A DNA stretch of 40,334 bases, taken from positions 1 to 40,334 of the IMG/VR virus record IMGVR_UViG_3300027963_000134; one strand, 5' to 3'. Below the pieces are notes generated by a model, which saw only the letters and a list, made by a program, of their open reading frames with translations, was not told the origin of the DNA and did not search any database. Positions 1 through 40,334 of this stretch are shown piece by piece (the first letter of the stretch is position 1; each line of letters opens with the position of its first letter). The translations under genes and the position numbers were made by a program. The DNA is from a virus.

Positions 1-132
1 ATTTCTTTTTCTTTTTACGGCTTACTACTAACTTGCCCTTTTTCTCAGTTACCTTCATACCAGCAGATTCAGTTTGCTTTTTAAGGTCTTTGTATTTTTG
101 AGCAACAGTTAACTTTTTCATTTCTTTCCCTT
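1..132. repeat. Terminal direct repeat, left copy (circular assembly overlap)
   Basis: Bases 1-132 match 40203-40334 with one difference (C at 5, A at 40207), leaving a perfect repeat of exactly 127 bp (6-132 and 40208-40334). 127 is a common assembler k-mer length, so this is best read as the overlap of a circular or circularly permuted genome, not as a physical terminal repeat. Genes therefore continue across the junction. The extra 5 bases here break the stop region of the 40-aa gene that is intact in the right copy. Confidence 0.9.
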
Positions 133-408
133 ATTCCTAGCGGATATTGCTGCTGCTTTACGTTTAGCATCAGCCTTTGAACTAGCACCCCAGGCTTGCA
201 GGGATAATAGTAATCTTGTTGGTTCACCATTAGGCTTACGTTCAGGTCCTGGCATACCGCCCATACGGGCCAAGAATGAGGCTCTACGGGGGTTATCCCC
301 TGCTTTTACTGGTGCCTTGAGGGTTCCACCCTTATAGGATGCTCTACCCTTCGCATTTAGGCCACCCTTAGGGTTTTTGCCCTCTTTGCGTGTCCATGCT
401 GCGGTCAT
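118..408 (-). CDS. Small basic phage protein (DUF6321-like), 96 aa
   Basis: This 96-residue protein is rich in Lys, Arg, Gly and Ala. Its N-terminal segment AAWTRKEGKNPKGGLNAKGR and the later stretch SFLARMGGMPGPERKPNGEP, followed by an Ala/Lys-rich helix, resemble a small conserved phage family that I recall as DUF6321; that label is from memory. No enzyme motif is visible. The start ATG overlaps the previous gene's stop (ATGA), and its own stop overlaps the next start in the same way, so translation is probably coupled. It belongs to a run of seven consecutive short, mostly Lys-rich genes in the late operon downstream of the capsid gene, which suggests a virion or DNA-condensing role. That role is inference. 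Confidence 0.85.
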   Translation of the reverse strand: MTAAWTRKEGKNPKGGLNAKGRASYKGGTLKAPVKAGDNPRRASFLARMGGMPGPERKPNGEPTRLLLSLQAWGASSKADAKRKAAAISARNKGKK

Positions 409-563
409 TTCTTGCCCCTTGAAACCGCCGCATTATCTACAAGATTTGGATAAGGTCTACCAGCCTTTTTGGCTCTAGCCTTAGCAGCAGATTTTTGCGA
501 TGGTGTTAACTTAGTAGATGTTTTCTTAGGATTCTTTTTATCCCAAAATGCTACTTTCTTCAT
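405..563 (-). CDS. Tiny Lys-rich protein, 52 aa
   Basis: The frame reads MKKVAFWDKKNPKKTSTKL, continues through an Ala/Lys/Arg helix to AGRPYPNLVDN, and ends RGKK. About a third of the residues are Lys or Arg. Both ends overlap neighbours by ATGA, and the upstream bases AGGGGAGCAA (minus strand) supply a ribosome binding site. The AGRPYPNLVDN segment looks like a conserved element found in small phage proteins near DUF6321-type genes (from memory). No function is known; a structural or DNA-binding role in the particle is the best guess from charge and position. Confidence 0.75.
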   Translation of the reverse strand: MKKVAFWDKKNPKKTSTKLTPSQKSAAKARAKKAGRPYPNLVDNAAVSRGKK

Positions 564-703
564 TTGCTCCCCTTAATTATATCCCCAGTCTTGGGGTCTC
601 TTTGAACTTTGACAGTTCCATCCTTACGCAGGGTAAGGATGAGACCATCCCTCATAATAGTTTTATTAAAACTATCGTGACGTACAAATTGACCTGATGA
701 CAT
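560..703 (-). CDS. Tiny protein of unknown function, 47 aa
   Basis: The frame starts MSSGQFVRHDSFNKTIMRDG and ends DPKTGDIIKGSK. It is less basic than its neighbours and has an alternating pattern (LILTLRKDGTVKVQRD) that would form a beta hairpin. Its start overlaps the stop of the 168-aa gene (TAATG) and its stop overlaps the next start (ATGA). Exact tiling with both neighbours is the main evidence that it is translated. I do not recognise it. Confidence 0.7.
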   Translation of the reverse strand: MSSGQFVRHDSFNKTIMRDGLILTLRKDGTVKVQRDPKTGDIIKGSK

Positions 704-1209
704 TACTTACCTTGATATGCTTTTTTTAATGAACCAATAACATTAGCGCCAACACTACCAGGTTTAAACCCAGCAACATTTTTTGATTTTGCTTTTGGCT
801 TTGCCTTAGCAGAACTCTGACCTGTTTGGTAAGTGTTTTTCTTAGGTGCATATCCAGCCGTAGGAGTACCCATTGGTCTCTTAGTTGCATAACCTGCGGT
901 TGGAGTACCCATTGGTGCAGGTGAAGCCTTTGGTGTATACACTGCATTCTGATAACGTGTATCTCCATATAGACGACGAACACCCTCACCAAATGAAGCA
1001 ACGGCTCCAGAGTAAGTTGAACCTCTATTTCCTGCAGCAATCTCTAATGACTTTTTCATACCCAATTTTTTAATTTGGTTGATTTCAGATTGAGATACTT
1101 TAATACTTCTATCTGGGTTTTTAGGAAGTACTGGTTTTGGTTTTGATTTTTTATTGCCCTTCATAGGGTCTCTACCAGTTGATTCAAACATTCCGCTATC
1201 TTTTGGCAT
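703..1209 (-). CDS. Lys-rich protein with a PMGTPTAGYA repeat, 168 aa
   Basis: A basic protein with a Lys/Pro-rich N terminus, a short helical middle (residues about 38-85) and a low-complexity C-terminal third. The decapeptide PMGTPTAGYA occurs twice, near residues 98 and 112, followed by a Lys/Ala/Ser tail that resembles histone-tail or protamine-like sequence. Two bases separate its start from the stop of the 44-aa gene, and its stop overlaps the next start (TAATG). Charge and placement in the late operon suggest a DNA-binding virion component; this is inference and no catalytic motif is present. Confidence 0.8.
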   Translation of the reverse strand: MPKDSGMFESTGRDPMKGNKKSKPKPVLPKNPDRSIKVSQSEINQIKKLGMKKSLEIAAGNRGSTYSGAVASFGEGVRRLYGDTRYQNAVYTPKASPAPMGTPTAGYATKRPMGTPTAGYAPKKNTYQTGQSSAKAKPKAKSKNVAGFKPGSVGANVIGSLKKAYQGK

Positions 1210-1210
1210 A

Positions 1211-1345
1211 TTATTTCTTCTTTCCCATTTTCTTCATTGTTGACTTACCCATAACCATTTTCTTACCAGTCTTCTTGGCTTCTTTCTTGGCCATAGCCAT
1301 ACCTTTTGGACCGTATGAAAATTCTTTCATTCCTACTTTTGGCAT
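1211..1345 (-). CDS. Tiny Lys/Met-rich protein, 44 aa
   Basis: The frame reads MPKVGMKEFSYGPKGMAMAK and ends MKKMGKKK. Nearly half the residues are Lys or Met, and acidic residues are rare. The start overlaps the previous stop (TAATG), and the stop precedes the next start by one base. It resembles the 41-aa protein before it in composition and KKK ending, so the two may be duplicates. The function is unknown; nucleic-acid condensation inside the capsid is a plausible role. Confidence 0.7.
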   Translation of the reverse strand: MPKVGMKEFSYGPKGMAMAKKEAKKTGKKMVMGKSTMKKMGKKK

Positions 1346-1470
1346 TATTTCTTGCCCTTCTTCTTAAGTGACTTCATACCAGCCTTTGCTTCTTTCTTCT
1401 TCATTGCAGGTGATTCTTTTTTCTCATAGGCTTTGTAGCCTTTCATCATTTTACCTGACATCTTTGCCAT
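1345..1470 (-). CDS. Tiny Lys/Met-rich protein, 41 aa
   Basis: The frame starts MAKMSGKMMKGYKAYEKKES and ends KSLKKKGKK. It is strongly basic with one predicted helix. The start ATG overlaps the stop of the 151-aa gene (TAATG) and the stop overlaps the next start. It is the first of the run of short Lys-rich genes and is similar in composition to the following 44-aa protein and the 40-aa protein at the circular junction. No known family is recognised. Confidence 0.7.
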   Translation of the reverse strand: MAKMSGKMMKGYKAYEKKESPAMKKKEAKAGMKSLKKKGKK

Positions 1471-1925
1471 TATTTTATTCCTGCTTCCTTTAGTTCTTTC
1501 ATTACGTGGGCGGTTTTTTTGTCTAACTTCTTTGCTTGTACCATTGTGTTGCCATCATACGCTGACCCTAATCTTTCAGAGGCATCGTGTGCTGCTTCTA
1601 TCTGTTTTCTATTTGTACCATTAGGTTGAATACCCTGTGCTCTAGCACTTCTATATGCTTCAAGTTCAGAGTTCCATTTCTTCTGGGTGGTGCCACTTGC
1701 TATTACATCGCCCCTGGCATCACCAGTTGCTAACTGTAAATTTTTGGCCTTACAACCAAAGCACTCATCACCACAATTACTATGGTCTATTTCTTCAGAT
1801 TCTGTATGTGGGAATGGTACTAAAGAAGTTTCATCACATCCGCTACATCCGTAAAGGGCTGCCTTGTAATTCATCTTCTCATCAAAACCAAATTCTAAAA
1901 CTTTAGTACAGTGTTCGTGTCCCAT
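1470..1925 (-). CDS. Putative zinc-binding structural or accessory protein, 151 aa
   Basis: The N-terminal 60 residues hold a Cys/His cluster: C6, C27-x2-C30, H40, H48, C51-x3-C55-x2-C58. This looks like one or two zinc-binding knuckles. The C-terminal half is charged and helical (ELEAYRSARAQGIQPNG, ending MKELKEAGIK) with no catalytic motif. It lies between the 91-aa protein following the capsid gene and the Lys-rich micro-gene chain, in the late operon, so a virion or assembly role is likely. The family is not recognised. Confidence 0.75.
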   Translation of the reverse strand: MGHEHCTKVLEFGFDEKMNYKAALYGCSGCDETSLVPFPHTESEEIDHSNCGDECFGCKAKNLQLATGDARGDVIASGTTQKKWNSELEAYRSARAQGIQPNGTNRKQIEAAHDASERLGSAYDGNTMVQAKKLDKKTAHVMKELKEAGIK

Positions 1926-1931
1926 ATTTCC

Positions 1932-2207
1932 TTATTCTACTGTGAAGTTAGCCGAAGTAATTCCTATACTTGCTGCAATTAATGCAGTTCTAGTAGCCTC
2001 ACTTATATTAGTATGTTCTCCACCACCAATGTAGTAAGCAGTATACCCTGCTAAGTCACTATCTAGTGGATACTGTATTAGTGAGTATGTACCACTTTGA
2101 TTAATAACTGTATAACTCTTGGTTCGTTGTTTAAAGTGTGAATGTAAACGGTGTCCACCTATTGCCCCTTGTTCTAGGGTTGGTGTTCTAAATAAATATG
2201 TTGCCAT
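1932..2207 (-). CDS. Small protein downstream of capsid, 91 aa
   Basis: A 91-residue protein, probably beta-rich in its first half (SYTVINQSGTYSLIQYPLDS) and ending in a short Ala/Thr-rich helix. It has a good ribosome binding site (AAGGAG, 4-5 bases before ATG). It is the first gene after the major capsid protein, separated from it by about 65 bp that contain a strong stem-loop. Position suggests a head decoration, head-completion or other virion protein, but no signature confirms this. Confidence 0.75.
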   Translation of the reverse strand: MATYLFRTPTLEQGAIGGHRLHSHFKQRTKSYTVINQSGTYSLIQYPLDSDLAGYTAYYIGGGEHTNISEATRTALIAASIGITSANFTVE

Positions 2208-2231
2208 TAGGCTCCTTAATGAACTTACTCC

Positions 2232-2259
2232 GTAGCAGGAATATTTCTACTCCTGCTAC
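2232..2259 (-). promoter_or_regulatory. Stem-loop between capsid gene and next gene
   Basis: GTAGCAGGA (2232-2240) pairs perfectly with TCCTGCTAC (2251-2259) around a 10-base loop. On the leftward transcript it lies just after the capsid stop codon. No U-run follows, so it is not a typical intrinsic terminator. It could be an mRNA processing or stabilising structure, or a weak attenuator that keeps capsid mRNA more abundant than downstream mRNA. Confidence 0.55.
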
Positions 2260-2271
2260 AGCGTCAGTCAA

Positions 2272-3216
2272 TTACGCTACTGATGAACCGTTTAGGATTC
2301 GATACAAGGCTGCTTCGCGATAACGCTTGAAGCCAAGTACGCCGTACCAGCCCATAGGGCGGAAACGCATCAATTGGTCAATAACTGGACCGATAACAAT
2401 ATGTGGCTCTTCAGCAACGGCCTCAGCCAATGCTTCTTTACCAGCAAGAATTGTACGGTATACCTTAGCGCTTGAAGCACCGTCAGTATCATTGTACATA
2501 CGAGCAGACTCTACGAAGTAGGCTCCCTCATATGCACCAATTTCTCCAGCCCAAATGTTTTCATTTGAGTTGTACTCGTGAGGCAAACGCCATCCACCAG
2601 CACCAGTCTCAGCACGTAAATCGTGTGAGATTTCTGGGTGGATACCACACCAGTATAATGAACCCTTGCGAGGTACTGATAAACCAGAACGTAACTTAGC
2701 AACAGCCTTACGGATGTTAGCAGAAGTAATTGTATCTGTAGCAGCGATTGTTACAGTGTTAGTACGTGTACCACCGTAGATGACGTTTGTGCCACCACGT
2801 AGTTCAGTCTGTGCAACTGTATCAATTGAGCCTGCAAGGTTGAAAGCGATAATGTTAGCGATTGCAGGGTCTACATCAGCAAGGCTGAATAGTTCCAACG
2901 CACGTGTAACAAGTACAGAGTTACCATACTCAGCAAGAGTAATAGTAACTGATGTAGGAGCAGCAATCTGAACAGAGTCACGCTCTGTAGATTCTGTTAG
3001 AGCAGTTGTTTGCTCTGACAGGTCTGCGTATAATTGTAGAATTACGGTTGAGCCAGGATTTGCCAATTTAGCAGGGCGCTTGTCAGCAACACTACGAATA
3101 AGGGGTTCTGAACGCAACGCGAAGTCTAATAGACGGTCATAAGCCTTTTGGACTAGACCTGCACCACCAGCGGTACCAGCAAGGTTGCCAGTTGACGAGG
3201 TATATGCATTAGCCAT
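2272..3216 (-). CDS. Major capsid protein (N4-gp56-like)
   Basis: This 314-residue protein forms the head shell. The pattern of residues about 80-160 (EYGNSVLVTRALELFSLADV, then a helix with DPAIANIIAFNLAGSIDTVA) and the later segments IHPEISHDLR and EIGAYEGAYFVES fit the N4-gp56 group of HK97-fold coat proteins, by memory of the family. Length is within the normal range. It has the strongest ribosome binding site seen in the operon (GGAGGTG, 5 bases before ATG). The scaffold gene lies directly upstream and a stem-loop lies directly downstream, both typical of a highly expressed capsid gene. Confidence 0.88.
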   Translation of the reverse strand: MANAYTSSTGNLAGTAGGAGLVQKAYDRLLDFALRSEPLIRSVADKRPAKLANPGSTVILQLYADLSEQTTALTESTERDSVQIAAPTSVTITLAEYGNSVLVTRALELFSLADVDPAIANIIAFNLAGSIDTVAQTELRGGTNVIYGGTRTNTVTIAATDTITSANIRKAVAKLRSGLSVPRKGSLYWCGIHPEISHDLRAETGAGGWRLPHEYNSNENIWAGEIGAYEGAYFVESARMYNDTDGASSAKVYRTILAGKEALAEAVAEEPHIVIGPVIDQLMRFRPMGWYGVLGFKRYREAALYRILNGSSVA

Positions 3217-3220
3217 TGTT

Positions 3221-3233
3221 CACCTCCAAGGTG
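3221..3233 (-). promoter_or_regulatory. Capsid ribosome binding site inside a small hairpin
   Basis: On the mRNA strand CACCT-TGG-AGGTG forms a 5-bp stem with a 3-base loop, and the right arm is part of the capsid Shine-Dalgarno sequence GGAGGTG. The hairpin could tune capsid translation, but it is short and may be incidental. Confidence 0.35.
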
Positions 3234-3253
3234 ATTAAGAATTACTATGGATA

Positions 3254-3730
3254 TTAATTGCCTTGAATTAATTGAGTGAGTTCTTCTGCGGAAGCCGCAT
3301 TCATAACTCTATTCATTAAATCTTGGGCTTTGTCAGGGGTCGTACCAAGTTGAGTAACTACATCCTGTTGCCGTAAGGCTGCACGATTTAGTTCTTGTTC
3401 CTCAGATACTTCTGGCGCTTTAGTTAATCCAAACAAGTCTCCATTATCATCAAGCCAGTTATTAACTGACTCTTCGCTAACTTCATCTAAGTCTTTAAGG
3501 ATTAAACGTTGTGCCTTAAGATTGACACCCTTCTTTTCTAGGACCTCTTTGACTACACGCTCACGCTGCACCTTGGATAATCCCTCAAGTTGCTCAGTGA
3601 GTTCCTTAATACGCTTTTCATCGTTACGTTTGGCTTTCCGCAATTTTTTAAGTAAATCGCTTCCATCCATCTGTGTTTCAGTATCGGTATCTTGGTCGTC
3701 TTCGTCTTCATCCCAGTAGTTGTTGCTCAT
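3254..3730 (-). CDS. Putative capsid scaffolding protein
   Basis: A 158-residue, highly charged, mainly helical protein. It has a very acidic N terminus (YWDEDEDDQDTDTETQ), a coiled-coil-like segment at residues 24-70 (LLKKLRKAKRNDEKRIKELT and onward), then a helical C terminus. Charge pattern, size and position immediately before the major capsid gene are those of phage scaffolding proteins, which shape the prohead and then leave or are degraded. There is no sequence-level family match. The HslV-like protein encoded at 11906-12475 is a candidate for removing it. Confidence 0.75.
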   Translation of the reverse strand: MSNNYWDEDEDDQDTDTETQMDGSDLLKKLRKAKRNDEKRIKELTEQLEGLSKVQRERVVKEVLEKKGVNLKAQRLILKDLDEVSEESVNNWLDDNGDLFGLTKAPEVSEEQELNRAALRQQDVVTQLGTTPDKAQDLMNRVMNAASAEELTQLIQGN

Positions 3731-3853
3731 AGCAACCCACCCTTCTATTCGTTTAGTTTAGTCACAAGCCTCAGTTTCCAATCGGGGAATCGGTCTGGCT
3801 CTTGCTACCAGTCTTTTACGCTGTGTGTGCTGGTCGGCCACACAGGATTCTAT
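3731..3853 (-). promoter_or_regulatory. Intergenic leader before scaffold gene, with inverted repeat
   Basis: This 123-bp gap is one of the longest inside the late operon. It contains the inverted repeat CTGTGTG (3821-3827) / CACACAG (3839-3845) and the direct repeat AATCGG on either side of GG near 3780-3793. A ribosome binding site (GAAGG) precedes the scaffold ATG. A secondary promoter or an mRNA processing site for the scaffold/capsid pair would fit, but no clear -35/-10 pair is seen. Confidence 0.3.
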
Positions 3854-5248
3854 TTAAAACTGACCTGCACTAGATGATTTACTTAAATATCCAGTAGAGT
3901 AGGAACCTCTCATATTTCCAACTTCACTTGCAAATCTATTTTCTTCAGTTTCTTTAATTTTGCTTAGTTGTGCTAAATTAGCAGAGTCTTTATAAAATAC
4001 TGCACTCTGTGCTTGTGCTTGTGTAAAGTCACCACCACTCATTCTGGCTAAATCACCTGCTCTACTTAATGATGAGACTTGTCCAAACCCAGCCAAAGCA
4101 GAATTGTAATCAAAGCCTCTATTAGCAATATCTGTTGCTGTTGCTAGGTCAACCGGTATTCCGTATTGTGCTCCAGCAGAAAGAACTGATACTCCCTTAA
4201 TCTTTTGACTTAGAGCCTGTGCTCCTTCTGGACCAGTTAAGATAGCCCTAGCAATAGATACTCTATCTACTCCAGGAAAATAAGTTGAAAGTGTTGCTTT
4301 TAATTCTTTGGGAGCATAATCAATTGTGTTAAAAACATCACTAATTAAACTTGCTACTTCATTAACAGACTTTTGTTTTCCAATGATATCTCCAAGAAAA
4401 CTTTCTGTTGCTAAATCACCTAAACCAGCACCAGTTAGAACTTCACCCATTTTAGCCTCTGTTGCAAAAAACTCAGCAATAGTAGGTACTGATATAGCGG
4501 CACCTTTTTGTTTAGCATCTCTTAGTGCAAATATTCCTTTAAAGCGAGAAGTAAACTCAGGTATGGCATTTTCGCTCTCTGCCTGATATAGTGCAAGGTT
4601 GATAGCCTCATCTACTTCAGAACCAGTCTTGTAAAATCCTGATACTAAACTATAAAGTTTACTAACGTATGCCTTGTTTACTTCATCTTTACCAAATAAT
4701 AAACCTAATGTAGCCTTGAATGTATCTAGGGCTAATGTTCTTTCGGGAGTGGTTGAGGCTAGTGGTGTACTTCCACCAGTACCTTTATTGTCTCCATATA
4801 AAAATGTATTCCACTCAGATTCAGATACTAATCTTCCTTCAATATACCTTTTACCAGTATTAGAGGTACCACTTCTACCCTCTTCAATGTAAGAAGCATC
4901 TGACCTATTACCAGGATTAATAATGGTGTCGCCACCGCCACCACTAGGTGCTCCGCCTCCGCCAGTATTGCCTGCTACATATTGATTTAATAAATCATTA
5001 AGTAATTTTTGGTCGGAAAGTAATTGTTTATTAGCAGCGTCAATAGTGGCTTGATTAGAAGATGAACCACCGGTGACAGGCTTGTTAGCAGCAGCGGTTG
5101 TAGGAATACCACTGTAACCACCTGAAGATTTTACGACAGGTTTAGCAGTAGGTGCAGCAATAACAGCAGGTGTGTTATAGGAAGTTTTAGGTGCTGCAGG
5201 AGCAGCAGGTTTTGGTGCTACAAATTTAGGATTGACAACGGTAGCCAT
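3854..5248 (-). CDS. Putative virion structural protein, 464 aa
   Basis: The first 130 residues are low-complexity (Ala/Pro/Thr-rich, then a Gly-rich linker near residues 95-105); the rest is helical. There are no recognisable enzyme motifs. It sits between the 311-aa protein and the scaffold gene. The start ATG overlaps the previous stop (TAATG). The pattern of a disordered N terminus and long helical body, placed after the giant 1683-aa protein, suggests an internal virion or ejection protein; this is inference from context. Confidence 0.65.
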   Translation of the reverse strand: MATVVNPKFVAPKPAAPAAPKTSYNTPAVIAAPTAKPVVKSSGGYSGIPTTAAANKPVTGGSSSNQATIDAANKQLLSDQKLLNDLLNQYVAGNTGGGGAPSGGGGDTIINPGNRSDASYIEEGRSGTSNTGKRYIEGRLVSESEWNTFLYGDNKGTGGSTPLASTTPERTLALDTFKATLGLLFGKDEVNKAYVSKLYSLVSGFYKTGSEVDEAINLALYQAESENAIPEFTSRFKGIFALRDAKQKGAAISVPTIAEFFATEAKMGEVLTGAGLGDLATESFLGDIIGKQKSVNEVASLISDVFNTIDYAPKELKATLSTYFPGVDRVSIARAILTGPEGAQALSQKIKGVSVLSAGAQYGIPVDLATATDIANRGFDYNSALAGFGQVSSLSRAGDLARMSGGDFTQAQAQSAVFYKDSANLAQLSKIKETEENRFASEVGNMRGSYSTGYLSKSSSAGQF

Positions 5249-6183
5249 TATACTCCATATCCAAACGCTCTACCTAATGCAGTAGCAGCAGTTCGTGCTG
5301 ATTCATTAGCGGCAGTTGTGTTTTCCCATTGAGGACTGTTTCTTAATTTAATTCTAAAATCTGCTAATGACATGCTAGGTACTTTACCAGCAGTGCCATC
5401 AGGGCGTAATGCTCTATCTAAATCCATATTGTCTAACTGGATAGAATTAGGGTCTAGTTCTAATTCTTTAGCCATAAGATTAATATATGGTGAAGCCAAG
5501 TCTCTGATTGTAGAACCAGGATTCTGCTTCAAACGTTCTGCGTATTGCGGATAATTTATTGCTGCTTTTTGAGCAATAGTAGAACGGAAATCATCATTAC
5601 TTATTTCACCCTTAGCAATTCTTTTAGCAGCATTATATAGTTCTGCGTCAGAAAAATCTAGTGTACCAAATCCAGCCAATATAGAACGAGCATTATTTAA
5701 AGCAGTAAGTGATTTACCACCTAATGACTTCTCATCTTTGAAATTGACCTTTGCCCATATGTAATCAGCAGCAAACGTTTCTGGCTTAAAGAAAGAAGGC
5801 TTTTCGGTTGTAACTACAGTATCAACTGTTTTTTGGATAGCCTCTGGGGATAAGCCATCTCCAGAAACCCTAGAAGTTGATGATTTTACAACTTCTTCAA
5901 TTTGTCTTTTTTGTTCAGCAGCAAATTTATTTAGGAAATCTTGTATGTCAACATCAGAAAACTTAACATTGTATTGAATTTCTCTGGCAGTTTGTTCTAA
6001 TAAAGCCCTACCTGATACTTTATTAAGTTGGGTAAGTGTTCTACCAGTAGTTCTATTATCTTTATTTTTTGATGTATTATTTATAATACTGTTAATATCA
6101 AACCCTTGGGCAATATCTTTCTCTGCCTGCTCTTTAGTTTTTTGAGTTTGAGTTACTGGTCTAACTGGTGTCATGCCACTCAT
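5248..6183 (-). CDS. Putative virion structural protein, 311 aa
   Basis: A 311-residue soluble protein with a polar N terminus (residues 1-50) and mainly helical body. Its start overlaps the stop of the 1683-aa gene and its stop overlaps the start of the 464-aa gene (both TAATG). A final segment rich in Ala and ending AFGYGV resembles the Ala/Gly tails of membrane-active phage ejection proteins. No family is recognised. Together with its two neighbours it may form an internal core. Confidence 0.6.
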   Translation of the reverse strand: MSGMTPVRPVTQTQKTKEQAEKDIAQGFDINSIINNTSKNKDNRTTGRTLTQLNKVSGRALLEQTAREIQYNVKFSDVDIQDFLNKFAAEQKRQIEEVVKSSTSRVSGDGLSPEAIQKTVDTVVTTEKPSFFKPETFAADYIWAKVNFKDEKSLGGKSLTALNNARSILAGFGTLDFSDAELYNAAKRIAKGEISNDDFRSTIAQKAAINYPQYAERLKQNPGSTIRDLASPYINLMAKELELDPNSIQLDNMDLDRALRPDGTAGKVPSMSLADFRIKLRNSPQWENTTAANESARTAATALGRAFGYGV

Positions 6184-9100
6184 TAGTCAACCGCCTTCAA
6201 GGAATCATTGATAAAGTATATCTTTAGTGTTGTTTGTAGTTTAGGGTGGAAAGCAGCCATGTTACTTTCAATATATGTTAAGAACGCTTCTTTGAGCAAT
6301 GCTTTACGTTCATCTCCGTCTGGAAAAGAATTGTAAACTTTTGTTACTTCATTTCTTATATTCATATATGTCTTAACATCTTGCCAGTATTCTGTTTGAC
6401 CATGTTTCTTCATAAACGCAGGGTCATTAAGGATTATACTATATGCCCTACCGTAAGTATATGAGTTATCGCCTCTGACTGAAGCGGAGTAATCATCAAA
6501 CCATTCTTGGCTTTCCTGCTTAAAAATTGTTTTAGCGGCAGTTTCTAGTATGTTGCCTAACTCTCCATGAGCACGGAAAGACCTACCATCAGTAATCTTT
6601 GACTCTAGAGCATCCTTCATAGCGTTATATCTTTGCCATAAAATATTTTTTTGACGTTGAATATCTTCTTCTCTTGGAGTTAACTTAGCATCGTTGATAA
6701 ACTTGCTAGTTCCAGGAAGTTTTGTGTTGGGGTCATTTAGTAATCTTGATATAGCAAGGTTTCTATCCTCAGATTTGTACTCTATGTCTGCACCTAATAG
6801 GGCAACCAAGGACACATCATCGTTTTTAATGCTGGCTAGACGCTTGACTAGTTCATTATTTTCAACAAATATCCTATTGTAGTTCTCTACTGTGGGAACC
6901 ACACCTGGAATGTTCTTGTTGTAGTCTTTAAATGTAACATTCTCTAGGGTAAGTTCTGGACCAACAATAGTTAGTAACTCATCTCCAGCATATGTCTTGG
7001 CTTCTTCTCTTGTATAACCTTGAGTTTGATATTTATCAGTTAGTTTACTATATAAACTATCAATCATACTTGTTGGGTACAGATTAACATTCTCTGGTAC
7101 ACCAAATGGAGATGCAAAACTTCTCTTGAATTTCTGTAACCATAAGCCTCTGGCTTCTTTTATAGCCTGCTCTTCAGTTACAAACTTATTCTCAATACCC
7201 ATATCGAATAATATTTTGTGATATCTATAGACAGAGTTTACGGAAGATAAGAAGTCATCTTTACCTATTGGAGTTGTAGCCCAATTATACAAAGCATTAC
7301 CCCAGGAAGGTATGAAAGATTTTGGCAAACTAGATTGTGGGCCATACGGGAAATTTCTATTATATAAATCTCCAAGTAGTCCTTGAATCCATTCTGGACC
7401 TTTTTTACCACTAACATAATCTTCTGTTGTTGGCCATTCTTTAAATATTTTTGAAGTAGCCAGGGATGTTATAAATGATGGGGTAGGAAGGTTAAGTAGG
7501 TAGCCAAGTGATTTAGCATTTAATTGAACTCCCTCGCCTCCGCGAGCACCAAAATCTTTAGTTCCAGGTATAACTAAAAAAGCAATTTGGTCAATATCAT
7601 TTGTTGGATTACCGTTTTTATCTACACCAAAATTTTCAAATGTTCTTCCATAGTTATAAACAAATCCAGTTGTTCTAACTGGGTTTTGAGCAGCAAGTCT
7701 GCCGTAACGATAGAAAGCATTTATGCTAGCGGCTGGGAAAGCCACAGCGGCACGGGCAGCGTATAAAATTGTGTTTTGTCTGCGAATCGTATAAAATGTT
7801 TTTTCAGTTTCTTGAAGCGCTTCTCTACCTGCTGCTTGACGTAACGCATTCCATTGTGCTTGAGATACTGTTAACCCTTGGTCAGATAAAGACTGGGCTT
7901 TCTTTGCCAACTTAGTCATTGCTAATTGGTCAAACACACCCTCACGGATAGGATTCTCAGGTTTATTAAGTGCTTTATAAATTTTATTAGACTTTTCACT
8001 AAGAATTTTACCTAATGCACTTCCAGCCTGAGTACCAAATATAGCATTGTCTGCATAGTCCCATTGTGATGGGGCAATAGGAAGTAACTTGTTTTCTTTT
8101 ACATAAGGAGCAAGTAAACTCATTAATTCATTTTCTTGAATTTCCCGCTTTAAAATAATTGCTTGCGCTTCTTTAGATGGGATGGTTCTATTTAAAAAAG
8201 CAAGTTTGTCTTTTACATAGCCAATACCGTCTGCTGAACCATGTATTCCCCATCCAGCCAAGTACTGAATTCCTTCTTGGCTAGAAACCCATTTTTTAAG
8301 AGTTGATTCTGTTGGATTACTAAGTAAGACATTAAATAATTTATCACCACGAATTAAATCATTAGAAACATGTTTTAACTCTTGGAAATACAAAGGGTCA
8401 GTTATATCAATTGGTGTATTTGGGATTCTTGCATTAATTGAAGCCTGTCTTGTTCCCATAGAAAGTTCACCAAGGAATGTTTGTTCAGCAGTAATTGTAT
8501 TATCTACCTCTGCCCGAATTGCTTTTGAAAAATTGTTTCCCTCAATATCATCAAAAAATGAAGTTATCGGTATCCATTGGCCATTATACATACGATAGTT
8601 ATCTGTTCTACCATAATAACGTTTTTTGTATTTAGCGCTCTTGCCAAATAAATCTGCTTGTTCTTTAAGTAAGGTAGATGTGTTGTCTAATATATTATCA
8701 ATTTCATCATAAGATTTCATTAAACTATCATCTATATCTTTAATAACTTTATTGTTAGTAGCCATTTTAGCAACAGCAGCGTAGTATTTACTAAGTCCAA
8801 TTTTAGCAGCGTCTATTTTGGGCTGTACCTTTGCCAACTCTGCAGGAGAAAGTTTACTTTCTATGTAATTAATTCTTCTGCGAAGACTAGGAGCATTAGC
8901 AACCTTAGGCATTTTTCCTAAAGGAGCCATTGACTCAATAAGATTAAGTTCTGCATTGTCAACTAATTCATCTATTGCATTTAAATATTTTTTAAGTTTA
9001 GGGATATTCTGTTTTCTGGCAGCAGGAGAACCAGATGAAAGCATGTCATCTATAGTTGCCGCTAAATGGTCTTTTTGAGCAATCAAAGTATTTAATGTTC

Positions 9101-11234
9101 TTTGGTTAGAAGCAACTTTAACATTGACCGCTTTTAAATCTTTTTTGTTTATGTATTGTAATGCTTTACCAGCAGGTGCTTGGATAACATTATTTTTAAA
9201 AGCATTTTTAGTTGCGGTAGCAAGAACTTTTGTAGCAGTTGATGGTCCAAGTGCTAATGCAGCACTTATAGAAGGTTCCAATAAAGATTGCTTTGGTATG
9301 TACATAGGTCTTGCTAGAGCATTAAATGTCCATAGTCTAGTTAAAGCCTCATAAGTTTGTTTTACGACCTGAGCAGTGTTTCCGTATACTCTACGGGCAC
9401 CTGTACTCAATTCAAGTAAAATTTCTTTTTCAATTGAATCCCAAGGAGTAAACAAATACGAGTTTGCCATTTGGCGAGTAGTCTCAGGACTAGTTACATT
9501 CATGTGTCCATTAGAATCAAATGAGTAACCAACTTTTTCATGCGCTGCTTTATTTGTAGATACCTTAGAGCGCATATTTTTAATTGCTGCTGTAATTTCT
9601 GCTTCTGTCCGAAAGCCATTATTCCAGGCTACTGCAAAACCAATTTGTTCATCTATAGCCTCTAAAACATTATATCTATCTATAGGAGTCTTTGCATCTA
9701 CATAGGCTCTATCCCATTCGCGCCTAATGTCTGCAACTTTTTTTACATCTGTAGGGGTTACATTAATTACTTTGTTACCATTTTTAAACGTTGGAATTGA
9801 ATCTACAAAAGCGGTTAACTCTACACGTGCATCAAATGGACGCATACCAGATAGAGTAACATAACGTAAGGGCTTTAGACCAGTTATCTGATTTCTAAAT
9901 TTAATTAAGCGTACAATTGGACCGCCAACTTTACTTCCAATTTGCATAGTTAGAACTTCTGCTAATTGTTCAGTTGCTGCTTTGCTTCCAAATCTGTATT
10001 CATCAAATTTAGTTGCAGACTTACCTAGTCTTAGAGTAGACTCAGCCTTAATGTAGGCTTCTGTAATTCCAGTTGCTCCAGCAAACTTTGGCTCTAATGG
10101 ATAGTAATCTGTTTTTCCAAGAATTTTAATTTGGTCAGACTCATCAAAAAATGTTTTGCGAAGTTCAACCATTCTTGAGTCTTTTGCAATAGCCTGGTCA
10201 AATGCTTTCTTTAGACGGTCAACTGCTGGACCTTCTGGGATATAGATATTACCAGTCTGTAAATATTTATTTTTTATTTGATTAGAAACATTTCCTAAAC
10301 TAAATAAATCATCAGCATTGGTTTCTGCTAGTCTAGCAAGGGCTTCTACATCTCCCTTGTCAGCAAGAATTAAATCCCTAACAGTTTCTTTTTTAGTTGT
10401 CCCAACTATGATAGAAGAAAGCATTTCATTGTTACTGTATAATTGAACTAAGTCATCAATCTCTGTAAGATTTTTACTCTCAGCCATTTGCATCATATGA
10501 GTTGAGGCTACTGTTTGTCTGCCACCAACAACATTATCAGCATAGTTAAAACCAGTTTGTATGTCCTGTTTAAATTGTTCTACTGTCTTGGCTCTAGTGC
10601 TAAATCCAGCATGGTTTAAACCAGACTTTCCTAGTTTGCCAGCAGCACCAAAAACTTTAGAAACTCCAAAACCACCAACAACTAAATCAGTTGCGCCAGT
10701 AAAGTACTTTCCAACAATGTTATCAGAAAAATTCTTTTGTATGTTTTCATCGTCCCATAAATTAATATCATCTCTGTAACTAAATGCTGCAACACCAAAA
10801 CCAATAGGTGTAAGAAAAGATTTTGTTAATGCTTGACCAGTAGAAACTCTAGCACTACGGTTATAGGCAGTTTTAATATCTTTAAATTGAAAACCTTCAT
10901 CATACTCTTTTTGAGTATAGAGTGGAGAAGTAGGGTCAGTTATTAAAGCAAGAGTTGACATTGGGCGAGTAATATATGGAGATATTACTTTGTTGTTTAA
11001 ATTTACTGCTGCCCTTAAAAGCAAGTCTGCTGAACGTTCAGCGGTATTAATACCAAATTGATTTACATCTCTAAGTCCTGATTGAATTCTGCTTTTTAAT
11101 TCTCTTTCAGTACCTGGTTTTGGAGCATCAATTATAGGTTCTAAGTCACCCGCTAATAAATCTTTTCCAAAAGATGTAACTGGTTTAACAATTTTATTAG
11201 AGATAGCACTTGTGAAGTTTGACCACAATGACAT
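6183..11234 (-). CDS. Giant structural protein, putative internal virion/ejection protein (1683 aa)
   Basis: At 1683 residues this is the largest gene and one eighth of the genome. It is mostly helical, with coiled-coil-like stretches near residues 700-870 and several amphipathic or hydrophobic segments, such as LYAARAAVAFPAASINAFYR around residue 1160. No lysozyme, protease or polymerase motif was identified by eye. Podoviruses often have one very large protein that sits inside the head and is ejected with the DNA (T7 gp16 type); size and position between portal and scaffold agree. It has a good ribosome binding site (AGGGAGATAG). An alternative is a polyvalent fusion protein with enzymatic domains that are not recognisable by eye. 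Confidence 0.65.
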   Translation of the reverse strand: MSLWSNFTSAISNKIVKPVTSFGKDLLAGDLEPIIDAPKPGTERELKSRIQSGLRDVNQFGINTAERSADLLLRAAVNLNNKVISPYITRPMSTLALITDPTSPLYTQKEYDEGFQFKDIKTAYNRSARVSTGQALTKSFLTPIGFGVAAFSYRDDINLWDDENIQKNFSDNIVGKYFTGATDLVVGGFGVSKVFGAAGKLGKSGLNHAGFSTRAKTVEQFKQDIQTGFNYADNVVGGRQTVASTHMMQMAESKNLTEIDDLVQLYSNNEMLSSIIVGTTKKETVRDLILADKGDVEALARLAETNADDLFSLGNVSNQIKNKYLQTGNIYIPEGPAVDRLKKAFDQAIAKDSRMVELRKTFFDESDQIKILGKTDYYPLEPKFAGATGITEAYIKAESTLRLGKSATKFDEYRFGSKAATEQLAEVLTMQIGSKVGGPIVRLIKFRNQITGLKPLRYVTLSGMRPFDARVELTAFVDSIPTFKNGNKVINVTPTDVKKVADIRREWDRAYVDAKTPIDRYNVLEAIDEQIGFAVAWNNGFRTEAEITAAIKNMRSKVSTNKAAHEKVGYSFDSNGHMNVTSPETTRQMANSYLFTPWDSIEKEILLELSTGARRVYGNTAQVVKQTYEALTRLWTFNALARPMYIPKQSLLEPSISAALALGPSTATKVLATATKNAFKNNVIQAPAGKALQYINKKDLKAVNVKVASNQRTLNTLIAQKDHLAATIDDMLSSGSPAARKQNIPKLKKYLNAIDELVDNAELNLIESMAPLGKMPKVANAPSLRRRINYIESKLSPAELAKVQPKIDAAKIGLSKYYAAVAKMATNNKVIKDIDDSLMKSYDEIDNILDNTSTLLKEQADLFGKSAKYKKRYYGRTDNYRMYNGQWIPITSFFDDIEGNNFSKAIRAEVDNTITAEQTFLGELSMGTRQASINARIPNTPIDITDPLYFQELKHVSNDLIRGDKLFNVLLSNPTESTLKKWVSSQEGIQYLAGWGIHGSADGIGYVKDKLAFLNRTIPSKEAQAIILKREIQENELMSLLAPYVKENKLLPIAPSQWDYADNAIFGTQAGSALGKILSEKSNKIYKALNKPENPIREGVFDQLAMTKLAKKAQSLSDQGLTVSQAQWNALRQAAGREALQETEKTFYTIRRQNTILYAARAAVAFPAASINAFYRYGRLAAQNPVRTTGFVYNYGRTFENFGVDKNGNPTNDIDQIAFLVIPGTKDFGARGGEGVQLNAKSLGYLLNLPTPSFITSLATSKIFKEWPTTEDYVSGKKGPEWIQGLLGDLYNRNFPYGPQSSLPKSFIPSWGNALYNWATTPIGKDDFLSSVNSVYRYHKILFDMGIENKFVTEEQAIKEARGLWLQKFKRSFASPFGVPENVNLYPTSMIDSLYSKLTDKYQTQGYTREEAKTYAGDELLTIVGPELTLENVTFKDYNKNIPGVVPTVENYNRIFVENNELVKRLASIKNDDVSLVALLGADIEYKSEDRNLAISRLLNDPNTKLPGTSKFINDAKLTPREEDIQRQKNILWQRYNAMKDALESKITDGRSFRAHGELGNILETAAKTIFKQESQEWFDDYSASVRGDNSYTYGRAYSIILNDPAFMKKHGQTEYWQDVKTYMNIRNEVTKVYNSFPDGDERKALLKEAFLTYIESNMAAFHPKLQTTLKIYFINDSLKAVD

Positions 11235-11235
11235 T

Positions 11236-11451
11236 CTATCTCCCTAAATTACGAATTGGATATTTACTCTCTGTTCCACCCTGGATATTGTCACCAGTGA
11301 TTGCATAAATAAAAGCATTTCTATCTTCTGGCGATTCCCAAGATTGCATTGCTAATTCTATAGCAATTGCTGCATTTTGGTATCCTAGAGAGTTAGCAAA
11401 TTTATCTACATTATCAAATAGGCTACCTGGTAGCCATGCTACTCTACTCAT
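11236..11451 (-). CDS. Small protein of unknown function, 71 aa
   Basis: A 71-residue protein with a central helix (YQNAAIAIELAMQSWESPED) and a basic C terminus. It overlaps the preceding gene by ATGA and ends 1 base before the giant structural gene, whose ribosome binding site lies inside this coding sequence. No family is recognised. Tight coupling to the giant protein suggests a chaperone or partner role; that is inference. Confidence 0.65.
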   Translation of the reverse strand: MSRVAWLPGSLFDNVDKFANSLGYQNAAIAIELAMQSWESPEDRNAFIYAITGDNIQGGTESKYPIRNLGR

Positions 11452-11897
11452 TGTTGCTCTAATAAATAATTAATAAAACGCTTGTATGAATCTGGAGTAT
11501 CTGGCAAGTTTGCTGCCTGAAGCAATGTTGGAAGATACTTTTGAACAACCATTTTATTTTCATCTAATCTTGTATCTGCACTAATGTTCTTAGGAAGGAT
11601 ATCAGAACCAGGTCCAGGTCCCATATCTACACCAGCAGTTACTGGTTCAGATGGATTATTAGTTGGGTCTAGTAATGACCCTAACTGTTTACCAAAAATA
11701 GGACCTTCAGGTGCGCCAGACATTGGTGCTGAAGTCTGTTGAGCCATTAATTCTTGTCCTTGTCCATAAGGCATTCCAGAAATGTATCTTGCTGGTTGTG
11801 TCCCAGATTGTCCTGCTCCACCAGTTGCTGAAATATTGGCAGGGTTATTCTGTGGTGCTGTAGGACGATTTCCGCCACTATTTTCATTTCCAGCCAA
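11448..11897 (-). CDS. Putative virion-associated protein with disordered N terminus, 149 aa
   Basis: The first about 100 residues are Gly/Pro/Asn/Gln-rich and probably disordered. The last 45 form a helical domain (MVVQKYLPTLLQAANLPD onward). It has no Cys and no catalytic motif. It lies between the HslV-like protein and the 71-aa protein in the head-assembly part of the late operon. The role is unknown; a head-assembly factor is possible. Confidence 0.6.
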   Translation of the reverse strand: MAGNENSGGNRPTAPQNNPANISATGGAGQSGTQPARYISGMPYGQGQELMAQQTSAPMSGAPEGPIFGKQLGSLLDPTNNPSEPVTAGVDMGPGPGSDILPKNISADTRLDENKMVVQKYLPTLLQAANLPDTPDSYKRFINYLLEQQ

Positions 11898-11905
11898 GTT
11901 ATCTC

Positions 11906-12475
11906 CTACTTAGTAAATTGAGTTTTTGTATGAACTGTTCCACCACACCAAACATTGTATTGGATTGCTATGTTTACTGCTTTCTTAGCAGCACCTGTTG
12001 CTTTGGCATGTGTCTTTATTTCTATTTCCATTATTGCTAGAGCGCCAAGGGCTAATCCGCCACCTGCGCCTATTCCGTATAAACCTCTATCATCTCGCAT
12101 ATATCCATAGTCATCACTAACTTGATATAAGTTTCCATTAAAACAGACTAAAGCATCCCATCCAGCATCATCATCATTCTTTCCTTTAGGTGCTGGGTCA
12201 TATCCTGAACTTGTTAATGCCTGTTTAATTGATGGTAAAACTTTGGTCATCATAAATCTATCTGGGTCTTGCGTCTTAATTACTTTAGGTGGTTGCCATA
12301 AATTATTAAGAATATCTCCTGCTATAGCATCTCCTGCTACTGCAACTAGATACTCACCAACTTTAACTATCTTTTCGCATCCTTTGGCTACATATGGTCT
12401 ATCAGTATATGTAGTCATTGAATCTGCTGCTAAGACAGCCCAACCTTTACCCTGCACACCAACGATTGCGGTCAT
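11906..12475 (-). CDS. HslV/proteasome-beta-like Ntn hydrolase, candidate prohead protease
   Basis: A 189-residue protein starting MTAIVGVQGKGWAVLAADSM. After Met removal Thr1 would be the N-terminal nucleophile, followed by the typical beta-strand pair and Asp17 in AADS at the same spacing as in HslV and proteasome beta subunits. A Lys at position 34 (KGCEKIV) aligns with catalytic Lys33 after a one-residue insertion, and the Gly/Ala-rich segment VAVAGDAIAGDI follows as in the family. Length is close to HslV (about 175). It has an AGGGGA ribosome binding site. No ATPase partner (HslU) gene is visible. The gene sits directly after the portal, where many phages carry a serine prohead protease, so it may cleave scaffold or capsid during maturation; acting on host proteins is an alternative. 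Fold assignment is by motif; role is inferred. Confidence 0.72.
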   Translation of the reverse strand: MTAIVGVQGKGWAVLAADSMTTYTDRPYVAKGCEKIVKVGEYLVAVAGDAIAGDILNNLWQPPKVIKTQDPDRFMMTKVLPSIKQALTSSGYDPAPKGKNDDDAGWDALVCFNGNLYQVSDDYGYMRDDRGLYGIGAGGGLALGALAIMEIEIKTHAKATGAAKKAVNIAIQYNVWCGGTVHTKTQFTK

Positions 12476-12492
12476 AGTCCCCTACTTAATTG

Positions 12493-14268
12493 TTAAGCCC
12501 TTGTTACTACTCTTCCACCTGCTTTACCGCCTGAAGTTAAACTTGAAAGTATTGTTTGAAGGTCTGGTGGTTGCTCGGGTGGTAATAGACCTTCTGTAGG
12601 ACCTTGAGGAGAGCCTCCTACTGGAGCACCAGAGGGAGCAGGGGACGTTTGCTCAACCATTGGATTAGAGGCACCAGCAGGAGGGACTTGTTGTTGCGGT
12701 GCGAAAGTAGCCTCAATAGCATCTTCTAATGCTTGTCCCTTTTGGCGAGCCTTGATAACCGCAGCAATCTTTCTTACTACATCAGATGCATCTTGTCCCT
12801 GTGTAGCCATCTGTGGTATTGCCTGTGTGTATGCTGTAAGAGAACCAAGTAAAGCAGTTCTCATTTCTTCAATCTCAATTTTTTCTAACTCTTGAGTTAC
12901 GTTAACAGTAAATGGTAACTCACGCATAGCCATATCTTTAGATATTAATTTACCACCAAGAGCCTGTAACATAAAGATAAGACCTTGGGCTGGATTAAGA
13001 CCAGCAAGCATACCGTATCTAACATCGGCTGAGTAGTCACTCTTAATGTCTTTAGTTGGCTTGTAGGTAATCTCATATGGAGAACCAGAGTCTACACCAC
13101 GAATTGTTTTTTCTTCAGGGTAGATAACTTCATCAACCTCAAAGCAAATGCTAATTACATCACGAAGTGCTGCTGCAAAGATTGCTTGCGCTGATTTAAC
13201 CTGTGTATCAAAGGCTCCCATAAGAGCCTGTACACCTTGACCAGTAACAATTGATGCATCAATGTTTCCAGTTCTTGATTCTGGATAACGAGTTCCAGTT
13301 CTCAATTCTTGATTAAGTAAAGTCTGTTCTGTAAATGCACCCTGAGGTAATGTTAATTCTACTCGACGAACACCTGCTGGGTTGGCGGTGCGGATAACCG
13401 CATCTCCACCCAGTTGTAATTCTTGTACATCTTGTGGAAGTACAATAGGTGCCTGTACTGATTTCTCCGCTGCTTCCATTGCCAATAAGGCGAAACGGTT
13501 GCGGAGTAACTGAATTCCAAGTACATCGTCAAACTGTCCACGCATCTCACCGTCAATAGATGGTTTACGTGCGACAACAACCATTAGTTTACCTAATGGA
13601 TTATTTGCTTGTGATAAAATTAAATCTTGTTTTGAAGGTATATAAATAACTGATTGGTCTTTATCGTAATACCGAATCATTTCTATTTGAGCATTTAAAT
13701 CTTGCTTATAACCTAGCCCACCTAAAAGTTGATATTCGTGTTCTGGGAACTGGCTTACTAACTCACCTAAGGTAAGTACATATCTTTTAGCAAAAGCAAT
13801 ACAACGACCATAGCGGTCAAAGTCTGGGTAAGAACCAATTGGGTTTTCTAAACGAATACGAGGTAATTTTGCATCATCATCTAACTCAATAATAAATGGA
13901 ACAAAACCATAGGTTAAATACCAGTCTGCTCCTGAGTACATTTGTACCGCAAGGTCAGAGTTAGAAAAATAATTACTAGCAATACGAGTACGCTTATCGG
14001 CAAAAGTACGAGCACGGTCAGAGACCTGATTAGCGGCCGAGCAGTTAACCGCAGGAAGTGGTGCCATAACTTCCGACAAGTCACGGGCAACGATATCAAT
14101 AAAATTTGCCACGACATTAGCATCTACTCCTTCTGGAAAAAAATTAGGGTAGACTTCAGCAATCTTACCTCTACGCACAGCAAGTACGTCAAGGTTGCGA
14201 CCATCACGCTCTGTACTTCTATAGCGTAAAGATTGAACTCGTGCTGCTATCTGTTGGATATCTAACAC
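12493..14268 (-). CDS. Portal protein
   Basis: A 591-residue protein directly downstream of the terminase, of the right size for a portal ring subunit. It has a mixed alpha/beta body with a long helical segment near residues 430-500 and a Pro/Gly-rich C-terminal tail that is probably disordered. The start is GTG and overlaps the previous stop (TAGTG), with AAGGA just upstream. There is no diagnostic short motif for portals; the call rests on gene order (terL, small gene, portal, protease-like gene, scaffold, capsid) and on length. Confidence 0.78.
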   Translation of the reverse strand: MLDIQQIAARVQSLRYRSTERDGRNLDVLAVRRGKIAEVYPNFFPEGVDANVVANFIDIVARDLSEVMAPLPAVNCSAANQVSDRARTFADKRTRIASNYFSNSDLAVQMYSGADWYLTYGFVPFIIELDDDAKLPRIRLENPIGSYPDFDRYGRCIAFAKRYVLTLGELVSQFPEHEYQLLGGLGYKQDLNAQIEMIRYYDKDQSVIYIPSKQDLILSQANNPLGKLMVVVARKPSIDGEMRGQFDDVLGIQLLRNRFALLAMEAAEKSVQAPIVLPQDVQELQLGGDAVIRTANPAGVRRVELTLPQGAFTEQTLLNQELRTGTRYPESRTGNIDASIVTGQGVQALMGAFDTQVKSAQAIFAAALRDVISICFEVDEVIYPEEKTIRGVDSGSPYEITYKPTKDIKSDYSADVRYGMLAGLNPAQGLIFMLQALGGKLISKDMAMRELPFTVNVTQELEKIEIEEMRTALLGSLTAYTQAIPQMATQGQDASDVVRKIAAVIKARQKGQALEDAIEATFAPQQQVPPAGASNPMVEQTSPAPSGAPVGGSPQGPTEGLLPPEQPPDLQTILSSLTSGGKAGGRVVTRA

Positions 14269-14573
14269 TATTTAATCCTTGGTTTTTGTAATTTTAATTT
14301 TTCTTTTGCTGCTCTACTAGCAATTTCTTGGACAGTTGGCTTAGGCGGTAATCCCATAGCGGCTCTAGCCTTTGCAGCACCTTCTGCATTAATCTGTGCT
14401 TGACTTTTTGCTATTTTAACAGAATTGCTTTGAATTGTATTTGTCATGTTTCTAAATGCTGGGTCTACTGCTTTAGAACCTGCACCAACAATTCCACCAG
14501 TTGTTCTTGCTGCTTTTGCTGCAGAAATTATTCTTAAAGCAGCCAATGCTGCTGGGCCTAATGGTAGTGGCAT
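14268..14573 (-). CDS. Small basic protein between terminase and portal, 101 aa
   Basis: An Ala/Lys-rich helical protein beginning with an Ala-rich segment (PLPLGPAALAALRIISAAKA) and ending in a basic tail (LKLQKPRIK). A good ribosome binding site (AGGGAGATAAA) precedes the ATG, which lies 9 bases after the terminase stop. No family is recognised. Position fits a head-completion or packaging accessory protein. Confidence 0.65.
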   Translation of the reverse strand: MPLPLGPAALAALRIISAAKAARTTGGIVGAGSKAVDPAFRNMTNTIQSNSVKIAKSQAQINAEGAAKARAAMGLPPKPTVQEIASRAAKEKLKLQKPRIK

Positions 14574-14582
14574 TTTATCTCC

Positions 14583-16463
14583 CTAGTTATAAGTTTCTTG
14601 CCATTGCTCCGCAAAGGCTTCATCTAAATTAATTCCGTATCTTTTATTCTGTTGTGCTCTGGTAGCCCACCTATTATTTTGGTAGTTACCAACCCTGCTT
14701 GATTTTTGCATTAGTTCTCTACAACGTATTATAGCAAACCACAAAGCCATTACACAGTCAGTTGGGTTCTTAGTATCAGGCTTCCAAATAATTAACTGTT
14801 GCACTAAAGACTTAAGTCCTTCAGAGCCTTCGTTAGAAGGTAATTCTATCATGTTGTTGTTTTGGAATCTACCATCGTGTACGGTGCCAAATAGGCTAGC
14901 CATAGAGGCAACACCAAAACCAACGTCCCACTTATTCTTGCCAGTAAAATGCGAATTAAGTTGACAACCATAGGTTGCTAGATAGTCCCTAAGTTCTGAG
15001 TCCATAGCATAGTACTTCTGGTGGGCGTTAATCTCAACCCTAAACTCTTGTGGTCTAAACTTCTCTACCCATTCTTTAATAAGAGCATTCTCTTTTTGTG
15101 GGGTAGGGTCAACCATGTTAACACAGTCTAAAACATATATACGGCTATCAACACGATTGTAAGATACAGCCACAAAGGCTGACCTTCCAGTTACCGCAGG
15201 GTCAAAACCAATAATAGTATAAAGTGAATCTACGTTCTTGGGATGTCCTGGCGTTTCTGATTTAAGAGGTCCACGCTTTCGCATACCGTTAACACATCCT
15301 GCGACAATTGTTGGCGAGAATATGGAATCGGATTGGACATCTTCTTGCTGGTAGACCATAGCCCAGACTGACGGAGCAACTTCAGACCGCCTTGTAAAAA
15401 GCGAGGGTCCATCCCACTTGGGGTATAGTCCTTGCTCATTAGGTTGGTCCTGTTCTCCTTCTGCTCTATCTGTCCAAGGCCAGAGTGTTTTCCAGTTCTT
15501 GGGGTCTTCATCAAATTCTAATACGGCTGGCATAGCCATGTATGTGAATGGAGTCTTGCCACCTGTCCATTGGTCAGGGTCTCTAATCATTTTATATAAA
15601 TCAATAGGCGCGACACGGGTTCCTACTATAAGCAGTTTTCCATGTCGCCCTAGGCGGGTGATAACTTCTTTTTGAAGCCATTCAATTTGCTTCTCCCACT
15701 CATGGGCATTTGCGTTCATCACCACATCATCAAGGATAATCAGGTCGGCGCGAGCACCGTAAATCTGGGAACCGAATCCTAAGGCTTGCACCGTAGGGTC
15801 CTTCTCTCCAGAGTCTCTTCCTGCTCCTAGATAAATCATGTCGGCTGACCAAGTTGGCGAATCCGCTTTATAGCCACCGTTGGGTCCAAAGGATACCTGC
15901 ATTTTGGTCCAGTTAGGGTGGCTTAATCTTGTCTTAATCGCAGATAGGAACTTACGAGCCATACCTTGCGTCTTTGATACAATAATGATTCTAACGTTAG
16001 GGTCTATAGATAACCGATAGGTAACATAGTTGATGGTAAGTACAGTAGACTTAGCATGCTCTGGTGGTACGTTAATTAGAATACGATTGGTTGCTGCTTG
16101 CTCATAAGTCATACTAGGGTGGACAGACCTTGGTTCTTTACCCTCTATTAAATCAATCCAAGTCTTATGATGGTCAAATAACTTAGTCTCTAGGAATTGC
16201 TCACTAAAGTCTTCAAAGGATATATCTTTTAGATTGGCAAGGTCTGCTTTGATACCTTTGCCTGAAAGGCGGGCTTTATCCGCTTTGTCCTTAAAGTCTG
16301 GGTCTGCCATAGACCATTGCCGGAAGGTAACATCGTTTCTGCCTACGGCCTTCATAGCATCTATCACAGTAGCCCCTTGGGCTAGCAGTTCTAATACCTG
16401 GGGTTGGGCTGCCTCTTTGGATACATTCTGTACACCTGGCTTACGACCCACAGTTGCCCCCAT
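14583..16463 (-). CDS. terL: Large terminase subunit with N-terminal HTH-like segment
   Basis: The 626-residue packaging motor has a helix-turn-helix-like N terminus (about residues 15-55), a Walker A-like loop PPEHAKST at 133-140, a Walker B LIILDD at 241-246, and a C-terminal RNase H-fold nuclease with the first acidic residue at D421 in GFDPAVTG. It cuts concatemeric DNA and drives it into the prohead through the portal. The ATG has only a poor ribosome binding site; a GTG four codons in, preceded by GGGGGC, is an alternative start. It is the first gene of the leftward late operon. No separate small terminase gene was identified, so the N-terminal HTH may replace it (inference). Confidence 0.92.
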   Translation of the reverse strand: MGATVGRKPGVQNVSKEAAQPQVLELLAQGATVIDAMKAVGRNDVTFRQWSMADPDFKDKADKARLSGKGIKADLANLKDISFEDFSEQFLETKLFDHHKTWIDLIEGKEPRSVHPSMTYEQAATNRILINVPPEHAKSTVLTINYVTYRLSIDPNVRIIIVSKTQGMARKFLSAIKTRLSHPNWTKMQVSFGPNGGYKADSPTWSADMIYLGAGRDSGEKDPTVQALGFGSQIYGARADLIILDDVVMNANAHEWEKQIEWLQKEVITRLGRHGKLLIVGTRVAPIDLYKMIRDPDQWTGGKTPFTYMAMPAVLEFDEDPKNWKTLWPWTDRAEGEQDQPNEQGLYPKWDGPSLFTRRSEVAPSVWAMVYQQEDVQSDSIFSPTIVAGCVNGMRKRGPLKSETPGHPKNVDSLYTIIGFDPAVTGRSAFVAVSYNRVDSRIYVLDCVNMVDPTPQKENALIKEWVEKFRPQEFRVEINAHQKYYAMDSELRDYLATYGCQLNSHFTGKNKWDVGFGVASMASLFGTVHDGRFQNNNMIELPSNEGSEGLKSLVQQLIIWKPDTKNPTDCVMALWFAIIRCRELMQKSSRVGNYQNNRWATRAQQNKRYGINLDEAFAEQWQETYN

Positions 16464-16574
16464 AAACGGTTATTTAACGGTCCCTATTAACGGGCATAAC
16501 TATCCCATTATAATTATATATTATAATATTATATATAATAGTTGGCGGGATTAAAAGGAGCCAACTTATAATAA

Positions 16575-16593
16575 GTTATCTACTATAGATAAC
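16575..16593. repeat. Perfect inverted repeat, 8-bp arms
   Basis: GTTATCTA-CTA-TAGATAAC. It lies in the divergent control region and looks like an operator for a dimeric regulator. No second copy was found elsewhere in the window. Confidence 0.6.
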
Positions 16594-16632
16594 CTGTTCA
16601 AAGTGCTAAAAGCGAACAGATAGGTAATAATC

Positions 16633-16649
16633 ACGCTCATTCTGAGCGT
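16633..16649. repeat. Perfect inverted repeat, 7-bp arms
   Basis: ACGCTCA-TTC-TGAGCGT, followed by TATATAAGGGGG. It is the second clear operator-like palindrome of the control region; as RNA it could also form a short hairpin, but no U-run follows in either direction. Confidence 0.55.
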
Positions 16650-17010
16650 ATATAAGGGGGTAATATATAATATAACAGTAATTTTTTACTGGACTATATA
16701 TATAGTAATGCGTCCCGATTAATAAAGCCTACGGACAAATGCTTTTGCCTACCTAATAACTAATTAACGCTATCTAATAAGGCTTTACTAGGGATTTAAT
16801 TGGCTTGTGACTAACTCCCTAAACCTTTTTTACGGGGTAATAAATAAATTATTATTGGGTGGAATAAGGGAAGGGTTAGAAGGCTCACCAATAGGGGCAT
16901 CTATAAAGCAAGGTAGAGGAATAAACAAAATCAAAAAATCAGCTTTTTTATTGCCCTTTCTAGGTCAATTAGGGGTATCTCATGCCCACCCTTAGCCCGT
17001 CCAGATGAGC

Positions 17011-17025
17011 GCTGTATAATACAGC
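17011..17025 (+). promoter_or_regulatory. Palindrome copy 1, GCTGTATAATACAGC
   Basis: A perfect 15-bp palindrome with a single central base; it contains a consensus TATAAT box. It lies 110 bases before the start of the 215-aa gene and just upstream of that gene's own sigma70-like promoter. It is the first of six copies in this block. Confidence 0.8.
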
Positions 17026-17054
17026 AGACGCTTAAAAATAATTTTTGGCTAAGG

Positions 17055-17083
17055 TTGCACCAACTCCAAAAAAATGCGATAAT
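17055..17083 (+). promoter_or_regulatory. Sigma70-type promoter for the 215-aa gene
   Basis: -35 TTGCAC (17055-17060), a 17-base spacer, and -10 GATAAT (17078-17083) with an extended TG element (TGCGATAAT). This is the best consensus promoter in the window. Transcription would start near 17090, giving a leader of about 45 bases before the ATG at 17136. Confidence 0.7.
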
Positions 17084-17135
17084 AAAGCCAATGGGAAACA
17101 ACTCCCATAAAACCGAGAAAAAGGATGTAAAAAAA

Positions 17136-17783
17136 ATGGCAAAAGCAAAAGCAGTAAAAGTAGTAGAAGTAATTAAGGAAAATCTAGTAATCCAAAACGA
17201 TTACCAAAATGTAATAAATGCAGGTGCAACAAATAACAAAATAAATCAAGGATTTATTTTTGTTGTTGGTAATGAATTGCAAAATGGCACTACGCAAAAA
17301 GAAGCGGAATACAGCATGAAAACCATGCTAAAGGATGTAAATATCCGCCCGTTGATTTTGCCTAATCATGTACCAGCAATTCCAACCGCTTGCTTGATTA
17401 TGGATAAGTTTCAAACAGAGTTAGACGATATAAAGGCGACAGATATTTTAGCCCTTGCCGTCCGTACTCTTTATGATGTAAAAGCAAGCGGTGTAAAATC
17501 TGCTATCGCGGGTTGTTCAACTTTTGCGGAATTAGACGAAAAAATCTTAACCAAAAAAGAGAGCCAAGAAAGAGATAATAAAAGCAAGGTGAAAACAGAT
17601 GTAAAAGACCTTGCAAAAAATATCACTTTTGAAGCCGTAATAGATAACCTGAACGATTATCTAAAGGCTATTAGCCTAAAGGATAAGAAAACCACAGAGC
17701 CAGCAAAACTAAATGATGTAATCGCAAAACTTTACACCATTCACCAAAACAGCGTAGGCGCAAAAGTAAAAGTAAAAGCCTAA
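17136..17783 (+). CDS. Unknown early protein, 215 aa, monocistronic
   Basis: The start is set at ATG 17136 because AAAAAGGAT precedes it; an in-frame ATG at 17055 overlaps the -35 box of the promoter and is unlikely. The protein is Lys-rich at both ends (MAKAKAVKVVEVIKEN and VGAKVKVKA), with a mixed, mainly helical body. It has its own promoter and its own terminator, so it is probably highly expressed on its own soon after infection. No domain is recognised; the basic ends would suit nucleic-acid binding. It could be a host-takeover or DNA-binding protein, but nothing proves this. Confidence 0.8.
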   Translation: MAKAKAVKVVEVIKENLVIQNDYQNVINAGATNNKINQGFIFVVGNELQNGTTQKEAEYSMKTMLKDVNIRPLILPNHVPAIPTACLIMDKFQTELDDIKATDILALAVRTLYDVKASGVKSAIAGCSTFAELDEKILTKKESQERDNKSKVKTDVKDLAKNITFEAVIDNLNDYLKAISLKDKKTTEPAKLNDVIAKLYTIHQNSVGAKVKVKA

Positions 17784-17796
17784 GCCAAGATAAGAT

Positions 17797-17824
17797 AGCC
17801 CCCCGAAAGGGGGGTTATTTTTTT
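17797..17824 (+). terminator. Intrinsic terminator after the 215-aa gene
   Basis: CCCCCC-GAAA-GGGGGG with a GAAA tetraloop, followed by TTATTTTTTTT. It lies 16 bases after the stop codon and ends the single-gene transcript. Confidence 0.92.
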
Positions 17825-17838
17825 GCCCAAAAATTTTC

Positions 17839-17967
17839 CAACACAAACCCAACACAAACTAATGTGTACAAGTCGGTATGGGAACTAATCGGTACTAGGG
17901 GGTATTGGTACGCCTATCTGCTCAAAAAATTCAACACAAACTAGACGATACGGCACAGCAACGGCAC
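17839..17967. repeat. Repeat-dense intergenic segment, possible origin
   Basis: The gap after the terminator contains CAACACAAAC at 17839-17848, 17850-17859 and 17932-17941; GGTAY at 17875, 17891, 17901 and 17907; and ACGGCAC at 17950-17956 and 17961-17967. Further copies of CAACACAAAC, all on the same strand, lie inside genes at 20866-20875, 22165-22174 and 26066-26075. Such short direct repeats resemble iterons of a replication origin or binding sites of a regulator. No coding potential is seen here. Confidence 0.5.
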
Positions 17968-17989
17968 GGAAGGGGTACGATTTAAGCCT

Positions 17990-18004
17990 GCTGTATAATA
18001 CAGT
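17990..18004 (+). promoter_or_regulatory. Palindrome copy 2, GCTGTATAATACAGT
   Basis: One mismatch from the perfect palindrome at the last base. It is paired with copy 3, the centres being 91 bp apart, and both precede the gene pair starting at 18121. Confidence 0.75.
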
Positions 18005-18019
18005 AAAATTCGTTTAGAC

Positions 18020-18048
18020 TTGACCTAGCCCTGAATAGAGAGTAAACT
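18020..18048 (+). promoter_or_regulatory. Candidate promoter between palindromes 2 and 3
   Basis: TTGACC (18020-18025), a 17-base spacer and TAAACT (18043-18048). The spacing is ideal and the -35 matches five of six consensus bases. Transcripts would run through palindrome 3 into the genes at 18121 and 18254. Confidence 0.45.
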
Positions 18049-18080
18049 ACTACTAACGGGAAAGAACTACCGCCAGCCCT

Positions 18081-18095
18081 GCTGTATAATACAGC
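18081..18095 (+). promoter_or_regulatory. Palindrome copy 3, GCTGTATAATACAGC
   Basis: A perfect copy ending 25 bases before the ATG at 18121. Confidence 0.8.
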
Positions 18096-18120
18096 GAGGC
18101 TCTACTAGAAAGATAAGCAA

Positions 18121-18267
18121 ATGGATATAGCAATAGGCGATACCTTCCTTGCTTTAATACAGCAAAATGAGGTTCGTAAAAATATGGAAGCCGAAGCATT
18201 ACGCAAGGCTAAGGTTAAAGAGCAAACTGCTCGTGCTATGGATAGGGCAAACAATGAGTGGCGATGA
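18121..18267 (+). CDS. Small helical protein, 48 aa
   Basis: The frame starts MDIAIGDTFLALIQQNEVRK and ends DRANNEWR. It is probably one or two charged helices. AGAAAG lies upstream of the ATG. It follows palindrome copy 3 and overlaps the next gene by 14 bases. There is no known family; a small early host-interaction peptide is possible. Confidence 0.65.
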   Translation: MDIAIGDTFLALIQQNEVRKNMEAEALRKAKVKEQTARAMDRANNEWR

Positions 18268-18397
18268 TGTTGCCTTTGATTTCATGACCGAGCATGAGAT
18301 AGCCGAGATTATAGCAACTGAAGATATTTTTCAGGTAGATATGTCCGATATAAATGATTTACTTGAGGATGTTGCTTCGGACTCGGACTACGAATAG
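18254..18397 (+). CDS. Very acidic small protein, 47 aa
   Basis: The chosen start is ATG 18254, inside the end of the previous gene; a longer in-frame extension upstream reads as noise. The protein starts MSGDDVAFDFMTEHEIAEII and ends LEDVASDSDYE, with about a third of residues Asp or Glu and a single basic residue (His14). Such acidic micro-proteins can mimic DNA or bind host enzymes; that is speculation from charge alone. Confidence 0.6.
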   Translation: MSGDDVAFDFMTEHEIAEIIATEDIFQVDMSDINDLLEDVASDSDYE

Positions 18398-18459
18398 CAA
18401 CTGGACAGCCCACGCTAGACGGCATAATCATGGGTGCAATTCCTATGGTGGGCACGCCT

Positions 18460-18474
18460 GCTGTATAATACAGC
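18460..18474 (+). promoter_or_regulatory. Palindrome copy 4, GCTGTATAATACAGC
   Basis: A perfect copy ending 21 bases before ATG 18496, with the ribosome binding site GAAAGG directly between them. Confidence 0.8.
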
Positions 18475-18495
18475 AAGCACTAACGAAAGGTAATC

Positions 18496-18627
18496 ATGTA
18501 CATAGAGATAACAGACACGATAGCAATTATTATCGCGCTGACTACTAGCACCACGCTAGTAATCACCACCGCTATCAGAAATGCTAAACTTACTCGCTTA
18601 ATCCGTGAGTCAAGTGTCCAAAAGTGA
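18496..18627 (+). CDS. Small single-pass membrane protein, 43 aa
   Basis: The frame starts MYIEITDTIAIIIALTTSTT, giving a hydrophobic segment over residues 7-27, followed by a basic tail (RNAKLTRLIRES). The arrangement suits an N-out, C-in membrane peptide. GAAAGG stands 6 bases before the ATG. It overlaps the following GTG-started gene by 23 bases. Function unknown; candidates are a membrane-acting early protein or superinfection-exclusion factor. Confidence 0.65.
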   Translation: MYIEITDTIAIIIALTTSTTLVITTAIRNAKLTRLIRESSVQK

Positions 18628-18841
18628 TGTAGATTATGCCAATGAGATTATCCTCACGCTCTCTAGAGATGAACTAGAGGTCGTGAGGGAATCTTTGAGG
18701 CAATTTTCCATGTACAATGAACGGCATGGGTATGCTGGGCGAGCCAAAACGAGTGATGAGTTACGGAACAAAATTGTAAATATAATCTTAGATTCTGTGC
18801 GTCACAAACTTGACACGCCCACAGTATCGGTGCTAAAATAG
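18605..18841 (+). CDS. Small helical protein, 78 aa
   Basis: The start is GTG at 18605, or possibly GTG 18614; no ATG is available before residue 37 and no clear ribosome binding site is seen, so translation may be coupled to the overlapping membrane peptide. The body is helical and charged (YANEIILTLSRDELEVVRES, then a second helix LRNKIVNIILDSVRHKL). I do not recognise a family. Confidence 0.6.
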   Translation: MSQVSKSDVDYANEIILTLSRDELEVVRESLRQFSMYNERHGYAGRAKTSDELRNKIVNIILDSVRHKLDTPTVSVLK

Positions 18842-18866
18842 CACTATCAGCGAGAGAAATGCTTTC

Positions 18867-18881
18867 GCTGTATTATACGGC
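18867..18881 (+). promoter_or_regulatory. Palindrome copy 5, GCTGTATTATACGGC
   Basis: One mismatch from the perfect palindrome, with T instead of A at the centre. It ends 12 bases before the amidoligase ATG; the ribosome binding site AGAGGA follows directly. Confidence 0.75.
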
Positions 18882-18893
18882 AGAGGATAGAAT

Positions 18894-20120
18894 ATGGATA
18901 CTGTTGATGAAGTAGAAGTCAAGTGTTGTATCGCTTGCAATACTGAATTAAATAGTGATGATGACGGCACTACTACTAGTAGCGGAGACCCTGTCTGTGA
19001 AAGTTGTATGATAATGTGTATCAAATGTGAGAGTGTTATCACAGTTGATGATGAATACAATGATGTAGAGGGTGAGTTATGGTGTCGAACATGTACTCGT
19101 GATGAGGCTACTTGGTGTGATATTTGCGATAACTATTTTACTGGTTATTCATATAGCGCAGATGATAGTAGTGATACTATGTGCGAGAGATGTTTCGAGA
19201 ACAATACTTCTTATTGTGAGGAGTGTGATAACTACTTTGTAAATGGTTGCAGATATGACCATGATGAGGAAAGCGATAGCAGGATTATACATGATTATTC
19301 GTATAGACCTGACCCTATCTTCCACAGTTCAGAGGACGAGCAGACACGCTTGTACTTTGGCATAGAAATAGAAACAGAAACACGAGGTGGCGATTATGAC
19401 GATAGGAGAAACGCTGCCGAGTATGCTCAAGGATTGGAACGAGAATCTATAGCATATCTCAAATCTGACGGCTCACTTAATTGTGGGTTTGAGATAGTAA
19501 CTCACCCATTATCCCATAGTTATTTTATGAATGACGCTAGTGTTCTATGGAATACTGTAGAAACACTTAAGAATAATTATAGTATGATGGCATGGGGTAC
19601 AAAAACTTGTGGACTTCACATCCACATATCTCGTAATGGGTTTAGTGGTGGTTCACACCAACATAGATTCTTACAGTTAGTGTACAACAACAAGGACTTC
19701 TATGAGGTGCTTGCTGGTAGGTCATCTAGTCATTGGGCTAAGTTTGATGATAATGTTGACCCCCGTACTGGTGCTAAATCTCTTAAGCATAAGTTTGAGC
19801 GAGGCGGTAGTGATAGATACTCTGCCGTCAATACCAACAATAGAAATACACTAGAGATGAGAATCTTTAGAGGTAGTCTAAATACTAGATTCATCAAGTC
19901 ATGTATAGACTTAGCGCATGCCAGCGTTGAGTTCACAAGAGTGATGAGTGTTCCCGAGGTAAGGGGGCACAAGTTAGATTGTATTAACCTAATACAATAT
20001 ATCCGAGAGAGAGCAGAGTTATATCCTTCTCTCAATCAAAGATTAAATGGCATGTCCAATGTGATAGATAAAATAGAGAGGAAAGAATATGTGCCTATTG
20101 GTAGTAAGTTCCCCGAATAG
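18894..20120 (+). CDS. Zinc-finger amidoligase (glutamine-synthetase-like COOH-NH2 ligase)
   Basis: A 408-residue two-part protein. Residues 11-120 hold about seven CxxC-type pairs (C12/C15, C35/C38, C42/C45, C64/C67, C75/C78, C97/C100, C108/C111), forming a zinc-ribbon array. Residues 150-380 match the putative amidoligase family of GS-like ligases: FGIEIETE (155-162), SDGSL...GFEIVTHP (191-205), GLHIHIS (240-246) and NTLEMRIFRG (318-327) supply the acidic, His and Arg residues expected for ATP/metal binding. Such enzymes join a carboxylate to an amine. It overlaps the class II glutamine amidotransferase gene by 32 bases, so the pair may make an amide using ammonia from glutamine. The substrate is unknown; cell-wall peptide, a protein or a small molecule are all possible. 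Confidence 0.82.
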   Translation: MDTVDEVEVKCCIACNTELNSDDDGTTTSSGDPVCESCMIMCIKCESVITVDDEYNDVEGELWCRTCTRDEATWCDICDNYFTGYSYSADDSSDTMCERCFENNTSYCEECDNYFVNGCRYDHDEESDSRIIHDYSYRPDPIFHSSEDEQTRLYFGIEIETETRGGDYDDRRNAAEYAQGLERESIAYLKSDGSLNCGFEIVTHPLSHSYFMNDASVLWNTVETLKNNYSMMAWGTKTCGLHIHISRNGFSGGSHQHRFLQLVYNNKDFYEVLAGRSSSHWAKFDDNVDPRTGAKSLKHKFERGGSDRYSAVNTNNRNTLEMRIFRGSLNTRFIKSCIDLAHASVEFTRVMSVPEVRGHKLDCINLIQYIRERAELYPSLNQRLNGMSNVIDKIERKEYVPIGSKFPE

Positions 20121-20910
20121 TACACCCAAGCGTAAAGACCTAGAGTGTGCTTCGTGTAATAATCCGCATGGCTTTGGCTATGCTGTAATTGCTGGTAATA
20201 AAATTATTACTGGTAAGGGTATGTCTGCTAAGAAAATAATCAAAGAGTTCCTAGCGGTGCGTAAGCAATACCCTAGTAGTTATGCTATGTATCATGCTAG
20301 ATTTGCTACGCATGGTGTTAAGAATGATGATAACTGCCATCCATTCCAAGTGGGCGGTAGCGACCTCACATACTTAGCACACAATGGCATTCTTAGTGTG
20401 GATATTCCTGCCAATGATAAGCGTAGTGATACGCGTATCTTTGCTGATGATATTTTACCTGCTATGGGTGGTGTCAAAGCGCTAGATGATGTCAATCTAT
20501 ACAGTATGCTAGAAGGCTGGTCTGCTGGTAACAAGATTGCTATATTTACCCTAGACCCTGTGGCTATGTATGATTGCTACATTATCAACGAGGACTTAGG
20601 TCATTGGGATAATGATGGTAACTGGTGGTCTAATGAAACCTACAAGGCTAGTGCTTGGTCTAGCCTGTTTAAGAAGTCTAATGATTACTATGACCTAGAA
20701 GATATAGGTGGTAGTGAAGATGATTGCATGTGTTATGGATGTGGTACACCACAATTGAGTGATGATAATCCATACTACTGCTTTGACTGTGGTACATGTT
20801 TTGATTGTAGCATGGTCAAGGATGATGGTTGCCTATGCTGGACACCTGAAAGGGAGAAATCCCTCCAACACAAACCAATATATGACGGACAATATGACTT
20901 TGGCTTCTAA
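20089..20910 (+). CDS. Class II glutamine amidotransferase with C-terminal zinc ribbon
   Basis: A 273-residue Ntn hydrolase. Cys2 follows the initiator Met directly (MCLLVV) and would be the nucleophile. Family motifs follow in order: NPHGFG (25-30), YHARFATHG (68-76), HPF (84-86) and LAHNG (96-100), which bind the glutamine amide. Residues about 205-250 hold paired CxxC motifs (CMCYGCG, CFDCGTCFDC, CLC), an added zinc ribbon resembling that of the partner ligase. AGAGAGGAAAG precedes the ATG inside the end of the amidoligase gene. The enzyme would release ammonia from glutamine for that ligase. Similar ligase-amidotransferase gene pairs have been predicted bioinformatically in phages (from memory); the double zinc-finger form seems unusual. 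Confidence 0.83.
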   Translation: MCLLVVSSPNSTPKRKDLECASCNNPHGFGYAVIAGNKIITGKGMSAKKIIKEFLAVRKQYPSSYAMYHARFATHGVKNDDNCHPFQVGGSDLTYLAHNGILSVDIPANDKRSDTRIFADDILPAMGGVKALDDVNLYSMLEGWSAGNKIAIFTLDPVAMYDCYIINEDLGHWDNDGNWWSNETYKASAWSSLFKKSNDYYDLEDIGGSEDDCMCYGCGTPQLSDDNPYYCFDCGTCFDCSMVKDDGCLCWTPEREKSLQHKPIYDGQYDFGF

Positions 20911-20928
20911 AGTAGAAGTCAAACATCT

Positions 20929-20943
20929 GCTGTATTATACAGC
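20929..20943 (+). promoter_or_regulatory. Palindrome copy 6, GCTGTATTATACAGC
   Basis: A perfect copy with T at the centre. It ends 14 bases before ATG 20958, with AGAAAGGA between. No further copies were seen elsewhere in the window. Confidence 0.8.
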
Positions 20944-20957
20944 AAGAAAGGATATAA

Positions 20958-21200
20958 ATGACAGAGGAAGTATCGGTTATGGAACTATTAGATAAATATA
21001 TGATATCATCTGACGGAAAGGTCAGTACTGGCTTTGCAAAATCTATCATACTAAATGATGGAACTAATCAATACTCAGGTAGATTATACTGGGATTCTCA
21101 TGACGGCTATGAAATGATTTGGGATGGCACAGCGCCACCTGAGGCAGACCGCCCTGAGTTTGAATACTCGTTGGACTCTATAACAGAAATGGACAAATAA
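20958..21200 (+). CDS. Unknown acidic protein, 80 aa
   Basis: A beta-rich acidic protein (GRLYWDSHDGYEMIWDGTAP) with a strong ribosome binding site (AGAAAGGA). It is the first gene of a tightly coupled string that runs through WhiB to the nuclease at 23005, with TAATG overlaps. No family is recognised. Confidence 0.7.
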   Translation: MTEEVSVMELLDKYMISSDGKVSTGFAKSIILNDGTNQYSGRLYWDSHDGYEMIWDGTAPPEADRPEFEYSLDSITEMDK

Positions 21201-21346
21201 TGGAACTAGAAAAAGATGCAATATGGGCAGCAAAAGTAAGTAAGAGTGACATAGGAAATATGGATGAAGCCATGATTAGTAGAATGATTGTGGAGTTAAA
21301 TGTAACCTTCCAAAAGATATGCTGGGATTACGGGATACATAACTAA
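21200..21346 (+). CDS. Small protein before WhiB, 48 aa
   Basis: The frame starts MELEKDAIWAAKVSKSDIGN and ends CWDYGIHN. Start and stop both overlap neighbours by TAATG. It is a helical small protein of unknown function, supported by exact tiling between two genes. Confidence 0.65.
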   Translation: MELEKDAIWAAKVSKSDIGNMDEAMISRMIVELNVTFQKICWDYGIHN

Positions 21347-21711
21347 TGAAACTTGATGTCAGTAATGGAACATGTCTGTCCCATAATAACCCTGACTTGT
21401 GGTTTGCTGGTGAGGTGGATTTGGCTGACCCCACCAGTAGTGTTAATACCAACTCACTAGAGGCTAGGAGACAGGTAGAGAATGCTATCACAGCACTATC
21501 GATATGTAGGAATTGTCCTGCAAAGGATAACTGCCTAGAGATAGGTAAGAGTGGTGATGCGTTAGATTATGGTATATATGGTGGCACTATGCCAGGAGAG
21601 AGATTGGCTATGATGGGTAGGGTTACAAGGAACTCTGGTATCAGACAAAAGGTAAGGTTTGCCATCAAGGTTAGGAATACTATGACAGAAAGGGGGATAG
21701 AATGGAGATAA
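21346..21711 (+). CDS. whiB: WhiB-family Fe-S transcription regulator
   Basis: A 121-residue protein with the four conserved cysteines C10, C54-x2-C57-x5-C63, which bind a [4Fe-4S] cluster. It also has the DLWF element (17-20) and the glycine turn YGIYGG (75-80) that contacts sigma factor region 4. Its basic C terminus (RQKVRFAIKVRN) would contact DNA. WhiB proteins are characteristic of Actinobacteria and their phages, so this gene is the best host marker here. It is a candidate for redirecting host RNA polymerase, or for blocking the host's own WhiB proteins, as known for mycobacteriophage TM4. The start overlaps the previous stop (TAATG). Confidence 0.93.
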   Translation: MKLDVSNGTCLSHNNPDLWFAGEVDLADPTSSVNTNSLEARRQVENAITALSICRNCPAKDNCLEIGKSGDALDYGIYGGTMPGERLAMMGRVTRNSGIRQKVRFAIKVRNTMTERGIEWR

Positions 21712-21884
21712 AAAGGTACAGAATAGAGGTTAGAACGCCTGCTACCCTGATATATTATGTAGCAGAGTATGATATAGACACGGCTATAGGTCTAGCGTTG
21801 GATGCACCCTACCAAGAGTGGGAAGTGTCTGAGTTCGACATGCCTGCAGATACAGATGTTATCGCAGAGGAAACGAGGCTGTAA
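21702..21884 (+). CDS. Small protein after WhiB, 60 aa
   Basis: A 60-residue beta-alpha-beta-like protein (RYRIEVRTPATLIYYVAEYD, then IDTAIGLALDAP). It overlaps WhiB by 10 bases. It resembles small phage proteins of unknown role that begin with a strand and an Ala-rich helix. No function is assigned. Confidence 0.7.
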   Translation: MEIKRYRIEVRTPATLIYYVAEYDIDTAIGLALDAPYQEWEVSEFDMPADTDVIAEETRL

Positions 21885-21886
21885 AT

Positions 21887-22273
21887 ATGAGAAGATTATT
21901 GTTGCTGTTTATAGGTATATTCTCTATCTTTGGGGTAACTAGGGTAGAGACTTTACCAGCACCAACGGAATGGACAGTTGATGATAGCAAGATGTACGCT
22001 AGAGATTCATTACTGGCATGGCAGCATAATCAATGGCTATGTTTAGATAAATTATGGACAAAGGAATCTAACTGGAGACATGAAGCATACAATAAACAAC
22101 CCGTATATCAGAAAGGTGAGAAACTACATGCTGGTGGTATTCCACAACTTCTTGGGCTTTCGCCCAACACAAACCCTACGGAGCAGATTGACCAAGGATT
22201 GGATTATATAATTTACAGATACAAAACCCCATGTGGAGCATGGAAGTTTTGGGAGAAGAATGGCTGGTACTAA
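21887..22273 (+). CDS. Secreted lysozyme-like (SLT/transglycosylase-type) protein
   Basis: A 128-residue exported protein. Residues 1-20 form a signal peptide or anchor (MRRLLLLFIGIFSIFGVTRV). The mature part matches the actinobacterial lytic-transglycosylase-like fold: LDKLWTKESNW with catalytic-type Glu60, GGIPQLLG at 83-90, and a C-terminal DYIIYRYKTPCGAW segment with GWY end. Cys52 and Cys116 could form a disulfide outside the cell. It would cleave peptidoglycan glycan strands. It is not in the late lysis cassette but in the rightward regulatory operon, which is odd; local wall remodelling during infection or exclusion of other phages would fit better than final lysis. Confidence 0.75.
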   Translation: MRRLLLLFIGIFSIFGVTRVETLPAPTEWTVDDSKMYARDSLLAWQHNQWLCLDKLWTKESNWRHEAYNKQPVYQKGEKLHAGGIPQLLGLSPNTNPTEQIDQGLDYIIYRYKTPCGAWKFWEKNGWY

Positions 22274-22386
22274 TGCCATCAGTAATAAAGCCATTGAAAA
22301 AGTGGAAACGCTCTAAGTTTAAGAAAAACTATATGAGCACAAGTAAACGCTGGGGTAAGATAACAATTACCCATAAGGATAAATAA
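22273..22386 (+). CDS. Tiny basic protein, 37 aa
   Basis: The frame starts MPSVIKPLKKWKRSKFKKNY and ends TITHKDK, with about a third Lys/Arg. Both ends overlap neighbouring genes by TAATG, which is the main support. No known family. Confidence 0.6.
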   Translation: MPSVIKPLKKWKRSKFKKNYMSTSKRWGKITITHKDK

Positions 22387-22571
22387 TGCCGAACTATGAC
22401 TTCAAATGCAATACCTGTGGTGGCACAAGGGAGCAATTTATACACCACAAAGATTATGAAAAATATGTTGTAAGGTGCTCAACCTTAGACTGCTATAAAA
22501 TAATGGAACGAGTGTATACAGTACCAGGAATCAAATTCAAAGGTCCTGGATTCTATTCGACAGGAGGATAA
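22386..22571 (+). CDS. FmdB-like zinc ribbon protein, 61 aa
   Basis: A single zinc ribbon: MPNYDFKCNTCG with C8-x2-C11 and a second pair C31-x4-C36, followed by the conserved-looking end GPGFYSTGG. This is the layout of the FmdB/CxxC-CxxC regulatory family, here with a widened second pair. Small zinc ribbons of this type occur in many actinophages, probably as transcription or protein-interaction adaptors. The start overlaps the previous stop and its stop overlaps the next ATG. Confidence 0.82.
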   Translation: MPNYDFKCNTCGGTREQFIHHKDYEKYVVRCSTLDCYKIMERVYTVPGIKFKGPGFYSTGG

Positions 22572-23005
22572 TGAAAAATTCGGATTGGGACTTAGACTTG
22601 CGTGATGGGCAAATAGGCGAGAGTAAACTTGCCGACCTATTACACATGGATACAGTAGAAGTTAAGACAGATAGACGCTGGATGGAGACAGGCAACTTAT
22701 TTATAGAGGAGTCTTGTTTCTATCAAGGGAGTGGCACATGGCAGCCGTCAGGCATAGCCGTAAGTAAGGCTACTCATTGGGCTTTCGTGTTAGATAATAA
22801 TGTAATCATAACACCAATAGACCATCTAATAGATGTGGTAAAACACTTTGGTAAACCAATAGAAAATAAACAACCACCTAATCAATCAAAAGGACACTTG
22901 ATTAAACCAGCACACTTGATTAATTATAAGAGGGTTATAAATGAAACCTTCGACAGGGCTGGAGAAGCGTACAAGAACTACATGGAACAAGAGTACCCTA
23001 TTTGA
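22571..23005 (+). CDS. PD-(D/E)XK endonuclease-like protein, 144 aa
   Basis: The N-terminal half has the nuclease pattern: DLRDGQIGESKLADLL with Glu17, then DTVEVKTDRRW with D27, E30-x-K32, and a following strand GNLFIEE. This fits a small restriction-like or Holliday-junction-type endonuclease. The C-terminal half contains a repeated LIKPAHLINY-like stretch with no known motif. It is the last gene of the rightward operon and meets the leftward sigma-like gene head-on. A role in DNA processing or host DNA breakdown is likely. Confidence 0.7.
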   Translation: MKNSDWDLDLRDGQIGESKLADLLHMDTVEVKTDRRWMETGNLFIEESCFYQGSGTWQPSGIAVSKATHWAFVLDNNVIITPIDHLIDVVKHFGKPIENKQPPNQSKGHLIKPAHLINYKRVINETFDRAGEAYKNYMEQEYPI

Positions 23006-23011
23006 AAATAG
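22998..23011. other. Weak AT hairpin between convergent genes
   Basis: CTATTT-GA-AAATAG spans the stop codon of the nuclease gene. Only 14 bases separate the convergent genes, so this is the only structure available to separate the transcripts. It is too AT-rich to be a confident terminator. Confidence 0.25.
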
Positions 23012-23019
23012 ATAAGTAT

Positions 23020-23757
23020 TTACTCATCGGACCCGTGTTCATCCCTATCTTCATTTGGTTCATGTGGTTCTATGGCTTGGAGATTATCGCTACTATCGTC
23101 TTCTTTTTTATCAAAATCTTTATCTGACCAAGGTCGGAATCCACCGATTCTAGTGATAAGTTTTTTGACTGCACGATTATGGCGCATACGAGCAGCATCT
23201 TCGCTACCTAAATTCATCTCAGTAGCGACATCGCCATAGTCCATAGATTCAGCGTACCTGTAAAACAATACCGTCCTATCCTCGGTGCTGAGTTTGCGGT
23301 ACGCTTTATCTATTTCAATCATCATTACCATCATGTTGCCGCCTTCGGCAGGGGCAGGTGGCTTACTCGGACCAACTAAATTTAACTTATGCGACACACC
23401 AAACTCACCTCGTAAAACTGAGGGCAAGAGTGCTTCGATTATATCTGCTTCATAAAAGAATACATCTGAAGTTTCATAGCCGACAGACTTGGCTTTCCAC
23501 TCTAAACAATAATCCAATGCATCATTACGAAGACAACGATAGATTAGATTTTTAGCATCCTTCTCACCTATTGCTTCCCACTCATTTAACTTATTGGGAT
23601 GTTCGAGGAACCATTTGTATAATGATTGTTTGATATCTTCCAACTCAACCATATCATATTTTCTATGGTACTCAGCAGCAACAGCAATTACTATGTAATC
23701 CCATTTTTCTATGCGCTCCCAAGGGTAGCGCTCAAGGTCCTTGTTTACCACTTCCAA
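23020..23757 (-). CDS. Phage sigma-70-like factor
   Basis: A 245-residue protein. Residues about 20-92 look like a divergent sigma region 2 (helices ending NLIYRCLRNDALDYCLEW), and residues 155-203 match region 4 with its helix-turn-helix (KLSTEDRTVLFYRY, DYGDVATEMNL, ARMRHNRAVKKL). A Pro-rich linker (SKPPAPAEGG) separates them and an acidic tail (residues 212-245) ends the protein. It probably directs host RNA polymerase to phage promoters. It is the last gene of the leftward early operon and overlaps the phosphoesterase gene by 13 bases. Together with WhiB it may switch on the late operon or the palindrome-linked genes. Confidence 0.75.
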   Translation of the reverse strand: MEVVNKDLERYPWERIEKWDYIVIAVAAEYHRKYDMVELEDIKQSLYKWFLEHPNKLNEWEAIGEKDAKNLIYRCLRNDALDYCLEWKAKSVGYETSDVFFYEADIIEALLPSVLRGEFGVSHKLNLVGPSKPPAPAEGGNMMVMMIEIDKAYRKLSTEDRTVLFYRYAESMDYGDVATEMNLGSEDAARMRHNRAVKKLITRIGGFRPWSDKDFDKKEDDSSDNLQAIEPHEPNEDRDEHGSDE

Positions 23758-24485
23758 GTCTTCCCTCCTACAGTAAATGACCTGTTCACAATAGGAACTA
23801 TCTGTGGAACTACAGTCTTACCATCAACATGAAGGATACCAAAGCCTTGTTGCCATGTAAATAATCCAGCCTTTATATATTTTGCGTTACTGTAATTCAT
23901 TAGGTTGCCCAGTTCCATACCCCAAATAGTTTTAGGTTTACCGCCACGATATGTTTGAGTATGATGGGTCAAGCCCATGCGGTGAGTGTGTCCACAGACT
24001 ACAGACATACCACTACGCTTGGCTAATCCAAGGGCTGTAGCACCAGCAGTAGGCTGGACATTACCCTCATCACCATGCATTAACAACCAACCTGGGGCTA
24101 GTTCGTATGGGTCTTTGTGATATTTAATTTCTAATTCTTTTAACCCAAGAAAGTTTTCTAATTCTAATTCAGGTAAACCTAATAGTCCAGGAGAGCGCAT
24201 CATTACAGTATTAAATAATCTATCTGTATGATTACTACGAACCATATGTTCAATAGTTAAATCGTAAAGTACTTGGCGAGTAGTGTCTCTATCGCGCCCA
24301 ATAGAACGCTCAAACTCTAACTCAGTTCCTTTACTCCAACGACTAATAGTTTGCATATCCATTTCATCACCACAAGAAACTACAGTATCAGGTTGGTAAG
24401 CCTTGATAAATTTCGCGATAGCCTTGACGGCTTCTACATCGTGGTAGGGTACTTGAAGGTCTGATATGCAAACAATAGTTTTCAT
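23745..24485 (-). CDS. Calcineurin-like metallophosphoesterase
   Basis: A 246-residue enzyme with the family motifs in order: D9 in ISDLQVP (the usual His of DxH is Gln), GD at 39-40, NH at 85-86, H137 in MHGDEG, and GHTH at 165-168. It binds two metal ions and hydrolyses phosphoesters; substrates in phages are mostly unknown (nucleic acid ends or nucleotides). The start overlaps the HNH gene (ATGA). The Gln in the first motif may weaken one metal site, but this variant occurs in other phage members as far as I recall. Confidence 0.87.
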   Translation of the reverse strand: MKTIVCISDLQVPYHDVEAVKAIAKFIKAYQPDTVVSCGDEMDMQTISRWSKGTELEFERSIGRDRDTTRQVLYDLTIEHMVRSNHTDRLFNTVMMRSPGLLGLPELELENFLGLKELEIKYHKDPYELAPGWLLMHGDEGNVQPTAGATALGLAKRSGMSVVCGHTHRMGLTHHTQTYRGGKPKTIWGMELGNLMNYSNAKYIKAGLFTWQQGFGILHVDGKTVVPQIVPIVNRSFTVGGKTWKW

Positions 24486-24763
24486 TTCTTTTTGGCTCGT
24501 CTCTTATTCTCTAAGCCAACATTTTTCTTTTTAGATAGGACTCTTAAGTTTTTTATACCGTCTCTACCTTCACGACCACCATCATCTTTATGGTCTACTT
24601 CTTGATTACGTTTTAATTTCTTGCCAGTAGCCTTCTTATAATCTAATCGGGCTTTGTTGGTAGATGTACTTTCAGTAGTGCCATCTTTTTTCTTACGCTT
24701 AATAACATAAATGGGACGACCACCATTCTGTTTACTACCTTTATATGGTCCAAATATTTTCAT
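24482..24763 (-). CDS. HNH-type endonuclease-like protein, 93 aa
   Basis: A very basic small protein with an HNH core: EVDHKDDG (D57, H58), KNLRVLSKKKN with N72 and N81. It is short and not inserted in another gene, so it may be a nicking enzyme for recombination or packaging, or a free-standing homing-type nuclease. It starts within an ATGA overlap and its stop overlaps the phosphoesterase ATG. Confidence 0.75.
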   Translation of the reverse strand: MKIFGPYKGSKQNGGRPIYVIKRKKKDGTTESTSTNKARLDYKKATGKKLKRNQEVDHKDDGGREGRDGIKNLRVLSKKKNVGLENKRRAKKK

Positions 24764-24939
24764 AACTGCTCCTCCATTATTTTAAGTATAGTATCATCCA
24801 TGCGTTGACCTATCTCTTCATAAGTAAATAAGTTTTCTTCTAAATCAAGAATCCATGATGTATGTCTATCTAAACTAACATGGATATTGTATGCAAATTT
24901 AGCAATCCAAATAAATGGAATCGATAGATAATATTTCAT
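24760..24939 (-). CDS. Small protein with hydrophobic N terminus, 59 aa
   Basis: The frame starts MKYYLSIPFIWIAKFAYNIH and ends LKIMEEQL. It has AAGGAGAAAAA before the ATG, and ATGA overlaps at both ends. The first 20 residues could associate with the membrane; the rest is acidic and helical. Function unknown. Confidence 0.68.
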   Translation of the reverse strand: MKYYLSIPFIWIAKFAYNIHVSLDRHTSWILDLEENLFTYEEIGQRMDDTILKIMEEQL

Positions 24940-25094
24940 TTTTTCTCCTTAATAACTTTAGTTAATGAATCTATTGATTGTCTAATCTTCCATAAATTAA
25001 AAAGTATTGGGTATTGTAAATCTTCTCCATTTAAAAGTTCTCTGGATTCATGGTAATTATCAAACAATTCTCTTTCATACTCTGGTGTTGTCAT
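24936..25094 (-). CDS. Small protein, 52 aa
   Basis: The frame starts MTTPEYERELFDNYHESREL and ends KVIKEKK. It has a very strong ribosome binding site (TAGGAGGTAACTT before ATG) that is encoded inside the upstream 27-aa gene. ATGA overlaps on both sides. Helical, unknown function. Confidence 0.68.
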   Translation of the reverse strand: MTTPEYERELFDNYHESRELLNGEDLQYPILFNLWKIRQSIDSLTKVIKEKK

Positions 25095-25174
25095 AAGTTA
25101 CCTCCTAGTAATGCTGCTATCAAAGCCAACAAGGCTGTTAGTTGTAGTTGAAATGCAAGTAATATTTCAATCAT
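25091..25174 (-). CDS. Membrane micropeptide, 27 aa
   Basis: The 27 residues (starting MIEILLAFQLQLTALLALIA) are almost wholly hydrophobic. It overlaps both neighbours by ATGA, and its last codons contain the AGGAGG ribosome binding site of the next gene. It may be a real membrane peptide or mainly a translated leader that couples the downstream gene. Confidence 0.5.
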   Translation of the reverse strand: MIEILLAFQLQLTALLALIAALLGGNL

Positions 25175-25467
25175 TTATTATCCCACTCTCCTCTAAGCAC
25201 TAGCAATCCAATGATTGCATAGTTAGCCATGTCCTTGAAAGAATCTTCGAAAGACTCATGCTCTGGTGCCATATCCCTTATTGAATCGTATAGATTATTT
25301 ATACGTGCCAACTTGTCGTGCATACGAACCCTTAGTCCATTGATAGCACCACCTGGTGCATCTGCAATATTTCTTGGTCCGTAATCTTTATGTTTAGATA
25401 AAAGTAAATCCACAAGTTCTTGAAATGTTTTTGCAACATTGTGCTCAAACGTTGTGTTATCTGTCAT
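25171..25467 (-). CDS. DUF1599 / nucleotide-modification-associated (MazG-like) protein
   Basis: A 98-residue helical protein with the pattern of this family: KHKDYGPRNI, then GLRVRMHDKLARINNL, and a C-terminal SFEDSFKDMANYAIIG. The all-helical core with spaced acidic residues is like MazG-type nucleotide pyrophosphohydrolases, which adjust nucleotide pools. It lies in the replication operon, which fits. Family naming is from memory. Confidence 0.75.
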   Translation of the reverse strand: MTDNTTFEHNVAKTFQELVDLLLSKHKDYGPRNIADAPGGAINGLRVRMHDKLARINNLYDSIRDMAPEHESFEDSFKDMANYAIIGLLVLRGEWDNK

Positions 25468-25828
25468 TTTCTCCCCTTTTTTCGTCGTTTTCGCTTAAAA
25501 AGTCCTTGATTTCATGCTCAAGAACGTCCATTTCTGTGTCTATGATAAAATCCTCTATAAATCTTTTCATTTTTCTTGGATTGGTTTCAGCAGCATAAAG
25601 AGTAGCGTAAGTATGTTCTATTATTTCTTTAACTTTTTTATTACCACGAGCATGTTGATATATATTTCTTAACAAAGAACCAATCATTAATTGGTATCCA
25701 CCAGGAAGAATTAATCTAGGGTCAAACTCTGGTTCATTCTCATCCTCTATTAAATGGTCAACTGCTTCAAATATATTATCAAAATGTTGACCACATATTT
25801 TACATGGTGGTATGTTTTTACTAATCAT
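25457..25828 (-). CDS. Unknown protein with N-terminal C2-H zinc motif, 123 aa
   Basis: The N terminus holds C8-x2-C11 and a His two residues later plus a second His near residue 29 (CKICGQHFDNIFEAVDHLI), like a C2H2 finger. The remainder is helical and acidic toward the end (EHEIKDFLSENDEKR). It overlaps the TOPRIM gene by 8 bases and DUF1599 by 11. The role is unknown; placement suggests a primase or replication accessory factor. Confidence 0.7.
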   Translation of the reverse strand: MISKNIPPCKICGQHFDNIFEAVDHLIEDENEPEFDPRLILPGGYQLMIGSLLRNIYQHARGNKKVKEIIEHTYATLYAAETNPRKMKRFIEDFIIDTEMDVLEHEIKDFLSENDEKRGENDR

Positions 25829-26444
25829 CTAGTCCTGCTCTTTGTCGAATATACTGGGAGCCGTACTTAACATAGGCTGAGTTGACATCTTCTCCGTCTG
25901 GCAGTTGCACGATTGTGACTGGCAACTCACGGGAGAGACTAGCAGCAAATTCTTTTCCTGGTTGGTCTCCGTCTGCAAATACAAAAACTCTTTCAAAGTC
26001 TGCAAGTAATCTTGTGTAATGTTTTTTCCAAGAGTTCGCACCAGGAACACCAACGCAAGGAATGCCAACACAAACAGAAAGAGTAACAGTATCGAGTTCA
26101 CCTTCACATACTCCAATCCAGTCGCCTGCTCTATCTATATCTAAGACATTGTACATTTTAGTTTCAACACCTGTCATGCCCATGTACTTAGGCTCAACAG
26201 CAGGATTAAGAGAACGAAAACGCAAATCGACAACACCAGTCTTGGTAATATACGGTATGGATAATCTTCCTTGGAATGCTTCGTGTCCAATCTCAGGCTC
26301 CTCTACTACGCCGAATCGAGCCATTCGTGCTACTTCCCTTGTTATTCCCCTGCTGGCTAGGTAATCTTCTGCCTGATAAATGTTTGCTGCGTACTTGGCT
26401 GCCGCTCTGCCCAGTAATTCCTTCTGCGAAAGACTTTGCTTCAC
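25821..26444 (-). CDS. Primase TOPRIM domain protein
   Basis: A 207-residue protein with a GTG start. Residues 25-48 (AEDYLASRGITREVARMARF) match the linker that follows the zinc domain in DnaG-type primases. The TOPRIM core has Glu in GVCEGELD (112-118) and the DxD pair in VFADGD (155-160). It would synthesise RNA primers. It overlaps the zinc-finger ORF by 152 bases and is +1 relative to it, so the two halves of one primase are in different frames. Whether they form two proteins or are joined by frameshifting cannot be told here. Confidence 0.82.
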   Translation of the reverse strand: MKQSLSQKELLGRAAAKYAANIYQAEDYLASRGITREVARMARFGVVEEPEIGHEAFQGRLSIPYITKTGVVDLRFRSLNPAVEPKYMGMTGVETKMYNVLDIDRAGDWIGVCEGELDTVTLSVCVGIPCVGVPGANSWKKHYTRLLADFERVFVFADGDQPGKEFAASLSRELPVTIVQLPDGEDVNSAYVKYGSQYIRQRAGLDD

Positions 26445-26667
26445 GTATGTCCACCCTTTCCTGCTTTGCTATAATTTGTAAACTATTACCATTCATTCCA
26501 CAAGCGAAACAATTAAATATATTTTCTCTTGTATTAAAACTTGCCGAACTATGAGTATCATCATGGAATGGACACTTTAGATTAACCTGTCCACTAGTCC
26601 TTGGTGGGTTGGCACCGTAGTGCTTTAACACTAAGACTATATCTGGCAAATCATCCGTCAAATACAT
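26293..26667 (-). CDS. Primase zinc-binding (CHC2) domain protein
   Basis: Residues 27-60 form the CHC2 zinc finger of DnaG primases: C32-x2-H35 (CPFHDD) and C53-x2-C56 (NCFACGMNG). This part recognises template sequence during priming. After residue about 78 (IREAKSFAEG) the sequence turns into a polar, Ser/Arg-rich tail that looks out of frame. The TOPRIM partner is encoded by the overlapping +1 frame. The C-terminal 45 residues may therefore be an artefact of a frame change. It overlaps the resolvase gene by 17 bases. Confidence 0.78.
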   Translation of the reverse strand: MYLTDDLPDIVLVLKHYGANPPRTSGQVNLKCPFHDDTHSSASFNTRENIFNCFACGMNGNSLQIIAKQERVDIREAKSFAEGITGQSGSQVRSKHLSGRRLPSQQGNNKGSSTNGSIRRSRGA

Positions 26668-27019
26668 CGCCTAACCTTAATACTAAATAGGAATCTGCTA
26701 TCGATTTTCCTCGTGCTTTGATAACAACCGCAGATAAGACGGATGTCCTTTTAATGCCTCTTGCTTCCGAATAATGTGTTGCTTCAACCTGAGCCTCTTT
26801 CGTCCAACCAGAGAGGTCAATGCGACCTGATTGACCTGGAGCCTTGGCTTCAATGATTCCGATGTAACCGAGGAAGTCCGAACGGACGACAACATCTCCT
26901 TCATCTTTAGAACCTCTTCTTGCAAGTCTCTCACTATCAAGTCCAATTCGTCTAAAATAATCTCGTAAGTCGGTTTCAAATGTTGCTCCTCTAGCCTTGT
27001 GTGATTTCCTAGTTGTCAT
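26651..27019 (-). CDS. Holliday junction resolvase-like nuclease
   Basis: I use ATG 27019, which overlaps the ATPase stop (ATGA), although the frame is open further upstream. The 122-residue protein has the archaeal-Hjc-type PD-(D/E)XK layout: KARGATFETDLRDYF with Glu15, GSKDEGDVVV with D42, and GIIEAKAP with E57-x-K59. It would cut branched recombination or replication intermediates before packaging. It lies between the RecA-like ATPase and primase genes. Confidence 0.82.
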   Translation of the reverse strand: MTTRKSHKARGATFETDLRDYFRRIGLDSERLARRGSKDEGDVVVRSDFLGYIGIIEAKAPGQSGRIDLSGWTKEAQVEATHYSEARGIKRTSVLSAVVIKARGKSIADSYLVLRLGDVFDG

Positions 27020-27798
27020 GAATTCTCTGGTATGTCTTCTACATACATGTATTCGGGATTGAATGCTAACCAAGTCATAAGAGTCCCCCCCGCATCCGCT
27101 CTTCCATAGCGATTCTTGACTGATGCCACGCCCAACGATGTGCCAACCGTACCGAGTGTACATATAAGCGCAGGCAGTTGAGACACCTTACCTTGGATAG
27201 CGCTTCTCGGTTGGCAAGGATTCCCAGGAACTGCTTCAGAAGTGTGATGTAGTACAACAATCGCAGCGTTAGTGGCTCTTGCAAGATACTTCAACTCCTT
27301 CATGATTGCCCTCATAGAGGCAAACTCTTCACCACCATCGGTGGCTACATCCATTAAGTTATCTACTACGATAAGGGTTGGAGCACATCCCCAAAGTTCT
27401 TCAAAGGCTTGTACTTCTTCATCAATATCTTGTAGGGTTGGTGATGATTCAAATGACCAAACTATATGGCTACCTTTTTGCAGGATTGCTTTAGTCCATC
27501 CGACATCGGTATTAAGTTTCTCTTCAACATCTGTTTGATTTTTACCTGATATCATTGATGCTAAACGCATAGCCATAGTATGAGCATTAGTGTCAGCAGA
27601 TATGTAAAGAGTTGGAACATTAGTTTTTAATGCTAGTGCTAGAGCAAGTGTTGATTTACCTACCCCGGGAGCACCAGCAAACATAGAAACTTCTGAACGT
27701 CTCATAACAATCTTAGACGACTCAAATGATTTAAAGCAACTAGGTAGGGGTTCCCCTCCAATAGAAGCACGTCCAACAGACCTAACTAATGTACGCAT
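27016..27798 (-). CDS. RecA/DnaB-type ATPase, putative replicative helicase
   Basis: A 260-residue RecA-fold ATPase with Walker A GAPGVGKST (42-50), Walker B TLIVVDN (141-147), and the sensor strand IVVLHHTS near residue 190. It lacks the N-terminal domain of DnaB, resembling RepA or AAA_25-type hexameric helicases. With the adjacent primase and SSB-like genes it probably unwinds DNA at the phage fork. A recombinase function is a less likely alternative. Confidence 0.85.
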   Translation of the reverse strand: MRTLVRSVGRASIGGEPLPSCFKSFESSKIVMRRSEVSMFAGAPGVGKSTLALALALKTNVPTLYISADTNAHTMAMRLASMISGKNQTDVEEKLNTDVGWTKAILQKGSHIVWSFESSPTLQDIDEEVQAFEELWGCAPTLIVVDNLMDVATDGGEEFASMRAIMKELKYLARATNAAIVVLHHTSEAVPGNPCQPRSAIQGKVSQLPALICTLGTVGTSLGVASVKNRYGRADAGGTLMTWLAFNPEYMYVEDIPENS

Positions 27799-27819
27799 CT
27801 ATCAGCCCCTACCTATTCG

Positions 27820-27960
27820 CTAAAACGGAAATTCTTCGTCGACTAATTTATTGGCTTGCATTGGTCCGCGCCCTGAGGCATCGGACAGACCCACATTGCG
27901 TAAGGTTGACCCGTCTTGCTGGATATTCCCGACTTGTACTTGCGGTCTCCGTGTTGACAT
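27820..27960 (-). CDS. Overlapping ORF ending in an SSB-like acidic tip, 46 codons
   Basis: In the -1 frame relative to the 127-aa protein there is an open frame from ATG 27960 to TAG 27820, starting MSTRRPQVQVGNIQQDGSTL and ending NKLVDEEFPF. The last residues resemble the acidic C-terminal tip of single-stranded DNA-binding proteins, which recruits replication partners. It extends 23 bases past the stop of the 127-aa gene toward the helicase gene, closing an otherwise unusual gap. It may be expressed as its own peptide, or joined to the 127-aa protein by a -1 shift, or reflect a missing base. Translation is unproven. Confidence 0.4.
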   Translation of the reverse strand: MSTRRPQVQVGNIQQDGSTLRNVGLSDASGRGPMQANKLVDEEFPF

Positions 27961-28226
27961 ACTGGACCCGAGCCACCTGATGCTGGCGCTGCCAGGGGCG
28001 GTATCGAGGAGCGTGGAGGCACGGTGCTTGGAGTGGAACTTGGAGTTGATAAAGGGGCGGTAACCGCTGCTCCCACCACCAACTTTTGTACTGCTGCAAT
28101 TTGAGTAGCAAAATCGCCAATGCCCTCAAGCAGTACACTAAGTTCGTCTGCCGTACCTGCTCTGACGTTAATTAAATCGCCAGTTCCAGTTTTGTATGAT
28201 ACTTGTAACTTCCAGTCTTCTGCCAT
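27843..28226 (-). CDS. Putative single-stranded DNA-binding-like protein, 127 aa
   Basis: The N-terminal 55 residues could form a small domain (WKLQVSYKTGTGDLINVRAG); then a Pro/Ser/Thr linker (residues 57-84) and a C-terminal zinc-knuckle-like part with C89, H91, C112 and C121. Position between exonuclease and helicase is typical for an SSB. The SSB-type acidic tip is missing in this frame but present just downstream in the -1 frame. The start follows the exonuclease stop with no gap. OB-fold assignment cannot be made by eye, so the function is a suggestion. Confidence 0.6.
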   Translation of the reverse strand: MAEDWKLQVSYKTGTGDLINVRAGTADELSVLLEGIGDFATQIAAVQKLVVGAAVTAPLSTPSSTPSTVPPRSSIPPLAAPASGGSGPVCQHGDRKYKSGISSKTGQPYAMWVCPMPQGADQCKPIN

Positions 28227-28859
28227 TTATTCTTCCTTTTTCATAGAGAATTGACAATGAGCGGTTAATCCGCACATGTATTGACAAGCGTTTGTGTTGG
28301 GCAAGAATATTCCTGCTTTGCGGGCTGTGTCAAACCCTTTTACCAAGAACTCCATTTTTTCATATGTGTATCCTGATAAATCTACCATCTCTACAGTATT
28401 GCTACCGCGAGACATGTAATAATTTCCCCAGTTAATTTCGCCACCTAAAGCATCAGTACCAAAGGTAACCTCTAAACCAAGTTTGTAAAAACCTAGTTGT
28501 AAAGTACTAGTTGGGGTATTCTTTGAAGTCTTAAGGTCAACTATTACTAATTGTCCATCAACTTCAAAGATGCGGTCTATAACCATCTTGACTGGAACAT
28601 CAGCCACTACTGGTATCAGTTCCAATTCTATTGCTGGTCTGCCATCTGGGGCAGTCCAAATCTTCCAATTGGGATTCTGTTTACGCCAAGCAATATACTG
28701 CTCAACCCACACAGGTCCTTGTGCCTGCCAATAGTTTATATCTTCTTTGTTAGGGTTTACCTTAGTAGCCCTACCACCAATTCGAGCATTGGTTAAATCG
28801 ATATCACCTTTGGAAACATTCCAAGATTCTGTCCATAAGTTAACAACATCATTTATCAT
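28227..28859 (-). CDS. RecB/Cas4-like exonuclease, C-terminal part (nuclease core and Fe-S cysteines)
   Basis: The 210-residue ORF holds the PD-(D/E)XK core: VKMVIDRIFEVDG and QLVIVDLKTSK with the catalytic Asp and Lys. At the C terminus is a C192-x3-C196-x5-C202 group, as in Fe-S nucleases such as AddB and Cas4. The fourth cluster cysteine should lie near the N terminus of the enzyme, and it is found in the preceding ORF (C25). The start overlaps that ORF's stop (ATGA), in the -1 frame. The two ORFs therefore look like one split enzyme for end resection or recombination. Confidence 0.8.
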   Translation of the reverse strand: MINDVVNLWTESWNVSKGDIDLTNARIGGRATKVNPNKEDINYWQAQGPVWVEQYIAWRKQNPNWKIWTAPDGRPAIELELIPVVADVPVKMVIDRIFEVDGQLVIVDLKTSKNTPTSTLQLGFYKLGLEVTFGTDALGGEINWGNYYMSRGSNTVEMVDLSGYTYEKMEFLVKGFDTARKAGIFLPNTNACQYMCGLTAHCQFSMKKEE

Positions 28860-29047
28860 AGGTTATCCCTATCATAAGTTTCACAAGCCAAGTGGAATGC
28901 TGAACCTCCAACAGACCAAACAGATGGCTCTTCTTGCTTCTGCAGTAATCTACCTAAGTAGTACTGATATCCACAAGTTAGGTAAGTGCTGAAAGCACTG
29001 TAAGATATATGTTCTGGTAGTGTATATTCTTCTAGTTTTATTGTCAT
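28856..29047 (-). CDS. RecB/Cas4-like exonuclease, N-terminal part
   Basis: The chosen start is ATG 29047, giving 63 residues (starting MTIKLEEYTLPEHISYSAFS); the sequence further upstream is implausible as protein. SYSAFSTYLTCGYQYYLGRL is the standard N-terminal helix of RecB-family Fe-S exonucleases, with the first cluster cysteine C25, and GGSAFHLACE is the following helix with the conserved His. The ORF ends with TGA inside ATGA, and the rest of the enzyme continues in the -1 frame. No strong ribosome binding site is seen, and it is the first gene of the leftward early operon. Confidence 0.75.
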   Translation of the reverse strand: MTIKLEEYTLPEHISYSAFSTYLTCGYQYYLGRLLQKQEEPSVWSVGGSAFHLACETYDRDNL

Positions 29048-29146
29048 TTGATTAAGTATATCATGATGGATTGGGAGCATGGGTAGGCTACTTAGGATTG
29101 CCTCCCTACATGAGTTGTATCTATGTGTATAATTGATATTAATATA
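29048..29146 (-). promoter_or_regulatory. Leader/promoter region of leftward early operon
   Basis: About 100 bp between the terminator and the exonuclease start, the only place for the early leftward promoter. It is AT-rich at its right end with several TATAAT-like boxes on both strands, but no convincing -35/-10 pair on the minus strand. Confidence 0.35.
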
Positions 29147-29171
29147 ATATATAAAAGACCCCGAAGGGGTC
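29147..29171 (-). terminator. Leftward intrinsic terminator closing the late operon
   Basis: On the minus strand GACCCC-TTC-GGGGTC is followed by TTTTATATATT. It would stop leftward late transcripts before they enter the early replication operon. For rightward transcripts from a TATAAT at 29143-29148 the same hairpin would form the 5' end of the mRNA for the 53-aa gene. Confidence 0.8.
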
Positions 29172-29212
29172 ATATAATATATAATTAATTATATATCTTA
29201 AGGAGAACTATA

Positions 29213-29374
29213 TTGGAAATCGTAAATAATACATTTTGGGCTATCTTTTTTGGGTCTTCTTTAGGAACCCTAACAGTATACCTAATCACAACCCTAATTG
29301 ATGAATACCGTCTAGCAAGGGAGCACAGAAACATAAGTCTCCTAATGGATGAGTGGGAAGACCTAGAGGACTAG
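29213..29374 (+). CDS. Orphan membrane protein with TTG start, 53 aa
   Basis: A rightward gene between two leftward operons. AAGGAG (29200-29205) stands 7 bases before TTG 29213; there is no in-frame ATG until codon 45, so a search for ATG or GTG starts would miss it. The protein has a hydrophobic segment at about residues 7-29 (TFWAIFFGSSLGTLTVYLIT) and a charged C terminus with acidic end (DEWEDLED). It is enclosed by terminators on both sides, like a moron or a small regulator-type gene with its own promoter. Candidate roles are superinfection exclusion, lysis control or host-membrane alteration. Confidence 0.72.
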   Translation: MEIVNNTFWAIFFGSSLGTLTVYLITTLIDEYRLAREHRNISLLMDEWEDLED

Positions 29375-29395
29375 CAAAACACGAGTTTAAACGAC

Positions 29396-29440
29396 AAAAG
29401 ACCCCCTACCTAGTATCTCTACTGGGTCAGGGGGTTTTCG
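29396..29440. terminator. Bidirectional terminator between orphan gene and lysis genes
   Basis: AAAAGACCCCCT and AGGGGGTTTT flank an imperfect stem with inner pairing of ACC with GGGT. A T-run follows in both directions. It would stop the rightward orphan gene transcript and reduce leftward late read-through. Confidence 0.72.
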
Positions 29441-29481
29441 TGTCTCTAAAGGGCCTTGTAGGGCTTATTAGGGGTATTTAA

Positions 29482-29673
29482 TTACTTACTGTTGACACCA
29501 AATTCTGTTGCTGATGGGTCCAATGCTTTAAGTAATGGTCCTGCTACAGCAGCGACACCTGCTAATGCTAGTGTCTTTGGGTCAGTTGTACCAGCAAGGT
29601 ACAGAGCAAGCACAGCAGCAAAGGCTGCACGAACATAAGAAGTTACAATTGCTTTTAATTTAGTTGTATTCAT
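29482..29673 (-). CDS. Putative holin, 63 aa
   Basis: A 63-residue protein with two hydrophobic helices: VRAAFAAVLALYLAG (about 14-28) and ALAGVAAVAGPLLKAL (about 35-50), separated by the turn TTDPKT, with a basic N terminus. This is the layout of small class II-type holins in actinophages. It follows the CHAP endolysin by 9 bases and is the last gene of the late operon. It would form membrane lesions that time lysis. Confidence 0.7.
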   Translation of the reverse strand: MNTTKLKAIVTSYVRAAFAAVLALYLAGTTDPKTLALAGVAAVAGPLLKALDPSATEFGVNSK

Positions 29674-29682
29674 ATTCCATCC

Positions 29683-30141
29683 TTAAGGGCGAGCAACGCC
29701 CATTACTAGGGAGTAGGCACGTTTCTTTAGATACACACCATCTCCGTTTGATTGACTGCCCTTATTATCCCCTGAGGTATTACCCTCATAGACCGTAAGG
29801 TATTTCTTTCCATCGTTACTAGCACAGATACCAACGTGGTCAGCCTCTGCATCAGCATCGAATTGAAAGAAAACTATATCTCCAGGCTGGGCTTTACCCA
29901 CTGGGACTATCTTGCCTTTACTTGTAAACCATTTAAGTCCTGCTTGACAAGATGCAAATCCTTTTTTAGTTTGGGCTGCTATCTTTTCGCCTAGTCCTGC
30001 TTGGTCAAAGCACCAAGATACGAACATTGCACACCAAGGGTTAAAGTTTAATCCATACCACTTGCCGTACATGCTGTCATTTCTTTTGCCCACTTCTTGA
30101 TATCCAAGTTGTGACTTTGCTATATCTACTACATTACTCAT
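29683..30141 (-). CDS. CHAP-domain endolysin
   Basis: A 152-residue cysteine peptidase/amidase. Cys37 in NPWCAMFVSWCF, His102 in EADHVGICA and Glu119 in TVYEGNT make the CHAP catalytic set, with the usual PGDIVFF segment before the His. It cuts peptide cross-links or the amide bond of peptidoglycan. No separate wall-binding domain and no signal peptide are present, so it needs a holin to reach the wall. The start overlaps the 51-aa membrane gene by 8 bases. Confidence 0.9.
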   Translation of the reverse strand: MSNVVDIAKSQLGYQEVGKRNDSMYGKWYGLNFNPWCAMFVSWCFDQAGLGEKIAAQTKKGFASCQAGLKWFTSKGKIVPVGKAQPGDIVFFQFDADAEADHVGICASNDGKKYLTVYEGNTSGDNKGSQSNGDGVYLKKRAYSLVMGVARP

Positions 30142-30289
30142 TGTCGTCCTTTGGGTTTCTTAGTCGATAAGTAACTGCCCAAGCAATTAGTGTTCCAATA
30201 ATTGCGTAGCCAACTACAGTCTTTGCTGAACCATCAAGTACAACCCAGGCAATAAACATACCTAGTACTGTCCATAATTGTTCAATCAT
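30134..30289 (-). CDS. Small membrane protein of the lysis cassette, 51 aa
   Basis: The frame starts MIEQLWTVLGMFIAWVVLDG and continues with a second hydrophobic segment TVVGYAIIGTLIAWAVTYRL and a charged end (RNPKDDNE). Two transmembrane helices and overlap with the endolysin gene suggest a holin or antiholin. The gene was found from the gap between the endolysin and the secreted protein. The ribosome binding site is weak, so coupling to the previous gene is likely. Confidence 0.7.
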   Translation of the reverse strand: MIEQLWTVLGMFIAWVVLDGSAKTVVGYAIIGTLIAWAVTYRLRNPKDDNE

Positions 30290-30303
30290 ATCTTTTAATA
30301 TCT

Positions 30304-31503
30304 TCAAGGCTTTCTCCTTCTAGTTGACTTAGGCTTATCGTTACCAGCCAAAGGTCCACCAGCAGGGGAACTTGGCGTTGGAATTCTAGTTGCCGTACCT
30401 GCTGCCATACCTGCTGCATTTATAGCAGCCTGACTAGCGATAACAGATGCAACAATAATTTCTTCTGACTCTTCTCGTTCTTCATCGGACATATCAGCAC
30501 CTATATTTGCTACGGCTGTTAAGACTTGTCCTGGGTTATCAAAGATTGCGCTTACTAATTCAGCAGGTGAATCAAATACTTGTAATGCGATAGCAACTTC
30601 TGCAGTAATTACAACTGCATTACCATTGTCATCGGTACGAACTTCTACTGGAGTATTAGATGGTAAGTCTTCAAGGGTAAGTCCTGCTGCTGCAATAGTT
30701 TCAACAGTAATTGCTTCACCATCTGCTGCTTCAATGATTGCTTCTACTGCTGCTTCTACTTGTTCAGGTGTTGAATCTTCAGTAATTACAGGAGGTGCTT
30801 CCTCAACTGGAACGGGTGGTTCCTCTACAGGTGCAGGAGGTGCCTCTTCTATAGGTATAGGAGGTTCTTCTACCACAGCAGGAGGTGTTTCAGGCTCTGT
30901 AGGAGGCTCTGGAGCCTCTATAACAGGCTCTTCTACTACTGGTGTAGGTGGTTCTTCAACAGGAACAGGAGGTTCAGGTACAGGCTCAGGTCCTACTGGT
31001 TGGTAATCAATAATTATAGGTGGTACCACAGTGGTACTAGGTTCAGGTGCAACCACTACAGGTGGTGGCGGGGGTAGTATTAAATTACTACTTAAAGTAT
31101 AAGTACCAATAGGTCTTTGATTTGCAACTATATAATCATATGATGTAGCACGAATTGTATATGTGCCAGGTGCTGCATTACCAGTTAACCTTGATGCCCA
31201 ATAATTAGTTTGACTATTATGATTACCATCATCATCTTGTCTTAAGACAGTATCGCCTTGGCGTAATTGTATCCAAGAATCTACCCAAGCAACTCGTTCT
31301 GTGGTTACACCAGCAGGTGATACTTCAAATCTAGGACCAGTAGTTGTTTCAATTACATAATCAGTAGGAGTTGTTACCTCTACTACAGTATCTACATAAG
31401 CAATCTCTGGGGTTAATTCAATAAGTACTTCATCAGCGTAGGCTAATTGTGGTATTAAGAGTAGGCTAATCCCTATTAGAAAGGAGTAAATAAATCTGGT
31501 CAA
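30304..31503 (-). CDS. Secreted Pro-rich repeat protein in lysis cassette, 399 aa
   Basis: It has a clear signal peptide (residues 1-23, ending LAYA before DEV), a beta-rich domain (about 24-130, including GTYTIRATSYDYIV), and then about 100 residues of Pro/Glu/Val repeats such as VEEPPVPVEEAPP. A helical domain (about 245-360) and a basic tail (STRRRKP) complete it. The repeats would form a stiff rod across the thick Gram-positive wall. It overlaps the 67-aa gene by 38 bases. It could be a wall-spanning lysis factor or a host-surface protein; no catalytic motif is seen. Confidence 0.72.
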   Translation of the reverse strand: MTRFIYSFLIGISLLLIPQLAYADEVLIELTPEIAYVDTVVEVTTPTDYVIETTTGPRFEVSPAGVTTERVAWVDSWIQLRQGDTVLRQDDDGNHNSQTNYWASRLTGNAAPGTYTIRATSYDYIVANQRPIGTYTLSSNLILPPPPPVVVAPEPSTTVVPPIIIDYQPVGPEPVPEPPVPVEEPPTPVVEEPVIEAPEPPTEPETPPAVVEEPPIPIEEAPPAPVEEPPVPVEEAPPVITEDSTPEQVEAAVEAIIEAADGEAITVETIAAAGLTLEDLPSNTPVEVRTDDNGNAVVITAEVAIALQVFDSPAELVSAIFDNPGQVLTAVANIGADMSDEEREESEEIIVASVIASQAAINAAGMAAGTATRIPTPSSPAGGPLAGNDKPKSTRRRKP

Positions 31504-31669
31504 CGCGGGTTTCCAATCGTGTAATGCGTCCCTCTAGATTATGTCCCCCGTTACCATCAGGTTTAAGTTCTGATAGATAGTGTTTAACTAACCATCTAAC
31601 CATTAAACCAAATGAGCCAATCAAAGTGCTTATTGCTAGTATTAAACCAGCCCAGTCATTAGCATTCAT
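31466..31669 (-). CDS. Membrane-anchored small protein, 67 aa (holin-like or spanin-like)
   Basis: One transmembrane helix (residues about 6-28, WAGLILAISTLIGSFGLMVRW) is followed by a polar stretch and a short coiled-coil-like end (RITRLETRVDQIYLLLS). Such proteins are common next to phage lysis genes. The start overlaps the nozzle-like gene stop (TAATG). It may be an additional holin or a lysis regulator. Confidence 0.65.
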   Translation of the reverse strand: MNANDWAGLILAISTLIGSFGLMVRWLVKHYLSELKPDGNGGHNLEGRITRLETRVDQIYLLLSNRD

Positions 31670-33633
31670 TATACTGTCCTAATCATAATCTCTATGATTC
31701 CTCCAAAGCCATCAAATCGTCTATCAGGTGGTGTCATACGAGTAAATGATATCTCTTCTATAACTGCTTGTAATGATTCAGATGTAGTTAAATCTTGCCA
31801 GGTGATAACATCACCAGTCTTTTCAATCTCTTCTAGTAATCTGATACGGTCAAATGCTCTACCCTCGTAGCCAACAATAGTATTATATCTATCTGTCTCT
31901 ATATCAAAGCAGTAAACAGGAAACTTAATAACTCTTACGCGAGGTGTAGCAATAGTAGCCTTAGCCTGATAACCTTTAAAGGTAGGACCAAGTGTAGTAG
32001 TTGTAGCGTCACGGGCTAATGTAAATTTATAGGCTAGGAATTCTTGTGCATCAGCAGGAACAGAGGTAGTTATCTCTACTGGATTAACATCTGTATTATA
32101 AACGATATGGTCATACTCTGTTTCAGTACCATCATCGTTAGTTCCTACGCTAGATAGGGTAGTTTCTCCTACATTAAATGTACCTCTACCAATTAAACGT
32201 TTAAAGTTCTTAGGTTCTAAAGTTCCGTAGCGAATCTTACCTGTCTTGATATAACCAGATGGGGCTAGAACTGTAGTTGATTGGATAGCAATACCATTGC
32301 TACCAGAGGTAGTAAATGCTATCTGGTCTGAGTTACCAACAAAATCTACGCTAGTAGCATAGCCAGTTGCTCCGTCAAGGTAGGTATCATTGGCATAAGC
32401 AAAGCGTAATGTTTCAAGTTCGTTACCTAAATCAATCTTATATAGCCCAGCGTAACCATTAATAGAACCAGTTACATAAACAAATCTATCTCTAAATGCA
32501 AAGTCGCGAGGTGCTGTAGCGCCTAAATTATCTTCAATAATTAATGGACCATAACTTAAGTCTCCAGTTGTATCCGATATAGATGCCACACGCACACCTT
32601 TGTTGGTGCCGATTACTAGGTAGCCTAGATAAGATTCAATCTTAAGTGGATACTCACCACTAGGTAGTTGCGCTGCAATAACACCTGAGGTAAGAGTTGG
32701 CATAACACCAGCAGTAGATAAAGTAAACTTATAGATAGCACCATTGGTGCCAAGATAACCAGCAGCATAGATGGCAGAGCCACCTTCTGATATAGATGTC
32801 CATATCCAATCAGAGTTAGGGTGTGTATATGTAGCAGTTGGTAAGGCTCTACTTGTTCCTTTAGTGCCAGTCAACTCATAGATACCTGCGCCTACACCAG
32901 CAACAAGACGTTGTTTAACCCAAGCAAGTACTACTCGCTCACTACCAGTAGCATAATACTCTGAGTAACCAGCAGTAGGATTTGCAATTTCACCTGAATA
33001 AATGTGGTCATTATCTGCTACGAATAGATGTGCGCCATCAGTTGCAATAGCAAGGGTGGCTGTATCTAGTCCAGCAGTAACTACGTGTGTATAGGTAACA
33101 GCAGTTCCAGTAGGGGTATAGTTCTTAATAGTTGTATTTGCAGGAGTCCAGCCAAGTATCTTATCTGTTCCAGCATCTACTATAGATATAAGTTTATATA
33201 CACCAGTAGTAACACCAGTAAGTGCTGCAGTCTCTTTAAGTAGAGTTACTTGTCCTTTAGTAAATACATCTACATTAGAAGAGTCAGCAAATCTGTGTGC
33301 TGTTGTCTCGCCACCATCTGGGTCATAAAACTTAATACCTGTGCCAGAATGGAAAGATGATTGACTTCTAATCCACCAACCAGTAAGTGATTGCTCACCT
33401 GGTTCTTTGTTACTATCAAACTGGTCTTTCTTGTAAGGAGCAGTCTGTCTGATGTATGGTCTAGCATCTGATACTGCATAGATGAATGGCATACCACCAA
33501 GGGCTACATCGTAGGCTACATCTGTATTTGTCCAGACAGAACTGTCTGCTGTAATACCAAGGTCAACGGCAATAGAACGACCAATGCTGGCAGTTGCCGA
33601 ACCTCGGCCTTCGGTTATATCACGACTGACCAC
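31669..33633 (-). CDS. Putative tail nozzle/tubular protein (beta-propeller-like), 654 aa
   Basis: The middle of this 654-residue protein (about 180-470) is made of short repeated beta units such as THLFVADNDHIYSGEI-like, RLVAGVGAGIYELTG and YLVIGTNKGVRVASI, which look like propeller blades. The N and C termini are separate domains; the C terminus (RFDGFGGIIEIMIRTV) is strand-rich. Podovirus nozzle proteins (T7 gp12 type) are large beta-propellers that close the tail tube, and size and tail-module position fit. A receptor-binding propeller is the main alternative. Confidence 0.65.
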   Translation of the reverse strand: MVSRDITEGRGSATASIGRSIAVDLGITADSSVWTNTDVAYDVALGGMPFIYAVSDARPYIRQTAPYKKDQFDSNKEPGEQSLTGWWIRSQSSFHSGTGIKFYDPDGGETTAHRFADSSNVDVFTKGQVTLLKETAALTGVTTGVYKLISIVDAGTDKILGWTPANTTIKNYTPTGTAVTYTHVVTAGLDTATLAIATDGAHLFVADNDHIYSGEIANPTAGYSEYYATGSERVVLAWVKQRLVAGVGAGIYELTGTKGTSRALPTATYTHPNSDWIWTSISEGGSAIYAAGYLGTNGAIYKFTLSTAGVMPTLTSGVIAAQLPSGEYPLKIESYLGYLVIGTNKGVRVASISDTTGDLSYGPLIIEDNLGATAPRDFAFRDRFVYVTGSINGYAGLYKIDLGNELETLRFAYANDTYLDGATGYATSVDFVGNSDQIAFTTSGSNGIAIQSTTVLAPSGYIKTGKIRYGTLEPKNFKRLIGRGTFNVGETTLSSVGTNDDGTETEYDHIVYNTDVNPVEITTSVPADAQEFLAYKFTLARDATTTTLGPTFKGYQAKATIATPRVRVIKFPVYCFDIETDRYNTIVGYEGRAFDRIRLLEEIEKTGDVITWQDLTTSESLQAVIEEISFTRMTPPDRRFDGFGGIIEIMIRTV

Positions 33634-33659
33634 AGTGCTCCTTAATTAGAAAAGTTTTA

Positions 33660-33884
33660 TTACTTAGTTAGTGCTGTAATTTCTTCTGCAGTTAGACCTA
33701 ATGCTGCAAGTTTAGCATTAGCAGATTCTTTTACTGCTGCACTTGCTGCTGCTTCTGCATCTTTTGCGGCTTTCTGTGTTGCATATTCTGCAGCCATAGC
33801 CTCACGCTCTGCAATTTCTTCTGCGGTTAGTTCTACTTCGGTAGTAACTCCAGTAGAGCAATCTACAATTAGTTTAGTTGTCAT
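33660..33884 (-). CDS. Small Ala/Glu-rich protein, 74 aa
   Basis: It begins with a short beta segment (MTTKLIVDCSTGVTTEVELT) and continues as a long Ala/Glu/Lys helix (EEIAEREAMAAEYATQKAAK) that probably forms a coiled coil. AAGGAG precedes the ATG. It sits between the paralogous tail proteins and the nozzle-like gene. Similar short proteins are common next to phage tail fibre genes and may be chaperones or tail assembly factors. Confidence 0.68.
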   Translation of the reverse strand: MTTKLIVDCSTGVTTEVELTAEEIAEREAMAAEYATQKAAKDAEAAASAAVKESANAKLAALGLTAEEITALTK

Positions 33885-33898
33885 TGTTTTCTCCTTTT

Positions 33899-34414
33899 TT
33901 ATGCCTTAGATATTCCATATAAATAAAAAGTTGAGTATTGTCTAAACGTGCCACTTCCAGTTTGTGGTACAAATTGGATAGAAGTAACTGCTGGAGTTTC
34001 TGACAATAAATTTGTTATTAAATCACTATAAACAGTTGTTGCATTACTTTCTCCTACGTCATCAGAGGAAGAAGATTTATAAGTACTTCCAGTATAATTA
34101 GGTATATAAATAGATGTATTTCCAAAAGTATTAGCAGTAGCAGCATTACCAACACCACTTCCACCATACATATATGTTGCATTTGAACTGGAAACTACAG
34201 TTGTTCCGCTTCCTTCTATTACTTTACTAGTCATATTACCTGAACTTAAATTAAATGTATAAGTAAACCAACCAAACACATTTGCATTATCTGCTCTACT
34301 TGATATAAGTAATTGTAAGTCTGTATATGTTTGTGGAATAGAAGTGAAACTAACGCTAGATGCACCACCACTACCAACAGTAACACTTGAAATTAATTTA
34401 TATGTAGTAGCCAT
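33899..34414 (-). CDS. Tail-associated paralogue C, 171 aa
   Basis: Third of three tandem related proteins. It shares the N-terminal pattern (Y-x-I/L-x9-GSGGASSVSFTSIPQTYT, then a strand) and the C-terminal pattern (VTSIQFVPQTGSG, then YSTFYLYGI). The middle is variable. The proteins are Ser/Thr/Gly-rich and probably all-beta, like receptor-binding or decoration domains. Start overlaps the previous stop. Its position after the fibre gene suggests a host-surface contact role; this is inference. Confidence 0.68.
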   Translation of the reverse strand: MATTYKLISSVTVGSGGASSVSFTSIPQTYTDLQLLISSRADNANVFGWFTYTFNLSSGNMTSKVIEGSGTTVVSSSNATYMYGGSGVGNAATANTFGNTSIYIPNYTGSTYKSSSSDDVGESNATTVYSDLITNLLSETPAVTSIQFVPQTGSGTFRQYSTFYLYGISKA

Positions 34415-34905
34415 TATGCCGCCTTAATTCCGTAGAGTGTAAAGGTTGAGCCACTAGAAAAATTATTTGAACCTCTTTGTTTTAATAATATACTTGTAAT
34501 TGCACTAGTACTACGCCATAAAACAGCTGTTGAATCTGTACCGTAAGATGTATTATTTCCTCTACAAATTGCAGTTTTATAAGTTGTAGTATTAGAGTAA
34601 TTCATAACATTTATTATTACATTAGATTGAGTTGTGCTTACTCCTGATTGATATTGTACATAAGGTATTGAATCACTACTGCCCCTATTTGAAAAAGCGG
34701 ATGTGCCATTTCCACCTAAAGTTATCCAAGAATAATTAGTGGCTGTGTCGCCATTATATTGAATCACTATATTATCTGCTGTTGCGCTCAATGGGGCGCA
34801 AATTAAAACTAAATCAGTATAAGCACCACTAATAGAACTAAAAGTAACTGAACTTGCCGCACTACCTAAAGTATTAGTCGCTATCTTTTCATATGTTGAT
34901 GCCAT
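34414..34905 (-). CDS. Tail-associated paralogue B, 163 aa
   Basis: Second of the three related proteins (STYEKIATNTLGSAASSVTF at the start, TSILLKQRGSNNFSSGSTF and LYGIK near the end). Both ends overlap neighbours by TAATG. It differs most from the other two in its middle part, which is what is expected if the middle contacts the host. Confidence 0.68.
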   Translation of the reverse strand: MASTYEKIATNTLGSAASSVTFSSISGAYTDLVLICAPLSATADNIVIQYNGDTATNYSWITLGGNGTSAFSNRGSSDSIPYVQYQSGVSTTQSNVIINVMNYSNTTTYKTAICRGNNTSYGTDSTAVLWRSTSAITSILLKQRGSNNFSSGSTFTLYGIKAA

Positions 34906-35474
34906 TATGACCCCTTAATTCCGTATAGGGCGAAAGATGAGTATTGCGTAAATGCGCCTGACCCATTAGTGAGCGTTATAGAGGTAATTGCATTTGTAGA
35001 ACGCCAAGAACCTGAACCTAAATACAACCAAGAATCAGTTATATTTCCTTCAGCGCCACCTAGTATCCTTAATGTTTTATATTTATTAGTATTTGTATAA
35101 TCTAAAATATCCATTACGCTAACAGCAAAACAATTAGTAACTGATGTGCCGCCAATTTCTGCAAATCCAAGCATTGCTGTTTGATTTGCCCCAGCACTAG
35201 CCCCAGTAGTTGAACCAGAATTTCCAAACATAGCGTGATATGAATAATTTGCTGCAGTATCAGAATTAAATTGTGTAAGTCCCCAACCAGTTACAGATGC
35301 AGAACCGTAAGTAACTCTAGTAATACCCCTTATTTGTAAATGAGTATAGGTAGATGGGATGGAACTAAACGTAACACTTGAACTTCCACCTGAACCTACG
35401 GTTACAGTTGAGATGGATTCGTAAGAGTTTGAGGCTGTTAATTTAGATGAAGCAATAATTCCAAGTATTGGCAT
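34905..35474 (-). CDS. Tail-associated paralogue A, 189 aa
   Basis: First of the three related proteins, with an extra N-terminal segment ([20 protein letters not shown]) before the shared part (STVTVGSGGSSSVTFSSIPS) and the same end (ITSITLTNGSGAF, YSSFALYGIKGS). The start overlaps the stop of the fibre gene. A duplicated family directly after the fibre suggests that they are tips or accessory binding proteins of the fibre. Confidence 0.68.
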   Translation of the reverse strand: MPILGIIASSKLTASNSYESISTVTVGSGGSSSVTFSSIPSTYTHLQIRGITRVTYGSASVTGWGLTQFNSDTAANYSYHAMFGNSGSTTGASAGANQTAMLGFAEIGGTSVTNCFAVSVMDILDYTNTNKYKTLRILGGAEGNITDSWLYLGSGSWRSTNAITSITLTNGSGAFTQYSSFALYGIKGS

Positions 35475-37705
35475 TAGGAAATATCACCAATTACTGTAAA
35501 TACATTTGATGCAGTACAAATAATTGTTGCTGCTGAATATCGTGCTCTTAGTATTGGGGCAGCAGATGAGGCACCAGTTGATGTAACAGTTACACCAGAA
35601 CCAGCAGCAAAACTTGTAAGACCAACACCAATTGATTGAACATTTATCTGCTCACCCGCTGCAAATACTGAAGGTGGGATAGTTATCACTACTGATGCAG
35701 CATTTGATGAGGTAACTAATTTACCTGAGTCAGCAGCAACTAAAGTATAAGTAGTGCCAGTCTGAGCATTAAAGGCTAAGTTAATAAGGGGGGCAGTTAA
35801 AGTTTTATTAGTTAGGGTTTGAGTTGCAGTTGTTGTAACAATAGGAACGCCTTCAATGTTAACAACACCAGCAGATGCTCTAGCAATAGTAGTATCAGTT
35901 GCGTGACCTAACTCAATACTTCCTACACCTAAAGCAGTAGATGTTGAAGCAGTTATACCGCTTACTGGTAATCCAGTTCCATTAGTTAAAGTGACTGATG
36001 TTGGAGTTCCTAAAACTGGAGTTACAAGTGTTGGTGAGGTTGCAAAGACTAAAGAACCAGAACCAGTCTCATCAGAGATAACTCCAGCAAGTTCTGCAGA
36101 TGTAGTTGCAGCAAGTGTAGATAATTTATCTGTTGTTACTACTAAAGTTTTAGTTGATGGAATGGATGTTCCATTGATAGATGTAGCAGTAGCCACACCG
36201 AGTACGGGGGTAACAAGCGTTGGGCTTGTATCTACTACAAATTTAGTACCAGTACCAGTCTGTGAAGCAATGCTAGTTGCAGAACCTACAGATGTAATAG
36301 GACCAGTTAAGTTGCTAGGTGCAACTGTTACGCCATCTACATAGCCTTTAGTTGCTGCATCAGTAGATACTGTAGGAGTTCCCATACCAGTAATCTTGTT
36401 GGTACCCATAGCAATAGCACCAGTCATAGTACCACCAGCAAGAGGTAACTTACCAGCAAGGGCAGTAGTTATTGTTGTTGAATAGTTAGCATCATTACCT
36501 AAAGCGCTTGCTAATTCATTAAGAGTATCAAGTGCTCCAGGAGCACCATTAAGAAGGTCGGTAAGTTCTGTTTGAACATAAGCAGTTGTAGCAATTTGAG
36601 TTGTGTTAGTATTTGCTGCAGCAGTAGGCGCAAGTGGAACACCAGTTAAGGTAGGACTTGCTAATGGAGCATAAGTACTTGCTGCAGTAGTAGTTGCTAA
36701 CTTAGCATCTAATTGAGTTTGAATAGCAGAAGTTACTCCATCTACGTATCCAATTTCAGTAGAAGAAACAGTAGAAGATATACCAAGTTTTGTCCAGTCA
36801 ATTGCTGCTGCGGTATTTATATCAGCATTTACAATTGTATCATTGGCAATATCAGCAGAAGTAATAGTTCCTGCAAGACTTAACTTGCTATAAGCAATAG
36901 CAGCAGAAGCATTAATATCTGCATTAACAATAGTTCCATCAAGAATCATTGTGCTAGTTACAGTGCCAGTATCACTTGTCTTAACAAGAGTAGCACTTGA
37001 TGGAATTGTTGTTCCATTAATGCTAGTTGCTGTTGCTACACCAAGAACAGGTGTAATTAAAGTTGGGCTAGTAGCAAATACTAAATCACCAGTACCTGTT
37101 TCACCAGTAACTGCAGCGGCTAGGTTTGCGCTAGATGGAGTTCCAAGGAATGTAGCAACGCCAGTACCCAGTGAAGTAATACCAGTACCACCATTGGCTA
37201 CTGGTAAAGTTCCAGTTACACCTGTAGTTAAAGGTAATCCAGTTGCATTAGTAAGTACGCCAGATGCTGGAGTTCCAAGGGCTGGGGTAGTTAAGGTTGG
37301 GCTTGTTAAAGTCTTGTTAGTTAAAGTCTGTGTGTTGGTTGTACCAACTACAGCACCAGTTGCACCGTGTCCTGTGGTTGCTTCAATGTGGTCATTAGAC
37401 TCTTGTAAGTCACGACCAATAACCATATGGCGAATTACTGCGCCAGCAGAATGGGCTACACCAGTAGAACCATCTCTACCTCTAGTGATAGTAAGAGTAT
37501 TACCAGATGAGTAGTTACTTACATCTACAATTTCTTCAAGGGCCGTATCTGGGTCAATGACAACTGTATACGTTTCAGTTGCTGAGGGTGTCTTACCACC
37601 CATAAGGTTAGCGCCAGAACCTACCGTCATAGTTGCATCAACGGATGATATACCGCTAGATAGTGTGGTTTGTTGTGCTCGGGATGAGTATTTTCTAGTT
37701 GTCAT
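35474..37705 (-). CDS. Tail fibre protein with long repeats, 743 aa
   Basis: The protein is dominated by Thr/Ala/Ser-rich repeats typical of trimeric fibres. Examples are [20 protein letters not shown], the thrice-used unit SPTL(I/V)TPVLG with ATATSINGT in two of them, and TIVNADI units. The N terminus (residues 1-110) is non-repetitive and probably attaches to the tail; the C terminus (about 660-743) is beta-rich. It lies after the adaptor gene in the tail module. It is the main candidate for host recognition. The repeated codons also keep the opposite strand open over long stretches, which produces false ORFs there. Confidence 0.85.
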
Positions 37706-37717
37706 TTATGTTCCTAT

Positions 37718-38680
37718 TTAGAGGGAGTAGTGGACACGGATAGGATATTTAGTTTCTTGTTTCTTAAGTTCTTCGGCTAGTCGTTGACTATACAAAGCGT
37801 AAATATTTTTAGTAAGAGATTGAGATGAACCGTATGGGCGTTTGCTATCAACCTCATCAGCCTGTGGGCTAACCATTGCAGCACGTGCTGGGTCTAGGTT
37901 AGTAAGCAAACGATAAGTAGCCCCAAGAATTGTTAAGTCTTTACAAGAATCTGGCAATCCAGTTTGTGTTGTAAAGTCTTGAGCGTTGGTAGTAAATACA
38001 GCAGGGTCTTTAGAATATACAATTTGGATAGTACGACCAGAAGGAACTACATCATAGATAGAGATAGTTTGCCCACTTGTAAAGGCGGTAGTATTAGCGT
38101 TAGCATCAAAACGCCAGGAACGGATAGGAATCCACTCTTTGCTAGCACCAATTGATTGATAGGCAACAGATAAGATGTTACGAATTTTTAATGAGTCAGC
38201 AGTAGTGTCTAAAGTAACTAAGGTAGGTAATCTAAAGGCTGCAACAGCAGCATTAGAAGTAATAGTAGTTGTAGCAGCAGCAAAAATACTAGAGCCTAAA
38301 GCATTGATAGTATCATTGATTGCTCTTTTAATTGAAAATCTTGGGAAAGTTGGAGAGATGGTTACTTTAGTATCAGCATCGTGAGTTGTTCCAGTATTGG
38401 CTGATGGACCTGTACCTAAATATCCTCTACCATATGGAGCAACGGTTGCAGTATTACCAACTCGGTCATAGGTATCTATCCACATTAATTCTTCGTCAAT
38501 TTCAACAATACCTTTACCTACGTTATCAGTTGAGCCAAGGCTAAGAGTTGTAGGGGAAGCACTAGATGATGTAGTTGTAGTAACAGCAGTTCTAAGATAG
38601 GTAGAGCGGTCTTGAGTTAATGTGTATCCAGATAAGTTCATAGATACTTCATTAATCATATCAGTTAATGTGGTTGCCAT
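37718..38680 (-). CDS. Putative tail adaptor (tubular) protein, 320 aa
   Basis: A 320-residue protein with a helical N terminus (TTLTDMINEVSMNLSGYTLT), a central beta-rich insert (about 40-110, with SLGSTDNVGKGIVEIDEELM) and a helical second half ending in YALYSQRLAEELKKQE. Such a layout is seen in connector/adaptor proteins that join portal and tail tube (T7 gp11-like). It precedes the fibre gene, and its start overlaps the previous stop (TAATG). Identification rests on layout and neighbours. Confidence 0.62.
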   Translation of the reverse strand: MATTLTDMINEVSMNLSGYTLTQDRSTYLRTAVTTTTSSSASPTTLSLGSTDNVGKGIVEIDEELMWIDTYDRVGNTATVAPYGRGYLGTGPSANTGTTHDADTKVTISPTFPRFSIKRAINDTINALGSSIFAAATTTITSNAAVAAFRLPTLVTLDTTADSLKIRNILSVAYQSIGASKEWIPIRSWRFDANANTTAFTSGQTISIYDVVPSGRTIQIVYSKDPAVFTTNAQDFTTQTGLPDSCKDLTILGATYRLLTNLDPARAAMVSPQADEVDSKRPYGSSQSLTKNIYALYSQRLAEELKKQETKYPIRVHYSL

Positions 38681-38925
38681 TATATAGTCCTTAATGCATC
38701 GCTTGCGGATTTACCAGTAGTACCAGCAAGTTCATTGCAGATAGCGTTGAGTCCTTTATATGCAGAGGATTGACGGTTAGCATCTGCCTTCTTATTAAGG
38801 GCAGCATTGATTCCTAAGCCAGATGTGCCAGCATAGACATTGGCAGCGCCTTGCGCAGCCTTGCCAGTTGTACTAGCAAGACGATTTAATTCTGCTGTTA
38901 AACTACTACCTTCTGTTCCTGCCAT
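38680..38925 (-). CDS. Small Ala-rich protein, 81 aa
   Basis: Two imperfect repeats of an LNRLASTTGKAAQGAAN-like unit occur, the second as CNELAGTTGKSASDAL, joined by a Gly-rich and a charged segment. The stop overlaps the adaptor start. Probably a minor virion or assembly protein; family unknown. A duplicated helix-turn unit is the only notable feature. Confidence 0.65.
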   Translation of the reverse strand: MAGTEGSSLTAELNRLASTTGKAAQGAANVYAGTSGLGINAALNKKADANRQSSAYKGLNAICNELAGTTGKSASDALRTI

Positions 38926-38928
38926 TTG

Positions 38929-39504
38929 TTACTCCTTTTTCTTTAACCAAACCTGTGAGTTTGATACTAAAACTTCTGAATCATCTTTGACTATTCCTAC
39001 AAAAGTATCTATTGACCAACCTGGTTGATACTCAATACCTCTTGGGTCTGTCCATAGGTAATCATCAAAGGCTATAATCCCACCTGGCTTAAGTAATCTC
39101 CAAGCAAGTACTGCATCTTGTAGTACACCTTCAGCAGTATGGTCACCATCAATATAGATAAAGTCAAAGGTAGGTTCTTCTACAGAACGTAGATACTCTC
39201 TACTATCCATCTTGTATTTAATTACATTAGGTCTGAAAGCAATCCGTGAATCGTAGACTCTTTCAATATCTGCCCAGTCCATAGCCTTGTGTTCATCTTC
39301 ATCTGAGCCAGTCCAGATATCTACATCTTCTAGTACTGAGTTAGCCTGAGTTAATATATTATCTACTAGCCATACAGTTGCATCGCCAGTATAGGCACCT
39401 ATCTGTAAGAATCTTAAGTTAAACTTACCAGCAAGTGGGGTTAACTGAGTCTTAAAGTTATTTTCTGCTGTCTGTTTAAACCAATTAGGATACTCAGTTG
39501 GCAT
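38929..39504 (-). CDS. SAM-dependent methyltransferase (Methyltransf_24-like)
   Basis: I use ATG 39504 (preceded by GGGGTAAAGG), which leaves an 11-base overlap with the glycosyltransferase gene; an earlier in-frame ATG at 39543 would overlap by 50. The 191-residue protein has the class I motifs: FLQIGAYTGD (32-41) for SAM, a long loop, FIYIDGDHTAEG (115-126), and LLKPGGIIAFDDY (137-149). This resembles class I methyltransferases that act on sugars or small molecules. Next to the glycosyltransferase it probably helps modify a glycan on virion or host surface. Confidence 0.82.
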   Translation of the reverse strand: MPTEYPNWFKQTAENNFKTQLTPLAGKFNLRFLQIGAYTGDATVWLVDNILTQANSVLEDVDIWTGSDEDEHKAMDWADIERVYDSRIAFRPNVIKYKMDSREYLRSVEEPTFDFIYIDGDHTAEGVLQDAVLAWRLLKPGGIIAFDDYLWTDPRGIEYQPGWSIDTFVGIVKDDSEVLVSNSQVWLKKKE

Positions 39505-40186
39505 AACCTTTACCCCTACTGAATGCATCATAATAGTTCTCATCCATATTAAAACGTTTCATATGTCCTACAGTTGCCCCTGTATCACACCATAGTGGAA
39601 TCTCTGCTTTGTTTACTACTGCAAAAAAGTAGATATCTTCACCAGTAAATTGCTTATTAGCACCTACCTCTGTAAAGAATGGAACTCCAGGTAGTGCTTT
39701 CTTAATTCTAGTTATTACATTGCGGTGCATTAGGCAAAAGCCCATTCCTGCCGCACTTACCTTCATAAAAGTATCTTTAGGTAGAGGGTCTAAACGCCTA
39801 ATACCTATACCAAACTCAGCCTCAGCAAACTCATATACTGTAGCAAGTGGCTTCATTAATGGTTGCTCTGGTTCATTACTTGTAAAGTAAACTCCAGTTA
39901 ATAGTGGTATCTCTTGCGCATCTCTGCGCTTCCACAGTTTAAGAAACTTCTCTGGCGTAATCATTATGTCTGAATCTAGCCATAGTAGCCAATCAGACTT
40001 ATTGTTATCATACCAACGATTAACTAACATCTCTCGCTGTTGTGCTATCTGATTACCGTGTGCTCTTAGTGAGCCACAGAATTCTACTCCTGAGTTTATA
40101 ATGGTGTCTACTACACCTTCCATAAACTTGCCATCAACATTGCCGTTATCACACCAAGCAACTGCTAATCTTTCTTTCTTAGCCAT
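39494..40186 (-). CDS. GT-A glycosyltransferase
   Basis: A 230-residue GT2-like enzyme. It has an N-terminal nucleotide-binding strand-turn (LAVAWCDNGNVDGKF), the metal-binding LLWLDSDIM with D71-x-D73, the acceptor-side TGEDIYFF (181-188) and a metal-ligand candidate H208. It would transfer a sugar from a nucleotide donor to an acceptor, which is unknown. It is in the late operon between the Lys-rich small genes and the methyltransferase, so glycosylation of capsid or fibre protein is possible. GGGGGGA precedes the ATG. Confidence 0.83.
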   Translation of the reverse strand: MAKKERLAVAWCDNGNVDGKFMEGVVDTIINSGVEFCGSLRAHGNQIAQQREMLVNRWYDNNKSDWLLWLDSDIMITPEKFLKLWKRRDAQEIPLLTGVYFTSNEPEQPLMKPLATVYEFAEAEFGIGIRRLDPLPKDTFMKVSAAGMGFCLMHRNVITRIKKALPGVPFFTEVGANKQFTGEDIYFFAVVNKAEIPLWCDTGATVGHMKRFNMDENYYDAFSRGKGYAN

Positions 40187-40200
40187 AGTCCCCCCAGACC

Positions 40201-40323
40201 TTATTTATTTTTCTTTTTACGGCTTACTACTAACTTGCCCTTTTTCTCAGTTACCTTCATACCAGCAGATTCAGTTTGCTTTTTAAGGTCTTTGTATTTT
40301 TGAGCAACAGTTAACTTTTTCAT
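40201..40323 (-). CDS. Tiny Lys-rich protein at circular junction, 40 aa
   Basis: The frame starts MKKLTVAQKYKDLKKQTESA and ends SRKKKNK with TAA at 40201-40203. At the other end of the window (1-121) the same gene lacks its stop because bases 1-5 differ. Its ATG overlaps the stop of the 96-aa gene (ATGA), as seen in the left copy. Nearly 40 percent of residues are Lys or Arg. It is the last of the Lys-rich micro-genes; 14 bases later the glycosyltransferase begins. Confidence 0.78.
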   Translation of the reverse strand: MKKLTVAQKYKDLKKQTESAGMKVTEKKGKLVVSRKKKNK

Positions 40324-40334
40324 TTCTTTCCCTT
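40203..40334. repeat. Terminal direct repeat, right copy
   Basis: Matches 1-132 with one mismatch (40207). Joining the two copies gives a circle of about 40.2 kb in which the late operon is continuous. Confidence 0.9.

Follow-up and report, generated by a model that had tools for sequence, protein, structure and literature searches.

A conserved amidoligase and glutamine amidotransferase gene pair with cysteine-rich modules in a viral genome: a candidate two-subunit amide synthetase

Two overlapping genes in the virus record IMGVR_UViG_3300027963_000134 (40,334 nucleotides, the whole stretch being called here the window) raise the question of whether they encode a single amide-forming system and on which carboxylate such a system would act. 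A preliminary description had assigned the first gene to the GS-like COOH-NH2 ligases and the second to the class II glutamine amidotransferases (GATase), and had proposed that CxxC modules present on both proteins dock the two enzymes. Both open reading frames were found, with an overlap of 32 bp (Table 1), and the motifs on which this reading was based are present: FGIEIETE (residues 155-162), GLHIHIS (240-246) and NTLEMRIFRG (318-327) in the ligase, and an N-terminal MC, HARFATHG (69-76) and LAHNG (96-100) in the GATase. The overlap suggests translational coupling. Both genes are under purifying selection, with dN/dS values of 0.12-0.21 against close relatives (0.14-0.21 for the ligase gene alone), and nothing suggests decay of either gene. 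This selection, together with the near-universal pairing described below, places the observation beyond chance.

Table 1. Features of the ligase-GATase locus, in coordinates of the window
Feature	Position	Strand	Remarks
Palindrome, TGCTGTATWATACAGCA-type	18867..18882	.	just 5' of the ligase ribosome-binding site
GS-like amidoligase (COOH-NH2 ligase) gene, 408 aa	18894..20120	+	ORF, ATG 18894 to TAG 20120
Ligase N-terminal finger array, aa 12-119	18927..19250	+	three CxxC-x18/19-CxxC and a partial fourth
Linker RIIHDYSYRPDPIFHS from fingers to catalytic core, about aa 130-145	19281..19328	+	conserved
GS-like catalytic core, aa 153-350	19350..19943	+	E158, E160, D192, E200, H242, H244, R247, R276, N313, E321, R323
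GATase ribosome-binding site AGAGAGGAAAG, inside the ligase gene	20075..20085	+	read from the sequence
Ligase/GATase gene overlap, 32 bp	20089..20120	+	putative translational coupling
Class II (Ntn-type) glutamine amidotransferase (GATase) gene, 273 aa	20089..20910	+	ORF, ATG 20089
GATase catalytic domain, aa 1-185	20089..20643	+	C2, R71, T74, H75, N99, G100, D114
GATase C-terminal module, aa 215-250	20731..20838	+	CxxC-x12-CxxC-xx-CxxC-x7-CxC
GATase C-terminal tail YDGQYDFGF	20881..20907	+	conserved in part of the family
Second copy of the TGCTGTATWATACAGCA-type palindrome	20928..20944	.	just 5' of the next gene (20958)

The locus also carries short palindromes. The window contains six copies of the TGCTGTATWATACAGCA-type palindrome, all of which lie between 17.0 and 20.95 kb, and several of them sit 12-30 nt before a start codon. 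A perfect palindrome was present in the 50 nt preceding the ligase gene in 57 of 73 relatives, compared to 9% of random windows, and these 57 palindromes correspond to 30 different sequences. The palindrome of a given phage has a mean of 6.5 occurrences in the locus of that phage and of 0.44 in the loci of others, and 63% of the copies precede a ribosome-binding site and start, compared to 22% at random. RNA hairpins were rejected as an explanation, as the sense strand shows no surplus of G-U over A-C pairs (11 versus 23), a result favouring the view that the palindromes are DNA operators. The way in which they vary together from one phage to the next gives the impression of a private operator code. 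Such palindromes resemble the start-associated sequences of cluster K mycobacteriophages or the stoperators of cluster A.

Folds and active sites of the two enzymes

The ligase matched the Pfam family PF12224 (Amidoligase_2) with 28.2 bits for a cut-off of 22, which was also passed by its Nocardia, clostridial and Manatee homologues. An AlphaFold2 model of the ligase, built with 53 homologues (pLDDT 87), was searched with Foldseek against the PDB and retrieved GmaS (gamma-glutamylmethylamide synthetase), glutamine synthetases and YbdK (probability 1.00), followed by Dop/PafA, also with a probability near 1, and glutamate-cysteine ligase, with E values from 2.6e-5. In agreement with the preliminary description, the model thus predicts a glutamine-synthetase-type fold, the global TM score to such folds being only about 0.33 when the extra finger domain is counted in. 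Among 189 distinct ligase-GATase pairs from phages, Actinomycetota and Bacillota, ligase residues E158, E160, E200, H242, H244, R247, R276, N313, E321 and R323 are identical in all sequences and D192 is kept in 188; the metal and nucleotide ligands of GS-like ligases (ExE, E, HxH, ExR) are conserved in the same set. In the linker between the fingers and the core, H133, Y135, Y137, P139, D140 and F143 are invariant in the 53 homologues, and traces of this linker are also seen in Marvin and gut relatives. ATP-dependent amide bond formation is the best-supported prediction for this protein.

Regarding the GATase, the Pfam scores were 22.4 bits with PF13230 (GATase_4), just below the cut-off of 23, and 20.7 bits with GATase_6 (cut-off 27). 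The profile searches thus confirmed the proposed family for the ligase, whereas the GATase stayed below both cut-offs, that of GATase_4 being passed by one of its homologues (L206). Its identity is nevertheless supported by a match to the phage family phrog_25883 (E 3e-38), by NCBIfam and Pfam matches to GlmS, PurF and GATase_4/6, and by structure. The AlphaFold2 model, good over residues 1-185 and poor beyond, matched the glutaminase domains of human GFAT-1 and E. coli GlmS with E down to 2e-7, pointing to a GlmS-type glutaminase fold; EgtC structures came as secondary matches (E 2e-4 to 1e-3, TM up to 0.5). Here again, the active site is intact: C2, which becomes Cys1 after removal of the methionine, R71, T74, G76, H98, N99 and G100 are invariant in the 189 homologues, and D114 is kept except in part of the clostridial group. 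It should be noted that EgtC also keeps the glutamine-binding residues, so that residue conservation does not separate a glutaminase from an EgtC-like enzyme. A C-terminal tail like that of the GATase is shared by many freshwater phages and MEP401 (YNKSFDF).

Pairing, carriers and host

None of the findings that the preliminary description had named as contrary to it was made; co-occurrence of the two genes in related phages, one of the points it had raised, is borne out. When viral loci were fetched with the ligase alone, a GATase gene lay directly downstream on the same strand in 77/77 loci with room for it, and the same was found for 107/114 bacterial genomic ligase loci with room, counts in which loci are not independent, since different searches retrieve some of the same contigs and the relatives are close to one another. 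Within lineages the overlap, too, is conserved, 32 bp being common to 92/175 freshwater-phage pair entries and 13 bp to 78/80 actinobacterial pairs. The ligase and GATase trees, which are quick trees with long and uncertain deep branches, agree in their major groups, namely freshwater phages, Actinomycetota together with Marvin, and Clostridia; the tandem pairs, of which many Nocardia have two, form matching paralogue groups in both. Seven of the 114 genomic ligases with room have no adjacent GATase, nor has the ligase of the C. difficile phage AR1086-1, and one Bifidobacterium phage has kept the GATase next to a ligase with an internal deletion; each half may therefore act alone in places.

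A fixed third partner gene was looked for and rejected. A WhiB gene occurs further along the cassette in 74/74 relatives and a transglycosylase-like gene in 73/74, and a CxxC protein was found in 38 of 51 actinobacterial loci, in most of them within 2.2 kb downstream; neither the freshwater-phage WhiB block nor the actinobacterial CxxC protein is shared across lineages.

The terminase of the window is 74% identical to those of LanE43-AprE7 and LanE43-AprF5, two cultured 'Ca. Planktophila' phages (PMC10202952), and many other genes of the window align with theirs in a similar order. Together with the WhiB gene, this makes a Nanopelagicales-type actinobacterium very likely as the host. These two phages, the nearest cultured Nanopelagicales phages, carry WhiB and the transglycosylase-like gene and lack the ligase-GATase pair, which indicates that the pair is accessory even inside this phage group.

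Beyond this group, named viral relatives are mycobacteriophage Marvin and its kin, the OM43 phages MEP401/402, the Manatee Spring podovirus and Bifidobacterium phages. A search of bacterial genomes with the phage alignment alone found no close relatives, and a nine-member alignment proved too divergent for use as a scanning query; a broader alignment gave 76 loci in bacterial genomes. Cellular copies are found in Nocardia, Actinoplanes, Amycolatopsis, Pseudonocardia, Saccharopolyspora and many Clostridia, often as tandem copies in Actinomycetota, and mycobacterial plasmids also carry the ligase or the whole pair. At some cellular loci the neighbours are DUF4192, SSB, Replic_Relax, a TrwB-type coupling protein, Prim-Pol, ArdC, a relaxase or serine recombinases, and a probe search detected mobility markers within 6 kb at 17/51 actinobacterial and 15/24 clostridial loci. 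The mobility-type neighbours and the plasmid copies make a mobile-element habit of the pair likely, if not for every copy.

Cysteine modules and their distribution

The cysteine modules reported at the N terminus of the ligase and the C terminus of the GATase are real and strongly conserved. Ligase residues C12, C15, C35, C38, C42, C45, C64, C67, C75, C97, C100, C108 and C111 are invariant in the 53 homologues, as are all eight cysteines of the GATase module (C215, C218, C231, C234, C237, C240, C248 and C250), a region that is poorly modelled (AlphaFold2 pLDDT about 54-64). The cysteine patterns predict zinc binding by both. Fingers 1-2 of the ligase have the spacing CxxC-x19-CxxC-x3-CxxC-x18-CxxC, near that of LIM domains (CxxC-x16-23-[HC]xxC-x2-CxxC-x16-21-CxxC). 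LIM matches, by sequence profile and Foldseek, were weak (Foldseek probability up to 0.99, but E of at least 0.04), so that a LIM-like identity is no more than suggested.

Counting overlapping motifs, ligases have 6-7 CxxC in Clostridia, mostly 7-8 in freshwater phages and mostly 10-11 in Actinomycetota, compared to 4 in Marvin and 2 in MEP401. The four-CxxC module of the GATase is present in 168/175 freshwater-phage entries, in 72/80 actinobacterial entries and in Marvin, and is absent from the clostridial entries (0/24), the Manatee Spring podovirus and MEP401, some of the zero counts coming from incomplete entries. In these sequences the double-zinc form is thus confined to Actinomycetota and their phages. 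Whereas the ligase fingers (near-universal) and both active sites are universal parts of the pair, the GATase zinc module is lineage-specific.

This distribution does not support finger-finger docking as a general rule. In Clostridia, in the Manatee Spring podovirus and, in reduced form, in MEP401, fingered ligases are paired with GATases devoid of the module; the ligase fingers therefore need no zinc partner on the GATase, and docking is unlikely to be their basic role. Inside the actinobacterial lineage docking is possible; the fingers may deliver the substrate or, in actinobacteria only, hold the complex together.

Relation to known systems and candidate substrates

Several known systems resemble the pair in part. 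The closest are gp105/gp106 of Marvin and Marvin-type records (28-30% and 34% identity), which have the same gene order, a ligase with N-terminal CxxC fingers and a GATase with the C-terminal 4 x CxxC module, but whose genes are about 80 bp apart with no overlap and whose ligase, with fewer fingers, is longer at the C terminus; these ligases are annotated 'glutamine amidotransferase domain'. In MEP401/402 the two genes are adjacent and overlapping and the GATase tail is similar, whereas the GATase lacks the zinc module and the ligase has a reduced finger region and a long N-terminal extension. The LUZ24/phiEco32-type cassette, for which wall or peptide modification is predicted, contains both enzyme families in one block (Amidoligase_2, GATase_6, ATP-grasp, gamma-glutamyl cyclotransferase), but with ATP-grasp and other genes in between, as in Rhizobium phage N3_13, whereas the window has the pair only. 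MurT/GatD is likewise a two-gene ligase and glutaminase in which MurT has a zinc finger; by contrast, MurT belongs to the Mur ligases and GatD, with its Cys-His-Asp triad, to the class I GATases, so that there is no family overlap. Membership in MurT/GatD was rejected, as neither a Mur ligase nor a class I GATase match was obtained with the window pair, and LtsA/AsnB was set aside with no family match above cut-off. A search of PADLOC-DB with eight pair proteins gave no match, and membership in an anti-phage defence system known there was set aside.

The claim of novelty was only partly upheld. Pairs of Marvin and of the OM43 phages had been noted earlier with predicted roles, according to PMC10580990, which cites Iyer 2009 and Mageeney 2012. 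A full-text literature search, in which these two studies were represented by the papers that cite them, found no experiment on the family and no account of zinc modules on both partners. The present analysis adds the breadth of the family, the strictness of the pairing and the conservation of the overlaps, as well as a host assignment and the way in which the zinc modules are distributed over the lineages.

Both folds, the complete active-site sets, purifying selection, the overlapping genes and the conservation of the unit lead us to regard the pair as probably one two-subunit glutamine-dependent amide synthetase. The N-terminal cysteine of the GATase would hydrolyse glutamine to release ammonia, which would be handed to the ligase in a presumed complex of the two subunits; the ligase, with ATP and Mg, would activate a carboxylate by forming an acyl phosphate, whose reaction with the ammonia would yield a primary amide. 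The fingers may bring in the substrate. Our bet is that this substrate is most likely a peptide-borne carboxylate. A point against this explanation is that the carriers differ in wall type, as they comprise Gram-positives and the Gram-negative hosts of MEP401/402. For the window phage, we consider two candidates, about equal in merit, with neither of which we would identify the system at present: the stem peptides of peptidoglycan are one tentative choice, the infecting phage altering the wall, for instance so as to shut out other phages, and a protein of the host or the phage that the finger array would recruit is an equally tentative one.

As a version of the amide synthetase specified by its substrate, the wall reading would have the pair amidate the D-isoglutamate or meso-diaminopimelate of lipid-linked precursors and so make the wall unusable for competing phages or lysins. 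Superinfection exclusion of this kind is conceivable, with some doubt. It draws on the transglycosylase-like and WhiB neighbours, one phage WhiB having been reported to prevent superinfection (PMC10202952), on the common plan with MurT/GatD, a two-gene wall amidation system whose ligase has a Cys4 zinc ribbon (PMC6113224), and on published proposals, Iyer 2009 being cited in later papers for wall modification against superinfection. However, the enzyme families differ from MurT/GatD, many actinobacteria already amidate their own walls, phages of Gram-negative hosts also carry the pair, and the two cultured relatives have WhiB and the transglycosylase-like gene without it.

Protein modification is also a substrate version of the amide synthetase, and an equally doubtful one: the finger array would recruit a protein whose Asp, Glu or C terminus is amidated, in the takeover or counter-defence of mobile elements. 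Dop/PafA are protein-modifying relatives of the GS-like fold, and their presence among the fold matches supports a protein substrate, as does the large finger array, with its LIM-like spacing and at least eight CxxC motifs in most actinobacterial ligase copies. Also in favour, phages and mycobacterial plasmids are among the carriers, and further copies lie close to genes for relaxase, coupling protein, Prim-Pol, ArdC or recombinase. On the other side, the LIM similarity is below significance and the mobility markers cover only the fractions of loci given above. In a bolder and slightly less probable form, the pair would be a self-contained protein amidation system of mobile elements, in which finger arrays select the protein and the ligase-glutaminase amidates chosen carboxylates.

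A different chemistry, which we hold to be unlikely, would have the ligase attach an amino acid, glutamate or another, to a target from which the Ntn-type partner, as a gamma-glutamyl amidohydrolase, would remove it again. The EgtA/EgtC pair of ergothioneine synthesis works in this way and also combines a GS-like ligase with a class II Ntn hydrolase; EgtC removes glutamate and does not supply ammonia, and neither protein is known to have zinc modules. The EgtC matches of the GATase imply that it could be an amidohydrolase and not an ammonia source, and glutamate-cysteine ligase, of the EgtA family, is among the ligase fold matches. GFAT/GlmS glutaminases nevertheless match better, the family matches are to GlmS, PurF and GATase_4/6, and a tight coupling of making and removing a group would be odd with no intermediate enzyme, no third gene being common to all lineages. 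Finally, it is most improbable that the pair consists of auxiliary nitrogen-metabolism genes helping the infected cell to assimilate or move amide nitrogen, as has been suggested for another phage, in which two further genes accompany an amidoligase and a glutamine amidotransferase (PMC10945688), since a role on free metabolites leaves the large conserved finger arrays and the 8-Cys module unexplained.

Phage GS-like amidoligases were predicted in 2009, and the question of their substrate dates from then. The two-gene unit is now defined, with a clear residue list; it is present in culturable hosts, Marvin infecting M. smegmatis and copies residing in Nocardia, Amycolatopsis and Actinoplanes genomes; and its universal parts are separated from its lineage-specific ones, so that the substrate question becomes directly testable. 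If self-contained protein amidation by the amide synthetase were true, actinobacterial and clostridial phages and conjugative elements would use a charge-removing post-translational modification of protein carboxylates, for which we know of no bacterial precedent.

Genomic neighbourhood of the pair

The window (1-40334) is related to the cultured Nanopelagicales phages LanE43-AprE7 and LanE43-AprF5 (OX376640 and OX376641), with a similar gene order; no match was found in either phage for the ligase-GATase pair, the gene at 22571-23005 or the calcineurin-like phosphoesterase (metallophosphoesterase). Of the relatives that carry the pair and leave room for this phosphoesterase, all 69 encode it. 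Among OM43 phages, many carry the pair and a phosphoesterase of this kind is frequent too (PMC10580990). Its co-occurrence with the pair could reflect shared ancestry.

A protein with GGLVVPWITP...RRCxVCG...CPMLAG-type motifs, for which Pfam gave no match, was encoded in 38 of the 51 actinobacterial loci, in most of these 38 at no more than 2.2 kb 3' of the pair.

Locations of the features discussed
Feature	Location
Palindrome copies (six)	window 17010-17026, 17989-18005, 18080-18096, 18459-18475, 18866-18882, 20928-20944
GATase tail YDGQYDFGF	window 20881-20907
Calcineurin-like phosphoesterase	window 23745-24485
GGLVVPWITP...RRCxVCG...CPMLAG-type protein	L219 7857-8465; L194 9431-9955; 36 further actinobacterial loci
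Divergent ligase-GATase pair, Bifidobacterium phages	L106 1912-3521; L271 1842-3440; L272 2860-3500

Forms of the pair among relatives

Two or three pairs lie in tandem in many Nocardia loci (within L191-L266, for example L203 and L208). The paralogue groups of their ligases match those of their GATases, the active sites are intact, and the ligase gene overlaps the GATase gene by 13 bp. Regarding the divergent pair of Bifidobacterium phages, both the N-terminal fingers and the core of the ligase are intact in BA720P3, a frameshift splits the ligase in BP677P1, and the ligase of BP742P1 has a large internal deletion, the GATase being kept. The C-terminal tail of the window GATase has counterparts in many relatives, including YNKSFDF in the GATase of the OM43 phage MEP401, which is without the zinc module. 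In GenBank, the ligases of phages of the type of mycobacteriophage Marvin are labelled glutamine amidotransferase domain proteins (for example JF704100 gene 105), a label that names the family of the adjoining downstream gene product.

Start-associated palindromes

In the rightward operon of the window, copies of one phage-private palindrome lie shortly 5' of start codons. At the corresponding position, the relatives L021-L100 carry 30 distinct palindromes, each found in about 6.5 copies within its own locus and seldom in the loci of other phages. This set of palindromes looks like a putative fast-changing operator code.
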